Positions 1 through 64,000 of a DNA stretch of 64,000 nucleotides are shown here, piece by piece. The stretch covers positions 1 to 64,000 of the forward strand of contig NZ_JACJOU010000021.1 of the NCBI RefSeq assembly GCF_014695725.1. Reading direction: 5' to 3'. The notes below the pieces were generated by a model, which made no database searches, had not been told where the DNA came from, and saw only the letters and a program-made list of their open reading frames with translations. The stretch comes from Microcoleus sp. FACHB-672. Lineage in GTDB: Bacteria > Cyanobacteriota > Cyanobacteriia > Cyanobacteriales > Oscillatoriaceae. Position numbers and translations under genes: made by a program. How positions within the stretch are numbered: position 1 is the stretch's first letter; each line of letters begins with the position of its first letter.

Positions 1-50
1 TCGTAAGCATTGACTATTTTTTCTCGCAAATCTACTGAGTACGGTTTCAT
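1..50 (-). CDS. IS630-family transposase, N-terminal fragment cut by the window edge
   Basis: Read on the minus strand, an ATG at 50-48 opens a frame whose first residues are MKPYSVDLREKIVNAY. This is the typical N-terminus of IS630/Tc1-type transposases, where it leads into a helix-turn-helix DNA-binding domain. Only about 16 codons lie in the window, so neither the catalytic DDE domain nor the integrity of the gene can be judged. The frame points away from galE. The call rests on recognising this conserved N-terminal sequence. Confidence 0.7.
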   Translation of the reverse strand, partial: MKPYSVDLREKIVNAY

Positions 51-110
51 TATGATTCTCAATACCTTTAATGTTCCCTTGAGTGTACCTCATATCTCTC
101 AAAAGCGCTG
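1..110 (-). mobile_element. End of an IS630-type insertion sequence (partial)
   Basis: The bases upstream of the transposase start (51-110) are noncoding and end in an AAAAGCGCTG / TATATG junction. IS630 elements insert at TA dinucleotides, and a TA follows position 110, so the inner end of the element is placed there by inference. The opposite end and its terminal inverted repeat lie outside the window, so the repeat cannot be confirmed. The element sits about 255 bp upstream of the galE start. Confidence 0.5.
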
Positions 111-364
111 TATATGTCTACAATAAAAAGATTCGTAAAAAACTAGGAAATCTTGTAAAAGCGGGTAAAAAGTAAAGCAAGGGGAGCCTCACCTTTTTCT
201 AAACTTGTCGTGTCGGCATCTTGTTCGCTTGTCCTCATCTGTGGCAGCAAGATGCTCGCACTCCAATATTTTGGCAAATCCCAGATGCACCCAAAGCAAG
301 TTATAGCCGGCACCCCACACAACTCGCTATAATTCAGGCTCCAATAAATAGGAATATTTTAACA

Positions 365-1363
365 GTGTCCCAAGTTAAACAAACAGTTCTGGTAACGGGT
401 GGAGCGGGATATATTGGCTCTCATGCGGTGCTGGCGCTGCAACGTGCCGGTTATGATCCGATTGTTCTCGATAACCTAGTGTACGGACATCGGGAAATTG
501 TAGAAAAGATACTGCAAGTTGAACTTATTGCCGGTGATACAAATGATCGCGCCCTTTTGGATCACCTGTTTGCGACACACGAAATTGCAGCGGTTATGCA
601 CTTTGCCGTCTACGCTTATGTGGGTGAGTCGGTAACGGCTCCAGACAAATACTACCGCAACAACTTTACCGGCACTCTGACCCTGCTAGAAGCGATGCAG
701 GCAGCGTCTGTTAAGAAATTTGTTTTTTCTTCCACTTGCGCCACCTATGGCGTCCCCCACACAATTCCCATCCCAGAGGAACACGATCAAAATCCGATCA
801 ATCCTTATGGGGCAAGTAAATTAATGGTAGAGCGAGTGCTCTCTGATTTTGATGTCGCCTATGACTTCAAATCAGTTTGGTTCCGTTATTTTAATGCTGC
901 CGGTGCTGATCCGGGCGGATTGCTGGGCGAAGATCATAACCCAGAAACTCACCTCATTCCACTTGTGTTGCTAACCGCACTAGGCTAACGTGAATCCATC
1001 TCAATTTATGGAACCGATTATCCCACCCCATATGGTACTTGCATTCGCGACTATATTCACGTCAGTGATTTAGCATCGGCTCATGTTTTGGGCTTACAGT
1101 ATTTGTTAGAGGGTGGCAAGAGTGACGTATTTAACTTAGGCAATGGCAAAGGTTTCTCAGTTACAGAAGTGATTGAAACAGCCAAGGCTATAACCGAAAA
1201 AGAAATTAAAGCAGTTAAGTGCGATCACCGTGCGGGTGATCCGCCGGCTCTCGTTGGCAGTAGCAACAAAGCCAGAAAAATTCTCGGTTGGTGTCCTGAA
1301 TACTCAAACTTAAGTGATATTTTGAGCCACGCATGGCAGTGGCACCAGCAGCGTCACCAATAA
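365..1363 (+). pseudogene. galE: UDP-glucose 4-epimerase, broken by one in-frame stop codon
   Basis: GalE interconverts UDP-glucose and UDP-galactose for cell-surface polysaccharide synthesis. A GTG start at 365 gives the expected short N-terminus, running straight into the NAD-binding Rossmann motif TGGAGYIGSH. The catalytic Ser/Thr region (FSSTCATYG) and the YxxxK motif (NPYGASK) follow. At 986-988 the frame is closed by TAA, yet the same frame continues without any shift through RESISIYGTDYPTPYGTC and IRDYIHVSDLASAH to the normal C-terminus at 1363, for a total near 332 codons, the usual family length. Homologues usually carry Gln or Lys here, so CAA to TAA is the simplest explanation. The 207-residue product before the stop would lack the C-terminal substrate-binding part. 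A sequencing error is the main alternative. Confidence 0.85.
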
Positions 1364-1659
1364 TTGCGCCTGATATCAAGCGGCGAGCCATGTCAAAATA
1401 GCCAGAAGTTGCTAAATTTATGATTGAGTCAAACTCCTGGATTTTCCTAGCCGGCGAGAAGCCACTGCTGCGTTTAAAATAGCTGCCTGATCAGCTAGCA
1501 TTGAATGAAGTTGCCGGCTGTAAATCTATCGTTGGGAAGATTCAGCTCAGACGCTAGCTTAATTAAATGTAAAGCAGTTGATTGCGGGAAGTTGCTCAAA
1601 GGCGTCCTCATCAAAAGCTCTTAATGACCGATCACCCAGCAAGGATGTAGTGAGCGATT

Positions 1660-2601
1660 ATGGAAGATTTTGGCATCATTGTAGCTTGTTGTGCCTCAGA
1701 TTACTTATTTGCCAAGGGTTGCTGTGCCAGCATCCGGCATTTCCTGGGTGATGTTCCCCTCGCTTTGCTGATTGACGGAACCTTTCCAGTCGATTCTATG
1801 GAAAAGGCGTATGGGGTTAAAGTCGTCAATCGCCTTAACATCAGCAACAAGGTTCTCAGGGAGAGAAGCTTTGGCTGGGGAAAAACCAAAATGATCGGGT
1901 TTTGGGAAAGCCCCTGGAAGCATTTTATGATGCTGGATGCAGATACGATGGTTTGGGGAAATGTCCTTAAATACGCAAATTTTAAGGACTATGACATGAT
2001 TATTGACCGGCCCTGTTACTCGTATACTGACAAAGACGTTGCTAAATTCTTCTTTGATATTCAAGGAGTTGAGCAACACTTTCCCGATTTTGATTGGCAA
2101 AAGTATCGAAATAATTATTACTGTACAGGTGCTTTCTTTGGAACGCGGGATATTTTCACGCTAGATGAATATGTGGAAATTTTGGATTTCACAGAAAAGC
2201 ATCCTGAAATTTTTAAATATGGAGAAATGGGATTTTTAAATTTCATGATTTTCCGTGCGGTTCAACAAGGCAGAATTAAAGTAGGACAAGAAGATTTGCA
2301 ATTGCTTGTTCCAGACTTTGAGCAACAGGAAATCAGAAAGCGCTTTCCGATGGAAACATCAGGGCCGATTTTGGAGGATGAAACGGCAACAGCAATTCAC
2401 TGGTGCGGGCCAAAACCGACGTTGGCTACTTCCAAAGTGTATGCAGATCCGATGAGTTTCTTTCGGCGGAAGTACCTGAGTGAAGCAGAAGGTCTTACCG
2501 GCTTGCCGGCGGAACTCTCACTACAATTAGAAGATTTTCAGCGTTTTCTCAACGTTTACAAAGGCAAATTGCGCCGCCGATTGGCAGCGAGCAAAAAATA
2601 G
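1660..2601 (+). CDS. Putative glycosyltransferase with a DxD-type motif (GT8-like fold)
   Basis: The 313-residue protein has no signal peptide or membrane segment. It opens with a beta strand, a turn and a Cys-rich stretch (GIIVACCASDYL). Near residue 95 it has LDADTMVWG, a DxD motif of the kind that binds the metal and nucleotide-sugar in GT-A glycosyltransferases. The spacing resembles family GT8 and related LPS or capsule transferases. A later GEMGFLNFMIF segment fits the acceptor-side helix of such folds. Donor and acceptor cannot be read from sequence. It follows the broken galE after a 296-bp gap with no recognisable feature, and a strong hairpin lies downstream, so it is probably transcribed alone. 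Confidence 0.6.
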   Translation: MEDFGIIVACCASDYLFAKGCCASIRHFLGDVPLALLIDGTFPVDSMEKAYGVKVVNRLNISNKVLRERSFGWGKTKMIGFWESPWKHFMMLDADTMVWGNVLKYANFKDYDMIIDRPCYSYTDKDVAKFFFDIQGVEQHFPDFDWQKYRNNYYCTGAFFGTRDIFTLDEYVEILDFTEKHPEIFKYGEMGFLNFMIFRAVQQGRIKVGQEDLQLLVPDFEQQEIRKRFPMETSGPILEDETATAIHWCGPKPTLATSKVYADPMSFFRRKYLSEAEGLTGLPAELSLQLEDFQRFLNVYKGKLRRRLAASKK

Positions 2602-2726
2602 AGAAATACTCTGATTTTCAGGACAGATACTTTCTAAAAGTTAATTGTCTGTCGTCATTGTAAAAATTGATTAACGACCGACAATTAGCAGAAATCTTAA
2701 AAAGCCACAATTGATTAGGCTACGGC

Positions 2727-2759
2727 GTTTAAAGCAAAAATTAGATTTTTGCTTTAAAC
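2727..2759 (+). terminator. Perfect 14-bp hairpin downstream of the glycosyltransferase
   Basis: GTTTAAAGCAAAAA (2727-2740) pairs perfectly with TTTTTGCTTTAAAC (2746-2759) around a five-base loop. The stem is AT-rich but has T-runs on both strands. It sits 126 bp after the glycosyltransferase stop and 140 bp before the WD40 gene, where a terminator is expected. Confidence 0.6.
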
Positions 2760-2900
2760 TGCTTTTGCATAAAATGTAAAATTTTAAATAGCCTGATTCT
2801 AGATGTTGCATCGTTAAGTTATGCCGGCATTTAAAAAAGTTGTACTAAAATTAAATTATCAACAGGGTGCATTGCTCGGAAGGTAAAGCTTCCCAGCTCC

Positions 2901-3914
2901 ATGACCGTGTTTGCAAAATTCGCGCTTAATTTATCCTCCATGTCTTGGCAAAACGCCCAACTCATCCGCACCCTTTCGGAGCGTTCAGGCCCAGTCGCAG
3001 ACCTTGCCTTCAGTCCAGATGGTTTAATTTTGGCAAGTGGTAGCTGCGACAGCACTGTAAAGCTATGGAATTTGGAAACCGGCGATCGGCACCGCAGTCT
3101 GTTTGGCTATCCCTTAGGCGTTAATGCCGTCGCGATTAATTCTGATGGCACAATGCTGGCAATTGGTGCTCCAGACGGAACCGTTGACTTGTGGGACATG
3201 GAAACCGGCAAACGACTCCGTACACTCTGCGGACAAGGTCGGGTTATGGCAATCGTCTTTAGTCCAGATGGGAAAACCCTTGTTTCTGGTAACGATAACT
3301 CATTTTCTGACACCGTCTTTGCAACACCGGCTAACAAAGGTAACGCTGATGCCGGCGAGAGTCATGCCGGCAGTATCAACATTTGGCATTTAAGCACCGG
3401 CAAACTGCTCTACAACCTCTGCGATCCATCGGTGCCGGTGAATGCGCTTTCTATCAGTCCGGACGGCAAAAGCTTAATTAGTGGACATCGTGATGGCAGC
3501 ATCAACATTTGGCACAGAAGCAGCCGGTCTCTGCCCTCACACACGCTTAACGGTCATCAAGATGCCGTTTATGCAGTTGCCATTAGCTCAAATGGGCTAA
3601 CTATGGCTAGCGGCAGTGGAGATAAAACGATCAAGCTGTGGCAGCTAGCGAACGGCCATAGTTCTACCACGCTCATCGGTCATGCAGATGCAGTTTATAC
3701 AGTGGCGATAAGTCCAGATGGGCAACTGCTGGCGAGTGGTAGCGGGGATGGCACGATTACAATTTGGCAGATGATCACCGGCAAACGACTGTGTTCTCTC
3801 ACCGGCTATTCTCAGAATTTAAACTCAGTGATGTCCGTTGTTTTTAGCCCCGATGGCCAGAAGCTAGCCACCGGCAGCGGAGATGGCACCATCAAGATTT
3901 GGCAGGCCAGCTAA
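2901..3914 (+). CDS. WD40-repeat protein, one seven-blade propeller
   Basis: Seven consecutive WD40 units fill the 337 residues. Each has the FSPDG...ASGSxDxTVKLW pattern: for example FSPDGLILASGS near residue 32, ISPDGKSLISGH near 190 and FSPDGQKLATGS near 317. Seven units make a complete beta-propeller, a scaffold for protein-protein contacts. Unit three carries an insertion of about 25 residues rich in Ala, Gly and Asp. No kinase, caspase or NB-ARC domain is attached, unlike many cyanobacterial WD40 proteins. ATG 2901 has only a poorly placed GGAAGG upstream. ATG 2940 (MSWQNAQL) would start just before the first blade and is a plausible alternative. Function unknown. Confidence 0.85.
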   Translation: MTVFAKFALNLSSMSWQNAQLIRTLSERSGPVADLAFSPDGLILASGSCDSTVKLWNLETGDRHRSLFGYPLGVNAVAINSDGTMLAIGAPDGTVDLWDMETGKRLRTLCGQGRVMAIVFSPDGKTLVSGNDNSFSDTVFATPANKGNADAGESHAGSINIWHLSTGKLLYNLCDPSVPVNALSISPDGKSLISGHRDGSINIWHRSSRSLPSHTLNGHQDAVYAVAISSNGLTMASGSGDKTIKLWQLANGHSSTTLIGHADAVYTVAISPDGQLLASGSGDGTITIWQMITGKRLCSLTGYSQNLNSVMSVVFSPDGQKLATGSGDGTIKIWQAS

Positions 3915-3962
3915 AATATTTTTCACGAATTGTAATCAGCAAGCTAACGAATAGAAGACGCT

Positions 3963-4375
3963 TTGGATTTAGCTGTCGGTGCTGCTGACAATACCAAAAT
4001 TACCGCATTGAGCGTATCGATTTAACCGGCATTGGAAATAATACCCTCACCTTAAATTACGCATCGCTGCTGAATTTGCTGTCTGAAACGGGCGCAAGTG
4101 GCGGTTATACCAAATCCTTTTTGGTATAACTCCTTTCACCCAAGCCAAAACCTGTGTTCCAAGAGGATTTGGGCAATTTGTAGGGTGTCTGTCATAACCG
4201 GATTTGGTATTACAACCGATTAACGGTCGTCGGTGATGCCGATGATGCGGTGAGTGCTAATCTCTCTGGATTTGGATTTACCCAGACGATCAGCGCAACA
4301 GACACCACTTACAGCAAGGGCAACCTGCAATTGGTGGTAGACAATGAGGTGACTCAGCTAGGGATTATTTTTTAA
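3963..4375 (+). pseudogene. Decayed C-terminal fragment of a large repeat or adhesin-like protein
   Basis: Three aligned pieces reconstruct one reading frame: LDLAVGAADNTKIT, then IERIDLTGIGNNTLTLNYAS, then NRLTVVGDADDAVSANLSGF running to a TAA at 4373-4375. The 'IERIDLTGTGNNTLTL...L.VxGxAxD' pattern is typical of the C-terminal part of giant cyanobacterial cadherin-, calcium-binding- or hemolysin-type proteins. The first two pieces are joined by a one-base loss (ACC GC ATT where ACC GGC ATT is expected, near 4005). The second and third are separated by a 102-bp inserted element. No start codon or N-terminal part exists upstream, so this is a relic rather than a gene. Confidence 0.7.
4108..4209. 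mobile_element. 102-bp MITE-like element with 10-bp terminal inverted repeats
   Basis: The ends are exact inverted repeats: TACCAAATCC at 4108-4117 and GGATTTGGTA at 4200-4209. They are flanked by a direct TTA duplication (4105-4107 and 4210-4212). Removing the element plus one TTA restores an in-frame GGYNRLTVVGD in the surrounding gene relic, which is strong evidence for insertion. There is no coding capacity, so mobilisation would have needed a transposase in trans. The family is not identified. Confidence 0.8.
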
Positions 4376-4505
4376 CCCACTGTTTCACCAAAAAGCGGTC
4401 GGGACGAACATCAGGAAAGCCCCCGCCCATCTCTACCGCTCTCATCCTCAAAGTGCAACCATAAGCGATTAAAATTAATGTTTGACCCATTAAATTCTCT
4501 ATAAG

Positions 4506-5489
4506 ATGGCAGAGACGCTTTTCTTTAACGCCCTCCGGGAAGCCATTGACGAAGAAATGGCGCGTGACCCCTCGGTGTTTGTCCTCGGTGAAGACGTGGG
4601 TCACTATGGTGGCTCCTATAAAGTCACAAAAGACCTATACAAAAAATATGGCGATCTGCGGGTTTTAGATACCCCCATTGCGGAAAATAGCTTCACCGGC
4701 ATGGCCGTGGGAGCCGCAATGAGCGGTCTGCGGCCTATTATTGAAGGCATGAACATGGGCTTTTTGCTGCTCGCCTTCAACCAAATTTCTAACAACGCCG
4801 GGATGTTGCGCTACACCTCTGGCGGCAACTTCAAAATCCCAATGGTGATTCGGGGTCCAGGAGGCGTTGGCCGGCAGTTAGGCGCAGAACACTCCCAACG
4901 ACTCGAAGCTTATTTCCAGGCAGTTCCAGGTCTAAAGATCGTCACCTGCTCGACTCCTTATAATGCTAAAGGTCTGCTGAAATCAGCCATTCGCAACGAC
5001 AATCCGGTTTTATTCTTTGAACACGTCCTCCTCTACAATCTCAAAGAGGACTTGCCGACAGAGGAATATTTGCTGCCCCTCGACAAGGCAGAAGTCGTGC
5101 GTCAAGGCAAAGATGTCACCATCCTCACCTATTCCCGGATGCGTCACCATGTCATGCAAGCCGTGAAAAGTTTGGAAAAAGAAGGGTTAGATCCGGAAGT
5201 GATCGACCTGATTTCACTCAAACCCCTTGACTTTGACACCATTGGTGCCTCCATCCGCAAAACTCATCGCGTGATTATTGTTGAAGAGTGCATGAAAACC
5301 GGTGGCATTGGCGCTGAATTAATTGCCTCAATCAGTGATCGCTTGTTTGATGAATTGGATGCGCCGGTGTTGCGGTTGTCTTCCCAAGATATTCCCACAC
5401 CTTACAATGGTGCGCTGGAACGTCTGACGATCGTTCAACCAGAGCAAATTGTAGAAGCCGTACAAAAAATGGTGGGCTTGCGAGTCTAG
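4506..5489 (+). CDS. pdhB: Pyruvate dehydrogenase E1 component, beta subunit
   Basis: PdhB pairs with PdhA to form the thiamine-diphosphate-dependent E1 of the pyruvate dehydrogenase complex, which decarboxylates pyruvate and passes the acetyl group to E2. The 327-residue length is standard. The N-terminus [18 protein letters not shown] leads into the cofactor-facing [14 protein letters not shown] segment near residue 28. [19 protein letters not shown] follows near 62, and the C-terminal transketolase-like domain is seen in [14 protein letters not shown] near 255. The gene is complete from ATG 4506, preceded by an AT-rich spacer with a weak TAAG just before the start. secD follows after 85 bp. 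Conserved pdhB-secD-secF order is familiar in cyanobacteria, but co-transcription is inferred. Confidence 0.95.
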
Positions 5490-5490
5490 T

Positions 5491-5557
5491 CAATTTTGGA
5501 TTTTGGATTTTGGATAGAATCTCCGATCAAAAATCTAAAATCTAAAATCTAAAATTG
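5491..5557. repeat. Heptanucleotide repeat pair in the pdhB-secD spacer
   Basis: Three tandem copies of a GGATTTT-type 7-mer (5497-5514) are followed by AATCTAA-type 7-mers in near-inverted orientation (5530-5555). The two blocks could fold into an imperfect hairpin in the pdhB-secD mRNA. The same 7-mers recur at 31747-31776 and 62787-62847. Such short tandemly repeated repetitive sequences are known in filamentous cyanobacteria. Confidence 0.75.
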
Positions 5558-5574
5558 TAGCAGCGGGTAAAAGT

Positions 5575-7005
5575 ATGCAAAAACAAACTTCATGGTTGGC
5601 TCTCATTTTAGTTCTGATAATTGGTGCCATTACGGTGCTTTATCGGGTGCCAATCCGTCTGGGATTAGACCTACAAGGTGGCGCACAACTGACCATTCAG
5701 GTGAAAACCACTGATGAGATCAAAGAAATCACGCCTCAAATGTTAGAAGATGTTGAGAGCGTGGTGAGAAACCGAGTTGACGCACTCGGCGTTTCTGAAC
5801 CGTTGGTGCAAACCGTTGGGCAGGATCAAATCGTTGTGCAATTGCCAGGGGTGAATGACCCTGAACAGGCAGAACGCGTTCTCGGTGGAACCGCTCAACT
5901 AGAGTTTCGGCGAGAAAACAATAATCAGGAAGTCACCGCAGAATTAAATGTTAGACAGCAAGAACTGCGGCAATTATTAACGAAACAGGTTGAGCTGGAG
6001 AACGGGGGAGATCAGGCTGCAATTGCCCAAAATCAAGCCGCGCTCGCGCAAAAAAATGAGCAAATAAACGGGCTGTTCGATAAACTTTACGAACGCATTG
6101 GTTTAGGCGGCAAAAATCTCAAAGAAGCCTACGCTCAACCAGAGCAAAGCGGGAACAACTGGAATGTTGGCATCGGCTTTGATCAGGTGGGAGGTGAGAA
6201 ATTTGCGGAACTGACCAAAAATCTAGCCGGCACTGGACGCAGCATCGGCATTTTCCTTGATGAACGGCTAATTAGTGCTCCGGTTGTCGGGCCAGAATTT
6301 GCCCAATCCGGCATCACCGGCGGCAATGCGGTGATTACGGGACGCTTTACAGCAGAAGCCGCGAATGAACTAGCAGTGCAGTTGCGAGGTGGTTCTTTGC
6401 CGGTGCCGGTAGAAATTGTCGAAAACCGCACAGTGGGTGCCACACTAGGACGCGATAGCATTCAGCGCAGTATTTATGCCGGCCTAGGGGGTCTGACTTT
6501 AGTTCTGATTTTCATGGGCGTATACTACCGGCTGCCCGGAGTCATTGCCGATATCTCCCTGGTGATCTATTCTTTGCTGACGTTGGCTAGCTTTGTGTTA
6601 CTCGGCGTCACCTTAAGCTTGCCTGGAATTGCCGGGTTTATTCTCAGTATTGGGATGGCTGTTGACGCCAACGTGCTGATTTTTGAGCGCACGCGAGAAG
6701 AATTGCGAGCCGGTAAAAGTTTGTATCGCTCTGTAGAATCAGGTTTTTATCGTGCTTTTTCCAGTATTTTAGATGGCAACGTCACAACAGTGATTGCCTG
6801 TGCGGCCCTGTTTTGGTTGGGAAGCGGCTTGGTGCGAGGCTTTGCTCTAACCCTCGGCTTAGGGGTGTTGGTGAGTATGTTTACCGCCCTCACTTGCAGT
6901 CGCACTCTGCTGTTTTTTGCCATCAGCTTTCCGCAATTGCGGAAACCACAATGGTTTTGTCCCAATCTGCCCATGTCATTGAAATCTAAGGCAGGGAGTG
7001 CATGA
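5575..7005 (+). CDS. secD: Protein translocase subunit SecD
   Basis: SecD and SecF form the RND-type membrane complex that uses the proton gradient to pull preproteins through SecYEG. The 476-residue protein starts with a membrane anchor (residues 8-27). The P1 periplasmic head follows ([30 protein letters not shown]), then a Gln-rich helical stretch of roughly residues 120-170. The membrane half, from about residue 300, contains five helices and the signature [19 protein letters not shown] near 361. The stop codon overlaps the secF start by four bases (ATGA), so the two are translationally coupled. Length and order match other cyanobacterial SecD proteins. Confidence 0.95.
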
Positions 7006-8027
7006 AACTCAACGTTATCAAACGCCGATCGCTTTGGTGGACAATTTCTATCGCCATCATTCTCAGCGGTCTGATCGCAATGGTCATCTCTTGGACTCGG
7101 CCAGACATCCGTGCCCCCCTTCGTCCTAGCCTAGATTTCGTTGGGGGAACGCGGTTGCAGTTTGAACTCGACTGTACCAAACCGAACAATTGCGTTAGCG
7201 AAGCCGATCCTTCAAAACCCCGCCGGATCGAAATTGGCACCGTCCGGGATCTCTTGACACAGCAGGGTTTGGGCGGCAGTACGATCCAAATTTTGGATAA
7301 AGATCCAAAAGTAAAAGATCAGCAGGTAATCTCCATTCGGACAAAGGAATTGAAAGAGCAGGATCGCACTCAACTGCGATCCACTCTAGAGTCGAAAATC
7401 GGTGCCTTTGACCCTCAAGCCGTTAGGATCGACACCGTTGGCCCGACTTTAGGACGCCAGATTTTTTCTTCCGGCTTACTGGCACTGCTGATCTCCTTTG
7501 CCGGCATCACGATTTACCTGACTTTCCGTTTCCAGTTAGACTATGCCTTTTTTGCCTTCGTGGCATTGTTCCACGATGTTTTGATCACTATAGGCATCTT
7601 CTCGATTCTCGGCTTAGTGCTGGGGGTGGAAGCGGACAGTTTATTTATCGTGGCGCTGCTAACGATTATCGGTTTCTCGGTGAATGATACGGTGGTGATT
7701 TACGATCGGGTGCGAGAGGTGATCGCTCTCCATCCTGACCAGCATATCAACCAAATCGTGGACGATGCCGTTAATCAAACGCTGACACGGTCAATTAATA
7801 CAACATTAACCGTGCTGCTGACGCTGTTTTCCATCTTTCTGTTTGGCGGCGAAACACTGAAATATTTTGCCCTTGCGTTAATTATTGGCTTTACTGCCGG
7901 TGCTTATTCAAGTATCTTCATTGCAAGTTCCTTGCTTGCTTGGTGGAGAGAGCGCACGGGTAAAGCGATAGCAGGGCCGGCACCCGGGACAGAAAACCCT
8001 GAAATATCTGCCAGCCCAGATCGTTAG
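7002..8027 (+). CDS. secF: Protein translocase subunit SecF
   Basis: This is the partner of SecD in the SecDF translocation motor. The 341-residue protein has a first membrane helix at residues 12-32. A periplasmic domain starts with [13 protein letters not shown] and includes [13 protein letters not shown] near 144. Five more membrane helices from about residue 155 carry [16 protein letters not shown] near 225, the SecF counterpart of the SecD proton-pathway signature. The C-terminal tail after the last helix is short and hydrophilic. The start lies inside the secD stop (ATGA overlap). The small membrane protein gene at 8075 follows after 47 bp and may share the transcript. Confidence 0.95.
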
Positions 8028-8074
8028 ATACGCCCCCAGAGTGCATCTTCTCAACCAGGCAAATTGAATCTGCT

Positions 8075-8497
8075 ATGGCTTATCCAGAAGATCGGCAAGA
8101 TCGCGAGACGCCTGCCACGTCGGCTAATTCTGACTCCACCTTTCAGTCTCAAGTGCAACGACTCCACCGGCTCACTGTTTATAGCCGGTGGCTAGTTGTG
8201 GGGTTATTGTGGGCTAATGTGGGTAGTTTGAGCCTCTGGACTTTACGCTCAGAAATTGCCCTGTGGCAAGATCATTTTACTTGGGTAGCAGTGCGCTATA
8301 GCTTGGCTTATAATCCCTTGCCGGCATTGGGACTTTCTATTTGTATCGGCATGACTTTATCAGTTCTCGTTTGGCAAAGTCGAAATATTCTGCTAGGAAT
8401 GCCCGGTAAGGAACAAAAGCACTTGGAAGATCGCGTATTGCACATTCGCCGGCAAGGAAGCACCCATCCATTGTGGAAATGGATTTGCTGCCGGTGA
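8075..8497 (+). CDS. Small two-helix membrane protein downstream of secF, function unknown
   Basis: The 140-residue protein begins with about 35 polar residues. One hydrophobic helix is at about 39-59 (VVGLLWANVGSLSLWTL) and a second at about 84-104 (LGLSICIGMTLSVLVW). The basic tail ends WKWICCR. The two-helix topology with both ends cytoplasmic is inferred from charge distribution. No catalytic motif is visible. Its position 47 bp after secF on the same strand suggests co-transcription and perhaps a role at the membrane. It resembles hypothetical proteins that follow secDF in other cyanobacteria, but I do not recognise a named family. Confidence 0.7.
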   Translation: MAYPEDRQDRETPATSANSDSTFQSQVQRLHRLTVYSRWLVVGLLWANVGSLSLWTLRSEIALWQDHFTWVAVRYSLAYNPLPALGLSICIGMTLSVLVWQSRNILLGMPGKEQKHLEDRVLHIRRQGSTHPLWKWICCR

Positions 8498-8563
8498 ACC
8501 TTAAAGATTAAATTGCCGGCAAAAATTCTCCCTCACCCAATTCTCTACCACACAACAGTTAAC

Positions 8564-8602
8564 CCATCTGTGTTTATTTGTGTGCATCTGTGGTTAAAAA
8601 AT
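8564..8602. repeat. Dispersed short repeat, copy A, beside the broken Uma2 gene
   Basis: A sequence of about 38 bases ending in GCATCTGTGGTTAAAAAA is repeated, with about five differences, at 13933-13970. Copy A lies just past the end of the Uma2 pseudogene. Copy B lies just upstream of the intact Uma2 gene at 14048. Confidence 0.65.
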
Positions 8603-8609
8603 CTTTTGC

Positions 8610-9197
8610 CTAAATCTCATCCACAGATTCAAACTCAACATTATGATACAGGTCTGAAAACGCAATTTTCAATTCAACAGAACTTAAACTTAGCACTGCC
8701 TCTTCATCTTGATATTCAGAAACTAACCATTGATTATTTTCATTATTAAAAAACTGCTCAACCGAATTTTCAGATTGCTCAATTAAAATATATTCTCTTA
8801 AACTTGGAATACGCCGATACAGTTTAAACTTTTCACCTCGATCATAGTTTTTTGTAGATTCTGATAAAACTTCTGCAATTGCTATCGGGTTAGTAATCGT
8901 ATCTCTGCGCCCCTCAGCAAACTCTATAGCACCCGAAACAATCATTGCATCTGGATAAGTATAGAGTCGCACTTCAGGTATTCACAAACGCATATCGCTG
9001 ATAAAGACGCGATAATTCTGTCTTTTGAAAGCAAAATTTAGTGAGGCATAAAGATTGCCGGCAATTTGATTGTGATTCGGTAGTCCACCAGGCATAGGAA
9101 ATATTTGACCCTCAAAATATTCGCTTCTGGATTCAGCAGTCGTTTCTAACTCTAAATATTCTTCGGGGGAGTAGTAGCGCTGTTCCTTAACTTGCAT
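8610..9197 (-). pseudogene. Uma2-family (DUF820) nuclease-like protein, broken by an in-frame TGA
   Basis: Uma2/DUF820 proteins have a PD-(D/E)XK nuclease-like fold and are greatly expanded in cyanobacteria; their role is mostly unknown. The first 71 codons from ATG 9197 encode the family N-terminus (YYSPEEYLELE, SRSEYFEGQIFPMPGG). A TGA at 8984-8982 then interrupts the sequence RL[16 protein letters not shown], where relatives carry Trp (RLWIPE). The frame continues unshifted to 8610 with the core PDAMIVSG...IAEVLSEST...[19 protein letters not shown]. Full length would be 195 residues, normal for the family. TGG to TGA is a single transition, so this is either a recent nonsense mutation or a sequencing error. 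Confidence 0.85.
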
Positions 9198-9390
9198 AGT
9201 TCTTTCTCACAACACTCCACGCAAATGCTTTGTCCTGGCTTTCCTAGTTTAACGCTGTGGGGAAAAGCAAAGAACACTCGCATCGAGTCAGCCAAGATTA
9301 AAAAAATATTGCCAAATGTGACGGGGGAACCACATTTGCCTGTAATCTCTGTAAAATCGCTGGTATCGGGTTAAAGGTGGGTCTGGGGTC

Positions 9391-10974
9391 ATGCAATCTC
9401 AAAATTTATCATCCATTGATCAGGCGGACAAGTTCCGACAACTTCAGACTGATTTACGCACTCGCTGGCAAAGTGTGGATTTGTTTGACACCGGCGACTA
9501 CGATATTTTAGTCGTCCCCTCTCTGAGCCTCGATCAACGAGAAATGTTGAAGATTGAAGGGGTGCATCACTATGAAGAACGGCTGCTATTTTCGCTCATC
9601 CGCCTCCGTAACCCTTTTACTCGGCTAATTTACGTCACATCCCAGCCGCTGCACCCTAGCGTCATCGATTACTATTTGCAGCTGTTACCGGGAATTCCGT
9701 TTTCTCACGCCCGCGATCGTTTGCTGTTATTCTCCACCTACGATACTTCTCCCAAGCCACTGAGTGAGAAGATTTTAGAACGCCCTCGGTTAATGCAACG
9801 GATTCGGCAGGCATTAGATCCGCTGAAATCTTACATGATTTGCTACAACTCGACGCCGCTAGAGGAGGCTTTGTCAGTGCAGTTGGGCATCCCTTTACTA
9901 GCGGCTGCGCCGGATTTGCTGTATTGGGGTACGAAAAGCGGCAGCCGGCAAATCTTTACCGAATGTAATGTCCCCCTTCCAGCCGGCAGCCAATTAGTTC
10001 ACACGGCTGACGATCTGGCAGAAGCAGCCGGTGAATTGTGGGCAAAAGAACCGCAATTGCAACGGATGGTGATTAAGCTAAACGAAGGGTTTTCGGGAGA
10101 AGGCAACGCCCTGCTAGACTTGAAGCCGTTGCAGGATGTCGCGCCGGCAAACCGAGTGCAAGCGATCCGCGAACAGTTTTCCTCACTCCGCTTCCAAGCC
10201 GTTAACGAAACCTGGGAAAACTTTAGCAGTCGCATTCCAGAATTGGGGGCGATCGCAGAGGCGTTTATTGAAGGGGAAGAGAAGCGATCGCCCAGTGTGC
10301 AGGGGCGGATTATGCCCAATGGCGAGGTTGAAATTCTTTCCACCCACGACCAAATTTTAGGCGGTCCTGATGGCCAGATTTTCTTGGGATGCCGATTTCC
10401 CGCCGATGAGGTTTATCGCCTGCGCTTGCAAGAATTAGGGGTGCGAGTGGGTCAGAATTTGGCGGAAAAAGGCGCTTTAGAGCGTTTTGGGGTTGATTTT
10501 ATTGCAGTGCGTCAAGATAATGGCCAATGGGATATGCAGGCAATTGAAATTAACTTGCGTAAGGGCGGCACAACCCATCCGTTTATGACGCTTAAGCTGC
10601 TAACAAATGGCCGGTATGAGCGATCTACGGGTTTATTTTACAGTCAGCAAGGGCGTCCAAAATTTTACACGGCAACTGATAATTTGCAAAAAGACCGATA
10701 TCAGGGCTTGTTGCCAAATGATTTGATGGATATTATCGCTCACAACCAGTTGCATTTTGATAGTAGTACGGAGACAGGAACGGTTTTTCATTTAATGGGT
10801 TGCTTGTCTCAATTTGGCAAATTGGGACTGACGAGTATTGGTAATTCTCCCCAACAGGCAGAAGAAATTTACAATAAGGTTGTGAAGGCGCTGGATGAGG
10901 AAACGGGTTCTGCTGATGATGCCGGCTGGGTGTCGCCGCCTAGCCATCCGATTAAATGGAATGGACGGGGATAA
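9391..10974 (+). CDS. ATP-grasp, PGM1-related peptide ligase-like protein
   Basis: The 527-residue cytoplasmic protein has an N-terminal nucleotide- or substrate-binding region (DYDILVVPSLSLDQRE) and a tract describing a conserved ligase fold. From about residue 215 it shows the ATP-grasp signature KLNEGFSGEGNALL, with the metal-binding end in MQAIEINLRKGGTTHPFM near 380. The C-terminal third resembles PGM1-type ligases, which join a carboxylate to an amine in peptide natural products. No cognate precursor or transporter gene is adjacent, so the substrate is unknown. The DUF711 gene follows after 62 bp on the same strand and may be co-transcribed. The 193 bp before the start show no recognisable regulatory element. 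Confidence 0.75.
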   Translation: MQSQNLSSIDQADKFRQLQTDLRTRWQSVDLFDTGDYDILVVPSLSLDQREMLKIEGVHHYEERLLFSLIRLRNPFTRLIYVTSQPLHPSVIDYYLQLLPGIPFSHARDRLLLFSTYDTSPKPLSEKILERPRLMQRIRQALDPLKSYMICYNSTPLEEALSVQLGIPLLAAAPDLLYWGTKSGSRQIFTECNVPLPAGSQLVHTADDLAEAAGELWAKEPQLQRMVIKLNEGFSGEGNALLDLKPLQDVAPANRVQAIREQFSSLRFQAVNETWENFSSRIPELGAIAEAFIEGEEKRSPSVQGRIMPNGEVEILSTHDQILGGPDGQIFLGCRFPADEVYRLRLQELGVRVGQNLAEKGALERFGVDFIAVRQDNGQWDMQAIEINLRKGGTTHPFMTLKLLTNGRYERSTGLFYSQQGRPKFYTATDNLQKDRYQGLLPNDLMDIIAHNQLHFDSSTETGTVFHLMGCLSQFGKLGLTSIGNSPQQAEEIYNKVVKALDEETGSADDAGWVSPPSHPIKWNGRG

Positions 10975-11036
10975 GGGGCGAGGAAGAAAGCAGTAAATAT
11001 CGGAAGAATTAAGGAGAGATTATCAAATGTAATTTT

Positions 11037-12185
11037 ATGAAAATTAGAACGATTACAATCGGCATCTCCCTGCAATCTCCCATAGAAGAAGAAAGGATTA
11101 CCCAAGCGGCTGAATTTAATCAGCAAGCAAAGGCTTTTTTTGAGAGGCAGGGGTATCAAGTTCAAACAACCCGAATTGCAACAAATTCCTGGGCGGAATA
11201 TTTGCCGGCTTTATCCGGTACAGAAAGTGTTAAGGAAATTCAAGGACTTGAGCAAATTTGCCATAACTTGAATATTAACTTTTTGAGTATTGGCTGTGTG
11301 GGTAATCCAGAACAGATTGCTGTTATTCCAGAAAATATTAAAAATTCATCGGTAATTTACTGTTCTAGTAAAATTGGTGATGTTGATGCCGGCATTCACT
11401 TTGAAAATGCTAGGGAATCGGCAAAAGTTATTAAGCGCATTTCTGAAGAGACAGAAGAGGGTTTTGGAAATTTTAGATTTTGTGCTGGGGCAAACTGCCG
11501 GCCTGGAATTCCGTTCTTTCCTATATCTTACCATCAAGGTAACCCCTCTTTTGCGATTGGTTTAGAGTCCGGGGATTTGGTAATGGCAGCCTTTAGCCAG
11601 TCTCAAAATCTGCCAGAAGCGGAGGCGAATTTTAAACGAATACTTGAAGAGAAACTTCCTAAAGTTGAAGCCATTGCGGAACAAATTTTCGATAAATTTA
11701 ACATTGAATATGGGGGAATCGATTCATCCCTTGCCCCATCTCTTGACAAAACTGCCAGCATTGCTTTTTCTTATGAAGCCCTTGGTTTAGAAAAATTTGG
11801 GGATCAAGGAACGCTGGCAATTTCTGCGATGATTACTCGGGTGTTGAAAAGTCTCTCTGTAAAACTTTGCGGTTACTCAGGTTTAATGTTGCCGGTTTGT
11901 GAAGATGCCGGTTTAGCCCAAAGAGTGAATGAAGGAACTTATAATTTAACAAACTTACTATTATATTCTGCCGTTTGTGGTTGTGGTTTAGATACGGTGC
12001 CGGTGGCGGGTAATATAACCATTGAAAGACTAGAAGCAATTTTAATTGATATGGCGGCTTTAGCGATTAAGCTAGATAAACCGCTATCTGCAAGATTATT
12101 TCCAATTTTAGGCAAAAAAGAAGGGGAAATGACTGCTTTCAATTCCCCTTATCTTGTGGATTGTAAAATCTTTAAAGTTGAGTGA
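11037..12185 (+). CDS. DUF711 family protein
   Basis: The 382-residue protein starts MKIRTITIGISLQSP. It has the DUF711/UPF0210 features: a conserved GANCRPGIPFFPISYHQG block near residue 153, GGIDSSLAPSLDKTASIA near 226, and a Cys/Gly-rich stretch (YSAVCGCGLDTVPVAGN) near 312. The fold is related to glycyl-radical enzymes of the pyruvate formate-lyase type, but no glycyl-radical motif is visible and no reaction has been firmly assigned. It lies 62 bp after the ATP-grasp gene and converges with the dioxygenase gene at 12218, leaving only 32 bp between their stops. Confidence 0.85.
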   Translation: MKIRTITIGISLQSPIEEERITQAAEFNQQAKAFFERQGYQVQTTRIATNSWAEYLPALSGTESVKEIQGLEQICHNLNINFLSIGCVGNPEQIAVIPENIKNSSVIYCSSKIGDVDAGIHFENARESAKVIKRISEETEEGFGNFRFCAGANCRPGIPFFPISYHQGNPSFAIGLESGDLVMAAFSQSQNLPEAEANFKRILEEKLPKVEAIAEQIFDKFNIEYGGIDSSLAPSLDKTASIAFSYEALGLEKFGDQGTLAISAMITRVLKSLSVKLCGYSGLMLPVCEDAGLAQRVNEGTYNLTNLLLYSAVCGCGLDTVPVAGNITIERLEAILIDMAALAIKLDKPLSARLFPILGKKEGEMTAFNSPYLVDCKIFKVE

Positions 12186-12217
12186 ATTTGTATAACTGCA
12201 AATTGCAGATGCCGGCG

Positions 12218-12889
12218 CTATTCTTCAGTAAATAAGCTTGGCGCAGTTAGAACAAATACATCTCTCGTCCCCTCACCATCCGCTATGGGTTTGATGGGAG
12301 TAGTGAAGTGAAAAAACTCGTTGTCATTCACCAAAAGAAGTTCGCCGGGATTCAAAACTTTATTAAAAAGCGGCTTTTCCTTCTTGGCTTTATAAAGATG
12401 GGTTTCACCGCCTATTATATTGTGCCGGTCAACCGCGAAAATGCCAAGAAAGTTACAGCCATCTCGATGAATCCCTTCCGGCGCAGGATTGCCAAAATTA
12501 CTCGGTGAACAAGAGATTCTAATTTGATGAACAGCGATATCAACATCCGGCGGAAGTTTGCAATAAGCGCTAAACTCAAAAACCAGCTTTTTCAATTCAT
12601 CTAGTGTAATGAGTTGATCATCAAGTTCAGCAAACTCTCTCTTGATATCTCCCAATAGCGGGTTGTAAGCTTTGCTTTGGTAGAAGTATCCATGAGGCAG
12701 CTTAATTAACTCGTTTCCAGATATTTTAAACCGAGATAATCTACGAGAGCGATATTTGCCTTTGATATAAGGATCAACCGGCATATCCACAAAAAATCGC
12801 TTAAAAGCCTCTAGCTTGATAGAATTTATACTTTCTAGTGCAAAACTGATAGCATAATCCAAATTCGGCGATCCCAATACAGTTATCAT
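12218..12889 (-). CDS. 2-oxoglutarate/Fe(II) dioxygenase (amino-acid hydroxylase type)
   Basis: The 223-residue protein belongs to the 2OG-Fe(II) oxygenase group that includes bacterial amino-acid hydroxylases such as isoleucine dioxygenase. The iron-binding facial triad is visible: HRDG near residue 141 gives His and Asp, and the distal His lies in NEFFHFTTPI near 195. An RDVFVLT segment near 212 supplies the Arg expected to hold the 2-oxoglutarate carboxylate. GGETHLYKAK near 160 and PGELLLVND near 182 are the usual strands around the site. The substrate is not predictable. The gene converges with DUF711, and its own promoter would lie in 12890-13091. Confidence 0.8.
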   Translation of the reverse strand: MITVLGSPNLDYAISFALESINSIKLEAFKRFFVDMPVDPYIKGKYRSRRLSRFKISGNELIKLPHGYFYQSKAYNPLLGDIKREFAELDDQLITLDELKKLVFEFSAYCKLPPDVDIAVHQIRISCSPSNFGNPAPEGIHRDGCNFLGIFAVDRHNIIGGETHLYKAKKEKPLFNKVLNPGELLLVNDNEFFHFTTPIKPIADGEGTRDVFVLTAPSLFTEE

Positions 12890-13091
12890 AGGATTTACCT
12901 CTGTTTGTCTTGCTCCCTCTCATTGTCTTCGTTTCATGAGGGCTATATCTTCAGTATAGAACAGCAAAATTTTAATGTCGCTAGATAGGCTACAAAAAAT
13001 GCAAAGTTATCATAAAGTTTTTTTCAAAGCTCTCAGTAAATTCCACAATAGATAAAGCAGACACTACTTTACCGGCATCAGGGTTACTAGA

Positions 13092-13853
13092 TTAACTCCT
13101 GACCGCTTTTACTAACGCCTCACACGCCCGCAAAAAGATAGCAACATCAACTCCAAGCGCCACATATTGAACACCGGCATCACGCCATTGCTTAGCTGTT
13201 TCCGGATTATCCGCGAAAGTGCCGGCAGCTTTCCCCGCATTCCGAATTGTTTGTACCGCACTTTTCATCAGGTCAATTACACGCGGATCACGCACTTGTC
13301 CGGGAATTCCTAGGGACTGCGATAAATCGTAAGGGCCGAGAAAAATCACATCAATGTGGGGAACGCTAACAATTTCTTCCAGGTTTTCTATGCCGCGAGT
13401 CCCTTCAACGTGAACCACAACCAAAGATTCCTCATTCAGCCGATCAGTGATATTTGTCCCCGCCGCCGTATAGTTGCCGGCCCGCGTGTTAAAAGAAAGA
13501 CCCCGCGAACCAATCGGAGAGTATTTCGCACCCCGCACAACCGCTTCTGCATCGGCCTTCGTTTCAATTTGAGGCACTTGGATGCCGGCGCTTCCGATAT
13601 CGAGTGCCCGTTGAATTTGCGGCCCATCATTTTTGCGAATCCGAATAACCGGCGCAAGTCCCACACAATCTGCGGCGCGGCAAAGATCCTCCGCACCCAG
13701 CGTATGCAAGGGGCCATGTTCCATATCAATAATCGCAAAATCAAAGCCGGCGTGCCCACAAATTTCCATAAACGCTGGATACGCACAATTAACAAATAAA
13801 CCCAAGGTAAATTCCCCCTGTTTTAGCTTTCTTTTCAGTTGATTTTTCCGCAT
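13092..13853 (-). CDS. HpcH/HpaI-type class II aldolase
   Basis: The 253-residue protein is a full-length member of the HpcH/HpaI family, which cleaves or forms 4-hydroxy-2-oxo acids such as 4-hydroxy-2-oxoheptanedioate. Landmarks are AIIDMEHGPLHTLG near residue 40 (catalytic His), the phosphate-pocket Arg in PVIRIRKND near 70, the metal-binding Glu in VVHVEGTRGIENLEEI near 147 and Asp in IFLGPYDLSQSLG near 172. The C-terminal part has GVQYVALGVD near 230. No aromatic-degradation genes lie nearby, so the in vivo substrate is open. The gene is transcribed alone on the minus strand and ends 202 bp from the dioxygenase start. Confidence 0.85.
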   Translation of the reverse strand: MRKNQLKRKLKQGEFTLGLFVNCAYPAFMEICGHAGFDFAIIDMEHGPLHTLGAEDLCRAADCVGLAPVIRIRKNDGPQIQRALDIGSAGIQVPQIETKADAEAVVRGAKYSPIGSRGLSFNTRAGNYTAAGTNITDRLNEESLVVVHVEGTRGIENLEEIVSVPHIDVIFLGPYDLSQSLGIPGQVRDPRVIDLMKSAVQTIRNAGKAAGTFADNPETAKQWRDAGVQYVALGVDVAIFLRACEALVKAVRS

Positions 13854-13932
13854 AACTTTTGCTTAAAAAACTATAATCTTACAAACCTATTCAAACATCA
13901 AATCCCTGTCAAAAGCCAACAATCTTGATAAA

Positions 13933-13970
13933 CTATCTGGGTTTATCTATGTCCATCTGTGGTTAAAAAA
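13933..13970. repeat. Dispersed short repeat, copy B, upstream of the intact Uma2 gene
   Basis: This repeats the 8564-8602 sequence, sharing CCATCTGTGGTTAAAAAA and most of the preceding 20 bases. It lies about 80 bp upstream of the Uma2 start at 14048 and could be part of its promoter region or a mobile remnant. Confidence 0.65.
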
Positions 13971-14047
13971 AAACACATTCTAGATTCTTGCAATAAAACA
14001 ATTATAGACAGTTACCATAGTAATTGTGAGTTGTCCCTACTTCAATC

Positions 14048-14728
14048 ATGTTAAAGTACAACCCGCTAGATTGCTTACCCTCCTCCGAAGATCTACCAGA
14101 CTCAGATGATACGCCGGTGGATAACGAACTACAAGATTTAATCCCAGGTTTGCTCAAAGCAATCCTAGCCTTGCTGTGGGCCAATCGCTGGGATTGGTTC
14201 TTTGGCGTTGACATGGGAATTTACTACGAACCCAATGAACTGGCAATCGTGCCAGATGGTTTTCTTAGCATAGGAGTTGAGCGGTTTTTTCATGAAGACT
14301 TGCGCCTGAGTTATCTACTTTGGGAAGAAAATCGCGTTCCTACTTTAGTCTTAGAAGTCGTCTCCCATAAACGCCGGGGAGAATACAGCAAAAAGAAAGA
14401 ATTCTATGCCGAAATGGAAGTGCCCTACTATGTGGTTTATAACCCGCGCCGGCGCAAGAAACCGCCCTTAGAAGTGTATTTTTTAGTAGATGGACAATAT
14501 ATATTGCAACAAGGTAATCCCGTTTGGTTGCCAGAAATTGGTTTAGGGATTGGCGCAGAACGGGGAACCTACCAGGGAATCACACGGGAATGGCTGTATT
14601 GGTACGATCAGCAAGAAACGAGATTTCTAACGCCAGAAGAACGCATTGTGCAAGCGGAACAACGCGCTGAAAGATTAGCCGCGCAATTAAGAGCGCTTGG
14701 TATAGATCCAGATGCCGGTGATTCTTAA
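14048..14728 (+). CDS. Uma2-family (DUF820) PD-(D/E)XK nuclease-like protein
   Basis: This intact 226-residue member has the acidic N-terminus common in the long Uma2 subgroup (LPSSEDLPDSDDTPVDNEL). The core follows: ELAIVPDGFLSIGV near residue 75 supplies the Asp, and LVLEVVSHKRRGEYSKKKE near 103 the Glu and nearby basic residues. VPYYVVYNPRRRKKPPLEVY lies near 127. The last 25 residues (EERIVQAEQRAERLAAQLRALG) form a short coiled coil. It is a different subgroup from the broken copy at 8610-9197. A 15-bp hairpin directly follows the stop. The family's function is not established, although a nuclease fold is accepted. Confidence 0.85.
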   Translation: MLKYNPLDCLPSSEDLPDSDDTPVDNELQDLIPGLLKAILALLWANRWDWFFGVDMGIYYEPNELAIVPDGFLSIGVERFFHEDLRLSYLLWEENRVPTLVLEVVSHKRRGEYSKKKEFYAEMEVPYYVVYNPRRRKKPPLEVYFLVDGQYILQQGNPVWLPEIGLGIGAERGTYQGITREWLYWYDQQETRFLTPEERIVQAEQRAERLAAQLRALGIDPDAGDS

Positions 14729-14731
14729 AGG

Positions 14732-14772
14732 GCAAAGCTCAAATCGTTAGGCAATGGCGATTTGAGCTTTGC
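14732..14772. terminator. Perfect 15-bp inverted repeat after the Uma2 gene
   Basis: GCAAAGCTCAAATCG (14732-14746) pairs perfectly with CGATTTGAGCTTTGC (14758-14772) around an 11-base loop. It starts four bases after the Uma2 stop codon, between convergent genes. No strong T-run follows, so it may act as an mRNA 3' end stabiliser or a weak bidirectional terminator. Confidence 0.6.
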
Positions 14773-14856
14773 GCTCACCGCCATCATCGCATAAATCTGC
14801 CGGCGGCTGGGTTAAAACACTTTTAGAGGCTGATAATGTTTCTAAATTCGATAATT

Positions 14857-17800
14857 TTATCCCTTAAGCGGAATAGAAATAATCAACTCGGAACCCTGCC
14901 CAATAGAAGAATTTACTTCCAACGTTCCTCTATGTTTCTCCAAAACAATTTGACGGGCAATCGATAGTCCTAAGCCGGTTCCTTCACCCACTGGCTTTGT
15001 TGTGAAGAGATGATCAAAGATTTTTTCCTGCACTTCATCCGACATTCCCGCTCCATTATCCTTAATTCTAATCAAAACCCGTTCGCTTTCTTTGTCTTGA
15101 GCTGTTTGAATCGTAATCAAATTAGGGAAGTTTTGAATTTCCTTAAAGCTACGTCCCTTATTGGAATCCTCCAAAGCATCAATGGCATTCGCCAAGATAT
15201 TCATAAATACCTGATTCAACTGTCCGGGGAAGCACTCCACGAGGGGCAAGTTGCCATACTCTTTCACGATTTCAATAGCAGGCCGGCGCTCGCTCGCTTT
15301 TAATCGGTGCTTGAGAATCAAGAGAGTGCTGTCTATTCCCTCGTGAATATTAAAAGGAACGGGACGATCACTATCTGCCCTCGAAAAAGTTCTTAGACTC
15401 GTACTGATATTACGAATGCGATCAACACCCTCATTCATCGAGTTAATCAGTTTGGGCAAATCTTCTCGCAAATACTCTAAATCGATTGCTTCAATTTCTG
15501 CTTCAATTTCTGCTCCCGGATTGGCAAATTTGTCTTGATAGAGGTCGAGCAGGTTAAATAAATCTCGCAGGTAATCTTGAGCCGGCTGCAAGTTTCCTAA
15601 AAGGAAGCCGACGGGATTATTAATTTCGTGAGCAACTCCAGCTACTAGATTGCCAAGCGCAGACATTTTTTCGCTTTGCACCAGTTGTAGTTGCATCTGT
15701 TTGAGATTGTTGAGATACAGTTCTAGTTTTTGGGCATATTCCTGGGATTGCTGATACAAACGAGCATTTTGTAAAGAAATTGCTGCTTGAGAACATAGAA
15801 TATTAAGGATAGCAACGCGATCGCCGGTGAATGCCCCTGTAGCCAGATTATTCTCTAGATATAGAATTGCCATCATTTTGCCTTGATGGAGAATAGGAGT
15901 ACATAGAATACTTTTTGGTTGATGCTGCTTCATGTAGGGGTCAGAAGCAAATGTTAAGTGAGTGCCGGCATCATCAAAAACTAGAGGTTTCTGGGTGCGT
16001 TTAACGTAATTAATGAGAGTCTGGGGAATTTCTTGGCTTTGCTCAATCAAAATATCTTGGAGAAAACAGCCTTGACGATTGAGACAGTGTACAGCGATTT
16101 TCCAGCCTCCCTCTTCGTTTAAAATTAAGACTCCTGTTTGAGCACCGGCATTTTTCACCACCACTTGCATGAGAGTCGTGAGCAGCTGGTCGATCTGTAT
16201 TTCACTAGAAAGAACTTGAGAAGCTTTGATTACTGTTGGTAAATCTATGACAGTAGTACTGGTACTTCCAGCAAGTGTTTGGTGCGTACTAGAGATGGAG
16301 AAGGTGCCCTTAGAGATAGTGCCGGCCTCGAATGGATCAGTTCTATTCTGTTGCAAAATAGAAACCAGCAGTTGAGGATAGCGGTCTTCTAGATCGTCAA
16401 CCTTCGCTTTAGCTCCCCAACGAGCGTAGCCATAATAAGCATCTACCAGATACACCTGAGCGATTTTTTCTTTTCCCCATTCCAGGTAGAATTTAGCAGC
16501 CAATTCGTTGGCAAGGGCTTCTTCATTCACGTATTCGTTGTTTTTGGCTCCAGAAATGGCGAGATCATACATTTCAAGTGCATTCGCCTTATGACCCAAA
16601 ACCCGTTGCCGTTCTGCCTCCACTAAATACCACTTATGCAGATGATTCATGGGAGCCTTTTGCGCCGCCTGGTACAGAATGCTTTGATGGGTTTCCACCT
16701 GAGCAAGAATTCCAGCTTGCGCTTGCTCTGGTTGTGTAGGGAACAATGCCAGGTGCGTCAGGGCTGCATAGAAATGGAAAATGGAAACAAGAATTAATCC
16801 TGATACTGCCATCGAATACTGTTTGGCTTGGTTAGTGTAGTCGAGGGCAGCGGGATAATTACCAAAAGAGTAAGCAAGCACCTGTTTGTAGATGTAGACA
16901 AGGGCGATCGCACTAAATTCATGATCCTGATAGTGCTTAGGAATCATTACTCTTTCATCGTAAGCAGTTCCCATTAAGCAATCTGGTTGACTCACAACTT
17001 CCCTCAGATTCTTCAACATCTGCTGCTCCATATGCAAATAAGTCTGAGCAGAATATTGCTTTACCTTAGCTAAGGCAGCGCTGTAGCCTGCTAGTTCGGG
17101 TTCCCAAGTATCCAGCTCTACCCCACCGAAAAAGTTGATGTAGCTGTAAGTAGCTATGTTGTAACCAGCGTTGAGAAAATCGCCAGTTTCCATGCCAGCC
17201 AGATAGCCCTCTTTCAGCGTTGGTATCCCTGCCCTCATAGCATCTTGATGATGCTGAATAAAAGCCCCAAACATATTATGAGTAATGCACTTAAATTCTC
17301 GTGTATTGAACTGAGCAAGCAAATTCAGCGCCAATTTACCAAAGCTATAGCCTGTTTCTACCTCTCCCAAAAAGGCACATAACACCATGCCGTGAATCGC
17401 ATAACCTACTGTCGATGCGGGTGCATTCCCAAACTCGAGCGATAAACTCACCATCGTCGAGCTAAGTATAGGCACTAAGCCCGGAATTCCCTGGAGAATG
17501 GGTGCAAATAACATTCCTAACAGTGGCATAGCTGCCTGAATCTGAGGATCGCTCATCAGAGGAAGATTAGCCATTTCTTCAATCTGTCTATCCTGGAGTT
17601 GGGTGGCAAGGTCTTGTAGCGCTTTGCCAATCTTAGCTTCGTCAGGTGCAGTAGGAAATTCAACTCCCAATTGCCCCAGGGCATCTCTTGCTATTGCAAT
17701 GGCTTCCAATGTCTTGCTTTGTGCTGTCTGAGCGGCGATTTGAATTTCGTAAATTTTAACTTTGTCTAAGATTGTCTGGGCTTTTTGCAACACCAGTGCT

Positions 17801-20307
17801 GCGATCTGTTCCATGCTGTCAAAGTCACCATTCAAATAGGCAGCTTCGGCTGCCGCCACATAGAGGTTCAGGGTCAATTCATACTGACTTTGCCAACAGT
17901 TCGCGGTCAGTAGATCAATGCCTGTTTGCAGATAAAGCATTCCCGCAGCGTAGGCGGTAGAATCTCTGGCTTTACCTCCGGCTTTGATGTTGAGTTGGGC
18001 TAACGCTTCCCGGTCGCTCGATAGAGTAATTAATTCTTGTCCTAAATTCAAATGTCCGACAATATCAAACAGTTTTTCCTCTCTTTGAATCTCCGAGGAA
18101 TTGTGAAGTAGCAATTGTCCAATTTTGAGATGAGTTGCTTGCTTTTCGTTTTCAGGAATCAGTGAATAGGCTGCTTGTTGAACGCGATCATGTAAAAATT
18201 TGTAGGTTGGTAAGGGGTCTGATTTTTTCTGACCGATTGCTAATTCCCCATTTTCTTCTCCCTGGTAAAATTTATAAACCTCGCTTACGGGTATAATCAG
18301 CCCTTCTTGTAGCGCTTTCCACAATATATTTGCTGTTCCTATAGGCGATTTTTCATTAACAATTCCTAATGTTGCCAAATCGAATTGGTTCCCGATGCAG
18401 GCAGCTAACTTTAAAATTTCTTGCGTTGGATCCGGCAACTTTCGCAACTGAAGTGCCATGAACTCCACTACATCATCCGTTAGTGCCAATGTCCGCACTT
18501 GGACTATATCGCACTGCCAATACCGAGCCTCAAAATTAAACGCAATCAGCCCATCTTTATACAAAAATTTGAGAAATTGCGTACTAAAAAATGGATTTCC
18601 TTTGGTTTTTTGATAAACCAGGTCGGTTAGAGGCAAAGCTAACGCTGTAGAACAAGCTAGGGTATCGGCAATTAAAGAATTCAAATCCGAGACTCCAAGC
18701 GGCTCTAGAGTAATGGTGTTTACCGTTGCTCCGGCTTTTTGAATGTCGGATAATGTCAGCATTAAAGGGTGTACTGGACTAACTTCGTTATCTCGATAAG
18801 CTCCCATTAAGAAAAGATAGCGGCGCTCGTGATCGCTTGTCCGTAGTTGAATCAAGTTCAATGAGGCTAAATCAACCCATTGCAAGTCGTCCAAGAAAAT
18901 AACGAGGGGATGTTCTTGGGTGGTGAAGACAGAGATGAAGTTCTCGAATAACCGATTGAATCGATTTTGGGCAGCAGTCCCAGTCAGTTCTGGTGCGGGG
19001 GTTTGCTCTCCAATAATCCGCTCTAGTTCGGGAATCACGTCAACAATTACTTGAGCATTCTCGCCCAATGCTGTCAGGATTTGAGTCTTCCACTGCTCAA
19101 CTTTAGCGTCCGTTTCGCTCAGCAATTGCGCCATCAAATCTCGAAAAGCCTGTACAAAAGCACTGAAAGGAAGGTTGCGCTGAAATTGGTCGAACTTGCC
19201 TTTAATGAAGTAGCCTCGCTGTCTCACAATTGGTTTGTGAACTTCGTTGACGACAGCGGTTTTGCCAATGCCGGAAAACCCGGCAACGAGCATCATTTCG
19301 GCACTTCCTGCACTGACTCGCTCAAATGCCGCTAGTAAGGCTAACACTTCGTTTTCCCGACCGTACAGCTTTTCTGGGATGATGAAGCGATCGCACAAAT
19401 CTCGTGTTGCTAAATCAAAGTTAGCTGTTTCACCGGCATCTTTCCACTGGGATAAACAACTTTGCAAATCGTACTCTAGTCCCAATGCACTTTGATAGCG
19501 ATGTTCTGCATTCTTTGCCATCAGTTTGCTAACAATTTCCGACAATACTGGCGGAACGTTTTCATTAAGGTGATGAACTGGAATCGCCTGCTTAGCAAGG
19601 TGACAATGGACCAAGTCCATCGGGTCATCCGTTTGAAAAGGCAACTGTCCCGTTAGCAATTCGTAGAAAGTGACTCCGAGAGAGTAGAAATCTGTGCGGT
19701 AATCAATTCCCCGATTCATGCGCCCTGTTTGTTCGGGAGATATATAAGGTAGGGTGCCTTCAAGAATATTAGGATTTTGAATTTCTTGGGTTTCGCGTGG
19801 CAATAAGGAGGCAATGCTGAAGTCAATCAGTTTTACCTCTTTACTAATAGGATTAATTACAATATTTGCGGGTTTGAGGTCTTTGTGGATGACACGATGC
19901 CGGCACAGTGCGTCAAGGGTATGGGCAACTTGAATCGCGATGGAGAAAAACAAGGATATGGGTAAGCCAGAAGTTTTAGAGGCTTGGTTGCTGGTTTCTG
20001 CGACAGAAGTGAGGTAGCTACACAAGGAAATGCCACCAAAATCTTCCAGAATTAAAGCGAAGCTGTTATAGTACCTTTCCAGGCTGTAGGTTTTGATGAT
20101 GCCAGGAAGATCGAGATTTTTGCCAATGATGTACTGGTTGCGGAAGTGAACGAGTTCATTAAAGGGAGGAAACTCATTGCGAAGCACTTTGATAACAACA
20201 GGTTGTCGGTCTGTTTCTCGGATACCCCGATAAACCAGAGTTCGAGTTCCTGAGTATATTTGCTCAATTACGCTGTAACCCAAAAGATTTATCGTCGCGT
20301 TACCCAT
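14857..20307 (-). CDS. Trifunctional Ser/Thr kinase / AAA-type ATPase / GAF histidine kinase
   Basis: The 1816-residue cytoplasmic protein combines four modules. Residues 1-280 form a Ser/Thr kinase domain with VIKVLRNE as the ATP-anchoring Lys, HKDLKPANIVI in place of HRD, and LIDFSIASLL in place of DFG, both usual for this family. From about 315, an AAA/STAND ATPase carries the Walker A loop AGFSGIGKTAVVN and a Walker B-like VIFLDDLQW. A long helical TPR-like region follows. A GAF domain lies at about 1360-1510. The histidine kinase has the phospho-acceptor His in GVAHEINNPVGF near 1560, the N-box NILANAIDAL, and G boxes DNGAGM and [11 protein letters not shown]. This architecture recurs in filamentous cyanobacteria as a multi-sensor kinase. 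Transcription is away from the FAD oxidoreductase gene, sharing a 624-bp AT-rich upstream region. Confidence 0.95.
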   Translation of the reverse strand: MGNATINLLGYSVIEQIYSGTRTLVYRGIRETDRQPVVIKVLRNEFPPFNELVHFRNQYIIGKNLDLPGIIKTYSLERYYNSFALILEDFGGISLCSYLTSVAETSNQASKTSGLPISLFFSIAIQVAHTLDALCRHRVIHKDLKPANIVINPISKEVKLIDFSIASLLPRETQEIQNPNILEGTLPYISPEQTGRMNRGIDYRTDFYSLGVTFYELLTGQLPFQTDDPMDLVHCHLAKQAIPVHHLNENVPPVLSEIVSKLMAKNAEHRYQSALGLEYDLQSCLSQWKDAGETANFDLATRDLCDRFIIPEKLYGRENEVLALLAAFERVSAGSAEMMLVAGFSGIGKTAVVNEVHKPIVRQRGYFIKGKFDQFQRNLPFSAFVQAFRDLMAQLLSETDAKVEQWKTQILTALGENAQVIVDVIPELERIIGEQTPAPELTGTAAQNRFNRLFENFISVFTTQEHPLVIFLDDLQWVDLASLNLIQLRTSDHERRYLFLMGAYRDNEVSPVHPLMLTLSDIQKAGATVNTITLEPLGVSDLNSLIADTLACSTALALPLTDLVYQKTKGNPFFSTQFLKFLYKDGLIAFNFEARYWQCDIVQVRTLALTDDVVEFMALQLRKLPDPTQEILKLAACIGNQFDLATLGIVNEKSPIGTANILWKALQEGLIIPVSEVYKFYQGEENGELAIGQKKSDPLPTYKFLHDRVQQAAYSLIPENEKQATHLKIGQLLLHNSSEIQREEKLFDIVGHLNLGQELITLSSDREALAQLNIKAGGKARDSTAYAAGMLYLQTGIDLLTANCWQSQYELTLNLYVAAAEAAYLNGDFDSMEQIAALVLQKAQTILDKVKIYEIQIAAQTAQSKTLEAIAIARDALGQLGVEFPTAPDEAKIGKALQDLATQLQDRQIEEMANLPLMSDPQIQAAMPLLGMLFAPILQGIPGLVPILSSTMVSLSLEFGNAPASTVGYAIHGMVLCAFLGEVETGYSFGKLALNLLAQFNTREFKCITHNMFGAFIQHHQDAMRAGIPTLKEGYLAGMETGDFLNAGYNIATYSYINFFGGVELDTWEPELAGYSAALAKVKQYSAQTYLHMEQQMLKNLREVVSQPDCLMGTAYDERVMIPKHYQDHEFSAIALVYIYKQVLAYSFGNYPAALDYTNQAKQYSMAVSGLILVSIFHFYAALTHLALFPTQPEQAQAGILAQVETHQSILYQAAQKAPMNHLHKWYLVEAERQRVLGHKANALEMYDLAISGAKNNEYVNEEALANELAAKFYLEWGKEKIAQVYLVDAYYGYARWGAKAKVDDLEDRYPQLLVSILQQNRTDPFEAGTISKGTFSISSTHQTLAGSTSTTVIDLPTVIKASQVLSSEIQIDQLLTTLMQVVVKNAGAQTGVLILNEEGGWKIAVHCLNRQGCFLQDILIEQSQEIPQTLINYVKRTQKPLVFDDAGTHLTFASDPYMKQHQPKSILCTPILHQGKMMAILYLENNLATGAFTGDRVAILNILCSQAAISLQNARLYQQSQEYAQKLELYLNNLKQMQLQLVQSEKMSALGNLVAGVAHEINNPVGFLLGNLQPAQDYLRDLFNLLDLYQDKFANPGAEIEAEIEAIDLEYLREDLPKLINSMNEGVDRIRNISTSLRTFSRADSDRPVPFNIHEGIDSTLLILKHRLKASERRPAIEIVKEYGNLPLVECFPGQLNQVFMNILANAIDALEDSNKGRSFKEIQNFPNLITIQTAQDKESERVLIRIKDNGAGMSDEVQEKIFDHLFTTKPVGEGTGLGLSIARQIVLEKHRGTLEVNSSIGQGSELIISIPLKG

Positions 20308-20931
20308 AATTACCCTTACTGCTTCTCTTGAGCCTGAAGACTGTTAAAATTACTATTCCCGTTCGCTCAGTTGTTATTCATGAATTTATATTTTTGTTAA
20401 TAAAACTTAATAATATAACTTAACAAATTTACCGAGCAGTTTTTCTCTTATATTTTGCAATGCGAAAATAAAAATTTTAGACTAAACGGTTTATTTTATA
20501 ACTCAACCCAAACGGCAATCTTTAGAAGATAGAGCTTAAAAATAATTTTAAAAAATTTATTCTATTTTTAAAAAAAATAACGTTTTTAATGATGGCTTGA
20601 GTTTTATTGAAGTTTATATAGATAATTAGGATACTGCTTGCAAGATTTTAATCTTCCTTTTTACAAAAAAAATGGATGGTTTTGTTTTGATGTATAGGGA
20701 TATATGCCGGCATCTCAAAGGTTTGGCTAAAGTCAGAGAGTTGAGGTTAAAAAAAACTGTTTATAGAGCGGCCTGAAGTTTAACCAAAGCAATTTCACCC
20801 TTTAATTACCCTGAACGTACAAAAAGATGCCCGAATAGTACAGAATGATTTTTTGGGTGCAGGTAGCGTCTGCTACAGACGCGATAAACCTTGTCTCAAC
20901 CTGGATGTACGCAACTAACAGACTTTCTACC
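20308..20931. other. AT-rich divergent intergenic region
   Basis: This 624-bp spacer separates the divergent kinase (minus) and FAD oxidoreductase (plus) genes, so it should carry both promoters. It is very AT-rich at 20340-20660. I see no convincing -35/-10 pair, riboswitch or small gene. An open frame begins at 20845 upstream of the oxidoreductase, but its first 29 codons encode no signal-peptide-like sequence and are treated as leader. An AGCGTCTGCTACAGACGC palindrome lies at about 20866-20883. Confidence 0.5.
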
Positions 20932-22977
20932 ATGCAGCGATCACAAAGCATTAGCAAAAGACAATCACTGATTAGCTTAACCCTAGGCTTGACTTGGCTA
21001 GTATCCCTCATCCCCACCGGCATTGCCGCACCCCCCAGAAGCCCGGATAAAGAAGAATCCTGTGAAATTTTAGTCACTGGCGGCGGACTTGCCGGCGCGG
21101 CGACTGCTTACGAAGGTTTACTTGCCGGCAGAACAGTTTGCCTCACCGAAATCACCGACTGGGTGGGAGGTCAAATTTCTGCCCAAGGCACCTCTGCACT
21201 CGATGAACGCCCGACACAGCGGCAACAGCTATATTATCCTCGCGGCTATTTGGAATTTAGACAGCGAATCAAGAACGAGTACGGCAGACTGAATCCCGGT
21301 GCTTGTTGGGTGAGTGAATCGTGTTTTCTGCCCTCCGACGGCCACGAACTGCTATTTGGTTTGCTTAAAGACGCTGCTAAACGGGGAAAAGGCAAGCTTA
21401 AATGGTATCCCAATACTGTTGTAAAAGAGGTGCAAACAAACGCCTCTGGCAACTTAATTACTGGCGCAGTTGCGATTCAACATGAACCGGCTGCCGGCAC
21501 TGCGCCACTGAATACAGAACCCCTTTCTCAAACAATTGAAGACGCGTATCGTTACGAGAATTCACGCCGGTTTGATAAAACCATTATCCGCTTCGTTCCG
21601 GCAGCCACTAATTCTAAATCGAAATCCCCAGCCCCTGCTCCGTGGTACGTTGTAGACGCCACAGAAACCGGCGAATTGATTGCCCTTGCAGACGTTCCCT
21701 ACCGGCTGGGTATTGATCCTCGTTCTGCCTTAGAACCTTCTTCTTCTAGCGCAGAGGGTGATCCATTCTGCACTCAAGGCTTCACCTATACCTTTGCAAT
21801 GCAAGCCACGGAGAAGCCCCAAGAGCATAAAGAACCGGCTTTTTATTCTCAATATGCGCCCTATTACAGCTATGAATTGCCCCGCTTAGCCAGTTTTCCG
21901 CTTGTTTTCACCTATCGGCGCATTTTGAGCACCAACCCGGATCGCAAACAACCCCCAAACCCGAAAGATTTCCCCATCGATGCCGGTGATATTTCCATGC
22001 AAAACTGGACATGGGGCAACGATTACCGGCCCGGAACCGAGGTGGATAATCTGATTTATACCCGCGAACAATTGGAAGAAAGTGGTCAATTGGAATCGGG
22101 GGGATGGCTGGGTGGACTGCGAACAGAAGCTTTGCGAAAGGGTGAAGAAAACGCCCTGGGTTACTTTCACTGGTTGGTAGCGGGAACAACGGATTCTCAA
22201 CTCGGAGATGGGGTGAAAAAGCCATATCCAAATAACCGTTTTGTATCGGGTTTAAATTCCCCAATGGGAACGGCGCATGGCTTATCTAAATATCCTTATA
22301 TGCGAGAAGGACGTCGCATTATTGGCCGGCCTAGTTTGGCGCATCCTCAAGGTTTTATGGTGTCGGAAGTTGATATTTCTCGCAAGGATTATCGGGAAGA
22401 TTACTATCGCCTGAATTTGTTGCCAGAAGAGTATCGCAACTTGTGGACAGCCCTTGCCGGCTTAGATGCGCCAAATATCATTACAGATAAGAAGCCGGTT
22501 GAGGAAGCGAAGCCGAGAACGCGTTCGAGTATCTTCCCCGATTCTGTGGGAATTGGTCACTACGCCATCGACTTCCACCCTTGCATGACGCAAAGCCCTC
22601 CTGAAACTCCAGGCAATACTGAGCGTGAGGGTGAGCGTCGAGGTGCCGGCACGGCTTATCCCTTCCAAATTCCTCTGCGGGCGATGATTCCCCAGAAAAT
22701 TGACAATATGCTGGTTGCCGGTAAAAGTATTGCCACCACTCACATTGCCGCCGCTGCTTATCGGGTGCATTCTTTTGAATGGTCTGCCGGCGCGGCTGCC
22801 GGTGTCACGGCTGATTTTGCCTTGGAAAATGGACTCATGCCTTACAAGCTGGTGGAGCGAATTCCGATCTTTGATCCGACGCTGTACGCACTGCAACAGC
22901 GCCTTCAGTTGAATGGCAACCCAGTTGCTTTTCCAGATACTTCAATTTTCAACCGTTCTTGGGAAAATTGGAAATAA
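20932..22977 (+). CDS. Exported FAD-dependent oxidoreductase with a KR-type signal peptide
   Basis: From ATG 20932 the 681-residue protein begins MQRSQSISKRQSLISLTLG, followed by a hydrophobic core and an Ala-Ala cleavage region near residue 33. Upstream in-frame codons do not look like a signal peptide. The Rossmann FAD-binding motif ILVTGGGLAGAATAYEGLLA starts near residue 46, then TEITDWVGGQISAQGTSAL. Near the C-terminus, RAMIPQKIDNMLVAGKSIAT and HIAAAAYRVHSFEWSAGAAAG form the second FAD-contact region. This matches the FAD_oxidored group of exported or unknown-substrate flavoproteins. Folded flavoproteins usually cross by the Tat route, and SKRQSLI resembles a KR variant of the twin-arginine motif, but that is inference. 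A strong terminator follows. Confidence 0.8.
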   Translation: MQRSQSISKRQSLISLTLGLTWLVSLIPTGIAAPPRSPDKEESCEILVTGGGLAGAATAYEGLLAGRTVCLTEITDWVGGQISAQGTSALDERPTQRQQLYYPRGYLEFRQRIKNEYGRLNPGACWVSESCFLPSDGHELLFGLLKDAAKRGKGKLKWYPNTVVKEVQTNASGNLITGAVAIQHEPAAGTAPLNTEPLSQTIEDAYRYENSRRFDKTIIRFVPAATNSKSKSPAPAPWYVVDATETGELIALADVPYRLGIDPRSALEPSSSSAEGDPFCTQGFTYTFAMQATEKPQEHKEPAFYSQYAPYYSYELPRLASFPLVFTYRRILSTNPDRKQPPNPKDFPIDAGDISMQNWTWGNDYRPGTEVDNLIYTREQLEESGQLESGGWLGGLRTEALRKGEENALGYFHWLVAGTTDSQLGDGVKKPYPNNRFVSGLNSPMGTAHGLSKYPYMREGRRIIGRPSLAHPQGFMVSEVDISRKDYREDYYRLNLLPEEYRNLWTALAGLDAPNIITDKKPVEEAKPRTRSSIFPDSVGIGHYAIDFHPCMTQSPPETPGNTEREGERRGAGTAYPFQIPLRAMIPQKIDNMLVAGKSIATTHIAAAAYRVHSFEWSAGAAAGVTADFALENGLMPYKLVERIPIFDPTLYALQQRLQLNGNPVAFPDTSIFNRSWENWK

Positions 22978-22982
22978 GTAAA

Positions 22983-23026
22983 AGCCGGCACTCAGACTTA
23001 AATTCTGAGTGCCGGCTCTCTTTTTT
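22983..23026. terminator. Strong Rho-independent terminator, 14-bp GC-rich stem
   Basis: AGCCGGCACTCAGA (22983-22996) pairs perfectly with TCTGAGTGCCGGCT (23004-23017). CTCTTTTTTCC follows on the plus strand. It lies six bases after the FAD oxidoreductase stop and just before the convergent methyltransferase stop, so it can serve both genes. The stem contains the GCCGGC palindrome abundant in this genome. Confidence 0.9.
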
Positions 23027-23033
23027 CCTAACT

Positions 23034-23687
23034 TTAGTTATTTTTTTTGCTGATAAATGCCCAGTAATTATCAATGCCGTCTATAATTTCTCCCGTTTCT
23101 CTACTTTTGACTTGAATGGGAAATTTAATATCTGCGTTGTCAATCATTTTAAATCCCGCACGTTTAATTAACTGATACCACATACTTTTCCCTAAAACAC
23201 TGTAATGATTTGGGTTACTTTGGTGTGTTGTACAGGTATCGGGTGCCGGCACTTCTATATATAAATAAGCTTCAGGTTTTAATACCCGATAGAATTCAGA
23301 TAAAGTGTAATAAGGAAAAATGCTATGTTCGATACAATGCCGGCACCAAATGAAATCAAACTCAGCATCCCCAAATTCTAAAAAAGATTGATCCATTTCG
23401 TAAACCTCATATCCCTGGGCACGACAGGCATTGAGGTCTTCTTGACCCAAGGTAATTCCAACTGGTAAATATCCTTTCTCTTTAAACATTTCTAAGGCAA
23501 TTCCTTGCCCGCACCCCACATCTAAAATTTTGGCTTTGGGAGGTAAATCAATTTTATTTAAACAATAGTTAAACAGTTTATAAGTTAATCGGGTGTGTTC
23601 CGGACTTGGTGGTTCTGGATAAATATCATCTCTTGTTTTTTGCAGGAAATTTTCTAGATTAGCGATTTGAGAGGGAGTGAGCCGCAT
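23034..23687 (-). CDS. Class I SAM-dependent methyltransferase
   Basis: The 217-residue protein has the SAM-binding motif I AKILDVGCGQGIALEMF near residue 53. A motif II/III region follows with FDFIWCRHCIEHSIFPYYT near 112 and LKPEAYLYIEVPAPD near 138. The layout is that of UbiE/Coq5-like or methyltransferase-11-type enzymes acting on small molecules or sugars. The N-terminal 45 residues are helical and may bind the substrate. Substrate unknown. It converges on the FAD oxidoreductase gene and shares its terminator. The 228-bp gap to the first kinase gene at 23916 should contain divergent promoters. Confidence 0.8.
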   Translation of the reverse strand: MRLTPSQIANLENFLQKTRDDIYPEPPSPEHTRLTYKLFNYCLNKIDLPPKAKILDVGCGQGIALEMFKEKGYLPVGITLGQEDLNACRAQGYEVYEMDQSFLEFGDAEFDFIWCRHCIEHSIFPYYTLSEFYRVLKPEAYLYIEVPAPDTCTTHQSNPNHYSVLGKSMWYQLIKRAGFKMIDNADIKFPIQVKSRETGEIIDGIDNYWAFISKKNN

Positions 23688-23915
23688 AATTCAATTGGTT
23701 GTGGGAAACAGTCAAAATTTATTGAGCTGGCGCACTTTATTTTATCCAGAGTTTTACTAAAGTCGGCAACTCTGGCAACTTGCTTATCCAGACCGCCGCA
23801 AAGCCGGCAGCATCAGCCACAATGACTCAACAAAAAATTTTAGCAAAATTTTAAGGACGGCACGGCTGGGGAAGGGTAGATTAAAGTATAGATCGCTGCC
23901 GGGAATAGGCACAAA

Positions 23916-25355
23916 ATGCTGCAAGCACAACAAATCTTACAGGGACGTTATCAACTCCATCGGCAATTAGGAAATCATGCCGGTCGTCAAACATGGCTGG
24001 CAAAGGATTTAAACGCCCCATCTCCAGAGGTATCCCTTAACGGCGCGCCTGTCATTGTTAAATTGCTGGCGTTTAGTCCGCAGATGCAGTGGGAGGAACT
24101 TAAACTCTTTGAACGGGAAGCTCAAGTTCTTAAGCAGCTAAATCATGTCAGGATTCCCCAATATCGTGACTATTTTTCCATAGACAAGGAAATGGGAGCC
24201 GGTTTACATTGGTTTGCACTGGTACACGACTACATCCCTGGCTTTTCCTTGCAACAGATCCTAGATCGGGGTGAGCGCTTTACCGAGTCTCAAGTGCGCT
24301 CAATTGCCACCGGCATCTTAGAAATTTTAATGTACTTGCATGAATTGAATCCGCCGGTACTCCATCGCGATATTAAACCCAGCAATCTGATCTGGGGAAA
24401 AGACAAGCAAATTTATCTCGTTGATTTTGGGGCTGTGCAAGATCCTGTTGCTGCCGAAGGTGTGACTTTTACGGTTGTGGGAAGTGCCGGCTATGCGCCT
24501 CTAGAACAGTTTTGGGGACGCGCGGTGCCGGCATCGGATCTGTATGCTGCCGGTGCCACTCTAATTCATTTGCTCACCGGCACTTCACCTGCTGACTTAC
24601 CCCAAAATAATTTACGCATTCAATTTCGAGATCACGTCAGCCTAAATCCCAAGTTTATTAGCTGGATTGAAACCCTGACTGAACCTGATTTAACTCGACG
24701 ATTTAGCACAGCTAGCCAAGCATTAGAAGCGCTTAAAACTGGCAAATCTCTGCACCTACCTCTGCCAACGATTCCTCAGCCTGCCGGCAGCCGTGTGAAG
24801 CTGAGCAAATCTTCCCTTCATTTAGGCGTTCAAATTCCTAAATCGGCCCTGTCATTTTATGGTCTGATCAAAATCTTATTTCAATTAATTCTGACTGTCG
24901 GGTTTCTCCCTTTTCAGCTACTTCTCGGTTCTCTGGTATTTTTTGGTTTAATTTCTTTATTTGCTTCTGGTTTATTTTCTATTACTTTATCATGTTTAGT
25001 TGCTTTACCAATTTTATTGGCGGTTAAAGTCTGGATAGACACTACTCAAGAAATTGCGAACTTACAAAATGATTTTAATACCACCTTGCTAACCTACTGG
25101 GGGCAGCAAAATCTTGATTTTCATAAAAACCAATTTAAAATTGAGGAGCAGCTGTTCGGTTATGGCAAAAATCGGTCGGAAATAGGGAAAATTTCAGAGA
25201 TTAAAAAGATTACACCCATTTTTTCTCAAGGAGTTATCATTGAAACCCAGAACGAGCAATATTTATTTGGAAAGCATTTGAGTAAACCTGAAGTGCTTTG
25301 GCTAGCTCAAGAAATTGAAGAGTGGGTTCAGCGAGCCAAAGAAAGGCAAGCGTGA
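23916..25355 (+). CDS. Ser/Thr protein kinase 1 of 4, two-helix membrane anchor, PH-like tail
   Basis: The 479-residue protein has an N-terminal Hanks-type kinase domain (residues 1-285). It shows VIVKLLAFSPQ (ATP-binding Lys), LHRDIKPSNLIWG (catalytic loop), LVDFGAVQD (metal-binding DFG) and the activation segment TFTVVGSAGYAPLEQF, so it should be active. Two or three hydrophobic helices follow at about 310-375. A cytoplasmic C-terminal domain then ends FGKHLSKPEVLWLAQEIEEW, closely matching the end of kinase 4. This tail resembles the small PH-like domains found on cyanobacterial membrane kinases. The gene leads four kinase genes in the same direction. Targets are unknown. Confidence 0.9.
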   Translation: MLQAQQILQGRYQLHRQLGNHAGRQTWLAKDLNAPSPEVSLNGAPVIVKLLAFSPQMQWEELKLFEREAQVLKQLNHVRIPQYRDYFSIDKEMGAGLHWFALVHDYIPGFSLQQILDRGERFTESQVRSIATGILEILMYLHELNPPVLHRDIKPSNLIWGKDKQIYLVDFGAVQDPVAAEGVTFTVVGSAGYAPLEQFWGRAVPASDLYAAGATLIHLLTGTSPADLPQNNLRIQFRDHVSLNPKFISWIETLTEPDLTRRFSTASQALEALKTGKSLHLPLPTIPQPAGSRVKLSKSSLHLGVQIPKSALSFYGLIKILFQLILTVGFLPFQLLLGSLVFFGLISLFASGLFSITLSCLVALPILLAVKVWIDTTQEIANLQNDFNTTLLTYWGQQNLDFHKNQFKIEEQLFGYGKNRSEIGKISEIKKITPIFSQGVIIETQNEQYLFGKHLSKPEVLWLAQEIEEWVQRAKERQA

Positions 25356-25426
25356 AGCGAGGGTTGAAACAGCAAAAAGGAAAAATTTATTTCGCCTTGA
25401 TACCTAATCACTGAAATTCATTTATT

Positions 25427-26767
25427 ATGCTGCAAAAAGATCAGGTTCTCCAGAAACGCTATCAACTTAAACAACAATTAGGACACAATGCCAACCGTCA
25501 GACTTGGCTAGCAGAAGATTTAGAATTAAAAGAGCCGGTGATTGTTAAGTTACTGGCGTTTAGCCCTCAGATGCAGTGGGACGAAGTCAAGCTGTTTGAA
25601 AGAGAAGCTAAAGTCTTAAAACAGCTTCATCACCCCCGAATTCCCCAGTATCTCGATTATTTTTCCATTGATAAAAACACCGGCGCTGGTTTGCCTTGGT
25701 TTGGCTTAGTGCAAGAATACATTCCAGGCAAGTCTTTAAACCAGCTTTTAGATGAGGGCAAACAGTTTACAGAATCCCAGGTACGATCCTTTGCCACCGG
25801 CGTTCTAGAAATTTTGATTTACTTGCATGAATTAAGTCCGCCGGTTCTCCACCGCGATATCAAGCCCAGCAATTTGATTTTAGGCAAAAACAATCAAATT
25901 TATCTGGTTGATTTTGGGGCTGTGCAAGACAAAGCTACCGCAGAAGGTGTAACTTTTACAGTCGTTGGCACCGGCGGCTATGCACCAATGGAGCAATTTT
26001 GGGGACGGGCAGTGCCGGCATCGGATCTTTATGCACTGGGTGCTACTTTAATTCATTTGTTAACCGGCACCGCACCGGCTGATTTACCGCAGCAAAATTT
26101 ACGCATTCAATTTAACGATGTAGTTAACCTTAACCCTACATTTTCTCGCTGGGTTGAAACGCTTACCAATCCAGCTTTAGAACAGCGATTTAGCACAGCC
26201 CGCCAAGCCCTAAACGCTCTTAAAACAGGCCGGTTCTCAGATGAATTGAGGGCAACTAACTCGCCCCGCCGCCCTAGCAATTCAGTGAGTTATCTTCGTT
26301 TAGGAAGTTTAGCTGTTCTCCAACTGTTGCTCGTTGGGATTGCGTATGTGATTGTACCAGCTTTCCTGAGCTATAAAACATCTCAGCCTCGTCCTTCAGA
26401 AGCAAAAGAAAAAATTGGTTCCATGAACCGCGCTCAGCAAGCCTATTATCTGGAAAATAAAACCTTTTCTGAGTCAGTTGATAAATTAGGAATGAGCATA
26501 AAAACTCAAACAGAAAATTACGAATATTCAACGCGTAAAACTGGCAATGCTTCATTTAATTATGCAATAGCCCGGAAGGATAATCTTAAGAGCTATGTTG
26601 GGGGTGTCTTCCAAGTAAAGGCTGTGGAGCAAGGTGTTACAAAAATGACGACCCAAGCTATTTTGTGTGAAGCAAATTCTACCGGCAAAGCTCAATCGCC
26701 ACCCCCCATCATTACTACTAATGGCGACAGACGCTGTAGCTCTGGTACAACGGAGGTAAAAAACTAA
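25427..26767 (+). CDS. Ser/Thr protein kinase 2 of 4, fused to a pilin-GH-like domain
   Basis: Residues 1-275 are a complete kinase domain closely related to kinase 1 (VIVKLLAFSPQ, LHRDIKPSNLILG, LVDFGAVQD, TFTVVGTGGYAPMEQF). One membrane helix follows at about 290-312 (LQLLLVGIAYVIVPAFL). The rest, from about 322, reads GSMNRAQQAYYLENKTFSES, NYEYSTRK, FNYAIARKDNLKSYVGGVF and ILCEANSTG. This matches the soluble domain of cyanobacterial type IV pilin-like GspG/GspH proteins. The predicted topology puts the kinase in the cytoplasm and the pilin-like domain outside. The pilin-type prepilin peptidase site is absent because the membrane helix is internal, so this is probably a sensor rather than a pilus subunit. 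It starts 71 bp after kinase 1. Confidence 0.85.
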   Translation: MLQKDQVLQKRYQLKQQLGHNANRQTWLAEDLELKEPVIVKLLAFSPQMQWDEVKLFEREAKVLKQLHHPRIPQYLDYFSIDKNTGAGLPWFGLVQEYIPGKSLNQLLDEGKQFTESQVRSFATGVLEILIYLHELSPPVLHRDIKPSNLILGKNNQIYLVDFGAVQDKATAEGVTFTVVGTGGYAPMEQFWGRAVPASDLYALGATLIHLLTGTAPADLPQQNLRIQFNDVVNLNPTFSRWVETLTNPALEQRFSTARQALNALKTGRFSDELRATNSPRRPSNSVSYLRLGSLAVLQLLLVGIAYVIVPAFLSYKTSQPRPSEAKEKIGSMNRAQQAYYLENKTFSESVDKLGMSIKTQTENYEYSTRKTGNASFNYAIARKDNLKSYVGGVFQVKAVEQGVTKMTTQAILCEANSTGKAQSPPPIITTNGDRRCSSGTTEVKN

Positions 26768-26827
26768 CATCCGTTTACTTCATCAGGATTAATTCAACTA
26801 AATTGAGGCTGAAGGAATTGCGAAACT

Positions 26828-28021
26828 ATGCTGCAAGCCAAACAAGTCTTAAATGAGCGCTATCAGCTCAAAAACAAGTTGGGGAATAATGCCGGTCGTC
26901 AAACTTGGCTGGCTGAGGATTTAACAACATCAACTAAAGAGCCGGTGGTTGTTAAACTGCTAGCATTTGGCGGCGATGTTCAATGGGATGATCTCAAACT
27001 ATTTGAGCGGGAAGCCCAGGTTCTTAAACAACTAAATCATCCAAAAATTCCCAAATATCGAGATTACTTTTCGATAGATGATCGAACTCTATGGTTTGGC
27101 TTGGTTCAGGAATATATTCCGGGTGCATCGCTGAAAGAACAGCTAGATCAAGGGAAAAAGTTTAGCCCTCAAGAAATTCGTAAAATTGCTTTAGAAGTGC
27201 TAAGCATTCTGACTTATTTGCATCAGCTTAGCCCGGCATTACTCCATCGAGATATCAAACCGAGCAATTTAATTTGGGGTGAAAATAATCAGGTTTATTT
27301 AGTGGATTTTGGCGCAGTGCAAGATCGGGCGGCAGCGGAAGGAGCAACGTTTACTGTTGTGGGAAGTTATGGTTATGCACCGCTGGAACAATTTGGGGGA
27401 CGTGCGGTACCGGCATCGGATCTTTATGCGTTAGGCGCGACTTTAATTCATTTACTAACCGGCACCGCACCCGCAGATTTACCTCAAAAGGATTTACGCA
27501 TTCAATTTAAAGATAAAGTTACCCTAAATTCTAACTTTTTAACGTGGTTGGAGCAACTTACAGAGCCGGCTTTAGAAAAACGATTTAGCTCAGCCCGCGA
27601 AGCGCTAGAGGCACTAAAAGTCCGCAAAGCATCCACCACCCCAAAAATCGAAGTGCTGCCAAGAGTCTCACCGAAAATCGAGAATAATTCGGGTTGCGGT
27701 GGCTTATTTGATTCCTCAGTGCCGGTGCCAGATGAAATTAAAGGTTGGAATTGGGGAGCATTTTTACTTTCTGGTTTTTGGCCTTTAAGTAATCATGTTG
27801 GGATTGGACTTTTGGCGTGGGTTCCCAATGTTGGCTTCTTGATGGCCATTACTCTGGGTGTTAAGGGTAATGAATGGGCGTGGAAAAGCCGGAAATGGCG
27901 CAGTATTGAGAATTTTAAAGCTCATCAAAGAGGCTGGGCAATTGCCGGCATCATGATGGGTATTCCCATAACGCTGATACTTTGGGGTGCCGCTTATTGT
28001 ATTATGACCTATTTATTTTAA
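26828..28021 (+). CDS. Ser/Thr protein kinase 3 of 4, C-terminal hydrophobic domain
   Basis: The 397-residue protein has a full kinase domain (VVVKLLAFGGD, LHRDIKPSNLIWG, LVDFGAVQD, TFTVVGSYGYAPLEQFGG). After a Pro/Ser linker at about 265-300, a 95-residue domain begins PDEIKGWNWGAFLLSGFWPL. It contains two to three hydrophobic segments (VGIGLLAWVPNVGFLMAIT; IAGIMMGIPITLILWG) and an internal NEWAWKSRKWRS. This small module occurs on its own and fused to zinc-ribbons in other bacteria; its role is unknown. It differs entirely from the tails of kinases 1, 2 and 4. The start is 60 bp after the kinase 2 stop, in the same orientation. Confidence 0.85.
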   Translation: MLQAKQVLNERYQLKNKLGNNAGRQTWLAEDLTTSTKEPVVVKLLAFGGDVQWDDLKLFEREAQVLKQLNHPKIPKYRDYFSIDDRTLWFGLVQEYIPGASLKEQLDQGKKFSPQEIRKIALEVLSILTYLHQLSPALLHRDIKPSNLIWGENNQVYLVDFGAVQDRAAAEGATFTVVGSYGYAPLEQFGGRAVPASDLYALGATLIHLLTGTAPADLPQKDLRIQFKDKVTLNSNFLTWLEQLTEPALEKRFSSAREALEALKVRKASTTPKIEVLPRVSPKIENNSGCGGLFDSSVPVPDEIKGWNWGAFLLSGFWPLSNHVGIGLLAWVPNVGFLMAITLGVKGNEWAWKSRKWRSIENFKAHQRGWAIAGIMMGIPITLILWGAAYCIMTYLF

Positions 28022-28296
28022 AACATAAAGTAGGGAGAGTTATATACTGATTTTTAATTCACTGCAATACATCTGTATGGGCACAAAAAATATTGCCAAT
28101 ACATAGCAGTTTAATATTTGTTAAACCGGCTATAAAATCTTTTCAAGAATCGTAAAAAATCAAAATAAATCTTAAGAGCTTACTTATGGATAACGACGTG
28201 AGTTAGGTTTTTTCATATTTTTGGGAATACTAGACAAAGCTAAAAATTTTAAGGCCACAGAAAACTCAATAAAAATTTCAGAGGACGGGCGAGATC

Positions 28297-29667
28297 ATGG
28301 TGCAAGCTGAGCAAATATTACACGATCATTATCAGCTCAAGAAAAAGTTAGGACACAATGCCGGTCGTCAAACTTGGCTAGCCGAAGATTTAGCAACACC
28401 AACCAAAGAGCTGGTTGTCGTTAAACTGCTAACATTTGGCGGGGATGTTCACTGGGATGACCTTAAATTATTTGAGCGAGAAGCCCAGGTTCTCAAACAG
28501 CTCAATCATCCTAGAATTCCAAAATACCGAGACTATTTTTCGATAGATGATCGAACGCTGTGGTTTGGGTTGGTACAAGAATATATCCCTGGAGACTCTC
28601 TGAAAGACCAACTCACGCAAGGGAGAAAATTTAGCGCTCAGGAAGTTAGAAAACTGGCGATTGAAGTGTTAAACATTCTGATTTATTTACACGAGTTAAA
28701 TCCCGCCTTACTGCATCGAGATATTAAACCAAGTAATTTAATTTGGGGCGAAGATAATCAAATTTATTTAGTGGATTTTGGGGCAGTACAAGATCGGGCG
28801 GCGGCAGAAGGGGCAACGTTTACTGTTGTGGGCACTTATGGTTATGCACCGCTGGAACAATTTGGAGGACGTGCGGTACCGGCATCGGATCTTTATGCTT
28901 TAGGCGCAACTTTAATTCATTTATTAACCGGCATCGCCCCCGCAGATTTACCACAGAAGGATTTACGCATTCAATTTAAGGATAAGATAACGATTAATTC
29001 TAATTTTGTTGATTGGTTAGAGCAACTTACAGAACCGGCTTTAGAAAAACGATTTAGTACGGCTCGTGAAGTGCTGATGGCGCTAAAAGTGCGTAAGGCA
29101 ACGAACGAAGGGAAAAGTGAGAGAATAAGTTCTGCTACCTCTTTTCTTCCTGCCGATATTTGCAAACCTAGCAATACTCGTGTTGTAGTAAAAAAATCTT
29201 CAGGGAGTCTAGAAATTATGATGCCGACACAGGGAATTAGCGGCTTAAAATTACTCAAGTTTTTCGTTATTTTAACAATTTTCTTATCCTGTTTAGCTTG
29301 GATGAATTATCTGTTATTAATGATTTATCTCTATATTCCTTTTTGGTTAAAAGTAATTATACAGGTAATTTCTCCGAGTTTAGTTGTTTTAGCAATTATT
29401 CGGGAATTTTTTGAGTCTACACGGGTTGCTTTTGAAACCAACTCTAGGTACTTTGTCGTAGAATGGCGGTGGTTGGGACACAAAGTGTTTTCAAGAAAAG
29501 GGAACCTTTCTGAGATAATTTATACTTACTGCAAGGTTAAGGGCAACATTTCTCAAGTTTTCTTGAGAGAAAAAACCGGCAAACAATACTCATTTGGCCG
29601 GCAATTGAGTGAAGTTGAGTGCGCTTGGTTAGCTCAAGAAATTCAAACTTGGCTGAATTTTAAGTAA
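28297..29667 (+). CDS. Ser/Thr protein kinase 4 of 4, membrane anchor and PH-like tail
   Basis: Residues 1-268 are a kinase domain most similar to kinase 3 (VVVKLLTFGGD, LHRDIKPSNLIWG, LVDFGAVQD, GTYGYAPLEQFGG). Two membrane helices at about 310-365 (FVILTIFLSCLAWMNYLLLM; VISPSLVVLAIIRE) come next. The cytoplasmic tail ends YSFGRQLSEVECAWLAQEIQ, the same module as in kinase 1. The kinase domain thus groups with kinase 3 while the tail groups with kinase 1, which points to domain exchange between paralogues. A 275-bp AT-rich gap separates it from kinase 3, so it may have its own promoter. Its stop overlaps the convergent ATPase gene by eight bases. Confidence 0.9.
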   Translation: MVQAEQILHDHYQLKKKLGHNAGRQTWLAEDLATPTKELVVVKLLTFGGDVHWDDLKLFEREAQVLKQLNHPRIPKYRDYFSIDDRTLWFGLVQEYIPGDSLKDQLTQGRKFSAQEVRKLAIEVLNILIYLHELNPALLHRDIKPSNLIWGEDNQIYLVDFGAVQDRAAAEGATFTVVGTYGYAPLEQFGGRAVPASDLYALGATLIHLLTGIAPADLPQKDLRIQFKDKITINSNFVDWLEQLTEPALEKRFSTAREVLMALKVRKATNEGKSERISSATSFLPADICKPSNTRVVVKKSSGSLEIMMPTQGISGLKLLKFFVILTIFLSCLAWMNYLLLMIYLYIPFWLKVIIQVISPSLVVLAIIREFFESTRVAFETNSRYFVVEWRWLGHKVFSRKGNLSEIIYTYCKVKGNISQVFLREKTGKQYSFGRQLSEVECAWLAQEIQTWLNFK

Positions 29668-31927
29668 GTGCAACCTCTGCATTTAAAGGCACGCAAGCAT
29701 TGACTAAAGATAACACCGGCCCGGTTTGTTCTTGACCATTAACCGCGAGTTCACTGTGACACAGAAACAGACGCTCACCTGCACGAGAAAGCAAATCTAA
29801 CAAAATCCGCTGTAACCGGCTTTCATCAGCCTGAATTCCATCTTCTGCTGTCCAAGGGCGTTCTGGCCAATCTTTGAGAAACAACGGCGCACCAAATCGC
29901 AGCGCCTCCCCACTACTCAACCATAGAGGTGAACCGGCATCGAGCCAAAAATGCCACCGATGAGAACGGCGATTAAAACGATACTGAAAGATTGTACCCA
30001 GCGTAATCGCACCGCCTGGTGGCCACAGCGAAGGCCGGTAAGGATTTGCGGAGATTGTACCGCGCCGCAATAGTTGAATAAACTCGCCAACAGTTTCATG
30101 AAGCGCTAACCGTTTGTTGGGTTGAATTTGCCGCAACCGGCCATCAACTTGCCAGTAATGCTGAGCGATATCAATCAGTTCTCGCAATGCTGTTAGCTGA
30201 TCGTAGGGGAGATTGCTGCCTCTCCACAAAAATTGCTGAATCGCCCGATCAAGAACGGAAACCGGCCCAGGAATGAGGCGTTGTGTTAACTGGGATTTTT
30301 GCATTTCCAGCCACTGCAAAATCTCTTGGTAGGCATTGGTGGCGCGGTATCCCAGGCGATCCCACCGGGGAAACGCTGTCACCGGCAGCAGACGAGGTTG
30401 CTCTAAATCTGGGTAAAAACAGTGATCCACCAACAAGCCGGCGCGCACTGGGTCAATGTTTGTAGAAAATGAAGATTGAACACTGAAGAGGGAAGTGGGA
30501 ATATTCTCCGGGATACCTTCTTGATCAACAACGCCCACCGGCTGCCGGCTCAAAATCACCAGCATTTCGGCAACACAATCTCGATCAACCAAGCGCCCTA
30601 AACCCGGATAAACTAGCCCCAAAAGCGTCAGCAATGCCCGAACGGTTGGAGAACTAGCCAACGGTCGCTGCTCGTTGAGCGATTCTACCGTAATTCCCTG
30701 GCTGTTGAGAATTTCAATTAAGCTATAACGAGCAATCGCATCCAAACCTGGCGTGATCAGCGCAATGTCTTGAGGTTGTACTTGCTGGGTTTTCACCCCT
30801 TCAATAATGACTTCGGCAGTTTCTCGCAACAGTTGAGCACGGGAAATCGTTTGAATCGAGCGCACCGATTCTGGAAGAATAAACGCGGAAGGTGGAAGGG
30901 TGAAGGTACTGAGAACCAACTCGGCTGCCGGCTGACCTAAACTACTTCCTAGAGAAGCTTCCGGCTGCTGGGTTAAGGTTTCCACTTGACAGCGTGACGC
31001 GAGGCCGGTTAAAAAATCTGGGTCAGCATCCAGTCCCAGTCTCACCGAACCATTGGGATTACAAGTAAAAGCGCCCCACGTTCCCTGATCCAGCAAAAAG
31101 TCAAACAAGTAACGCGCAATCGCTGGGTACTCATCCACATCATCCGCCATAACTGCCCCATAGCGCCGCGTTAAGTGCTGCTGGTAAGTGGCATCTGGCA
31201 GCAGATGACGCCAGTAGAGTTCGCAAATAATCCCGTAGGTGAGCAACCCTCTTTCTAGACACCAACTCCGCCAACGCAGCAGCAACTCTCCCATGCAGGG
31301 GTAGATTTTGGATGTTGGATTTTGCAACGCGTTGCCATTTTCCATTTCCCATTCTTCAAGCATTCCTGCTTCCAAGATGCGGGGAACGTCTTCAACCGGC
31401 GTCCCGCTAGCAGCTGCTAGCTGCAGTAAGTCCAAAGTCCGGCGAACGATGCGAGATTCACTTACCCCCTCCTGCCTGAGAATTCCTGCGTCTAACTCAG
31501 GACGCCAGAGTTGGGTGGCCAATTCCTGTTCGGTTTCTGGCCGCAGTCTTAGGGGAAATTGTGCTCTCAGGTTTAATTGCTGGATTAATAGGGGCCAAAA
31601 TAAAATGACTTCATCTCGAAAGAAACGCAGGGGTGTTGTGGTTTGCGCGGGATAAACGCTTTGGGTAGCGGTGGCGATGCGATCAGCCAATTCCACCCAG
31701 CCATTGGCGGCAAAGACAAGCACTGCCGGCGAGGTGGGCAACGGGGGATTCTGGATTTTTGGATTTTGGATTTTGTGGGCATTGGGCGATTTTCTTCCCC
31801 TCTCTCCTGCTTTCCCCTCCACCCATCGGCACAAATGCTCAACTAGGCGCGTCGTTTTGCCCGTGCGAGTCGGGCCGGTAATCCAAATGGAATGAGCTTG
31901 CACAGCTTTCTTTTGCTCCCGCTTCAT
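29660..31927 (-). CDS. UvrD-like P-loop ATPase / recombinase-type protein
   Basis: The 755-residue protein starts near a Walker A motif, IWITGPTRTGKTTRLVEHL (residues 16-34). It has the layout of superfamily I helicase-like proteins annotated as recombinase family in cyanobacteria. A loop AVLVFAANGWVELADRI follows, then a long helical middle. A UvrD-C-like region includes DIALITPGLDAIARYSLIEI near 400 and ITLGTIFQYRFNRRSHRWHFW near 650. A low-complexity insertion, HKIQNPKIQNPPLP, at residues 51-64 is encoded by the same 7-mer repeat that fills several spacers. It overlaps kinase 4 convergently by eight bases. Whether it unwinds DNA is untested. Confidence 0.65.
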   Translation of the reverse strand: MKREQKKAVQAHSIWITGPTRTGKTTRLVEHLCRWVEGKAGERGRKSPNAHKIQNPKIQNPPLPTSPAVLVFAANGWVELADRIATATQSVYPAQTTTPLRFFRDEVILFWPLLIQQLNLRAQFPLRLRPETEQELATQLWRPELDAGILRQEGVSESRIVRRTLDLLQLAAASGTPVEDVPRILEAGMLEEWEMENGNALQNPTSKIYPCMGELLLRWRSWCLERGLLTYGIICELYWRHLLPDATYQQHLTRRYGAVMADDVDEYPAIARYLFDFLLDQGTWGAFTCNPNGSVRLGLDADPDFLTGLASRCQVETLTQQPEASLGSSLGQPAAELVLSTFTLPPSAFILPESVRSIQTISRAQLLRETAEVIIEGVKTQQVQPQDIALITPGLDAIARYSLIEILNSQGITVESLNEQRPLASSPTVRALLTLLGLVYPGLGRLVDRDCVAEMLVILSRQPVGVVDQEGIPENIPTSLFSVQSSFSTNIDPVRAGLLVDHCFYPDLEQPRLLPVTAFPRWDRLGYRATNAYQEILQWLEMQKSQLTQRLIPGPVSVLDRAIQQFLWRGSNLPYDQLTALRELIDIAQHYWQVDGRLRQIQPNKRLALHETVGEFIQLLRRGTISANPYRPSLWPPGGAITLGTIFQYRFNRRSHRWHFWLDAGSPLWLSSGEALRFGAPLFLKDWPERPWTAEDGIQADESRLQRILLDLLSRAGERLFLCHSELAVNGQEQTGPVLSLVNACVPLNAEVALT
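31747..31776. repeat. Spacer-type 7-mer repeat inside a coding region
   Basis: GGATTTTTGGATTTTGGATTTTG-like repeats, the same unit as at 5497-5514 and 62787-62847, lie within the ATPase gene. They are read in frame as K-I-Q-N-P units and cause no stop. This suggests invasion of the gene by a spacer repeat family without inactivation. Confidence 0.7.
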
Positions 31928-32203
31928 CGGTTAACCTCGGCTGCCCGCCACTTCCCATGCATCTAATGGGGCTTGAAATGGCAGCACCGTTATACTACAA
32001 ACTAAGACACAACTTGATCGATTTCATTTTTCCTGCTACCGGCCCTTAAACCATGACAAGTGCTGTTTGGCCAACTCCTGATCCGGTTAAAGCGGCAAAC
32101 TGTCCTAGTTTCAGTGCCGGTGTTCCCATTGACTGCCCAACCGATAGCAGCCTAATGTAATTTTAATTTATCAAAATTCACAAATTCTCAAAACTTTGCC
32201 GAC

Positions 32204-33595
32204 ATGAAAATTCCGATTTTTAACAATGTCAAAGGATACTTACGCTCTGCAAATCAGTGGATTTCAGAGACTCCGGATAGAAATTTAGACGAAGCTTATG
32301 ATGCCGCTTTAATGATTAGAGCCATTGAAGATGAACATTTTAATGGCCGCAAAATTTCTGCGGAATCTGCTCGCTATAGCGACAGCATCATGACTTATTT
32401 CCAGGGAGAGTTAACCAAATATTTAAATTTAGCAAAATTAAAGTTAGCAGCGTTTAATACCAGTCGCTCTGTTTTAAGTCTTTCTCCTTTAAAAACGACA
32501 AAAGCTAGAAATGATTATTCTGTTGAATATCATAACTTACATGAGCAAGAGGTAAAAGATCAAGCGGCGATTGTTTTAGAAAAGCTGAATTTTATTGATG
32601 AGGTTTTAGCTAAGTATACTTATAAGCCGGTGAAGCCTTCGTCTGCAACTTCCTCTACGGGTTCTCCCGCATCTTTAGTCACTATTTACGAAACCCCTAC
32701 CCCTGAAAGCCTCTCTCCTACAGTCCGCAACAATAGCATAAATCTGGCAAAGCCTTTAGCTGATGATGTCAACTCTGACAAAATGGCGGAATCAATTAAT
32801 GATAAAACCAGTTTCTTACCCAGATCAATTTTAAGGACGTTAGACCGGCTGAAACGACAGCTAGATCCGAAAGCTGAAGAAGAAGTGGTTAGGGATTTTC
32901 GCAGTTCTAAGACTAAAACTATCATTTCGATGAAGTTTATTTTATTGCTGCTATTAATTCCATTACTGACGCATCAAATTTCTAGGAACTTTATTGTCGG
33001 GCCGTTAATTGATCGATTTCGAGATGAAAAGCCGGCTGAAGTTTTCTTAAATGCTGATATGGAAGAAGAAGCTTTCTCTCAGTTACAGCGATTTGAAGAA
33101 CACCTCAAGTTTAAAATGTTAATTGGGGCGCTTCCAAAAATTTCTGATGAAGAGATGGAAGAGGAAGTGAAACTTAAAGCTCATGAAATAGCTGAAGAAT
33201 TCCGTAAAGAAAGCGCTAGTGCTATCAAAAATGTTTTCTCCGATCTCCTGTCGGTTTTTGCTTTTGGCTTTGTCATTCTTTCCAGCAAGCGAGAAATTGC
33301 AGTTTTAAAATCTTTCATGGACGATATTGTATATGGGTTGAGTGACAGTGCTAAAGCATTTATTATTATTTTGTTTACAGATATTTTCGTCGGGTTTCAC
33401 TCGCCGCATGGCTGGGAAGTGATTTTAGAAGGTATATCTCGGCATTTGGGGTTACCAGAAAACCGACAATTTATCTTTTTGTTTATTGCTACGTTCCCCG
33501 TAATTTTGGATACTGTATTTAAGTATTGGATCTTCCGCTATCTCAATCGAATCTCGCCTTCTGCTGTGGCAACTTATAGGAATATGAATGAATAA
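32204..33595 (+). CDS. pxcA: Proton extrusion protein PxcA (CemA homologue)
   Basis: PxcA, the homologue of chloroplast CemA, is an inner-envelope/plasma-membrane protein needed for light-induced proton extrusion and, indirectly, inorganic carbon uptake. The 463-residue protein has a soluble N-terminal half with the conserved DRNLDEAYDAALMIRAIED near residue 25. Four membrane helices follow: about 244-263 (SMKFILLLLLIPLLTHQI), 345-366, 388-408 (AFIIILFTDIFVGFHSPHGW) and 428-448. The C-terminal signature is FPVILDTVFKYWIFRYLNRISPS. The start at 32204 follows an AT-rich leader with no clear ribosome-binding site. The upstream 276 bp contain no other supported gene. Confidence 0.93.
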   Translation: MKIPIFNNVKGYLRSANQWISETPDRNLDEAYDAALMIRAIEDEHFNGRKISAESARYSDSIMTYFQGELTKYLNLAKLKLAAFNTSRSVLSLSPLKTTKARNDYSVEYHNLHEQEVKDQAAIVLEKLNFIDEVLAKYTYKPVKPSSATSSTGSPASLVTIYETPTPESLSPTVRNNSINLAKPLADDVNSDKMAESINDKTSFLPRSILRTLDRLKRQLDPKAEEEVVRDFRSSKTKTIISMKFILLLLLIPLLTHQISRNFIVGPLIDRFRDEKPAEVFLNADMEEEAFSQLQRFEEHLKFKMLIGALPKISDEEMEEEVKLKAHEIAEEFRKESASAIKNVFSDLLSVFAFGFVILSSKREIAVLKSFMDDIVYGLSDSAKAFIIILFTDIFVGFHSPHGWEVILEGISRHLGLPENRQFIFLFIATFPVILDTVFKYWIFRYLNRISPSAVATYRNMNE

Positions 33596-33727
33596 TCTGC
33601 TAGGTGGAATGTGGATTTCTTAGCAATTTTATTTATTGCAAATCATAGGCTAGAACTTTTCGTGCCGGCACTCTATCAGCCTCACGTCTAGAGGAATGCG
33701 GAAATTGCTAAAGTTTTAAGTGTAAGG

Positions 33728-34420
33728 TCAAAGTGGAGACAGATTGTTCATCTTTCTCGGATACCGAGACCTGCAAGGACTTCCCCAGCAAACCTGTCCC
33801 GCCGGCAGATCATTAAACACGCTACTGCGAACCCCAATCACCGAATTTGCTCCTATTTTAACGCCGGCACCAATAAAACAATCTGCCGCCACCCAAACGC
33901 CATTTCCAATTGTGATCGGCGCTGTCATTAAACCAAAAGCTGGATCTTGAATATTGTGGCTGCCCGTGCATAAATAGCATTCTTGAGAAATTACACAATG
34001 GGAACCGATTTTGATGCCATCAAGACTGTAGAAAACCACATCATCTCCTATCCAACTAAAATCACCTATTTCGAGTTTCCAAGGATAGGTAAATCGAGCA
34101 GTTGGGCGAATTAAAACACCGGCACCGATGCGAGCACCAAACAAGCGTAACAACTGCCGGCGAACCCCGTGTAAAAAGTGAGGCGTCAGGGGAAAAACGA
34201 CGGCTTGCACAAACCACCACAGCAAAATAAACCAACCGGGACGTCCTCGATCAAACCAAGATTGATCATATTTGCGCAAATCCATCCAAGGTTGTGCATC
34301 CAACACCGGCATCAATTCTTCCCTCTGATTGGGTAAGCCGGCATCAGGTATTATATCCAAGTTTTCTAACGCTGCCGGTGGATTAATTTCAGTTTCTGGA
34401 TCGGGAGTGGCAGAATTCAT
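33728..34420 (-). CDS. WcaF/HpsU-like sugar O-acetyltransferase
   Basis: The 230-residue protein has an N-terminal hydrophobic helix (WFILLWWFVQAVVFPLTPHF, about 60-80). A left-handed beta-helix of hexapeptide repeats follows (IGAGVLIRPTARFTYPWKLEIG, IGDDVVFYS, IGSHCVISQECYLCTGSH, IGNGVWVAADCFIGAGVKIG), and the protein ends in VCWGSPCRSRYP. The catalytic His of the family is in GSHNIQDP near 156. This arrangement is shared by WcaF of colanic acid synthesis and by HpsU, named from hormogonium polysaccharide synthesis in filamentous cyanobacteria. It is last in a three-gene minus-strand set after two GT2 glycosyltransferases, which supports a role in polysaccharide decoration. The exact glycan is unknown. 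Confidence 0.8.
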   Translation of the reverse strand: MNSATPDPETEINPPAALENLDIIPDAGLPNQREELMPVLDAQPWMDLRKYDQSWFDRGRPGWFILLWWFVQAVVFPLTPHFLHGVRRQLLRLFGARIGAGVLIRPTARFTYPWKLEIGDFSWIGDDVVFYSLDGIKIGSHCVISQECYLCTGSHNIQDPAFGLMTAPITIGNGVWVAADCFIGAGVKIGANSVIGVRSSVFNDLPAGQVCWGSPCRSRYPRKMNNLSPL

Positions 34421-34522
34421 AGAAACCTAATAAAAAAACTAATAGATGCCCCTGAAAAGCAATTGCAAAAATTAGTAATGACACATTATAACTTATAGTT
34501 CTTGATTTTTATTTCATATTTT

Positions 34523-35461
34523 TTAAGAATCCGAACTGTGAATAGATTTCTGTTTGGCAGCCGATGGTACTGCAACATTTAACTGACCTCCAAATTGGCG
34601 TAACTCATAAAGTTTTATCCCAATTTGATATTCATACTGACTGATCAGCCGTGCATAAATGTAGCCGGCTCGACCATCCAAGAACCCCAATTGAATAATA
34701 TAAAATACAATAAACCGCAGGATGGGTTTAAAAGGAAGTCGTACCCACATTCTTTTGAGAAACCGCTTGCGCTGCACAGCATCCCCAAAAAAATTCGCCC
34801 CAATTGTGCCAGAGTCATCTTGACCGGCTATCAAATTATAATAAACTCTAGCTTCCCAGTTTGAGTAACGATTGTGTCGCTCTATCCACTGATAAATGTC
34901 CCGAAAGTCTTCATGGATCATATCAGTTGTTAAATACCCAACTTGGCCTTTTAAAACAACGTGTTCGTGAACTTCATTGTCGCCGGTGTTGGGAACTTCT
35001 TCCGTGCCTAAATTTTCGTATCGTCCTTTTCCATGCTTAAATAAACGCAGATTCCAGTCTGGATATTTACCGCCGTGACGAATCCAAGTCCCCAAAAAAA
35101 ACACGCGTCGGTTTAAATAATAACCGTTGTAGTTTGGGTTAAGAATTGCCTGAGAGATTTCATCCCAAAGTTCCTCAGGAATCCGCTCATCACAATCAAC
35201 AATCAGCACCCAGTCATTTTGAAATTGCAAATTCTCCAATGACCAGTTTTTCTTTTTGGGCCACCGATGATTAAAATAGAACTGTACAACTTTTGCCCCA
35301 TAATTTTCTGCAATTTCGCAGGTGCGATCCGTGCTTTGGGAATCCACCAAAAACACTTCATCGGCCCTAGCAACGCTGGACAGACAAGCCGGCAAATTGA
35401 TCTCTTCGTTTTTGGCGGGAATGAGAACCGATACTGGAATTTTAGTGGGTGGGTGGGTCAT
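34523..35461 (-). CDS. Family 2 glycosyltransferase, WaaE-like
   Basis: The 312-residue GT-A enzyme begins VSVLIPAKNEEINLPACL, the family-2 nucleotide-binding start. It has DEVFLVDSQSTDRT near residue 33 and the metal-binding DWVLIVDCDERIPEEL near 85, where the DxD-like motif is DCDE. HEDFRDIYQWIERHNRYSNWEA lies near 180, and an amphipathic membrane-associated stretch (KPILRFIVFYIIQLGFLDG) near 245. The overall pattern resembles lipopolysaccharide inner-core transferases of the WaaE/KdtX type. It is 102 bp upstream of the acetyltransferase gene and 143 bp after the next glycosyltransferase, so the three are likely one transcription unit. The acceptor is unknown. Confidence 0.85.
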   Translation of the reverse strand: MTHPPTKIPVSVLIPAKNEEINLPACLSSVARADEVFLVDSQSTDRTCEIAENYGAKVVQFYFNHRWPKKKNWSLENLQFQNDWVLIVDCDERIPEELWDEISQAILNPNYNGYYLNRRVFFLGTWIRHGGKYPDWNLRLFKHGKGRYENLGTEEVPNTGDNEVHEHVVLKGQVGYLTTDMIHEDFRDIYQWIERHNRYSNWEARVYYNLIAGQDDSGTIGANFFGDAVQRKRFLKRMWVRLPFKPILRFIVFYIIQLGFLDGRAGYIYARLISQYEYQIGIKLYELRQFGGQLNVAVPSAAKQKSIHSSDS

Positions 35462-35604
35462 GATAGAGAATTGTAACGAGTTATGAGATATAAATTAGAA
35501 GTTCTTTCTTTAATTGAAAACTCTTTAGGGGTAAATTAACTAGGATGTTGAGATAAAGGTCGCGTGGGTTCTATAAACCTGGCTCTACAAACTCAAAAAT
35601 CAAG

Positions 35605-36555
35605 TTATTGCCGTTTAGTCTCTTTGGGAGCGAACAGCAAGCCCTGAATGGTGGCACTTAAATAACCAATTTGTCCGTAGCTATACACTATATTGTCAAA
35701 GCGTTGGGCTGGATCGTTAAAGTATTTCAACGATTTGTACAACCCTCGCACAAATCGCTCTCCCCCACGCCCTAGTTGGCGCACACCGGCATCACCGGCT
35801 AGGCGTTCCCGATAGCACTCGCTAATTCCCTGCCACCAGCCTCGCTGCAAAAACCAAGAAGGGTTAATACGATCGGGTGCGACGTTGTGAGCAACTAAAG
35901 CATCCGGGAGATAGGCGACTTGCCAACCCTGCTGGAGGGCGAGTTCTGTCATGTGCAGTTCTTCATTTGATAATAACTTTTTACCAACGCGACCTAGATT
36001 AAGATCGAAGCCGCCAATTTGTGCCAGAAATGACCGGCGAATTGAGTAGTTTAACCCCCTTGGGGTCATGCCTGGATTGTTGATATAAATAACATCATCT
36101 CCCAGATCATAAGCGCCTAAGTTGCCGGCAAGTCCTGGGGAAAGCCAATTAGGGGCAGTCACAGCAGCCGGCCAAAGCAAGGTAACTTTCCCACCGGCAA
36201 CGGCTAATTTTTCATTGCTTTGATAGGCTGAATAAAGCACGCTTAACCAGTTAGGGCCGGCAATGGCATCATCATCGAGGTAAGCTAAAATCTCGCCGAC
36301 AGCCACGCTTGCGCCCGTGTTCCGTGCCACCGAAAGGCCCACGACAGGTTCATAAACATATTTCAAAATTGAGTGAGAAAGTCGTTGTGCCACAACTTCC
36401 GAGGTTCGATCAATCGACGCATTATCCACAACCACCACTTCAAAACTTGGGAAATCCTGCTGCAGTAAACTATCAATAGCAGCGCCTAAATAGGTGTCTC
36501 GATTGTGGGTGCAGATAATCGCAGAAACCAGGGGGACAGGCATAAAGTCAAACAA
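35605..36555 (-). CDS. Family 2 glycosyltransferase, polysaccharide type
   Basis: The 316-residue enzyme has the N-terminal GT2 fold start VSAIICTHNRDTYLGAAID, the nucleotide-contact FEVVVVDNASIDRTSEVV near residue 32 and the metal-binding ILAYLDDDAIAGPNWL near 88. A later NEELHMTELALQQGWQVAYL near 215 holds the conserved ED/EE catalytic-base region. It lacks long membrane helices, so it probably works at the cytoplasmic face of the membrane. It is the first gene of the three-gene minus-strand set with the second GT2 and the acetyltransferase, and its 5' side faces cobU across a 174-bp divergent gap. The linkage formed cannot be predicted. Confidence 0.87.
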   Translation of the reverse strand: MFDFMPVPLVSAIICTHNRDTYLGAAIDSLLQQDFPSFEVVVVDNASIDRTSEVVAQRLSHSILKYVYEPVVGLSVARNTGASVAVGEILAYLDDDAIAGPNWLSVLYSAYQSNEKLAVAGGKVTLLWPAAVTAPNWLSPGLAGNLGAYDLGDDVIYINNPGMTPRGLNYSIRRSFLAQIGGFDLNLGRVGKKLLSNEELHMTELALQQGWQVAYLPDALVAHNVAPDRINPSWFLQRGWWQGISECYRERLAGDAGVRQLGRGGERFVRGLYKSLKYFNDPAQRFDNIVYSYGQIGYLSATIQGLLFAPKETKRQ

Positions 36556-36729
36556 GTAATTGTTAGTTAGCAGCCAATTGTAAGTTGTTGCCGGATGTCA
36601 GGAGTTGGTTGTTACGAATGGCCCTCAGGCAAAAGATAATCGTCTGCCTAGATGAACCCTTAGCGATTAACCCCATATAATGACGACTGACAAATTACCC
36701 TGATAAAATCAATCCCTAGTTTATCTTTG

Positions 36730-37317
36730 ATGAACACAGAAGCTACATTGCCAAGGCGAGTCACCCTAGTTACTGGCCCAGCCCGATCTGGCAAAAGTGA
36801 GTGGGCCGAAACTCTAGCGGCACAAACCGGCACATCCGTAATTTATTTGGCCACAGCGCAGCGTGACCCCAGTGATGTGGAGTGGCAGACTCGCATTGAA
36901 CAGCACCAATGCCGCCGTCCTGCCGGCTGGAGGACTTTAGAAGTGCCGATGGAGTTGCCGGCAACGATTCGCTCATTCTCCCAAACCGACACTTGTCTGC
37001 TGGTTGATTCCCTGGGAACTTGGGTGGCAAACCTTTTGGATCAAGATGTTGCCGGTTGGGAGAAAACGTTACAAGATTTGCTGACCAGTTTAGATGATGT
37101 TGCCGGTGAAGTGATTTTTGTTGCAGAGGAAACGGGTTGGGGTGTGGTGCCGGCATACCCCCTCGGTCGCACCTTTCGTGATCGGCTTGGCCAGTTAGTT
37201 CGCCGATTGGGTGCAATTGCTAATCCTGTTTATCTGGTTACAGGCGGTCATGTTTTAAATTTATGCGTCCTTGGTTCCCCACTGCCGGTGTCGAAAAACC
37301 TCCCGCCGCAGTATTAA
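36730..37317 (+). CDS. cobU: Adenosylcobinamide kinase / adenosylcobinamide-phosphate guanylyltransferase
   Basis: CobU/CobP phosphorylates adenosylcobinamide and then adds GMP, preparing the lower-loop attachment in cobalamin synthesis. The protein (about 195 residues) shows the Walker A loop VTGPARSGKSEWAETLA near residue 15, TSVIYLATAQRDPSDVEW near 34 with the catalytic-site region, and DTCLLVDSLGTWVANLLDQ near 95. FVAEETGWGVVPAYPLGRTF lies near 135, and the family C-terminus is VTGGHVLNLCVLGSPLPV. ATG 36730 is preferred over the TTG three bases upstream. No cobalamin riboswitch is seen upstream. It is divergent from the polysaccharide genes. Confidence 0.93.
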   Translation: MNTEATLPRRVTLVTGPARSGKSEWAETLAAQTGTSVIYLATAQRDPSDVEWQTRIEQHQCRRPAGWRTLEVPMELPATIRSFSQTDTCLLVDSLGTWVANLLDQDVAGWEKTLQDLLTSLDDVAGEVIFVAEETGWGVVPAYPLGRTFRDRLGQLVRRLGAIANPVYLVTGGHVLNLCVLGSPLPVSKNLPPQY

Positions 37318-37761
37318 GAAATTTTCTGTTTTATCTCAAGGTATGAAGCTAAGGGGATTGTCTTTTACAATCGTTAATAACGACAACCTTTAAAAAGAAA
37401 TTGAATGTAGCTCGTACCTTATTGTTGGAGCTAGTTAAATTAAATTGATTGTTAATCAATAATCTTTTTTCTCCCCGTTAAAGGTCAATATAAGCCATAA
37501 ATTGAATATTAAAGTAAGAAAATATAGCTTCAGACAGCAGAAAGCCTTAAGTGAGCCGGTGAAAAGATTTTTACTAAACCTCATCAAACAATAATTTTTT
37601 AAGTACGATTATTTAAATACACCTTATGGAGGATTGCAAAATTAAAAATTTGAAGTAAGAATAGGGAAAGGGCTTTACGCTTATAATTGAGAGACTTCGT
37701 ATTTGTACAGAATAGGCAGGGGCTTTCGTTTTTTTGTCGAGCAACTTAACAAAAATTACTT
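37318..37761. other. Intergenic region after cobU
   Basis: This 444-bp gap is AT-rich. The only structure seen is a small AT stem (ATTGATT 37444-37450 with AATCAAT 37454-37460) followed by a run ending in CTTTTTT, a weak terminator candidate for cobU. I found no small gene, tRNA or riboswitch. Confidence 0.4.
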
Positions 37762-38295
37762 ATGGCATCCGAAAATCACGTCAGACAATATCTTGCATAT
37801 TGGTTTCAGTTGGGTAAGAAGGTTTTGATTCGCAACGGCCAAGAAGCTTTGCAACCCAAACAAGTTTTCAATGGCAACCAATACAGTAATGAATTTGAAG
37901 AGTGCTGGCAGAAAATTATTGCCCCCAGTTCAGGAGACTGCTATTTGCAAGGCACACATGAAACCATCGCGCAGTTGCTAAGACCGACATGGGAGCTGAT
38001 GCAGTGTGCACGCTGCACTATGCCAATTCCTATGGCAACGATGGGAATGCCACCCGAAGCCTGTCCTTGTAATGATCTATCTAATTGGCCAAACAACGAG
38101 GTTCCAGTTCCACGAGAAGCTGTTAACTCTCAAAATCATCTAAATTCCATTCGTAGTCGCTTAATTAAAGCCAATTCTCTCGTGGAAGAAGATAAACAGA
38201 ATGAGGCTACTGAAACTGAATCCCCAGCTTTAAAGCTCCCTTTAGATATGCCCGTTTGTAATTGCCCCGACAAGACCCTAAACATCTCTAAATGA
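37762..38295 (+). CDS. Conserved hypothetical protein with two Cys-containing segments
   Basis: The 177-residue cytoplasmic protein opens with a helical MASENHVRQYLAYWFQLGKK, which recurs in cyanobacterial hypothetical proteins. A middle segment has CARCTMPIPMATMGMPPEACPC (residues 93-114, key residues C93, C96, C112, C114) and the tail has VCNCPD. CxxC plus CxC spacing suggests metal binding, but no known finger or rubredoxin pattern is matched. The last third is polar and probably disordered (EEDKQNEATETES). It stands alone between cobU and the chlN operon on the opposite strand. Function not recognised. Confidence 0.6.
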   Translation: MASENHVRQYLAYWFQLGKKVLIRNGQEALQPKQVFNGNQYSNEFEECWQKIIAPSSGDCYLQGTHETIAQLLRPTWELMQCARCTMPIPMATMGMPPEACPCNDLSNWPNNEVPVPREAVNSQNHLNSIRSRLIKANSLVEEDKQNEATETESPALKLPLDMPVCNCPDKTLNISK

Positions 38296-38450
38296 TGCCA
38301 TCGGGGCATTAATTTGCAGATTAAAATCACCCAGAATGCGAATAGGCGAATCAAACAAAAGTAGCAAACACGCCCTCTCAAGAAATCCCTAACCTTCAAT
38401 TTTTTCTTGACACGGTGATCGCGCCCCAATCTTCCCATCCTGGCCCTATT

Positions 38451-38485
38451 TCCAAAAAAAAGAGGGGCGCGGCATCCCGCACCCC
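38451..38485 (-). terminator. Rho-independent terminator of the chlL-chlN operon
   Basis: Read on the minus strand, GGGGTGCGG pairs with CCGCGCCCC (one G-U pair) across a four-base loop. It is followed by TC and eight T. It begins 27 bases after the chlN stop codon, and this stem and T-run form a textbook terminator. Confidence 0.88.
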
Positions 38486-38511
38486 AGCAGCAATTTGATC
38501 GAAGCTAAGGC

Positions 38512-39966
<1,455 letters not shown>

Positions 39967-41523
39967 TTACAAACCCGACAGCAAATCTTTCATTTCTGGA
40001 TCATCGTCCGAATCCCATTCGTCCCGCGCCAGCGCATCCAGATCCGCTTCATCCAAGTCTGAGGAATCTTCACCTAAATCGCCAAAATTCATATCACCCA
40101 AGTCATCCTCTGAACTTTCATCGCCCAGAGAAGACATATCATCACCAAGATCGCCTAGATCCATGTCCCCAAAGGCATCAGTGGCATCGTCATCGAGAGC
40201 GCCCAAGCCCATATCATCATCGAGATCGTCGGAAACGCCGGCTCCAAATGCATCAGTGGCATCGTCATCGAGAGCGCCCAAGCCCATATCGTCATCGAGA
40301 TCATCGGCAACGGCTACTCCAAATGCATCAGTGGCATCGTCATCGAGAGCGCCCAAGCCCATATCGTCATCGAGATCGTCGGCAACGGCTACTCCAAACG
40401 CATCGGTGGCATCGTCATCGAGAGCGCCCAAGCCCATATCGTCATCGAGATCGTCGGCAACGCCGGTTCCAAAGGCATCGGTAGAATCGTCATCGAGAGC
40501 GCCCAAGCCCATATCATCATCGAGATCGTCGGCAACGCCGGTTCCAAAGGCATCGGTGGCATCGTCATCGAGAGCGCCCAAGCCCATATCATCATCGAGA
40601 TCGTCGGCAACGGCTACTCCAAACGCATCGGTAGAATCGTCATCGAGAGCGCCCAAGCCCATATCGTCATCGAGATCATCGGCAACGGCTACTCCAAAGG
40701 CATCGGTAGAATCGTCATCTAGAGTGCCCAAGCCCATATCATCGAGATCGTCGGATGTATCATCATCAAAGCCGGCGGGAGCCACTGCATCAAAATCATC
40801 CGAAGAGTCTTCATCAAGCTCATCAAGGCCGATGCCACCTAGCTCATCATCGGATATATCTTCATCGAAGTCAGCAACAGCCACCGCCCCGAAGTTAGCA
40901 GAAGATTCTTCATCGAGCGGATCAAGCCCCATATCCACCAGATCGTCATCGTCGGAAGACTCTTCATCAAAGTCAGGGGTAGACTCTGACAAGCCACTGA
41001 GACCTATCCCTCCCAATTCATCATCGGGTAAGTCTTCATCAAAGTCATCGGTGGTGTCTTCCATCATTGCTACTGCGGCAGCTACACCGAGCACGCCAAC
41101 ACCGGCAACCGCTGCCAAAGGTATGCCCATGTTTACACCCGTTAACTCATCTAAGTTTTCGGTAGCTGAGCTAATAGGTGCCGATGCCGAGATGGATGTC
41201 GTTGTCAGTTGCTCTTCATAAACCGCCGGTTCGCCGGTTGGGCTATTACCGAGTGCGATGTCTGGATCGAAATTCAACCCCAACACTTCTATCAGGGTTT
41301 CTGCATCTGGATTTAGCTTAGAAAAGGGCAGCATTAACTGTGCTAGCTTGGGTTCTAGCGCATTCATCGCGCCCAGGATGAAGTAAGAAGTGGGGCGTCT
41401 ACCACCATCGGGGGTTTTAACGGCTGCCACTTTGATATGCAGGCTCAGCCAGTCATGATTGGCTTGGTAATATTGCAACCACTTTTGTTTTAAAGCACTT
41501 GAGAAGTCATCGAAAAAAGCCAT
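39967..41523 (-). CDS. DUF5331-domain protein with a large acidic repeat, between chlL and chlN
   Basis: The start MAFFDDFSSALKQKWLQYYQ (ATG 41523) matches the short DUF5331 domain of about 90 residues (WLSLHIKVAAVKTPDGGRRP; NALEPKLAQLMLPFSKLNP). Genes of this kind commonly sit between chlL and chlN in cyanobacteria. The 518-residue protein continues with a hydrophobic Ala/Gly stretch (AAVAGVGVLGVAAAVAMM, about 137-154). A very long, strongly acidic Asp-rich region follows, including a 25-residue tandem repeat, and the protein ends KDLLSGL. The acidic region should be disordered. The neighbourhood suggests a role with the reductase, but this is inferred from position only. An ATG 17 codons upstream gives a longer frame, but homologous starts favour 41523. 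Confidence 0.85.
   Translation of the reverse strand: MAFFDDFSSALKQKWLQYYQANHDWLSLHIKVAAVKTPDGGRRPTSYFILGAMNALEPKLAQLMLPFSKLNPDAETLIEVLGLNFDPDIALGNSPTGEPAVYEEQLTTTSISASAPISSATENLDELTGVNMGIPLAAVAGVGVLGVAAAVAMMEDTTDDFDEDLPDDELGGIGLSGLSESTPDFDEESSDDDDLVDMGLDPLDEESSANFGAVAVADFDEDISDDELGGIGLDELDEDSSDDFDAVAPAGFDDDTSDDLDDMGLGTLDDDSTDAFGVAVADDLDDDMGLGALDDDSTDAFGVAVADDLDDDMGLGALDDDATDAFGTGVADDLDDDMGLGALDDDSTDAFGTGVADDLDDDMGLGALDDDATDAFGVAVADDLDDDMGLGALDDDATDAFGVAVADDLDDDMGLGALDDDATDAFGAGVSDDLDDDMGLGALDDDATDAFGDMDLGDLGDDMSSLGDESSEDDLGDMNFGDLGEDSSDLDEADLDALARDEWDSDDDPEMKDLLSGL
40171..40755 (-). repeat. Eight tandem 75-bp units encoding an acidic 25-residue repeat
   Basis: Eight units repeat with 75-bp spacing (anchors near 40188, 40263, 40338, 40413, 40488, 40563, 40638 and 40712). 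Each encodes DDLDDDMGLGALDDD followed by A/S-TDAFG and a four-residue variable end (VAVA, TGVA or AGVS). The copies are nearly identical in DNA as well as protein, indicating recent expansion. Unit number is likely variable between strains. Confidence 0.9.
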
Positions 41524-41662
41524 AGTTGCTATCCCCCGTCTTGCTGCAACAAAGTATGATTTTTTGTGTTTCAAGAACCGCAGTCTTGTACTGAATCATA
41601 CTAGCCAATCAGCTACCCTCGCTCCCTCTTATCCTGGTTGTTTGGGTGTGTACTGCTGTGAG

Positions 41663-42529
41663 CTATACCATCATCAGGTCTAATTTTTCTTCTTCGCTGG
41701 TGGCTTTGGGCTGAGTCGGGTTGAGGTAGAAGTCAGACAGCAAGGAGAACAACTCCCGATCTGGGGCATCGTTGGGCACGACACCTTCTGGACGAGCTAG
41801 GATTTGGTCGGCGATGTTGAGGTAGTAGTCGCAGACGTAGTTGAGGGAAGGGTCTGTCTCTGCCATTTCAAACAAAGTTTTGCCTTTGACGCGAGAGACG
41901 CGAATATCTTCAATCAGCGGCAGGACTTCTAACACCGGCATCGGCACGGCTTCGATATATTTTTCGATTAAATCGCGCTTGGAGGTGCGGTTACCAATTA
42001 AGCCGGCGAGGCGCAAGGGGTGGGTACGGGCTTTTTCCCGTACGGATGCGGCAATTCGGTTGGCGGCAAACAAGGCGTCAAATCCGTTGTCGGTGACAAT
42101 TATGCAGTAGTCAGCATAGTTGAGGGGGGCTGCAAATCCACCGCAAACCACGTCTCCGAGAACGTCAAACAAAATTACGTCGTATTCGTCGAAGGCGTTA
42201 AGTTCTTTGAGCAGTTTCACGGTTTCGCCCACGACGTAACCGCCACAACCGGCACCCGCAGGAGGCCCGCCGGCTTCTACGCAATCAACGCCGCCATAGC
42301 CTTTGTAAATAACGTCTTCTGGCCAAACGTCTTCGTAGTGATAATCCTTTTCTTGCAGCGTGTCAATAATCGTGGGAATCAGGAAGCCGGTGAGGGTAAA
42401 TGTGCTGTCGTGCTTCGGATCGCAGCCGATTTGCAACACTTTTTTACCGCGTCTTGCTAGAGCCACGGAGATATTACAGCTGGTTGTAGATTTACCGATT
42501 CCGCCTTTTCCGTAAACTGCTAGTTTCAC
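41663..42529 (-). CDS. chlL: Light-independent protochlorophyllide reductase iron protein
   Basis: ChlL is the nitrogenase-like iron protein that uses ATP to reduce ChlNB. The 288-residue sequence starts [19 protein letters not shown], with the P-loop in its first 15 residues, and continues [17 protein letters not shown]. The two Cys that bind the shared [4Fe-4S] cluster are in [10 protein letters not shown] and [11 protein letters not shown]. The GTG start at 42529 follows an AAGGAG about ten bases upstream. The gene is first of chlL-DUF5331-chlN. The preceding 700 bp contain the likely promoter, but I found no known operator. Confidence 0.97.
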
Positions 42530-43236
42530 TCTCGTAATCTCCTTAAATAGTTGCGTCTCAAATCTTTAATGTCTATGAATGCCACGTTTAGCCGGCACTT
42601 TGGCGCTGCTCTTCCAGTTCAGCCTTGCTTTCGTCTGTTCTGGTTGTTGAAAGCATTATTGTCCATATTCCCCTGAAAAGAAAGGGGTTAAATCGATAGA
42701 TCAGGGCTTAAAAGCTCTTTGTACCGTTCTTACAGGTCATAATACCGCTTAATCTTCTTTCTATTCTTTTTTAAGCTTTATTAAAGATTTTAAATATAGT
42801 TGATGTATTAATTTTTATAAAAATACGAACAAAAAGCAAAAATTTTACTAAGTAAGGACAAACAACCTCTAGCCGGCTTGCTCTGATCAAGCGAGCCGGT
42901 GCGATATTTTCACCTCAAAGAGCCTGTGGGGAAGCATTTTGGCTCAGTAATCCCTATCGATCCCAGCCCGATTCTCTGGGGACATTCCTTGCAACGAGTC
43001 AAGTGAAACTACCGGATTTAGGGGCTAAGCAATTTATTTGAGATTTTTGTTAAGAATATTTAAATGTTTAAGATATCTATGAAAACCCTTCAGAGGCGTA
43101 GGTCTAGGCAACAACTTTCTGGGCAAATTCTGAGCAATTTATCCTGAATTGGCCCATCTGGAACCCTCAAAAATCCCTGGTTAGGCTGATCAGCTGATTA
43201 TGAGCCGATCCCAATGGAGCTAGCACCCTTTACGGC
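42530..43236. other. Long leader/intergenic region upstream of chlL
   Basis: This 707-bp region lies between the REC-PAS kinase and chlL, both on the minus strand. A hairpin at 42872-42900 (arms CCGGCTTGCT and AGCGAGCCGG with one G-U pair, loop CTGATCA) is its clearest feature and could end transcription of the kinase gene or shape the chlL leader. The rest is AT-rich without a recognisable gene. A 27-codon frame at about 43062 has no support. Confidence 0.45.
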
Positions 43237-44916
43237 TTATTCGGTTTTCTTGCCGATCTTTGGCCAAGTAAAGCGAAAGGCTGTCCCTTCACCTTCTTCA
43301 GAGTCTATAGAGATCATGCCGCCTTCACTTTCAACAATTTTTTTGACCAAAGACAACCCAATGCCGGTGTTCTCTGTCGTATCGCGTGATTGTAACGTTT
43401 GAAAAATGACAAACACTCGTTCGTGATATTGCGGCGCAATCCCCGGCCCATCATCAGCTACAGAAAACTCATAGAAATCTTTTTTCTCTTCAACCGTAAC
43501 CTTCACACAACCATCAGGGCGATCATGGTGCTTTATGGCATTACTGAGCAAATTAGAAAAGACTTGTTCTAAAAGCAACCGCGAGGTTTTTAACGTTGGC
43601 ATTCCAGGGCAAACTTCAACCGTAAACGCGGGTGGCGGGGCGAGAGAATCGATCACATCTTTGAGGATTGCCTCAACAGAGACCGTTTCTAATTCCGTCT
43701 TCAACCGCCCCACACGGGAGTATTCGAGGATACCATTAATTAAATTTTCCATGCGATGCACGCGCCCTCGCAGTAGATTCATTTGGTGTTGCGTATCCTC
43801 ACTCAGCTTGTCCTCCAAGTCTTCTTCCAGCCACATTGAGAGGTTAGCAATTGCCCGCAGTGGCGCTTTCAAATCGTGGGAGATCACATAAGCAAACTGA
43901 TCGAGTTCTTGGTTGCGTTTCTCCAAAGCTGTGTTCGTCTGCGTCAGCACAATCGTCAAGCGGGCTAGTTCCTCTGCGCGTGATGAAAGTGTTTCCTGTG
44001 CTTGTTTGGCTTCAGTGATGTCAATCATCAGTCCTCGCACCTTCACGACAGCGCCTTCGTGATCGTGGACAATATAAGCTCTGTTTCGCAACCACAGTAG
44101 CTGACCATCTGCGGCCACACATCTATACTCAAACTGATGATCTCTGCCGGCGAGGGTTTCCGTTCGTGCAAAAGCTTGCGCCCAGTCGCGATCATCGGGA
44201 TGGAAAAGGCTAAGCCAGAAATCTGGTTCCTCTGTCCATTTGTCTAGAGGATAGCCCAGAATTTGTTCAGCACTTTGGCTGACAAATGTAAATTTCTCAG
44301 TGAAGGGATCGGCTTCCCAAAAGATTGCGTGACCTAAACCATTGACTAAATCGCGAAACCGCTGTTCTGCAGATTCAGCTTGCCCCCGTGCTGTTTGCTC
44401 GCTTTTTAACAATTGATCTTTGAGCCGGTTTGCCGCTTCTAATTGGGCGGTTCGCTCCAAGACTCGTTGTTCTAGGTCTCTATTTAGGCTGGAAATTTCT
44501 TCGGCTTGTCTTTTAACTTCTGCTGTCTTCTTGAACAGATCAACAAATACTGAAACTTTAGAGATTAAGATTTCTGGTTCAATGGGTTTAAACAGGTAAT
44601 CCACCGCCCCCAGAGAGTAACCTTGAAATACAAATGAATCGCTTTTGCTAAATGCTGTTAGAAAAATAATCGGGGTGAGCCGCGTCCGCTGTCTTTCTCT
44701 AATCAGCGTTGCTGTCTCAAATCCATCTATCCCTGGCATTTGGACATCAAGCAGGATAACAGCAAAATCTTGATGCAGCAGACATCTTAAGGCTTCTTCG
44801 CCAGATTGGGCTTTGACTAAATTCTGACCGAGTCCTTCTAGGATGGCCTCTAAGGCCAGCAAGTTTTTGGGATGGTCGTCAACGAGGAGAATGTTAGCTT
44901 TTGGTTCGGCTTGCAT
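43237..44916 (-). CDS. Hybrid REC-PAS sensor histidine kinase
   Basis: The 559-residue cytoplasmic protein begins with a receiver domain (NILLVDDHPKNLLALEAILE; phospho-acceptor Asp in VILLDVQMPGIDGF near residue 57; conserved Lys in YLFKPIEPE). A coiled coil and a PAS/PAC domain follow at about 185-305 (ILGYPLDKWTEEPDFWLSLF; FEYRCVAADGQLLWLRNRAY). The kinase core comes last, with the acceptor His in YVISHDLKAPLRAIANL near 347, the N-box LSNAIKHHD, and G boxes DDGPGIAP and NTGIGLSLVKKIVE. An N-terminal receiver ahead of the kinase suggests control by another kinase, possibly one of the upstream block. The gene is 192 bp downstream of the membrane kinase gene and in the same direction. Confidence 0.92.
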   Translation of the reverse strand: MQAEPKANILLVDDHPKNLLALEAILEGLGQNLVKAQSGEEALRCLLHQDFAVILLDVQMPGIDGFETATLIRERQRTRLTPIIFLTAFSKSDSFVFQGYSLGAVDYLFKPIEPEILISKVSVFVDLFKKTAEVKRQAEEISSLNRDLEQRVLERTAQLEAANRLKDQLLKSEQTARGQAESAEQRFRDLVNGLGHAIFWEADPFTEKFTFVSQSAEQILGYPLDKWTEEPDFWLSLFHPDDRDWAQAFARTETLAGRDHQFEYRCVAADGQLLWLRNRAYIVHDHEGAVVKVRGLMIDITEAKQAQETLSSRAEELARLTIVLTQTNTALEKRNQELDQFAYVISHDLKAPLRAIANLSMWLEEDLEDKLSEDTQHQMNLLRGRVHRMENLINGILEYSRVGRLKTELETVSVEAILKDVIDSLAPPPAFTVEVCPGMPTLKTSRLLLEQVFSNLLSNAIKHHDRPDGCVKVTVEEKKDFYEFSVADDGPGIAPQYHERVFVIFQTLQSRDTTENTGIGLSLVKKIVESEGGMISIDSEEGEGTAFRFTWPKIGKKTE

Positions 44917-45108
44917 ATTGTCTAGCGGATAAATAGTTAAACAGGTAAAATGAACAATAAGGTTAAACTTTCAATTTCAAATTGTACCTTAAATTAATTA
45001 AAGGGATGTGAAAAAGATTGCTGTTAATAAACAAATTGGGTGAAAGTAAGCCTACTTTTTTAATTTAAGCTAAATCATAATTTATAAAAAAAAAAAATTC
45101 AAAGCGCT

Positions 45109-46527
45109 TCACTCAAGCTTTTTAGAAGTGAGGGGCAGAAAAATCGTAAATACCGCTCCTTCAGGCGCTTTACTGTGAACGCTAATGTTTCCTCCGTGGG
45201 CTACAACAATACGCCGAGCAATGGCTAGTCCCAAGCCCGTTCCACCTTTCTTGCGAGAGGAATCGGCTGTATAAAACTCTTCAAAAATATGGGGGAGATC
45301 AGTTTCGCTGATCCCTGCTCCCTGATCTTGGATTTGGACAGCAACTTTAGAGCCTTCTACTCGCCCAGAAACAAATATTCTAGAGTTTGACACGGAATAC
45401 TTAATCGCATTATCTAGGATGTTTAAAAAAGCTTGCAGTAACCGTTCTGGATCGCCTTGGATCTGCACGTCGGGCATATCTTGCTGGATACTCATTCCTT
45501 TGGTTTGCATCCGCAGTTCCATTGCACTCTCAGCTCGGTTGATGAGATATTGAAGACTCAAAGGTTGCTTCTCCAAATGAACAACACCGGCTTCGAGCCG
45601 GCCTAAATCCAGCAAATCTTGGATCAGCCGTGACAGGCGCACTGTCTCATCCTGTGCAGTTCGGATAAACCGGGCGCGTAACTCCGGTTCTTCAGCAGCT
45701 CCTCTTTCTAGAGCTTCCAGGGTCACTGTAACATTGCTAACGGGAGTGCGGAGTTCGTGAGATACATTTGCCAGGAAGGCTCGCCGTTCATTATCGAGTG
45801 AAGCCAGCCGTTCGCTCATCCGGTTCAATTCAATGGCTAATTGCCCTAGTTCATCGTTGCCCAAGATGTTGAGCTTCTCTCCTAAATGACCACTGCCAAG
45901 GCGCACGGCAAACCGGGACATGGCTTGGATCGGCGTTGCCATGCTGCGGGCGAGCCATAAACTAATCGCAGCACAGAGCAAGAACGTTAAGATCAGGGTT
46001 CCCAGAACCGTAGAAATGATCGTTCTAAACTGGCGCTGGAACTGAGTGAGGGTTAGGGACATCCGCAAAAGACCGATCAGCCGACCATTGCGGTTTAGTG
46101 GCTGCGCGACGAACACTCTGTCATCATTTGAAAGAACACCTTTGCCAAAGCCTAGCACCCGCTTGTTTTGAAGTCCTTTTCTAACGCCTGGAATCTTTAA
46201 CCAGTCTTTTATTTGCCAATCTATTTGTGGAGAGGAGGTAGACAAGAGGCGGCCTTCTGGCCCAAAGATTCGCAGATTGATGGTTTCGGGTGCACCGTAG
46301 CGTTTTACAAGCAATTCTACTTGCCTCAAATCGTTGTCTTCAAGCGCATCGGCTACGCTTTCGCTCAAAGGGGTAGACCAGGTCTCTAATTCTGCCTGTT
46401 TTGTTTTCATGAAAGAGGCGTGGAAAGCCCACAAAAGGTAGCCGGCTAGGAGCGATGTACCGAGTGCAGTTAGCCCTAGGTAAGTGGCTAAAAGTTTGGC
46501 GTGAATGGAATTCCATTTAATCCGAAT
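45109..46527 (-). CDS. Membrane histidine kinase with a probable AUU start codon
   Basis: The frame is read from ATT at 46527 to give 472 residues. The N-terminal residues (I/M)RIKWNSIHAKLLATYLGL place a first membrane helix at about 12-34, then a periplasmic sensor region. The second helix is LGTLILTFLLCAAISLWLA near 180. A HAMP domain follows (NDELGQLAIELNRMSERLA), then the acceptor-His motif FLANVSHELRTPVSNVTVTL near 260 and an ATPase domain with DQGAGISETDLPHIFEEFY and KKGGTGLGLAIARRI. No ATG or GTG is available before the first helix, and a TTG at 46434 would delete most of it. An exact AAGGAGGTGA stands six bases upstream of the ATT. The response regulator at 46786 is probably its partner. 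Confidence 0.85.
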   Translation of the reverse strand: MRIKWNSIHAKLLATYLGLTALGTSLLAGYLLWAFHASFMKTKQAELETWSTPLSESVADALEDNDLRQVELLVKRYGAPETINLRIFGPEGRLLSTSSPQIDWQIKDWLKIPGVRKGLQNKRVLGFGKGVLSNDDRVFVAQPLNRNGRLIGLLRMSLTLTQFQRQFRTIISTVLGTLILTFLLCAAISLWLARSMATPIQAMSRFAVRLGSGHLGEKLNILGNDELGQLAIELNRMSERLASLDNERRAFLANVSHELRTPVSNVTVTLEALERGAAEEPELRARFIRTAQDETVRLSRLIQDLLDLGRLEAGVVHLEKQPLSLQYLINRAESAMELRMQTKGMSIQQDMPDVQIQGDPERLLQAFLNILDNAIKYSVSNSRIFVSGRVEGSKVAVQIQDQGAGISETDLPHIFEEFYTADSSRKKGGTGLGLAIARRIVVAHGGNISVHSKAPEGAVFTIFLPLTSKKLE

Positions 46528-46543
46528 GGTAACTCACCTCCTT
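46525..46543 (-). promoter_or_regulatory. Near-perfect Shine-Dalgarno sequence and ATT start codon
   Basis: On the minus strand, AAGGAGGTGA (46543-46534) matches ten bases of the anti-Shine-Dalgarno complement. It is followed by GTTACC and then ATT (46527-46525). The in-frame TGA at 46536-46534 lies inside the Shine-Dalgarno, so translation of this frame cannot start further upstream. Confidence 0.7.
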
Positions 46544-46580
46544 AAGGCGATTCGTCAGTGATGATTTATTATGAAATCGT

Positions 46581-46606
46581 GAAGCTGAATTGTGGCCTTC
46601 AGCTTC
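46581..46606. other. Nine-base-pair hairpin between the response regulator and kinase genes
   Basis: GAAGCTGAA (46581-46589) pairs perfectly with TTCAGCTTC (46598-46606) around an eight-base loop. It lies about 40 bases upstream of the Shine-Dalgarno of the AUU-started kinase gene. It could be an attenuator or mRNA-processing site in a shared transcript. Confidence 0.5.
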
Positions 46607-46785
46607 CGATTTCAACCAGCTAAAAATTTATTAATTGCGGCTTTTTGTTGTGGCAGACAAACAAAGTAAAAACCTAATAACCAACTATTTATTAAAGCGA
46701 AAGCTAGCTTTCTGTTTTTACTGCCGGCGGACATCTCAACGTCAAATATTATGAACGATTTTATCCATTTATCGTAATCACATTG

Positions 46786-47175
46786 TTATTTTATTTGTGA
46801 AGAATTTGAGCTACGGGTACACCGGCGCAAGATAGCTTCGATTCGGGCCAGCAGCTCACGAGTGTTAAAAGGTTTGGTGAGATAATCATCTGCCCCGGCT
46901 TTTAACCCCCAAACTTTGTCTGCATCGTGATCTTTGGCAGTCAAAATCAGGATCGGAACATCCGAGAAAGCGCGAATGCGCCAGCAAAGTTCCATTCCAT
47001 CCATTCCCGGTAACATTAAGTCCAAAATAATAATATCTGGCACTTTTTGTTTCACCATTTCTAGTGCAGTTAGTCCATCTCCTGCTGTCATCACTTTATA
47101 GCCTTCTTGCACTAAAGAAAACGTGAGACTCGCCCGAAGTGGTTCTTCATCATCAACTAATAAAACGTGATACAT
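46786..47175 (-). CDS. Single-domain response regulator (receiver only)
   Basis: The 129-residue protein is one receiver domain of OmpR type: acidic pocket VLLVDDEEPLRASL, phospho-acceptor Asp in IIILDLMLPGMDGMELC near residue 53, Thr/Ser switch region LILTAKDHDADKVWGLK, and conserved Lys in DYLTKPFNTRELLARIEAIL. The usual winged-helix output domain is missing. The frame stops five to ten residues after the receiver, and no winged-helix remnant can be seen in the 258 bp before the kinase gene. It therefore either acts as a phosphate shuttle or is a shortened OmpR regulator. It sits between the poly-HAMP hybrid kinase (upstream, 96 bp) and the membrane kinase (downstream). Confidence 0.88.
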   Translation of the reverse strand: MYHVLLVDDEEPLRASLTFSLVQEGYKVMTAGDGLTALEMVKQKVPDIIILDLMLPGMDGMELCWRIRAFSDVPILILTAKDHDADKVWGLKAGADDYLTKPFNTRELLARIEAILRRCTRSSNSSQIK

Positions 47176-47225
47176 GGCGGATTTAAAATTAATATTCCAA
47201 CATTGAGCTTTGAAATTTGGAAAAT

Positions 47226-47260
47226 GAAGAATTGAAAAGTTTTAAGCCTCTCAATTCTTC
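47226..47260 (-). terminator. Hairpin downstream of the poly-HAMP kinase gene
   Basis: GAAGAATTGA (47226-47235) pairs with TCAATTCTTC (47251-47260), loop 15 bases. It begins 12 bases past the poly-HAMP gene stop codon and is followed on the minus strand by a T-rich stretch. It may be a weak terminator or an attenuator before the response regulator gene. Confidence 0.5.
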
Positions 47261-47271
47261 CTTCTCCCTGT

Positions 47272-50200
47272 TTACTGATAGAGCCAGACTCGCAGTAGCG
47301 AGAGCAACTGCTCAGTATCAACCGGCTTGGTAATATAGTCAGACGCACCGGCTTCCAAGCTTTTTTCCCGATCACCTTTCATGGCTTTAGCCGTGAGGGC
47401 GATCATCGGGAGAGAGCGGAATTTAGAAATTTGGCGGATATGGCGCATGGCTTCATACCCATCCATTGTTGGCATCATCACATCCATCAAGACAACATCA
47501 ATGTCCGGTATTGTTTGCAACTTAGAAATGCCATCAGCCCCGCTTTCGGCATTTAAGACGTGCATTTGATGGCGCTCTAACATACTGGTTAGCGCGAAGA
47601 TATTGCGGACATCGTCATCTACGATCAAGACTTTTTTGCCGACCAGAAGCGGGTCTATTTGATACAGCTTTTCAATCATTTGCCGTTTGGGTTCGGGCAA
47701 ATTCTCTTGAACCCGGTGTAGGAACAAAGCCGTTTCATTAAACAGACTTTCTGGCGAACTCAAGACTTTAATGATGATGCTTTCAGAAATCCGCTTGAGT
47801 TCCAATGCTTGCTGTTCAGTTAAGGTTTTCTCGGTGTAAACGATAATGGGCAGAGGGACACCAGCGCCTGAGCCGGCGGTCAACTCCTGAGTGATCTGCT
47901 CAATCAGTTCCAACCCGTTCATATCAGGTAGATCCAAATCGATGACCACACAATCGTAGGGCCGGCCTACAGCATCATCCGTCCCGACTTTTAGAGCTGA
48001 GAGCGCCTCCTCACCCGTTCCCGCTACAGTGGTGACGACGTCGCTGTTGCCGATCAATTCGACAATATTTTGACGCTGATTTTCGTTAACAACCACCACC
48101 AGCAAGTTCTTCACCGGACGCTCAACAAAACGTTTGATATTCACCAACCCCTCAACCAGCGCCTCGCTGCTAACAGGCTTTTGCAGATAAGCCAGCGCTC
48201 CCATTTTCAACCCCCGCTGCCGCGCCGCCTCAACCGTGAGGATATGAACCGGGATATGACGAGTTGCCGGGTTATGCTTTAAACGATCAAGAACCGTCCA
48301 GCCGTCCATTCCTGGCAGCCGGATATCGAGCATGATGGCGTGGGGTTGAAGTTCCTGGGCCATCGTCAAGCCGCTTTCGCTACGCAATGCCACAAGCCCT
48401 TTAAAGCCGACCTGTCGTGCCAGATCTAAGAGGATACGGGCGAAGTTCATGTCGTCCTCCACAATCAACAGCATCTGATCGCCGGGTTGAATATTATCGC
48501 GATCGTCACTTAGTTGCTGCGAGATCGCGAAGGAGGAAGGATCGTTGTTGAAGCCTTGCAGGGATTCTGAGTCAGGAGCGCCGTTAGAGGTAGAATTCTC
48601 TTTACTCGGGGCGCGAAGCAACGGGGCTTCCTCCTTACGCTTATCTGGATTCCATTGCCGGAATTGTGCGAGATTGCTGCTACGCCCTCCGTCGGAATCG
48701 CGCCGCTCCAGCGATAGGTAGTGCAAGTCTTCAGGCTTGGGAGGGTTCACCGGCGGCATATAGGTTTGGGGCAAGTAGAGGGTGAAGGTACTGCCGTGGC
48801 CGAGGCTGCTAACTAAGACAATTTCTCCGCCGAGGAGTCGGGCGATTTCGCGGCTGATGGACAAGCCCAAGCCGGTGCCGCCATATTTGCGGCTGGTGGT
48901 GCCATCTGCCTGCTGGAACGCTTCAAAAATGACTTTTTGTTTTTCGGGGGCGATGCCGATGCCGGTGTCCATCACGGCGAAAGCGACGACAGTCTGGGCG
49001 CGATTTAATGTTTCCTGCTCAGGACTCCATCCCTGGATAGCTTGCTCTACTCGCAACCGCACCTCTCCAGAGTCTGTAAATTTAAAGGCGTTGGAGAGCA
49101 AATTTTTCAGCACTTGCTGCAAGCGTTTCGAGTCGGTATAGATCGCCCTCGGCAGCTTCTCATCAAAAACAAGGCTGAAGCTCAAGCCCTTATCCTGGGC
49201 GACTTGACGGAACGTGCGCTCCATCTGGTTGGACAAATCTGTAAACAGCAGCGGATCAATTTCCACTGACATGGTTCCGGATTCAATTTTGGCCAAATCG
49301 AGGATGTCATTAATCAAGCCCAGCAGATCGGTGCCGGCAGAATGAATGGTGCGGGTGTATTCCACCTGCTTGGGGCTAAGATTGCCATCGGCGTTATCTG
49401 AAAGCAGTCGGGCTAAAATTAACAAGCTATTGAGCGGCGTCCGCAACTCGTGCGACATATTCGCCAAAAACTCTGACTTGTATTTAGAAGTAAGCGCCAA
49501 CTGTTCGGCTTTCTCCTCCACAGACTGCCTCGCCTGTTCAATCTCACCATTCTTGCGTTCAACTTCCCGGTTTTGATCGGACAGCAACCGCGCCTTTTCT
49601 TCGAGTTCTTCGTTGGTTTGCTGCAACTGTTCCTGCTGGTTTTTCAGCAGTTCCTCAGAAGCTTTCAATGATTGAGCTTGCTGTTCTAATCGCTTGTTCG
49701 TCTCTGTCAGTTCTTTCTGCTGGGTTTGCAGTTCTTCTGCCAGTGCTGTGGACTGTTTGAGTAATTCCTCAGTCCGCATACTGGCGGCGATTGTATTGAG
49801 CACGATGGCAATACTTTCCGTGAGCTGATCGAAGAACGTCAGGTGAATCTCACTAAAGCGGCGGAACGAGGCTAATTCAATCACCGCCGTCACTTGCCCC
49901 TCAAACAACACCGGCAGCACAACGGCATTAAGCGGCGTCGATTCCCCTAAACCAGAGCTGATCTTGATATAGTCGTTCGGCACCTCAGTTAGCAGAATTC
50001 GTTCCCGCTCCAAAGCACACTGTCCGACTAACCCTTCACCCAAGTGGAACTGATTTGCCAGATGCTTGCGCTCACGATAAGCATAAGTGCTGAGGAGTTT
50101 CAAAAAGGGTTGATGCGTGATCCCGGCTTCCATGAGGTAGAACACCCCATGTTGAGCGGAAACCAAAGGAGCCAATTCTGAGAGGATGAGTTTGGAAACC

Positions 50201-53200
50201 GTCTCCAAGTCTCGCTGACCCTGTAGCATCCGGGTAAACTTAGCCAAATTGGTCTTCAACCAGTCTTGCTCAGTGTTTTTCTGCGTTGTTTCTCGCAGGT
50301 TGGCAATCATCTGGTTGATGTTGTCTTTAAGGACGGCCACCTCGCCTTCGGCTTGGACGTTAATGGTTCGGGTCAAATCGCCCTTCGTCACGGCGGTTGC
50401 AATTTCAGCAATCGTTCGGATCTGGGTGGTTAAATTCGCTGCCAGTTCGTTCACGTTGTCTGTCAGCGCCCTCCAGGTTCCCGCAGCACCCGGCACTTTG
50501 GCCTGACCACCCAGTTTGCCTTCAATGCCCACTTCTCGCGCTACTGTAGTAACTTGATCGGCAAACGTCGCCAGCGTGTCGATCATCTCGTTGATCGTGT
50601 CGGCTAAGGTTTCAATTTCCCCCTTTGCCTCTAGCATCAGTTTCCGCTTCAAGTCACCATTAGCAACTGCCGTGACCACGCGGGCAATGCCTCGCACTTG
50701 GGCTGTCAGATTGCCGGCCATTGAGTTCACGTTGTCGGTAAGGTCTTTCCAGGTGCCGGCGACGCCCTTGACATCTGCCTGACCGCCTAATTTCCCTTCC
50801 GAACCAACTTCTCGCGCCACCCGTGTAACTTCTGAAGCAAACGAGCTGAGCTGATCCACCATAACGTTAATGGTGTTCTTCAGATCCAAAATCTCGCCTT
50901 TGACATCAACGGTAATCTTCTTAGAAAGGTCGCCGTTTGCCACCGCTTTGGTTACTTCGGCAATATTCCGCACCTGGGCTGTGAGGTTACCGGCCATCGA
51001 GTTCACGTTGTCGGTTAAGTCTTTCCAGGTGCCGGCAACGCCCTTAACATACGCCTGCACACCCAATTTGCCCTCGGTTCCCACCTCTCGCGCCACCCGC
51101 GTGACTTCCGAGGCAAACGAGCTGAGCTGATCCACCATGATGTTTATGGTGTTTTTCAGCTCTAAAATTTCACCTTTAACGTCAACCGTAATTTTCTTAG
51201 ACAGATCCCCGTTTGCTACAGCCGTCGTCACTTCCGCAATATTCCGCACCTGGGCTGTGAGATTACCGGCCATTGAGTTAACGCTGTCGGTTAAGTCTTT
51301 CCAGGTGCCGGCTACCCCTCGAACTTCCGCTTGTACGCCTAATTTCCCTTCGGTTCCCACCTCTCGCGCCACCCGCGTGACTTCTGAAGCGAAGGAGTTG
51401 AGCTGATCCACCATAACGTTGACGGTGTTTTTCAGCTCTAAAATTTCCCCTTTAACATCAACCGTAATCTTCTTAGAAAGGTCGCCGTTAGCTACAGCCG
51501 TCGTTACAGCCGCAATGTTTCGCACTTGCGCGGTTAATGAGCCGGCCATGAAATTCACGCTATCGGTTAAATCTTTCCAGGTGCCGGCGACTCCGCGCAC
51601 ATCTGCCTGACCGCCTAATTTCCCTTCCGAACCCACCTCTCGCGCCACCCGTGTTACTTCCGAGGCAAACGAGCTGAGCTGATCCACCATGACGTTGATC
51701 GTGTTTTTCAGCTCTAAAATTTCACCTTTCACCTGTACGGTAATTTTCTTGGAGAGGTCGCCATTTGCGATTGCGGTTGCCACCTCCGCAATGTTCCGCA
51801 CCTGGGCTGTCAGGTTACCGGCCATTGAGTTCACGTTGTCGGTTAAGTCTTTCCAGGTGCCGGCGACGCCTCGGACTTCCGCTTGCACGCCTAATTTCCC
51901 TTCGGTTCCCACCTCTCGCGCCACCCGTGTTACTTCCGAGGCAAACGAGCTAAGCTGATCCACCATGACGTTGATCGTGTTTTTCAGCTCTAAAATTTCA
52001 CCTTTAACGTCAACCGTAATTTTCTTGGAGAGGTCGCCATTTGCAATCGCGGTTGCCACTTCGGCAATGTTCCGCACTTGGGCGGTTAGATTGCCGGCCA
52101 TTGAGTTCACGTTGTCGGTTAAGTCTTTCCAGGTGCCGGCAACCCCTCGCACTTCCGCTTGCACACCCAATTTCCCCTCAGTTCCCACCTCTCGCGCCAC
52201 CCGTGTTACTTCTGAGGCGAAGGAGTTGAGCTGATCCACCATGATGTTTATGGTGTTTTTCAGCTCTAAAATTTCCCCTTTAACGTCAACCGTAATTTTC
52301 TTCGAGAGATCCCCGTTCGCTACAGCCGTCGTCACTTCCGCAATATTCCGCACTTGGGCGGTTAATGAGCCGGCCATGAAATTAACGCTATCCGTTAAAT
52401 CTTTCCAGGTGCCGGCAACCCCCTTAACATCTGCTTGACCGCCTAATTTCCCTTCCGAACCCACCTCTCGCGCCACCCGCGTGACTTCTGAGGCGAAGGA
52501 GTTGAGCTGATCGACCATGATGTTGATGGTGTTTTTCAGCTCTAAAATTTCACCTTTTACGTCAACCGTAATTTTCTTGGAAAGGTCTCCGTTCGCTACA
52601 GCCGTCGTCACCTCTGCAATATTCCGCACTTGGGCGGTTAGATTGCCGGCCATTGAGTTAACGCTATCCGTTAAGTCTTTCCAGGTGCCGGCAACCCCTC
52701 GCACTTCCGCTTGTACGCCTAATTTGCCTTCGGTTCCCACCTCTCGCGCCACCCGCGTGACTTCTGAGGCAAAGGAGTTGAGCTGATCCACCATGATGTT
52801 GATGGTGTTTTTCAGCTCTAAAATTTCACCTCTAACGTCAACGGTGATTTTCTTGGAAAGGTCGCCATTAGCTACAGCTGTCGTGACTTCGGCAATATTC
52901 CGCACTTGGGCGGTTAATGAGCCGGCCATGAAATTTACGCTATCTGTTAAATCTTTCCAGGTGCCGGCAACGCCTCGAACTTCCGCTTGTACACCTAATT
53001 TCCCTTCCGAACCGACTTCTCGCGCCACCCGTGTCACTTCTGAGGCAAAGGAGTTGAGCTGATCCACCATGATGTTGACGGTATTTTTCAGCTCTAAAAT
53101 TTCACCTTTTACGTCAACCGTAATTTTCTTAGACAAATCCCCATTAGCTACAGCCGTCGTCACTTCCGCGATGTTCCGAACTTGGGCGGTTAAGTTACCG

Positions 53201-54069
53201 GCCATTGAGTTAACGCTATCTGTTAAATCTTTCCAGGTGCCGGCGACTCCGCGCACATCTGCCTGCACACCTAATTTGCCTTCGGTTCCGACTTCTCTCG
53301 CTACCCGTGTTACTTCTGAGGCAAAAGAGTTGAGCTGATCCACCATGATGTTGATCGTGTTTTTCAGCTCTAAAATTTCGCCTTTTACATCTACGGTAAT
53401 TTTCTTAGAAAGGTCGCCGTTTGCAACTGCTGTCGTGACTTCCGCAATATTCCGAACTTGGGCGGTTAAGTTACCGGCCATTGAATTAACGCTATCCGTT
53501 AAATCTTTCCAGGTGCCGGCGACGCCTTGAACTTCGGCTTGCACGCCTAATTTCCCTTCCGAACCGACTTCTCGCGCCACCCGTGTTACTTCTGAGGCGA
53601 AGGAACTCAGTTGATCAACCATTGTGTTGACAATTTTGGCGGTTTGAAGGAATTCTCCTTTTAGGGGTCGGCCTTCTATTTCGGGTGCGATCTTTTGCGA
53701 TAAATCACCATTTGCAACCGCCCGAATGACTCTGGCAGTTTCGGCTGTGGGCTGGACTAAATCTGTGATGAGGGTATTGACAGAATTAACGCTTGCTGTC
53801 CAAGAACCGCCGGCGTTTCCTAGTGATGCCCGCTGGGTAATTTTACCTTCTTTCCCAACAACGGTGCCAATCCGCTCTAATTCAGCGGCCATCCTTTCAT
53901 TGAGTTCGATGATATCGTTGAGCGTATCCGCAATTTTACCCGCCGTGCCGGTCTGATCGAGGGGCATCCGCACAGAAAAATCACCTTTCTTGACAGCGGC
54001 GAGTATTCTTAATAGCTGTTTTTCATCTAAATCGTCTGTACGATCTTGGACTGCTTGATTGCTTGACAT
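47272..54069 (-). CDS. Giant poly-HAMP hybrid histidine kinase with three receivers
   Basis: The 2265-residue soluble protein is related to the poly-HAMP group III kinases, which include fungal Nik1/Os-1. After a first divergent HAMP unit (to about residue 150), twelve 92-residue units run to about 1260, each with [24 protein letters not shown] and [15 protein letters not shown] domain follows at about 1290-1440 and a long coiled coil to about 1560. The kinase core has the acceptor His in [18 protein letters not shown]-box [10 protein letters not shown], and G box [19 protein letters not shown]. Three receiver domains close the protein: [14 protein letters not shown] with [12 protein letters not shown], a degenerate second one with [12 protein letters not shown], and [14 protein letters not shown] with [16 protein letters not shown]. 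No membrane segment is present, so it senses an internal or osmotic signal. Confidence 0.95.
50300..53630 (-). repeat. Twelve 276-bp tandem repeats encoding HAMP units
   Basis: Twelve copies with a period of about 276 bp encode the 92-residue units. A CTTTCCAGGTGCCGGC landmark recurs at this spacing (for example near 50745, 51021, 51297). Most copies differ by only a few residues. Two types alternate in part of the array: EVGSEGKLG with NFMAGSL, and EVGTEGKLG with NSMAGNL. The last two units are more divergent. Six-frame translation yields long antisense frames here, which are an artefact of the repeat. Confidence 0.92.
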
Positions 54070-54747
54070 AGCTGATTCCTTTTGCCGGTTGATGAGTGAG
54101 CAGTGGTGGGCGAATAATTATTAGATTTACTTATTACGCGTAGCGATTTAACAGGAAAACTTGATATGATTCTCCTAAGTAAGCGAATAACTAACCGCAG
54201 TTAACCTGCTAGTTAGTCTTGATTCGAGTTGCCTGTTAATGGGTTATAGAGGCTTTTCCCATCTTCCCTTCTCTGCTTGTGTCTAGTGGTATATAGCCTT
54301 GACCCTAGAGAAAGGAAACGGCTGTTTTTTTGCAACCCTGTATTTACGTCTTTGGATACCGGCTGCCGGTGATTGCTGGCGAAATCTTAGGCTTTAAGGA
54401 AGATAATGCCGGTGACTTCTCTGCTCATTATCTGGCAAAAATGTACCTAGACATCTCTGCCGGAAGGAGGATGATAAAAGTTAAGTGCAGTGTAAAAGTT
54501 AAAAGCTTAGCGGCAAGATGAGCCGTTTTTAAGCTTTCAATCATTTATCTTGCATATTCAATTGGATGATCTATGGGAGTGCTGCGGGTGCGGTGGAGAT
54601 GAAGGTAAAAGGTAAAAGACAGCAAAAAGTGACGAGCTTGCATTCGGGTTCGTCACTTTTTACAATTTAAGGGGAAATAGCTTTTAACTTTTGGGTAAAG
54701 TTTTTCTGGTTCTCTCCCACAAAGTATGCAAGTTGATTGCATATTTA
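54070..54747. other. Intergenic region between the vWA gene and the poly-HAMP kinase
   Basis: This 678-bp gap is upstream of the poly-HAMP kinase and downstream of the first vWA gene. It should contain the kinase promoter near 54070-54300, but no clear -35/-10 pair is seen. A 63-codon frame at 54330-54521 has no homology-like features and is not called. A hairpin at 54624-54661 is listed separately. Confidence 0.45.
54624..54661. terminator. 12-bp hairpin after the vWA1 gene
   Basis: AAAAAGTGACGA (54624-54635) pairs perfectly with TCGTCACTTTTT (54650-54661) around 14 bases. T-runs occur on both strands, so it could terminate in either direction. It is 86 bp past the vWA1 stop. Confidence 0.75.
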
Positions 54748-55356
54748 TTAATCATTAATGGCACTGAGCAGCACTTCTGCTAGGGTGACATCTGCCATAT
54801 CATCGATGGTAATCGTGTCACAAATATCGAATTTCGCGCCGGCACCTTGCAATTCATCATCCAATGCCTTTAAAAATCGGCTGGCGGTGGCGTCCGATCC
54901 GACTTGTATGATAGAAATGCCGAGTTCTTCATCGCGATCCATGCGGCGAGATGCTTCAATAATTGCTTTCATCACGGCTTTGCGATCATCGGGTTCCCCA
55001 TCTGTCACCACTAAAATGGTTTCGCCGCCGGCTTTTATCTGTCCCGCTGCTTTACGCTGAAAATACTGATTGGTTGCATCTTGCAACACAGCGGCGAGGT
55101 TGGTTGTGCCGGCAGGATCGTTTTCTTGAAAAATCTGTCCAACTTTACTAGAAGTTACATTTTCGTAGCGTTTAAATCGGCTGGAAAATAGGTAAACTGT
55201 AATCCCATCCGGGTCAAATTGCTCACATTTGCGCGCGAGTGCCAAAGTAGACTCTTGCGCTGCTTCCCAACGACTTCTGCCACCTGCCTGATCTGGGGTA
55301 GACATACTGCCGCTTTTATCAATAATTAATGTAAAATCCCGATTTTCTACTGCCAT
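54748..55356 (-). CDS. TerY-like von Willebrand A domain protein, copy 1
   Basis: The 202-residue protein is almost wholly one vWA domain. The metal-ion-dependent adhesion site is intact: DKSGSMSTP (residues 13-21), the Thr in DPAGTTNLAAVL near 92, and the Asp in VTDGEPDD near 125. The start MAVENRDFTLIIDKSGS is the shared family N-terminus. Such stand-alone vWA proteins are called TerY-like, because TerY of tellurite-resistance operons is the best-known member; their partners are often Ser/Thr kinases and phosphatases. No tellurite gene or PP2C phosphatase lies nearby. It is the third of three paralogues on the minus strand. Confidence 0.87.
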   Translation of the reverse strand: MAVENRDFTLIIDKSGSMSTPDQAGGRSRWEAAQESTLALARKCEQFDPDGITVYLFSSRFKRYENVTSSKVGQIFQENDPAGTTNLAAVLQDATNQYFQRKAAGQIKAGGETILVVTDGEPDDRKAVMKAIIEASRRMDRDEELGISIIQVGSDATASRFLKALDDELQGAGAKFDICDTITIDDMADVTLAEVLLSAIND

Positions 55357-55429
55357 AATTGACCTTTCAGATGTTAGTTGTTAGCAAGGAGTGAAGGGGA
55401 TTCTCCAAAATCATAATCTAGCTGCCGGT

Positions 55430-55491
55430 AAGGACGGGTTTAGGAAATTAGCTTTCTCGTTGAAAGTCTATTTTGTTTAAAACCCGTCCTT
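55430..55491. repeat. 12-bp inverted repeat with long loop between vWA genes
   Basis: AAGGACGGGTTT (55430-55441) pairs perfectly with AAACCCGTCCTT (55480-55491) around 38 bases. It lies 46 bp past the end of the copy 2 gene on the minus strand and may end its transcript. Confidence 0.6.
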
Positions 55492-55537
55492 GTCTAAATT
55501 ATTGATTTGGAGAATTAATCAAAGAATTCATGGCTCG

Positions 55538-56140
55538 TTAGTCTGCAATCGCATTCAGCAGCACTTCTGTTAAAGTCAACCCTTCCATGTCATCCAGGGT
55601 AACTGTATCGACAATATCAAATTTTGCGCCGGCACCTTGCAATTCATCATCCAAAGCTTTCAGAAACCGGGTTGCTGTTTGATCATTGCCAACCTGAATA
55701 AATGAGATCGCCAATTCTTCATCTCGCTCCATTTGACGGGAGGTATCAATAATTACCTTCATCACCGCCCTGCGATCATCGGGTTCTCCATCTGTTATGA
55801 CTAAAATTGTTTCGCCATTGGCTTTTGTTTGACCTCCTGCTTTACGCTTTAAGTAATTACTGGTGGCATCTTGTAAAACAGCAGCCAGGTTTGTTGTACC
55901 TGATGGATCGTTTTCTTGAAAAATCTGTGCAACTTTACTAGAAGTTACATTTTCATAGCGTTTAAACTTGCCTGAAAACAGGTAAACTGTAATCCCATCC
56001 GGGTCAAATTGCTCGCATTTCCGTGCGAGTGCCAGAGTAGATTCTTGTGCCGTATCCCAACGACTTCTGCCAGTTGCCGGTTCTGGCGTAGACATACTAC
56101 CGCTTTTATCGATGATTAAGGTGTAATCACGAGCTTCCAA
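55538..56140 (-). CDS. TerY-like vWA domain protein, copy 2 (TTG start)
   Basis: The 200-residue protein has the same intact MIDAS as its paralogues (DKSGSMSTPE, DPSGTTNLAAVL, ITDGEPDD). A TTG start at 56140 is chosen: an AGGAGG lies seven bases upstream, and the resulting MEARDYTLIID aligns exactly with MAVENRDFTLIID and MLENRDYTLIID of copies 1 and 3. An alternative upstream start at 56161 would add seven residues with no counterpart in the paralogues. It is closest in sequence to copy 1. The intervening gap of 181 bp has one inverted repeat. Function is as for copy 1. Confidence 0.85.
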   Translation of the reverse strand: MEARDYTLIIDKSGSMSTPEPATGRSRWDTAQESTLALARKCEQFDPDGITVYLFSGKFKRYENVTSSKVAQIFQENDPSGTTNLAAVLQDATSNYLKRKAGGQTKANGETILVITDGEPDDRRAVMKVIIDTSRQMERDEELAISFIQVGNDQTATRFLKALDDELQGAGAKFDIVDTVTLDDMEGLTLTEVLLNAIAD

Positions 56141-56268
56141 AGTATTACCTCCTTTGACCAAGAGAAAACCTCCTGTGCTATTATGGCTTGTGGATCTAGC
56201 CTATCCCACTTTCCCAGCAATCCCGAAGCAATTTTAAATTTTTCAATTTCAATTTTCTAAAATCGCTT

Positions 56269-56883
56269 TTACGGGGTTTCTTGCAAAGCTTGCAAATAAT
56301 CAATCGCCGCCTCTTGTTTTGAAGGATATTTATAAGCAAACTCTTCAAACCAGAGTCCTTCATCTGACAGAGGATCTAAAGTTTTTAACCAAGCTTGCGC
56401 TTGTTTGCTGATTGCTTCCCGCTGTTGCTGTTTTAGCTTTTCCTGGCGGATCTGTTCTTCTTTAAGCTGTTGCTGTCTTTTCTGTTCCTCAGCTTTGGCT
56501 TCCTCCTCGTACTCACCTTTAAGTTCCGCTAATAAGTTATTTTCTGGTAAGGAAACAAAATTGTTCAGCAACCCGTTTTCGTGTATAGTAGATGATGTGA
56601 GTTGCGGAAATACAGAAATTTCCTCAGTTAAGTTAGGCAGTCCGTTTACTTTTGCCGCCTTCACAGAACTTAGAGCATTTGTCTCTTCATACTCGCGCTT
56701 AAGTTCTGCTAATAAGTTATTTTCCGGTAAAGTAGCGAAATTACTGAGCAATACGTTTTCGCTTGCAGCCGATGCTGTCGCGGGTTTTGCAGTTAAGTCA
56801 GTGAGTGGTTTTGGTTCTGCTGGCTCCACAGAACTCTGATATTCTGTTTTAACGTCAGCTAATAAGCGCTCTATCGATTCCAT
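56269..56883 (-). CDS. Coiled-coil protein with an internal duplication, in the vWA cluster
   Basis: The 204-residue protein contains a duplicated segment: NVLLSNFATLPENNLLAELK near residue 44 and NGLLNNFVSLPENNLLAELK near 104, each followed by a charged EYEE. A Gln/Glu/Lys-rich coiled coil follows at about 130-160 (RQQQLKEEQIRQEKLKQQQ). The C-terminus KTLDPLSDEGLWFEEFAYKY and AAIDYLQAL is a module seen in other cyanobacterial hypothetical proteins. No enzyme motif is visible. Its position between vWA copies 2 and 3 suggests that it may be their partner or substrate, but that is inference. Confidence 0.7.
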   Translation of the reverse strand: MESIERLLADVKTEYQSSVEPAEPKPLTDLTAKPATASAASENVLLSNFATLPENNLLAELKREYEETNALSSVKAAKVNGLPNLTEEISVFPQLTSSTIHENGLLNNFVSLPENNLLAELKGEYEEEAKAEEQKRQQQLKEEQIRQEKLKQQQREAISKQAQAWLKTLDPLSDEGLWFEEFAYKYPSKQEAAIDYLQALQETP

Positions 56884-57079
56884 ACATTTAACCCCTAAAG
56901 GTTTTTAACAACCGTTGCAACAATGATATTGATAAGCGAGCATTCAGCTATTAGGGATCAACTGTTAGGGGTGAAAACTGGAGGGTTTCTGGCGCTTCAG
57001 AATCATTCCCCAGTTTCACGTCTTCTGCCGGCACGGTTTTCAGTGGTTGCCGGCTGAATGCTTCCTTTAGTCGGTTCCC

Positions 57080-57685
57080 TTAATCAATAATGGCATTGAG
57101 CAATACTTCTGTCAGGGTCAGATCTTCCATATCATCCATTGTGATAGTATCGACAATGTCAAACTTCGCGCCGGCACCTTGCAGATCGTCATCCAGCGCT
57201 TTGAGAAACTGAGTCGCAGTGGCATCTGTACCGACTTGCACGAACGAAATTGCCAATTCTTCATCGCGATCCAGCCGGCGAGACGCTTCAATGATGACTT
57301 TCATCACGGCTTTGCGATCATCCGGTTCCCCGTCTGTCACCACCAAAATTGTCTCCCCATTCGATTTAGTCTGGCGGGCTGCTTTGCGTTGAAAATAACT
57401 GTTAAGCGCATCAACCAAGACGCCGGCTAAATCAGTTCTTCCAGAAGGCTCATTTTCTTGAAATATCTGGGAGACTCTGTTGGATGTAACGTTGTCGTAG
57501 CGTTTAAATCGGCCTGAGAACAGGTAAACTGTCAATCCATCGGGGTCAAATTCCTCACATTTACTCGCTAAAGCAAGGGCAGACTCCTGCATCGCAACCC
57601 AGCGACTTTTACCTCCCTGTTGATCTTTCGTGGACATACTCCCGCTTTTATCAATAATTAAGGTATAGTCACGGTTTTCCAGCAT
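57080..57685 (-). CDS. TerY-like vWA domain protein, copy 3
   Basis: The 201-residue vWA protein starts MLENRDYTLIIDKSGSMSTK. It carries the MIDAS residues DKSGS, the Thr in EPSGRTDLAGVL (the tip is SGRTD rather than GTTN) and Asp in VTDGEPDD. It is the most divergent of the three. It is first in the minus-strand cluster after ndhN, 105 bp from the ndhN stop, so a shared transcript is possible. The three copies have nearly equal length and no extra domain. Confidence 0.87.
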   Translation of the reverse strand: MLENRDYTLIIDKSGSMSTKDQQGGKSRWVAMQESALALASKCEEFDPDGLTVYLFSGRFKRYDNVTSNRVSQIFQENEPSGRTDLAGVLVDALNSYFQRKAARQTKSNGETILVVTDGEPDDRKAVMKVIIEASRRLDRDEELAISFVQVGTDATATQFLKALDDDLQGAGAKFDIVDTITMDDMEDLTLTEVLLNAIID

Positions 57686-57790
57686 AAGGATCTCCCCAAT
57701 AGACTCAGTTTTCTTAAAAGGTATTAAAACCAGCCAGATGATTTAAGGAGTAGGGGTAAGCAAATGGGTTTCCCCTCTCCTTCTTTCCCC

Positions 57791-58267
57791 TTAAGCGGGA
57801 ACCAACATATCCTTAAGCGGCATCCAGCGGAAGAAACGATCGCCACCCATCTCAATTGCGATCTTCACCCGGGGTTCTATCTTAGGCAAAGTCGTTAAAT
57901 ATTCAATTTCCTGGCGTGACAGGATCTGTCCTTCCAGCATCCAAAGTACCAGTCCTTTTGACTTGCGCGGTAACTGGGCTAATTGGGTGCTTATCAGTGC
58001 CGGCACATAATAGGTATAGCCAACTGCACCCTCATTGCCAGTGCCTTTTTTACCGAGGTGAGGGGGACGTACTCCATGAGTGCCGGTTAAATAGGCTGCC
58101 AAATCCCCTAAACCCCGCGCAGAAAGGTTGTAAGTGTTGTAACCGGCAGCCCTAACCCGGCGCTGATAGCGCCCCTCATATCCCCCTTCTAAAGGTACAT
58201 ACAGTCCCAGCGCCCCGTGCTTTTCCAGATCACGGATTAACCCGCCCCCCGTAGTAATCAGTGCCAT
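57791..58267 (-). CDS. ndhN: NAD(P)H-quinone oxidoreductase subunit N
   Basis: NdhN is a cyanobacterial/chloroplast-specific subunit of the NDH-1 complex peripheral arm, which drives cyclic electron flow and CO2 uptake from thylakoids. The 158-residue protein begins MALITTGGGLIRDLEKHGAL. The conserved VPLEGGYEGRYQRRVRAAGY and LSARGLGDLAAYLTGTHGVR blocks are present, and the end is FFRWMPLKDMLVPA. Length matches the family. It is divergent from the ribosomal operon across a 1.07-kb region, a gene order also known in other cyanobacteria. Confidence 0.95.
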   Translation of the reverse strand: MALITTGGGLIRDLEKHGALGLYVPLEGGYEGRYQRRVRAAGYNTYNLSARGLGDLAAYLTGTHGVRPPHLGKKGTGNEGAVGYTYYVPALISTQLAQLPRKSKGLVLWMLEGQILSRQEIEYLTTLPKIEPRVKIAIEMGGDRFFRWMPLKDMLVPA

Positions 58268-58690
58268 AACTGTGCCGTCTACCTTTTTATAGTTTTGTTA
58301 ATGCCTGCTGGAATTTTACCGTGAATTGGGGTGGCTGAGGTTGCACAGGGCAAGCCGGTGATACCGAGTTGTTCATACGTGTCGGGGAAAACTTCGCCCC
58401 GACTGCACGGGACTTCCAATCCCTGAGTGCGAGTATTGCGGGGAAATCATAAACGGCATGACACTATAAACTAACAGATTTTGAAATGCATCGAAATGCA
58501 ATAAACTTGACTAACGTTATAGATTCAAAATACTTATTCGGAATATTTTAAAAAATTTCAAGTAATCGCATCATTAGGCTGGGTTTGCTGTTTTCAAATC
58601 AAAGAGCAAGCTTTTTTTAAGGACAAAAACATTAATCCTTGATTTTCCCATCAAAATTAATCAACTCAGGTGTCAATCAATGTTACATTA
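58268..58690. other. Upstream region of ndhN with two GC-rich hairpins
   Basis: Two adjacent stems lie 115-165 bp upstream of ndhN: GTCGGGG (58381-58387) with CCCCGAC (58397-58403), then GCAC-GGGA (58405-58412) with TCCC (58420-58423) and GTGC (58427-58430). They would be in the ndhN leader or in an antisense transcript. The pattern is reminiscent of 3' ends of TnpB-type elements, but this is not certain. The remainder to 58690 is AT-rich. Confidence 0.4.
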
Positions 58691-59341
58691 GAAAGATTCT
58701 AGTTGAGCTTTCTGAAATCGAAACGGCTGACTCCTGGCTCCGTAAGCGTTAATGCTCTGTAGCACAACCAGCCGGCCCATTGCCGAAACCGTTGATGTTC
58801 GCATTGGGCCAGAGTTTCATTCCCTCGTCTAAATAAATTTTGAGATTTATGTAGACAAGTGCCGCAAGATGGTTTAGTATCTTAGATTGTCGGCAAAAAT
58901 TCAGGCAAACACCTCCTCGCAAGAGAGGTAAACGCTCGGAAGTGTTGACAGAGGTGGAACAGAAGCCCCTAGTCTATCCTGAGCAGATCCAAAGTATGTG
59001 ACACTGCGCTTCTAAAGGATCGGCAAAGCAGGAAAAAAGATCGAGGGCACTGTTGTCCCACTGGGTCAGCAAAGAGCTGTCGCTTCTAAGTCGGATACTA
59101 AGCAGCAAACTGCTTAAGTCCAAAAGGGAAACCTCCGCAAGCCGAAGTAAATGCTCGGCAAATGGCAGCTTTTAAAAGGCTGATTAAATTGTTGGTAAAT
59201 CGCCCTCACAGTTAATCTCCTAAAAGGTTAGGAGATTGCTGTTGGCTGGTTGTTCTGACAAAGGTTTATGGGAGCAAAGGTCATAAGTCGCACCCGTAAT
59301 CCGAATATATAGTAGTGCGTAAAAGGGAGACCCTTAAACCC
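58690..59341 (+). promoter_or_regulatory. Long structured leader of the S10-type ribosomal operon
   Basis: This 650-bp noncoding stretch before rplC is GC-richer than its surroundings and has several stems: GGCCCA with TGGGCC (58774-58810), GTCTAAATAAAT with ATTTATGTAGAC (58827-58856, one mismatch), and AATCTCCTA with TAGGAGATT (59214-59237). A CCTCC(T)CGCAAG...GTAAAYGCTCGG motif occurs twice, at 58912-58939 and 59132-59158. CACCTC at 58910-58915 can pair with GAGGT at 58925-58929 or with GAGGTG at 58951-58956, which are mutually exclusive choices. Autogenous control by a ribosomal protein such as L4 is known for S10 operons in other bacteria; here it is inference. No promoter was identified with confidence. 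Confidence 0.5.
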
Positions 59342-59977
59342 GTGGCTGTAGGTATTATTGGCACAAAACTCGGCATGACCCAAGTATTTGACGCTGAAGG
59401 AAGATCGATTCCTGTCACCGTCATACAAGCCGGTCCATGCCCCGTTACACAGATTAAAACCAAACAAACAGATGGCTACACAGCCATCCAAGTCGGATAC
59501 GGCGATGTGAAACCGAAAGCTCTTAATAGACCCCTGCTGGGACATCTGGCCAAGTCCAGTACCACGCCGGTGCGTCACCTGCTTGAGTATCGCTTGGATA
59601 ACACCGGCGAGTATGAACTGGGGCAGCAACTTAAAGCCGATATTTTCACCGCCGGCCAAATTGTAGATGTCGTTGGCACCAGCATCGGTAAAGGCTTCGC
59701 CGGCTATCAAAAACGACACAACTTTAAGCGCGGGCCAATGGCTCACGGTTCCAAAAATCACAGACTACCCGGTTCCACCGGCGCAGGCACAACCCCCGGT
59801 CGGGTTTACCCTGGCAAGCGGATGGCCGGTCGCCTGGGTGGCAAACAAATCACCATTCGCAAGCTGGAAATCGTTCGCGTAGATGCCGAGCGCAACCTGC
59901 TGCTAATTAAAGGAGCCGTTCCTGGTAAACCCGGAGCCTTACTCAGTATCAAGCCGGCAACAATAGTAGGTCGGTAG
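59342..59977 (+). CDS. rplC: Large ribosomal subunit protein L3 (uL3)
   Basis: The GTG at 59342 gives [17 protein letters not shown], the expected L3 start; an upstream GTG at 59315 would add nine residues that have no counterpart. The 211-residue length is normal. The long central loop and family signatures are intact: [30 protein letters not shown] and [14 protein letters not shown]3 binds 23S rRNA near the peptidyl transferase centre. It is the first gene of the operon and follows a long structured leader. rplD starts 72 bp later. Confidence 0.97.
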
Positions 59978-60010
59978 TCATTTGTCAAGCGTCATTTGCA
60001 GGCGAAATAA

Positions 60011-60047
60011 AGACAAAAGACAAAAGACAAAAGACAAAGGACAAAAA
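60011..60047. repeat. AGACAAA-type heptanucleotide repeat in the rplC-rplD spacer
   Basis: Five tandem copies of a 7-mer close to AGACAAA fill the last 40 bases before the rplD start. The tract leaves a GGACAAA just before ATG 60050, which overlaps where a ribosome-binding site would be. Confidence 0.8.
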
Positions 60048-60049
60048 AC

Positions 60050-60685
60050 ATGGTTACTTGTGTAGTGCGAGACTGGCAAGGACAAGAAGTCTCCGAAGCA
60101 ACGCTAGATTTAAGAGTGGCGAAAGAAGAAAACGCCGCGCACATTGTCCACAGAGCATTAAGACTGCAACAGGTCAATGGGCGGCAAGGAACAGCCAGCG
60201 CCAAAACCAGAGCAGAAGTCAGAGGTGGCGGACGCAAACCCTGGCGTCAGAAAGGAACAGGTCGCGCCCGTGCCGGTTCTATCCGTTCACCCCTATGGCG
60301 GGGCGGCGGCGTAATCTTTGGACCCAAACCCAGAGATTATGACATCAAAATGAACCGCAAAGAGCGGCGTCTGGCGCTTCGGACCGTTCTCCAAAGTCGG
60401 GCCAGCGAAGACATGATCGTGGTGAGCGACTTTAAAGAACAGCTATCGCGCCCAAAAACCAAAGAATTATTGGCCGCCTTCACGCGTTGGGGAATTGAGC
60501 CAGACGCCAAGGTTCTGTTGATCTTGGACGAGCGAGAAGAAAACGTTTATTTATCAGCTCGCAACGTCGCAAAATTAAAGCTCCTCTCAGCAGCAAACTT
60601 GAATATTTTTGATCTGCTTCATGCAGACAAAATTGTTGTGAGTGCAGAGGCACTGGCTAAAATTCAGGAGGTGTACAGTGAGTGA
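60050..60685 (+). CDS. rplD: Large ribosomal subunit protein L4 (uL4)
   Basis: The 211-residue L4 starts [20 protein letters not shown]. The arginine-rich extended loop ([56 protein letters not shown]) that lines the peptide exit tunnel is present, and the globular end includes [18 protein letters not shown]. In many bacteria L4 also represses its own S10 operon by binding its leader. The stop codon overlaps the rplW start by eight bases, giving translational coupling. Confidence 0.97.
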
Positions 60686-60980
60686 ATACAATCAGCGCGG
60701 GCTAGCCGATTTAATCCATCGCCCAATCGTTAGCGAAAAAGCAACGATGTTAATGGAACTCAACAAATACACATTTGAAGTTGTTCCTAAAGCGACCAAA
60801 CCAGAAATTAAAGCTGCAATTGAATACCTGTTTAATGTCAAAGTCCTGAGTGTCAACACTCAAAGACCGCCGCGTAAAAAGAAACGGGTTGGGCGATTTG
60901 TTGGGTTCAAAGCGCTCTACAAACGCGCAATTGTAACTTTGGCACCGGGTGATACCATCACCTTGTTCCCAGAAGTCTAA
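60678..60980 (+). CDS. rplW: Large ribosomal subunit protein L23 (uL23)
   Basis: A GTG start at 60678, with AGGAGGTG eight bases upstream, gives the 100-residue L23 beginning [19 protein letters not shown]. An ATG further upstream (60642) lies deep in rplD and is not used. Signatures are [35 protein letters not shown] and [16 protein letters not shown]23 binds domain III of 23S rRNA and forms the docking site for trigger factor and SRP. It overlaps rplD by eight bases. Confidence 0.95.
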
Positions 60981-61032
60981 GTTCGCCAGATGGCAGTGGC
61001 ATCACCGAAGCGAGCGAAGGGCCACTAACAGC

Positions 61033-61062
61033 GGACAGTAGACAACAGACAACTGACAACTG
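61033..61062. repeat. ACAACTG-type heptanucleotide repeat in the rplW-rplB spacer
   Basis: Four degenerate 7-mers (GACAGTA, GACAACA, GACAACT, GACAACT) lie just before the rplB start. They are related to those in the rpsC-rplP spacer. The spacer is 93 bp. Confidence 0.75.
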
Positions 61063-61073
61063 AGAAAAAAGTT

Positions 61074-61937
61074 ATGGGCATCCGTTCTTACCGGCCATAC
61101 ACACCAAGCACCCGCCAACGCACCGTCTCCGACTTTTCCGAGGTGACGCGTGATGAGCCAGAAAAATCGCTAACGACTTCACGACACCGCCCGAAAGGCC
61201 GGAATAATCGTGGTGTTATTACAACCCGGCACCGGGGCGGGGGCCACAAGCGCCTCTACCGGATTGTTGACTTTCGCCGTAATAAACACAATATCCCAGC
61301 GAAAGTTGCAGCGATTGAGTACGATCCGAACCGCAACGCTCGGCTTGCACTGCTGTACTACCAAGATGGAGAAAAGCGTTACATTCTTCATCCCGTTGGG
61401 TTAGCCGTCGGCACCCACATCATTTCCGGACCTGAATCCCCTATCGAAATTGGCAACGCCTTGCCTTTGGGCAATATCCCGTTAGGGACAGCCGTCCACA
61501 ACGTAGAACTGACACCCGGTCGGGGTGGCCAAATTGTTCGGGCTGCCGGCGCAACCGCTCAGGTAATGGCCAAAGAAGGCAACTATGTCACCCTCAGACT
61601 GCCTTCTGGTGAAGTCCGGATGGTGCGGCGCGAATGCTATGCCACCATTGGCCAAGTTGGCAACCTTGATGCCAGAAACATCAAAGTTGGCAAAGCCGGG
61701 CGGACTCGCTGGAAAGGCATCCGGCCCACTGTTCGAGGCAGCGTGATGAACCCTGTTGATCACCCACACGGTGGTGGTGAGGGTAAAGCGCCAATCGGTA
61801 GATCCGGCCCAGTGACACCTTGGGGTAAACCAGCTTTGGGTGCCAAGACTCGTAAGCGCAAGAAACAAAGTAGCGCTCTAATTGTGCGCCGTCGCCGTAA
61901 ATCCTCCAAACGAGGGCGTGGCGGTAGAGAGTCCTAG
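61074..61937 (+). CDS. rplB: Large ribosomal subunit protein L2 (uL2)
   Basis: The 287-residue L2 starts [20 protein letters not shown]. It has the rRNA-binding [18 protein letters not shown] and the [20 protein letters not shown] block. The peptidyl-transferase-centre loop [16 protein letters not shown] near residue 225 includes the conserved His. The basic C-terminus is [22 protein letters not shown]2 is needed for subunit association and peptide bond formation. It sits 93 bp after rplW and 92 bp before rpsS. Confidence 0.98.
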
Positions 61938-61939
61938 AA

Positions 61940-62028
61940 TTTTCAATTTTAGATTTTCGAGCTTCAAAAAAAAACTCCGAAATCTAGACTCCGCGCATCA
62001 ATCAAAAATCCAAGATTCAAAATTGAAC
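61940..62028. repeat. Imperfect inverted repeat in the rplB-rpsS spacer
   Basis: A TTCAATTTTAGATTTTC arm (near 61939) is matched by a reverse-complement-like AAAATCCAAGATTCAAAATT arm before rpsS. It is related to the GGATTTT/AAATCTA repeat family at 5491 and 62787. Confidence 0.55.
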
Positions 62029-62029
62029 T

Positions 62030-62308
62030 ATGGGTCGTTCTCTCAAAAAAGGTCCTTTCGTTGCTGACCATCTGCTTACCAAAGTAGAAAACTTGAATGC
62101 CAAAGGCGAAAAACAGGTGATCAAAACCTGGTCACGCGCCTCAACAATCTTGCCCCTGATGGTTGGTCACACCATCGCCGTTCATAACGGACGGCAGCAC
62201 GTACCAGTCTACGTGACCGAGCAAATGGTCGGTCACAAATTAGGTGAATTTGCCCCGACCCGAACTTTCCGGGGACACGCTAAGGGCGATAAAAAGGCAC
62301 GTCGTTAG
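62030..62308 (+). CDS. rpsS: Small ribosomal subunit protein S19 (uS19)
   Basis: The 92-residue S19 begins [20 protein letters not shown]. It has [40 protein letters not shown] and [19 protein letters not shown], all standard. S19 contacts 16S rRNA in the head of the 30S subunit with S13. The start is ATG 62030, with no long Shine-Dalgarno because the spacer repeat abuts it. Confidence 0.97.
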
Positions 62309-62356
62309 ATGAATTTAGAACAAAGAATTAAGAATGAAGAAAGAGATAATCGTTTT

Positions 62357-62404
62357 TAATTCTTAATTCTTAATTCTCAATTCTCAATTCTCAATTCTCA
62401 ATTT
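62357..62404. repeat. Heptanucleotide repeat (TTAATTC, then TCAATTC) in the rpsS-rplV spacer
   Basis: Two copies of TTAATTC are followed by about four of TCAATTC (period seven). An AGAATTAAGAATGAA arm upstream near 62325 is complementary. The tract ends just before the rplV ATG at 62409. Confidence 0.85.
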
Positions 62405-62408
62405 TATT

Positions 62409-62768
62409 ATGGCTATTGAAACCACTGAAGAAGTCAAAGCGATCGCGCGATACATTCGGATGTCTCCTCATAAGGTGCGTCGGGTGCTTGACCAGATTCG
62501 GGGGCGTTCCTATCGGGAAGCGCTGATTATTCTGGAGTTTATGCCTTACCGAGCCTGTGAGCCGGTGCTGAACGTGCTCCGCTCAGCCGTCGCCAATGCC
62601 GAACACAACCTGGGGCTTGACCCGGCCAAACTAACGGTTAGTCAGGCATTTGCGGATCAAGGGCCATCACTCAAGCGCTTCCGGCCTCGTGCCCAAGGTC
62701 GCGCTTACCAAATTCGGAAGCCAACCTGTCACATTACCGTGGCTGTGGCTCCTGCATTAGAAGACTAA
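62409..62768 (+). CDS. rplV: Large ribosomal subunit protein L22 (uL22)
   Basis: The 119-residue L22 starts [20 protein letters not shown]. The [20 protein letters not shown] region, [20 protein letters not shown], and the beta-hairpin loop [20 protein letters not shown] that reaches into the peptide exit tunnel follow in order. It binds all domains of 23S rRNA. It lies 100 bp after rpsS and 97 bp before rpsC. Confidence 0.97.
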
Positions 62769-62786
62769 TTTAGAAAGCAGGAGCGG

Positions 62787-62847
62787 TTTTGGATTTTGGA
62801 TTTTAGATTTTAGATTCAATCCAAAATCCAAAATCTGAAATCTAAAG
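62787..62847. repeat. GGATTTT/AAATCTA inverted heptanucleotide repeats in the rplV-rpsC spacer
   Basis: GGATTTT, GGATTTT, AGATTTT, AGATT blocks are followed by a nearly inverted CAATCCAAAATCCAAAATC block. The pair could fold into a long hairpin in the operon mRNA. The units match those at 5491 and 31747. Confidence 0.8.
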
Positions 62848-62865
62848 TCGTTAGAGGACGCATCC

Positions 62866-63597
62866 GTGGGACAAAAAATACATCCAGTCGGTTTTCGTTT
62901 AGGTGTCACCCAAGAACACCGCTCGCGTTGGTTCGCAGATTCCAATCGTTATCCAGAAGTTTTGCAAGAGGATCACAAAATCCGCAAGTACGTGCAGAAA
63001 ACCCTCAGTAATGCAGGGATTTCTGAAGTGCGTATTGAACGCAAAGCTGACCAGATCGATCTAGAAGTCCGCACAGCCAGACCCGGCGTCGTTGTGGGGC
63101 GGGGTGGCCAAGGTATCGAAAGTTTACGCACCGGCCTTCTAGAAATGCTCGGTGGCGGCAACCGCCAAATCCGCATTAACGTTGTGGAAGTGGCTAGAGT
63201 GGATGCCGATGCAGCGTTGATTGCCGAATACATCGCAGGACAATTAGAGCGGCGGGTTTCCTTCCGACGAGTTGTACGCCAAGCCATCCAACGCGCCCAA
63301 AAAGCCGGTGTGGAAGGCATCAAAATACAAGTCAGCGGTCGTCTGAACGGTGCGGAAATTGCCCGTACCGAGTGGACTCGCGAAGGAAGAGTGCCTCTGC
63401 ACACCTTACGCGCAGACATTGACTACTCCTACTGCACCGCCAAAACCATTTATGGGATTCTTGGCGTCAAAGTTTGGGTTTTCAAAGGCGAAATCATTCC
63501 CGGACAGCAAGAAGTGGCTCCGACAAACGTGGCTCAGCCCAAGCGCCGGCAACAGCGACGCCGCCAGCAGTTTGAAGACCGCTCAAATGAAGGATAA
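62866..63597 (+). CDS. rpsC: Small ribosomal subunit protein S3 (uS3)
   Basis: The 243-residue S3 starts at GTG 62866 with [20 protein letters not shown]. Its KH domain includes [20 protein letters not shown] near residue 67. The C-terminal domain has [40 protein letters not shown] and [16 protein letters not shown]3 helps shape the mRNA entry site of the 30S subunit. The polar tail [17 protein letters not shown] is typical of cyanobacteria. GAGG lies upstream of the start. Confidence 0.97.
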
Positions 63598-63630
63598 CTG
63601 TAAAAACTTCATCAGTGATCTGTTGGGACT

Positions 63631-63739
63631 GTCAGCGGTCAGCGGTCAGCGGTCAGCCGCCAAAACGATCACAGCCAACGACTGACAGCTGAGCGCCGGC
63701 AGCCGGCATTCTTACAACTGACAACTGACAACTGACAAA
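63631..63739. repeat. Two heptanucleotide repeat tracts in the rpsC-rplP spacer
   Basis: GTCAGCG repeats (four copies, 63631-63657) are followed by GACAACT repeats (three to four copies, about 63713-63736). A GCCGGCAGCCGGC block stands between them. The tracts fill most of the 144-bp spacer. Confidence 0.8.
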
Positions 63740-63741
63740 TC

Positions 63742-64000
63742 ATGTTAAGTCCTAAAAGAACAAAATTCCGCAAGCAGCAGCGCGGACGGATGACAGGTCA
63801 GGCAACTAAAGGCAACACACTCAACTTTGGCGAGTTTGCCCTACAAGCGCTAGAACCGGCCTGGATTACCTCCCGCCAAATTGAAGCCAGCCGTCGTGCC
63901 ATGACCCGTTACATTCGCCGGGGTGGCAAAATCTGGATTCGCATTTTCCCAGACAAACCCGTAACCATGCGGGCTGCCGAAACCCGGATGGGTTCAGGTA
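63742..64000 (+). CDS. rplP: Large ribosomal subunit protein L16 (uL16), N-terminal part
   Basis: The ATG at 63742 opens [20 protein letters not shown], the conserved start of bacterial L16. It continues through [40 protein letters not shown] and [18 protein letters not shown]. The window ends after 86 codons of a protein normally about 140 residues long. L16 sits near the A-site and is needed late in 50S assembly. It follows rpsC in the standard S10 order. Confidence 0.95.

Follow-up and report, generated by a model that had tools for sequence, protein, structure and literature searches.

Start codons other than ATG, GTG and TTG can be rescued by an extended Shine-Dalgarno sequence (SD). In the available part of one study, AUU and AUA starts behind extended SDs in Staphylococcus aureus are given about 10% of the AUG yield in poor medium and, for one gene, up to 30% in rich medium (PMC13009471). 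Specifically, cvfC1 starts at AUU and ccpN at AUA, and the ccpN start is stated there to be conserved in B. subtilis (PMC13009471). The gene discussed here encodes a sensor histidine kinase of the cyanobacterium Microcoleus sp. FACHB-672 and is located in a window of 64,000 nucleotides, the whole stretch of DNA that was analysed. As far as the excerpt of that study goes, the kinase shares with the S. aureus set the AUU or AUA codon, the well-spaced extended SD and the conservation across species. It differs in phylum and gene class, and while the S. aureus starts were demonstrated with ribosome footprints and reporters, the kinase start was approached by comparison alone. Furthermore, the SD-AUU layout of the kinase comes and goes between lineages, unlike the starts of the S. 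aureus set in the excerpt.

In Streptomyces, sigR has a GTC start that is repressed by IF3, according to the accessible portion of a second source (PMC5472188). Both sigR and the kinase gene take part in signalling and belong to an operon, and in both cases a poor start codon would set the dose relative to a partner. The two differ in the codon, GTC instead of AUU, and in the partnership, which is a sigma/antisigma pair for sigR and a kinase with its regulator here; the IF3 effect was shown, in that portion of the text, for sigR only. The same portion describes infC of E. coli, which has an AUU start and undergoes IF3 autoregulation (PMC5472188). The AUU start is common to infC and the kinase gene, whereas the kinase is not IF3. 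Another phosphorelay protein, the RcsD-HPt fragment, also starts at AUU with a ribosome-binding site, as an extract of its description states (PMC10191623). Unlike the kinase start, the start in this extract is internal to a longer gene and yields an HPt fragment instead of a whole kinase.

Across prokaryotes, weak starts go with stronger SDs, and the part of the survey at hand reports no significant association between changes in SD strength and start switches (PMC5622118). The same part lists a single AUG-to-AUU switch for 61,358 ancestral starts with AUG and a single GUG-to-AUU switch for 5,080 with GUG (PMC5622118). No AUU-started whole sensor kinase or cyanobacterial gene was found in the literature, as judged by titles and abstract openings among the matches listed. 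Rescue of a non-canonical start by an extended SD is known, and its apparent recurrence within one kinase family adds interest to this locus.

The kinase gene and its proposed start

The kinase gene, taken to begin at the proposed AUU and to end with the stop codon, lies on the minus strand at 45109..46527 and comprises 472 aa. Its product is a transmembrane HAMP sensor histidine kinase, with Pfam matches to HATPase_c (4e-30), HisKA (1e-17) and HAMP (6e-10) that all exceed their cut-offs. The domains follow the order helix 1, sensor region, helix 2, HAMP, HisKA and HATPase_c, and the sensor region shows a weak match to dCache_1, below its cut-off. In Kyte-Doolittle profiles over 19 residues, helix 1 peaks at 1.54, just below the preset 1.6, and helix 2 at 2.46. 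Elsewhere in the window, at positions 50693-53631, a 276-bp unit is repeated in tandem about 10.6 times within a 2265-aa ORF (47272-54069); at a guess, these repeats could be HAMP-type modules of a hybrid kinase.

On the minus strand, the open kinase frame extends from 46533 as far as its stop at 45109. It begins with GTT ACC ATT CGG ATT AAA straight after an in-frame TGA (46534..46536, minus strand), which overlaps the SD and closes the frame to any upstream start. From this TGA to the end of helix 1 there is no in-frame ATG, GTG or TTG; the preliminary description of this DNA had noted that none occurs before the helix. The first canonical codon downstream is a TTG (46432..46434, minus strand), which encodes residue 32, where helix 1 ends. 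The proposed start codon is the ATT at 46525..46527 (minus strand). It is preceded by the extended SD AAGGAGGTGA at 46534..46543 (minus strand), which comprises 10 bases complementary to the 16S tail and is separated from the ATT by six bases (GTTACC). The earlier observation of an ATT six bases behind a ten-base SD is confirmed, with the addition of the strand, which had been left out: all of these elements are on the minus strand.

The duplex of the kinase SD with the 16S tail amounts to -17.0 kcal/mol. For comparison, 43 long ORFs of the window, some of which may not be genes, show an SD pairing of -8.6 kcal/mol at best at their first ATG, and a fraction of 5e-5 of 20,000 random positions reaches -17 kcal/mol. 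Only one of the 3180 ATT triplets in the window has an SD at -17, namely the kinase ATT. The 6.37 Mb genome contains 17 copies of AAGGAGGTGA and 11 of the reversed control, so that the motif itself is barely enriched. One of the 17 sites (L166) is presumably the complement of the 16S 3' end. An ATT-led ORF of at least 40 codons is found behind AAGGAGGTGA only at the kinase site; other sites precede a GTG ORF of 182 codons, TTG/CTG ORFs of 152/151 codons and a CTG ORF of 63 codons (one site each). The pattern AAGGAGG-N6-10-ATT is present in 43 copies versus 50 for the reversed control, i.e., without excess. Of these 43 sites, the one at the kinase is alone in having a long ORF (472 codons) led by the ATT and no canonical codon in frame farther upstream. 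On contig 24 of the same genome (L271), an 89-codon ORF lies behind AAGGAGG-N8-ATT, with a stop just before the ATT, and is a second, lesser candidate for an AUU start.

The preliminary description had also drawn attention to a 9-bp hairpin upstream of the kinase. This hairpin is present in this genome (46581..46606, minus strand), where 37 nt separate its end from the SD and 53 nt from the ATT, but its stem is broken in both congeners, and it was rejected as a conserved regulator. The z value of the leader fold is -4.69 here versus -0.01 and -1.51 in the two congeners. Another possible hairpin of 7 bp, UCGCCUU-AAG-GAGGUGA (46534..46550, minus strand), is predicted to cover the SD. Its sequence is invariant in the three genus genomes, two of which contain it in their predicted minimum-energy fold. 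The bases of the kinase SD are predicted to be mostly paired, although not unusually so in comparison with 128 GGAG sites in the window. Neither hairpin was assigned a role; in the case of the second one, the accessibility of the SD is ordinary and the invariant sequence within the genus makes covariation uninformative. Rfam models at gathering thresholds gave 0 matches on the 64-kb window.

Conservation within the genus and rival starts

Among 60 relatives, the best matches to the kinase are those of two congeners, with 96 and 92% protein identity. TGA, SD and ATT are kept in both congeners (3/3 genus genomes seen), and TTAAGGAGGTGAGTTAC-N-ATT is present in both. A block of 27 nt up to just before the ATT is identical in the three congeners, and the leader farther upstream is variable. 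Draft assemblies do carry single-base errors, and a sequencing or assembly error could conceal a real ATG or GTG codon. Such an error is extremely unlikely, because three genus assemblies agree on TGA, SD and ATT, and the SD-ATT layout is also found in other families. For the same reason, resequencing is unlikely to reveal an ATG at 46527.

In the sister lineage, genome G004 carries an ATG at the column of the ATT, with M-G-V-N-W-N-S-I aligned to I-R-I-K-W-N-S-I. Genome G312 likewise has an ATG at this column, plus another ATG eight codons upstream. The alignment of orthologues that the preliminary description had proposed for the ATT codon strongly supports an AUU start, with ATT in both congeners, ATG at the column in G004 and SD-ATT in other families.

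The TTG at 46434 is a normal start codon and heads a 441-aa ORF in a mechanical ORF list. With a start at this TTG or farther downstream, the conserved stretch that precedes it would be leader RNA. The substitutions in this stretch make such a start very improbable. Between the ATT and the TTG, the three congeneric pairs show 2, 2 and 3 synonymous changes and 0 amino-acid changes. In L039/L041, L046/L048 and L051/L052, the synonymous and amino-acid changes are 1:0, 7:1 and 6:0, respectively. Changes that are almost all synonymous in six pairs indicate that the stretch is translated, which argues against a start at the TTG. This start would also remove helix 1, which is conserved among ATG-started orthologues. 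Furthermore, the TTG codon reads CTG in L052, G018 and G045, and the SD points to the ATT and not to the TTG. As an alternative start, the TTG is therefore poor.

An out-of-frame ATG in AAATGG, which is present in all three congeners, opens a 58-codon ORF (46516-46340), and a frameshift from this ORF into the kinase frame was considered as well. Its probability is negligible: the distance between the ATG and the GGAGG core is about 20 nt, the ATG results from the codons AAA TGG (Lys-Trp), and the kinase-frame residues before AAATGG are conserved. In addition, AUU-type rows such as L039, L040, L041, L048 and L062 have CGC TGG and no ATG at this position. AUU is very likely the start codon of the kinase, as no other start fits, the N-terminal codons appear to be selected as protein and the SD-AUU layout is found in other lineages.

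Start types among the orthologues

Orthologues were collected by an order search (388 genomes, 47 matching), two family searches (8/10 and 5/6 genomes matching), a class search (388 genomes, 29 matching) and from a named genome collection (80 loci kept out of 83); the order, family, class and collection sets overlap. From 127 loci, two without an N-terminus (L153, L159) were removed and 21 identical ones merged, giving 104 rows. The 29 loci of the class search contributed 14 new ones, which results in 118 distinct N-termini. A second G565 copy and a C-terminal G006 piece (L014) stand outside these counts. The frame of the kinase orthologue L081 (G110) is disrupted, and that of L080 (G224) contains runs of N. 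A row was assigned to the ATG type if it has an in-frame ATG in the region from 40 codons upstream, or the nearest stop, to three codons past the ATT column.

An in-frame ATG near the start is present in 107 of the 118 N-termini and absent from 11. The last in-frame ATG lies 4 or 5 codons before the column in 79, fourteen codons before it in 10 and after it in 3. In L210, L211 and L213, the sole nearby in-frame ATG is found two codons after the ATT column, and a long open frame extends upstream. In ten of the 11 rows without ATG, an in-frame ATT is preceded by GGAG at 8-10 nt, while only 2 of the 107 ATG types have GGAG 6 or 12 nt before one. This contrast gives a Fisher value of 7e-12, which is not a true probability, as the rows are related. 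If L210, L211 and L213 are moved across, the contrast becomes 10/14 versus 2/104. Strong SDs also occur among ATG types, with GGAG 6-12 nt before the ATG in 26 of 85. The use of ATT instead of ATC or ATA was dropped as proof of a start, given that ATT accounts for 52% of the Ile codons in the ten AUU-type genes. ATT is found at the same column in 21 of the 104 rows, many of them with a plain Ile behind an ATG.

The ten AUU rows are the three congeners, L039/L041, L046/L048, L040, L062 and L052, the last of which is a single genome. Five of them lack every canonical start (L035-L037, L052, L062). The other five retain a TTG that is badly spaced or without SD: it abuts the SD in L039 and L041, lies nine codons upstream in L046 and L048, and follows GGAGT by three bases in L040. 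In the eleventh row without ATG, L038, a TTG overlapping the regulator stop is located one codon before the column. The codon five positions before the ATT is AGG in L046, L048, L040 and the congeners, whereas ATG types, for example L043 and L045, have ATG there. In L046, L048, L040 and the congeners, the former ATG start position thus seems to have been absorbed into the SD. In row L062, a group II intron is located at a contig break. The kinase orthologue of this genome, G027, is split over two contigs (L013 2251-2327; end of L062), and the break matches the Rfam group II catalytic intron with 54.7 bits, so an intron seems to be located inside the sensor-kinase gene of G027.

A maximum-likelihood tree was built from the 104 N-terminal regions. 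The three congeners group in one clade, and its sister comprises G004 and G312 (100/95), both on long branches. L052 is sister to L051 (100/100), in which an ATG lies two codons before the column. L062 and the AUU types L039, L041, L046, L048 and L040 fall into a 12-row clade (100/99) together with six rows of other types, including L038. On the tree, 5 changes are required for the ten AUU rows, and starred branches force 4 of these; for the five rows that lack every canonical start, the number is 3, all 3 forced. Each change can be read as a gain or a loss, and support for the deepest fork of the tree is weak (54/79).

Operon context and the dose of the kinase

Directly upstream of the kinase, at 46786..47175 on the minus strand, a receiver-only response regulator of 129 aa is encoded, a description that refers to the window copy of the regulator only. 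A relative of this regulator is found upstream of the kinase at 102 of 104 loci. None was found at L051, where the contig ends, or at L080, where the upstream sequence is partly N. At L053, the regulator lies 845 nt from the kinase. In 68 of the 83 measured ATG types, the kinase start is at most 21 nt from the regulator stop, and 30 of those overlap. All AUU types (10/10) have the kinase start 27-258 nt from the regulator stop. A distance above 21 nt is also found in 15 of the 83 ATG types, and hence distance by itself does not go with AUU.

In most relatives, where the kinase start overlaps or nearly touches the regulator stop, the kinase dose could follow the regulator by coupling. Where the genes drifted apart, an independent weak start may have taken over in some lineages. 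At the present locus, the ordinary initiator tRNA would start kinase translation at the AUU at 46527. The well-spaced, near-perfect SD would anchor the 30S subunit and offset the poor pairing of the codon with the initiator anticodon. Initiation would proceed at a fraction of the AUG rate and hold the kinase at a low level compared with its response regulator, and it may be sensitive to IF3 and the supply of free ribosomes. It is quite probable that translation starts at the AUU at 46527 with the help of its near-perfect SD, as the comparison supports, and that this start, presumably of low yield, would keep the kinase dose low. By its frame, SD and conservation, the kinase would belong to the class of conserved non-canonical starts rescued by an extended SD. 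The likeliest role appears to be that of a weak, SD-rescued start limiting the kinase dose, and translational control of the sensor kinase is plausible.

The same start could also have arisen by neutral drift, in which an SD appeared by chance, the ATG was lost and the AUU yields enough kinase, without any regulatory value. This explanation agrees on the AUU start and differs only as to the role of that start, and its probability, which is considerable but below even, overlaps with that of a dose-limiting start. In the ATG-started rows L043 and L053, ATT is already an internal Ile codon at the column and was hence at hand, and the tendency of weak starts to accompany stronger SDs, in the accessible part of the survey, is in line with drift (PMC5622118). 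The retention of AUU in all three genus genomes, in which a single base change would give ATG, speaks against drift.

The preliminary description had likened the kinase start to the AUU of infC, which marks control by IF3. Genes for infC were searched in 40 genomes, of which 39 matched, and the loci of the best 30 of these 39 genomes, window genome included, were read. GTG is present at the conserved infC start region in 28 of these 30 loci, again including the window genome, and we infer it to be the true infC start. AUU in place of this GTG was found in none of the 30 loci read. In L201 (genome G028), the codon is GTA where 28/30 have GTG, no ATG is present there and the nearest canonical codons seen are TTGs farther upstream, so that this infC may have an unusual start. 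With GTG and not AUU at its conserved start region, infC of this lineage differs from infC of E. coli. The parallel therefore fails for this lineage: the infC analogy applies to E. coli, and the E. coli loop is not directly transferable. A non-canonical infC start in the same organism, as expected for IF3-type control, is not what the infC locus shows.

A weak start that limits the kinase dose may have arisen repeatedly. Tentatively, the regulator-coupled AUG of this receiver-kinase operon may have been replaced several times by a strong SD and an AUU, sometimes with conversion of the old ATG into SD. The result would be a convergent dial that keeps the kinase below the regulator, in a lineage whose infC lacks AUU.

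Gene callers that accept only ATG, GTG and TTG would probably clip helix 1 from this kinase, as the mechanical ORF list does. The closely related ATG and AUU versions of one operon represent a natural experiment on the setting of kinase dose. A kept AUU start of a whole sensor kinase would extend the short list of such starts to cyanobacterial two-component signalling.
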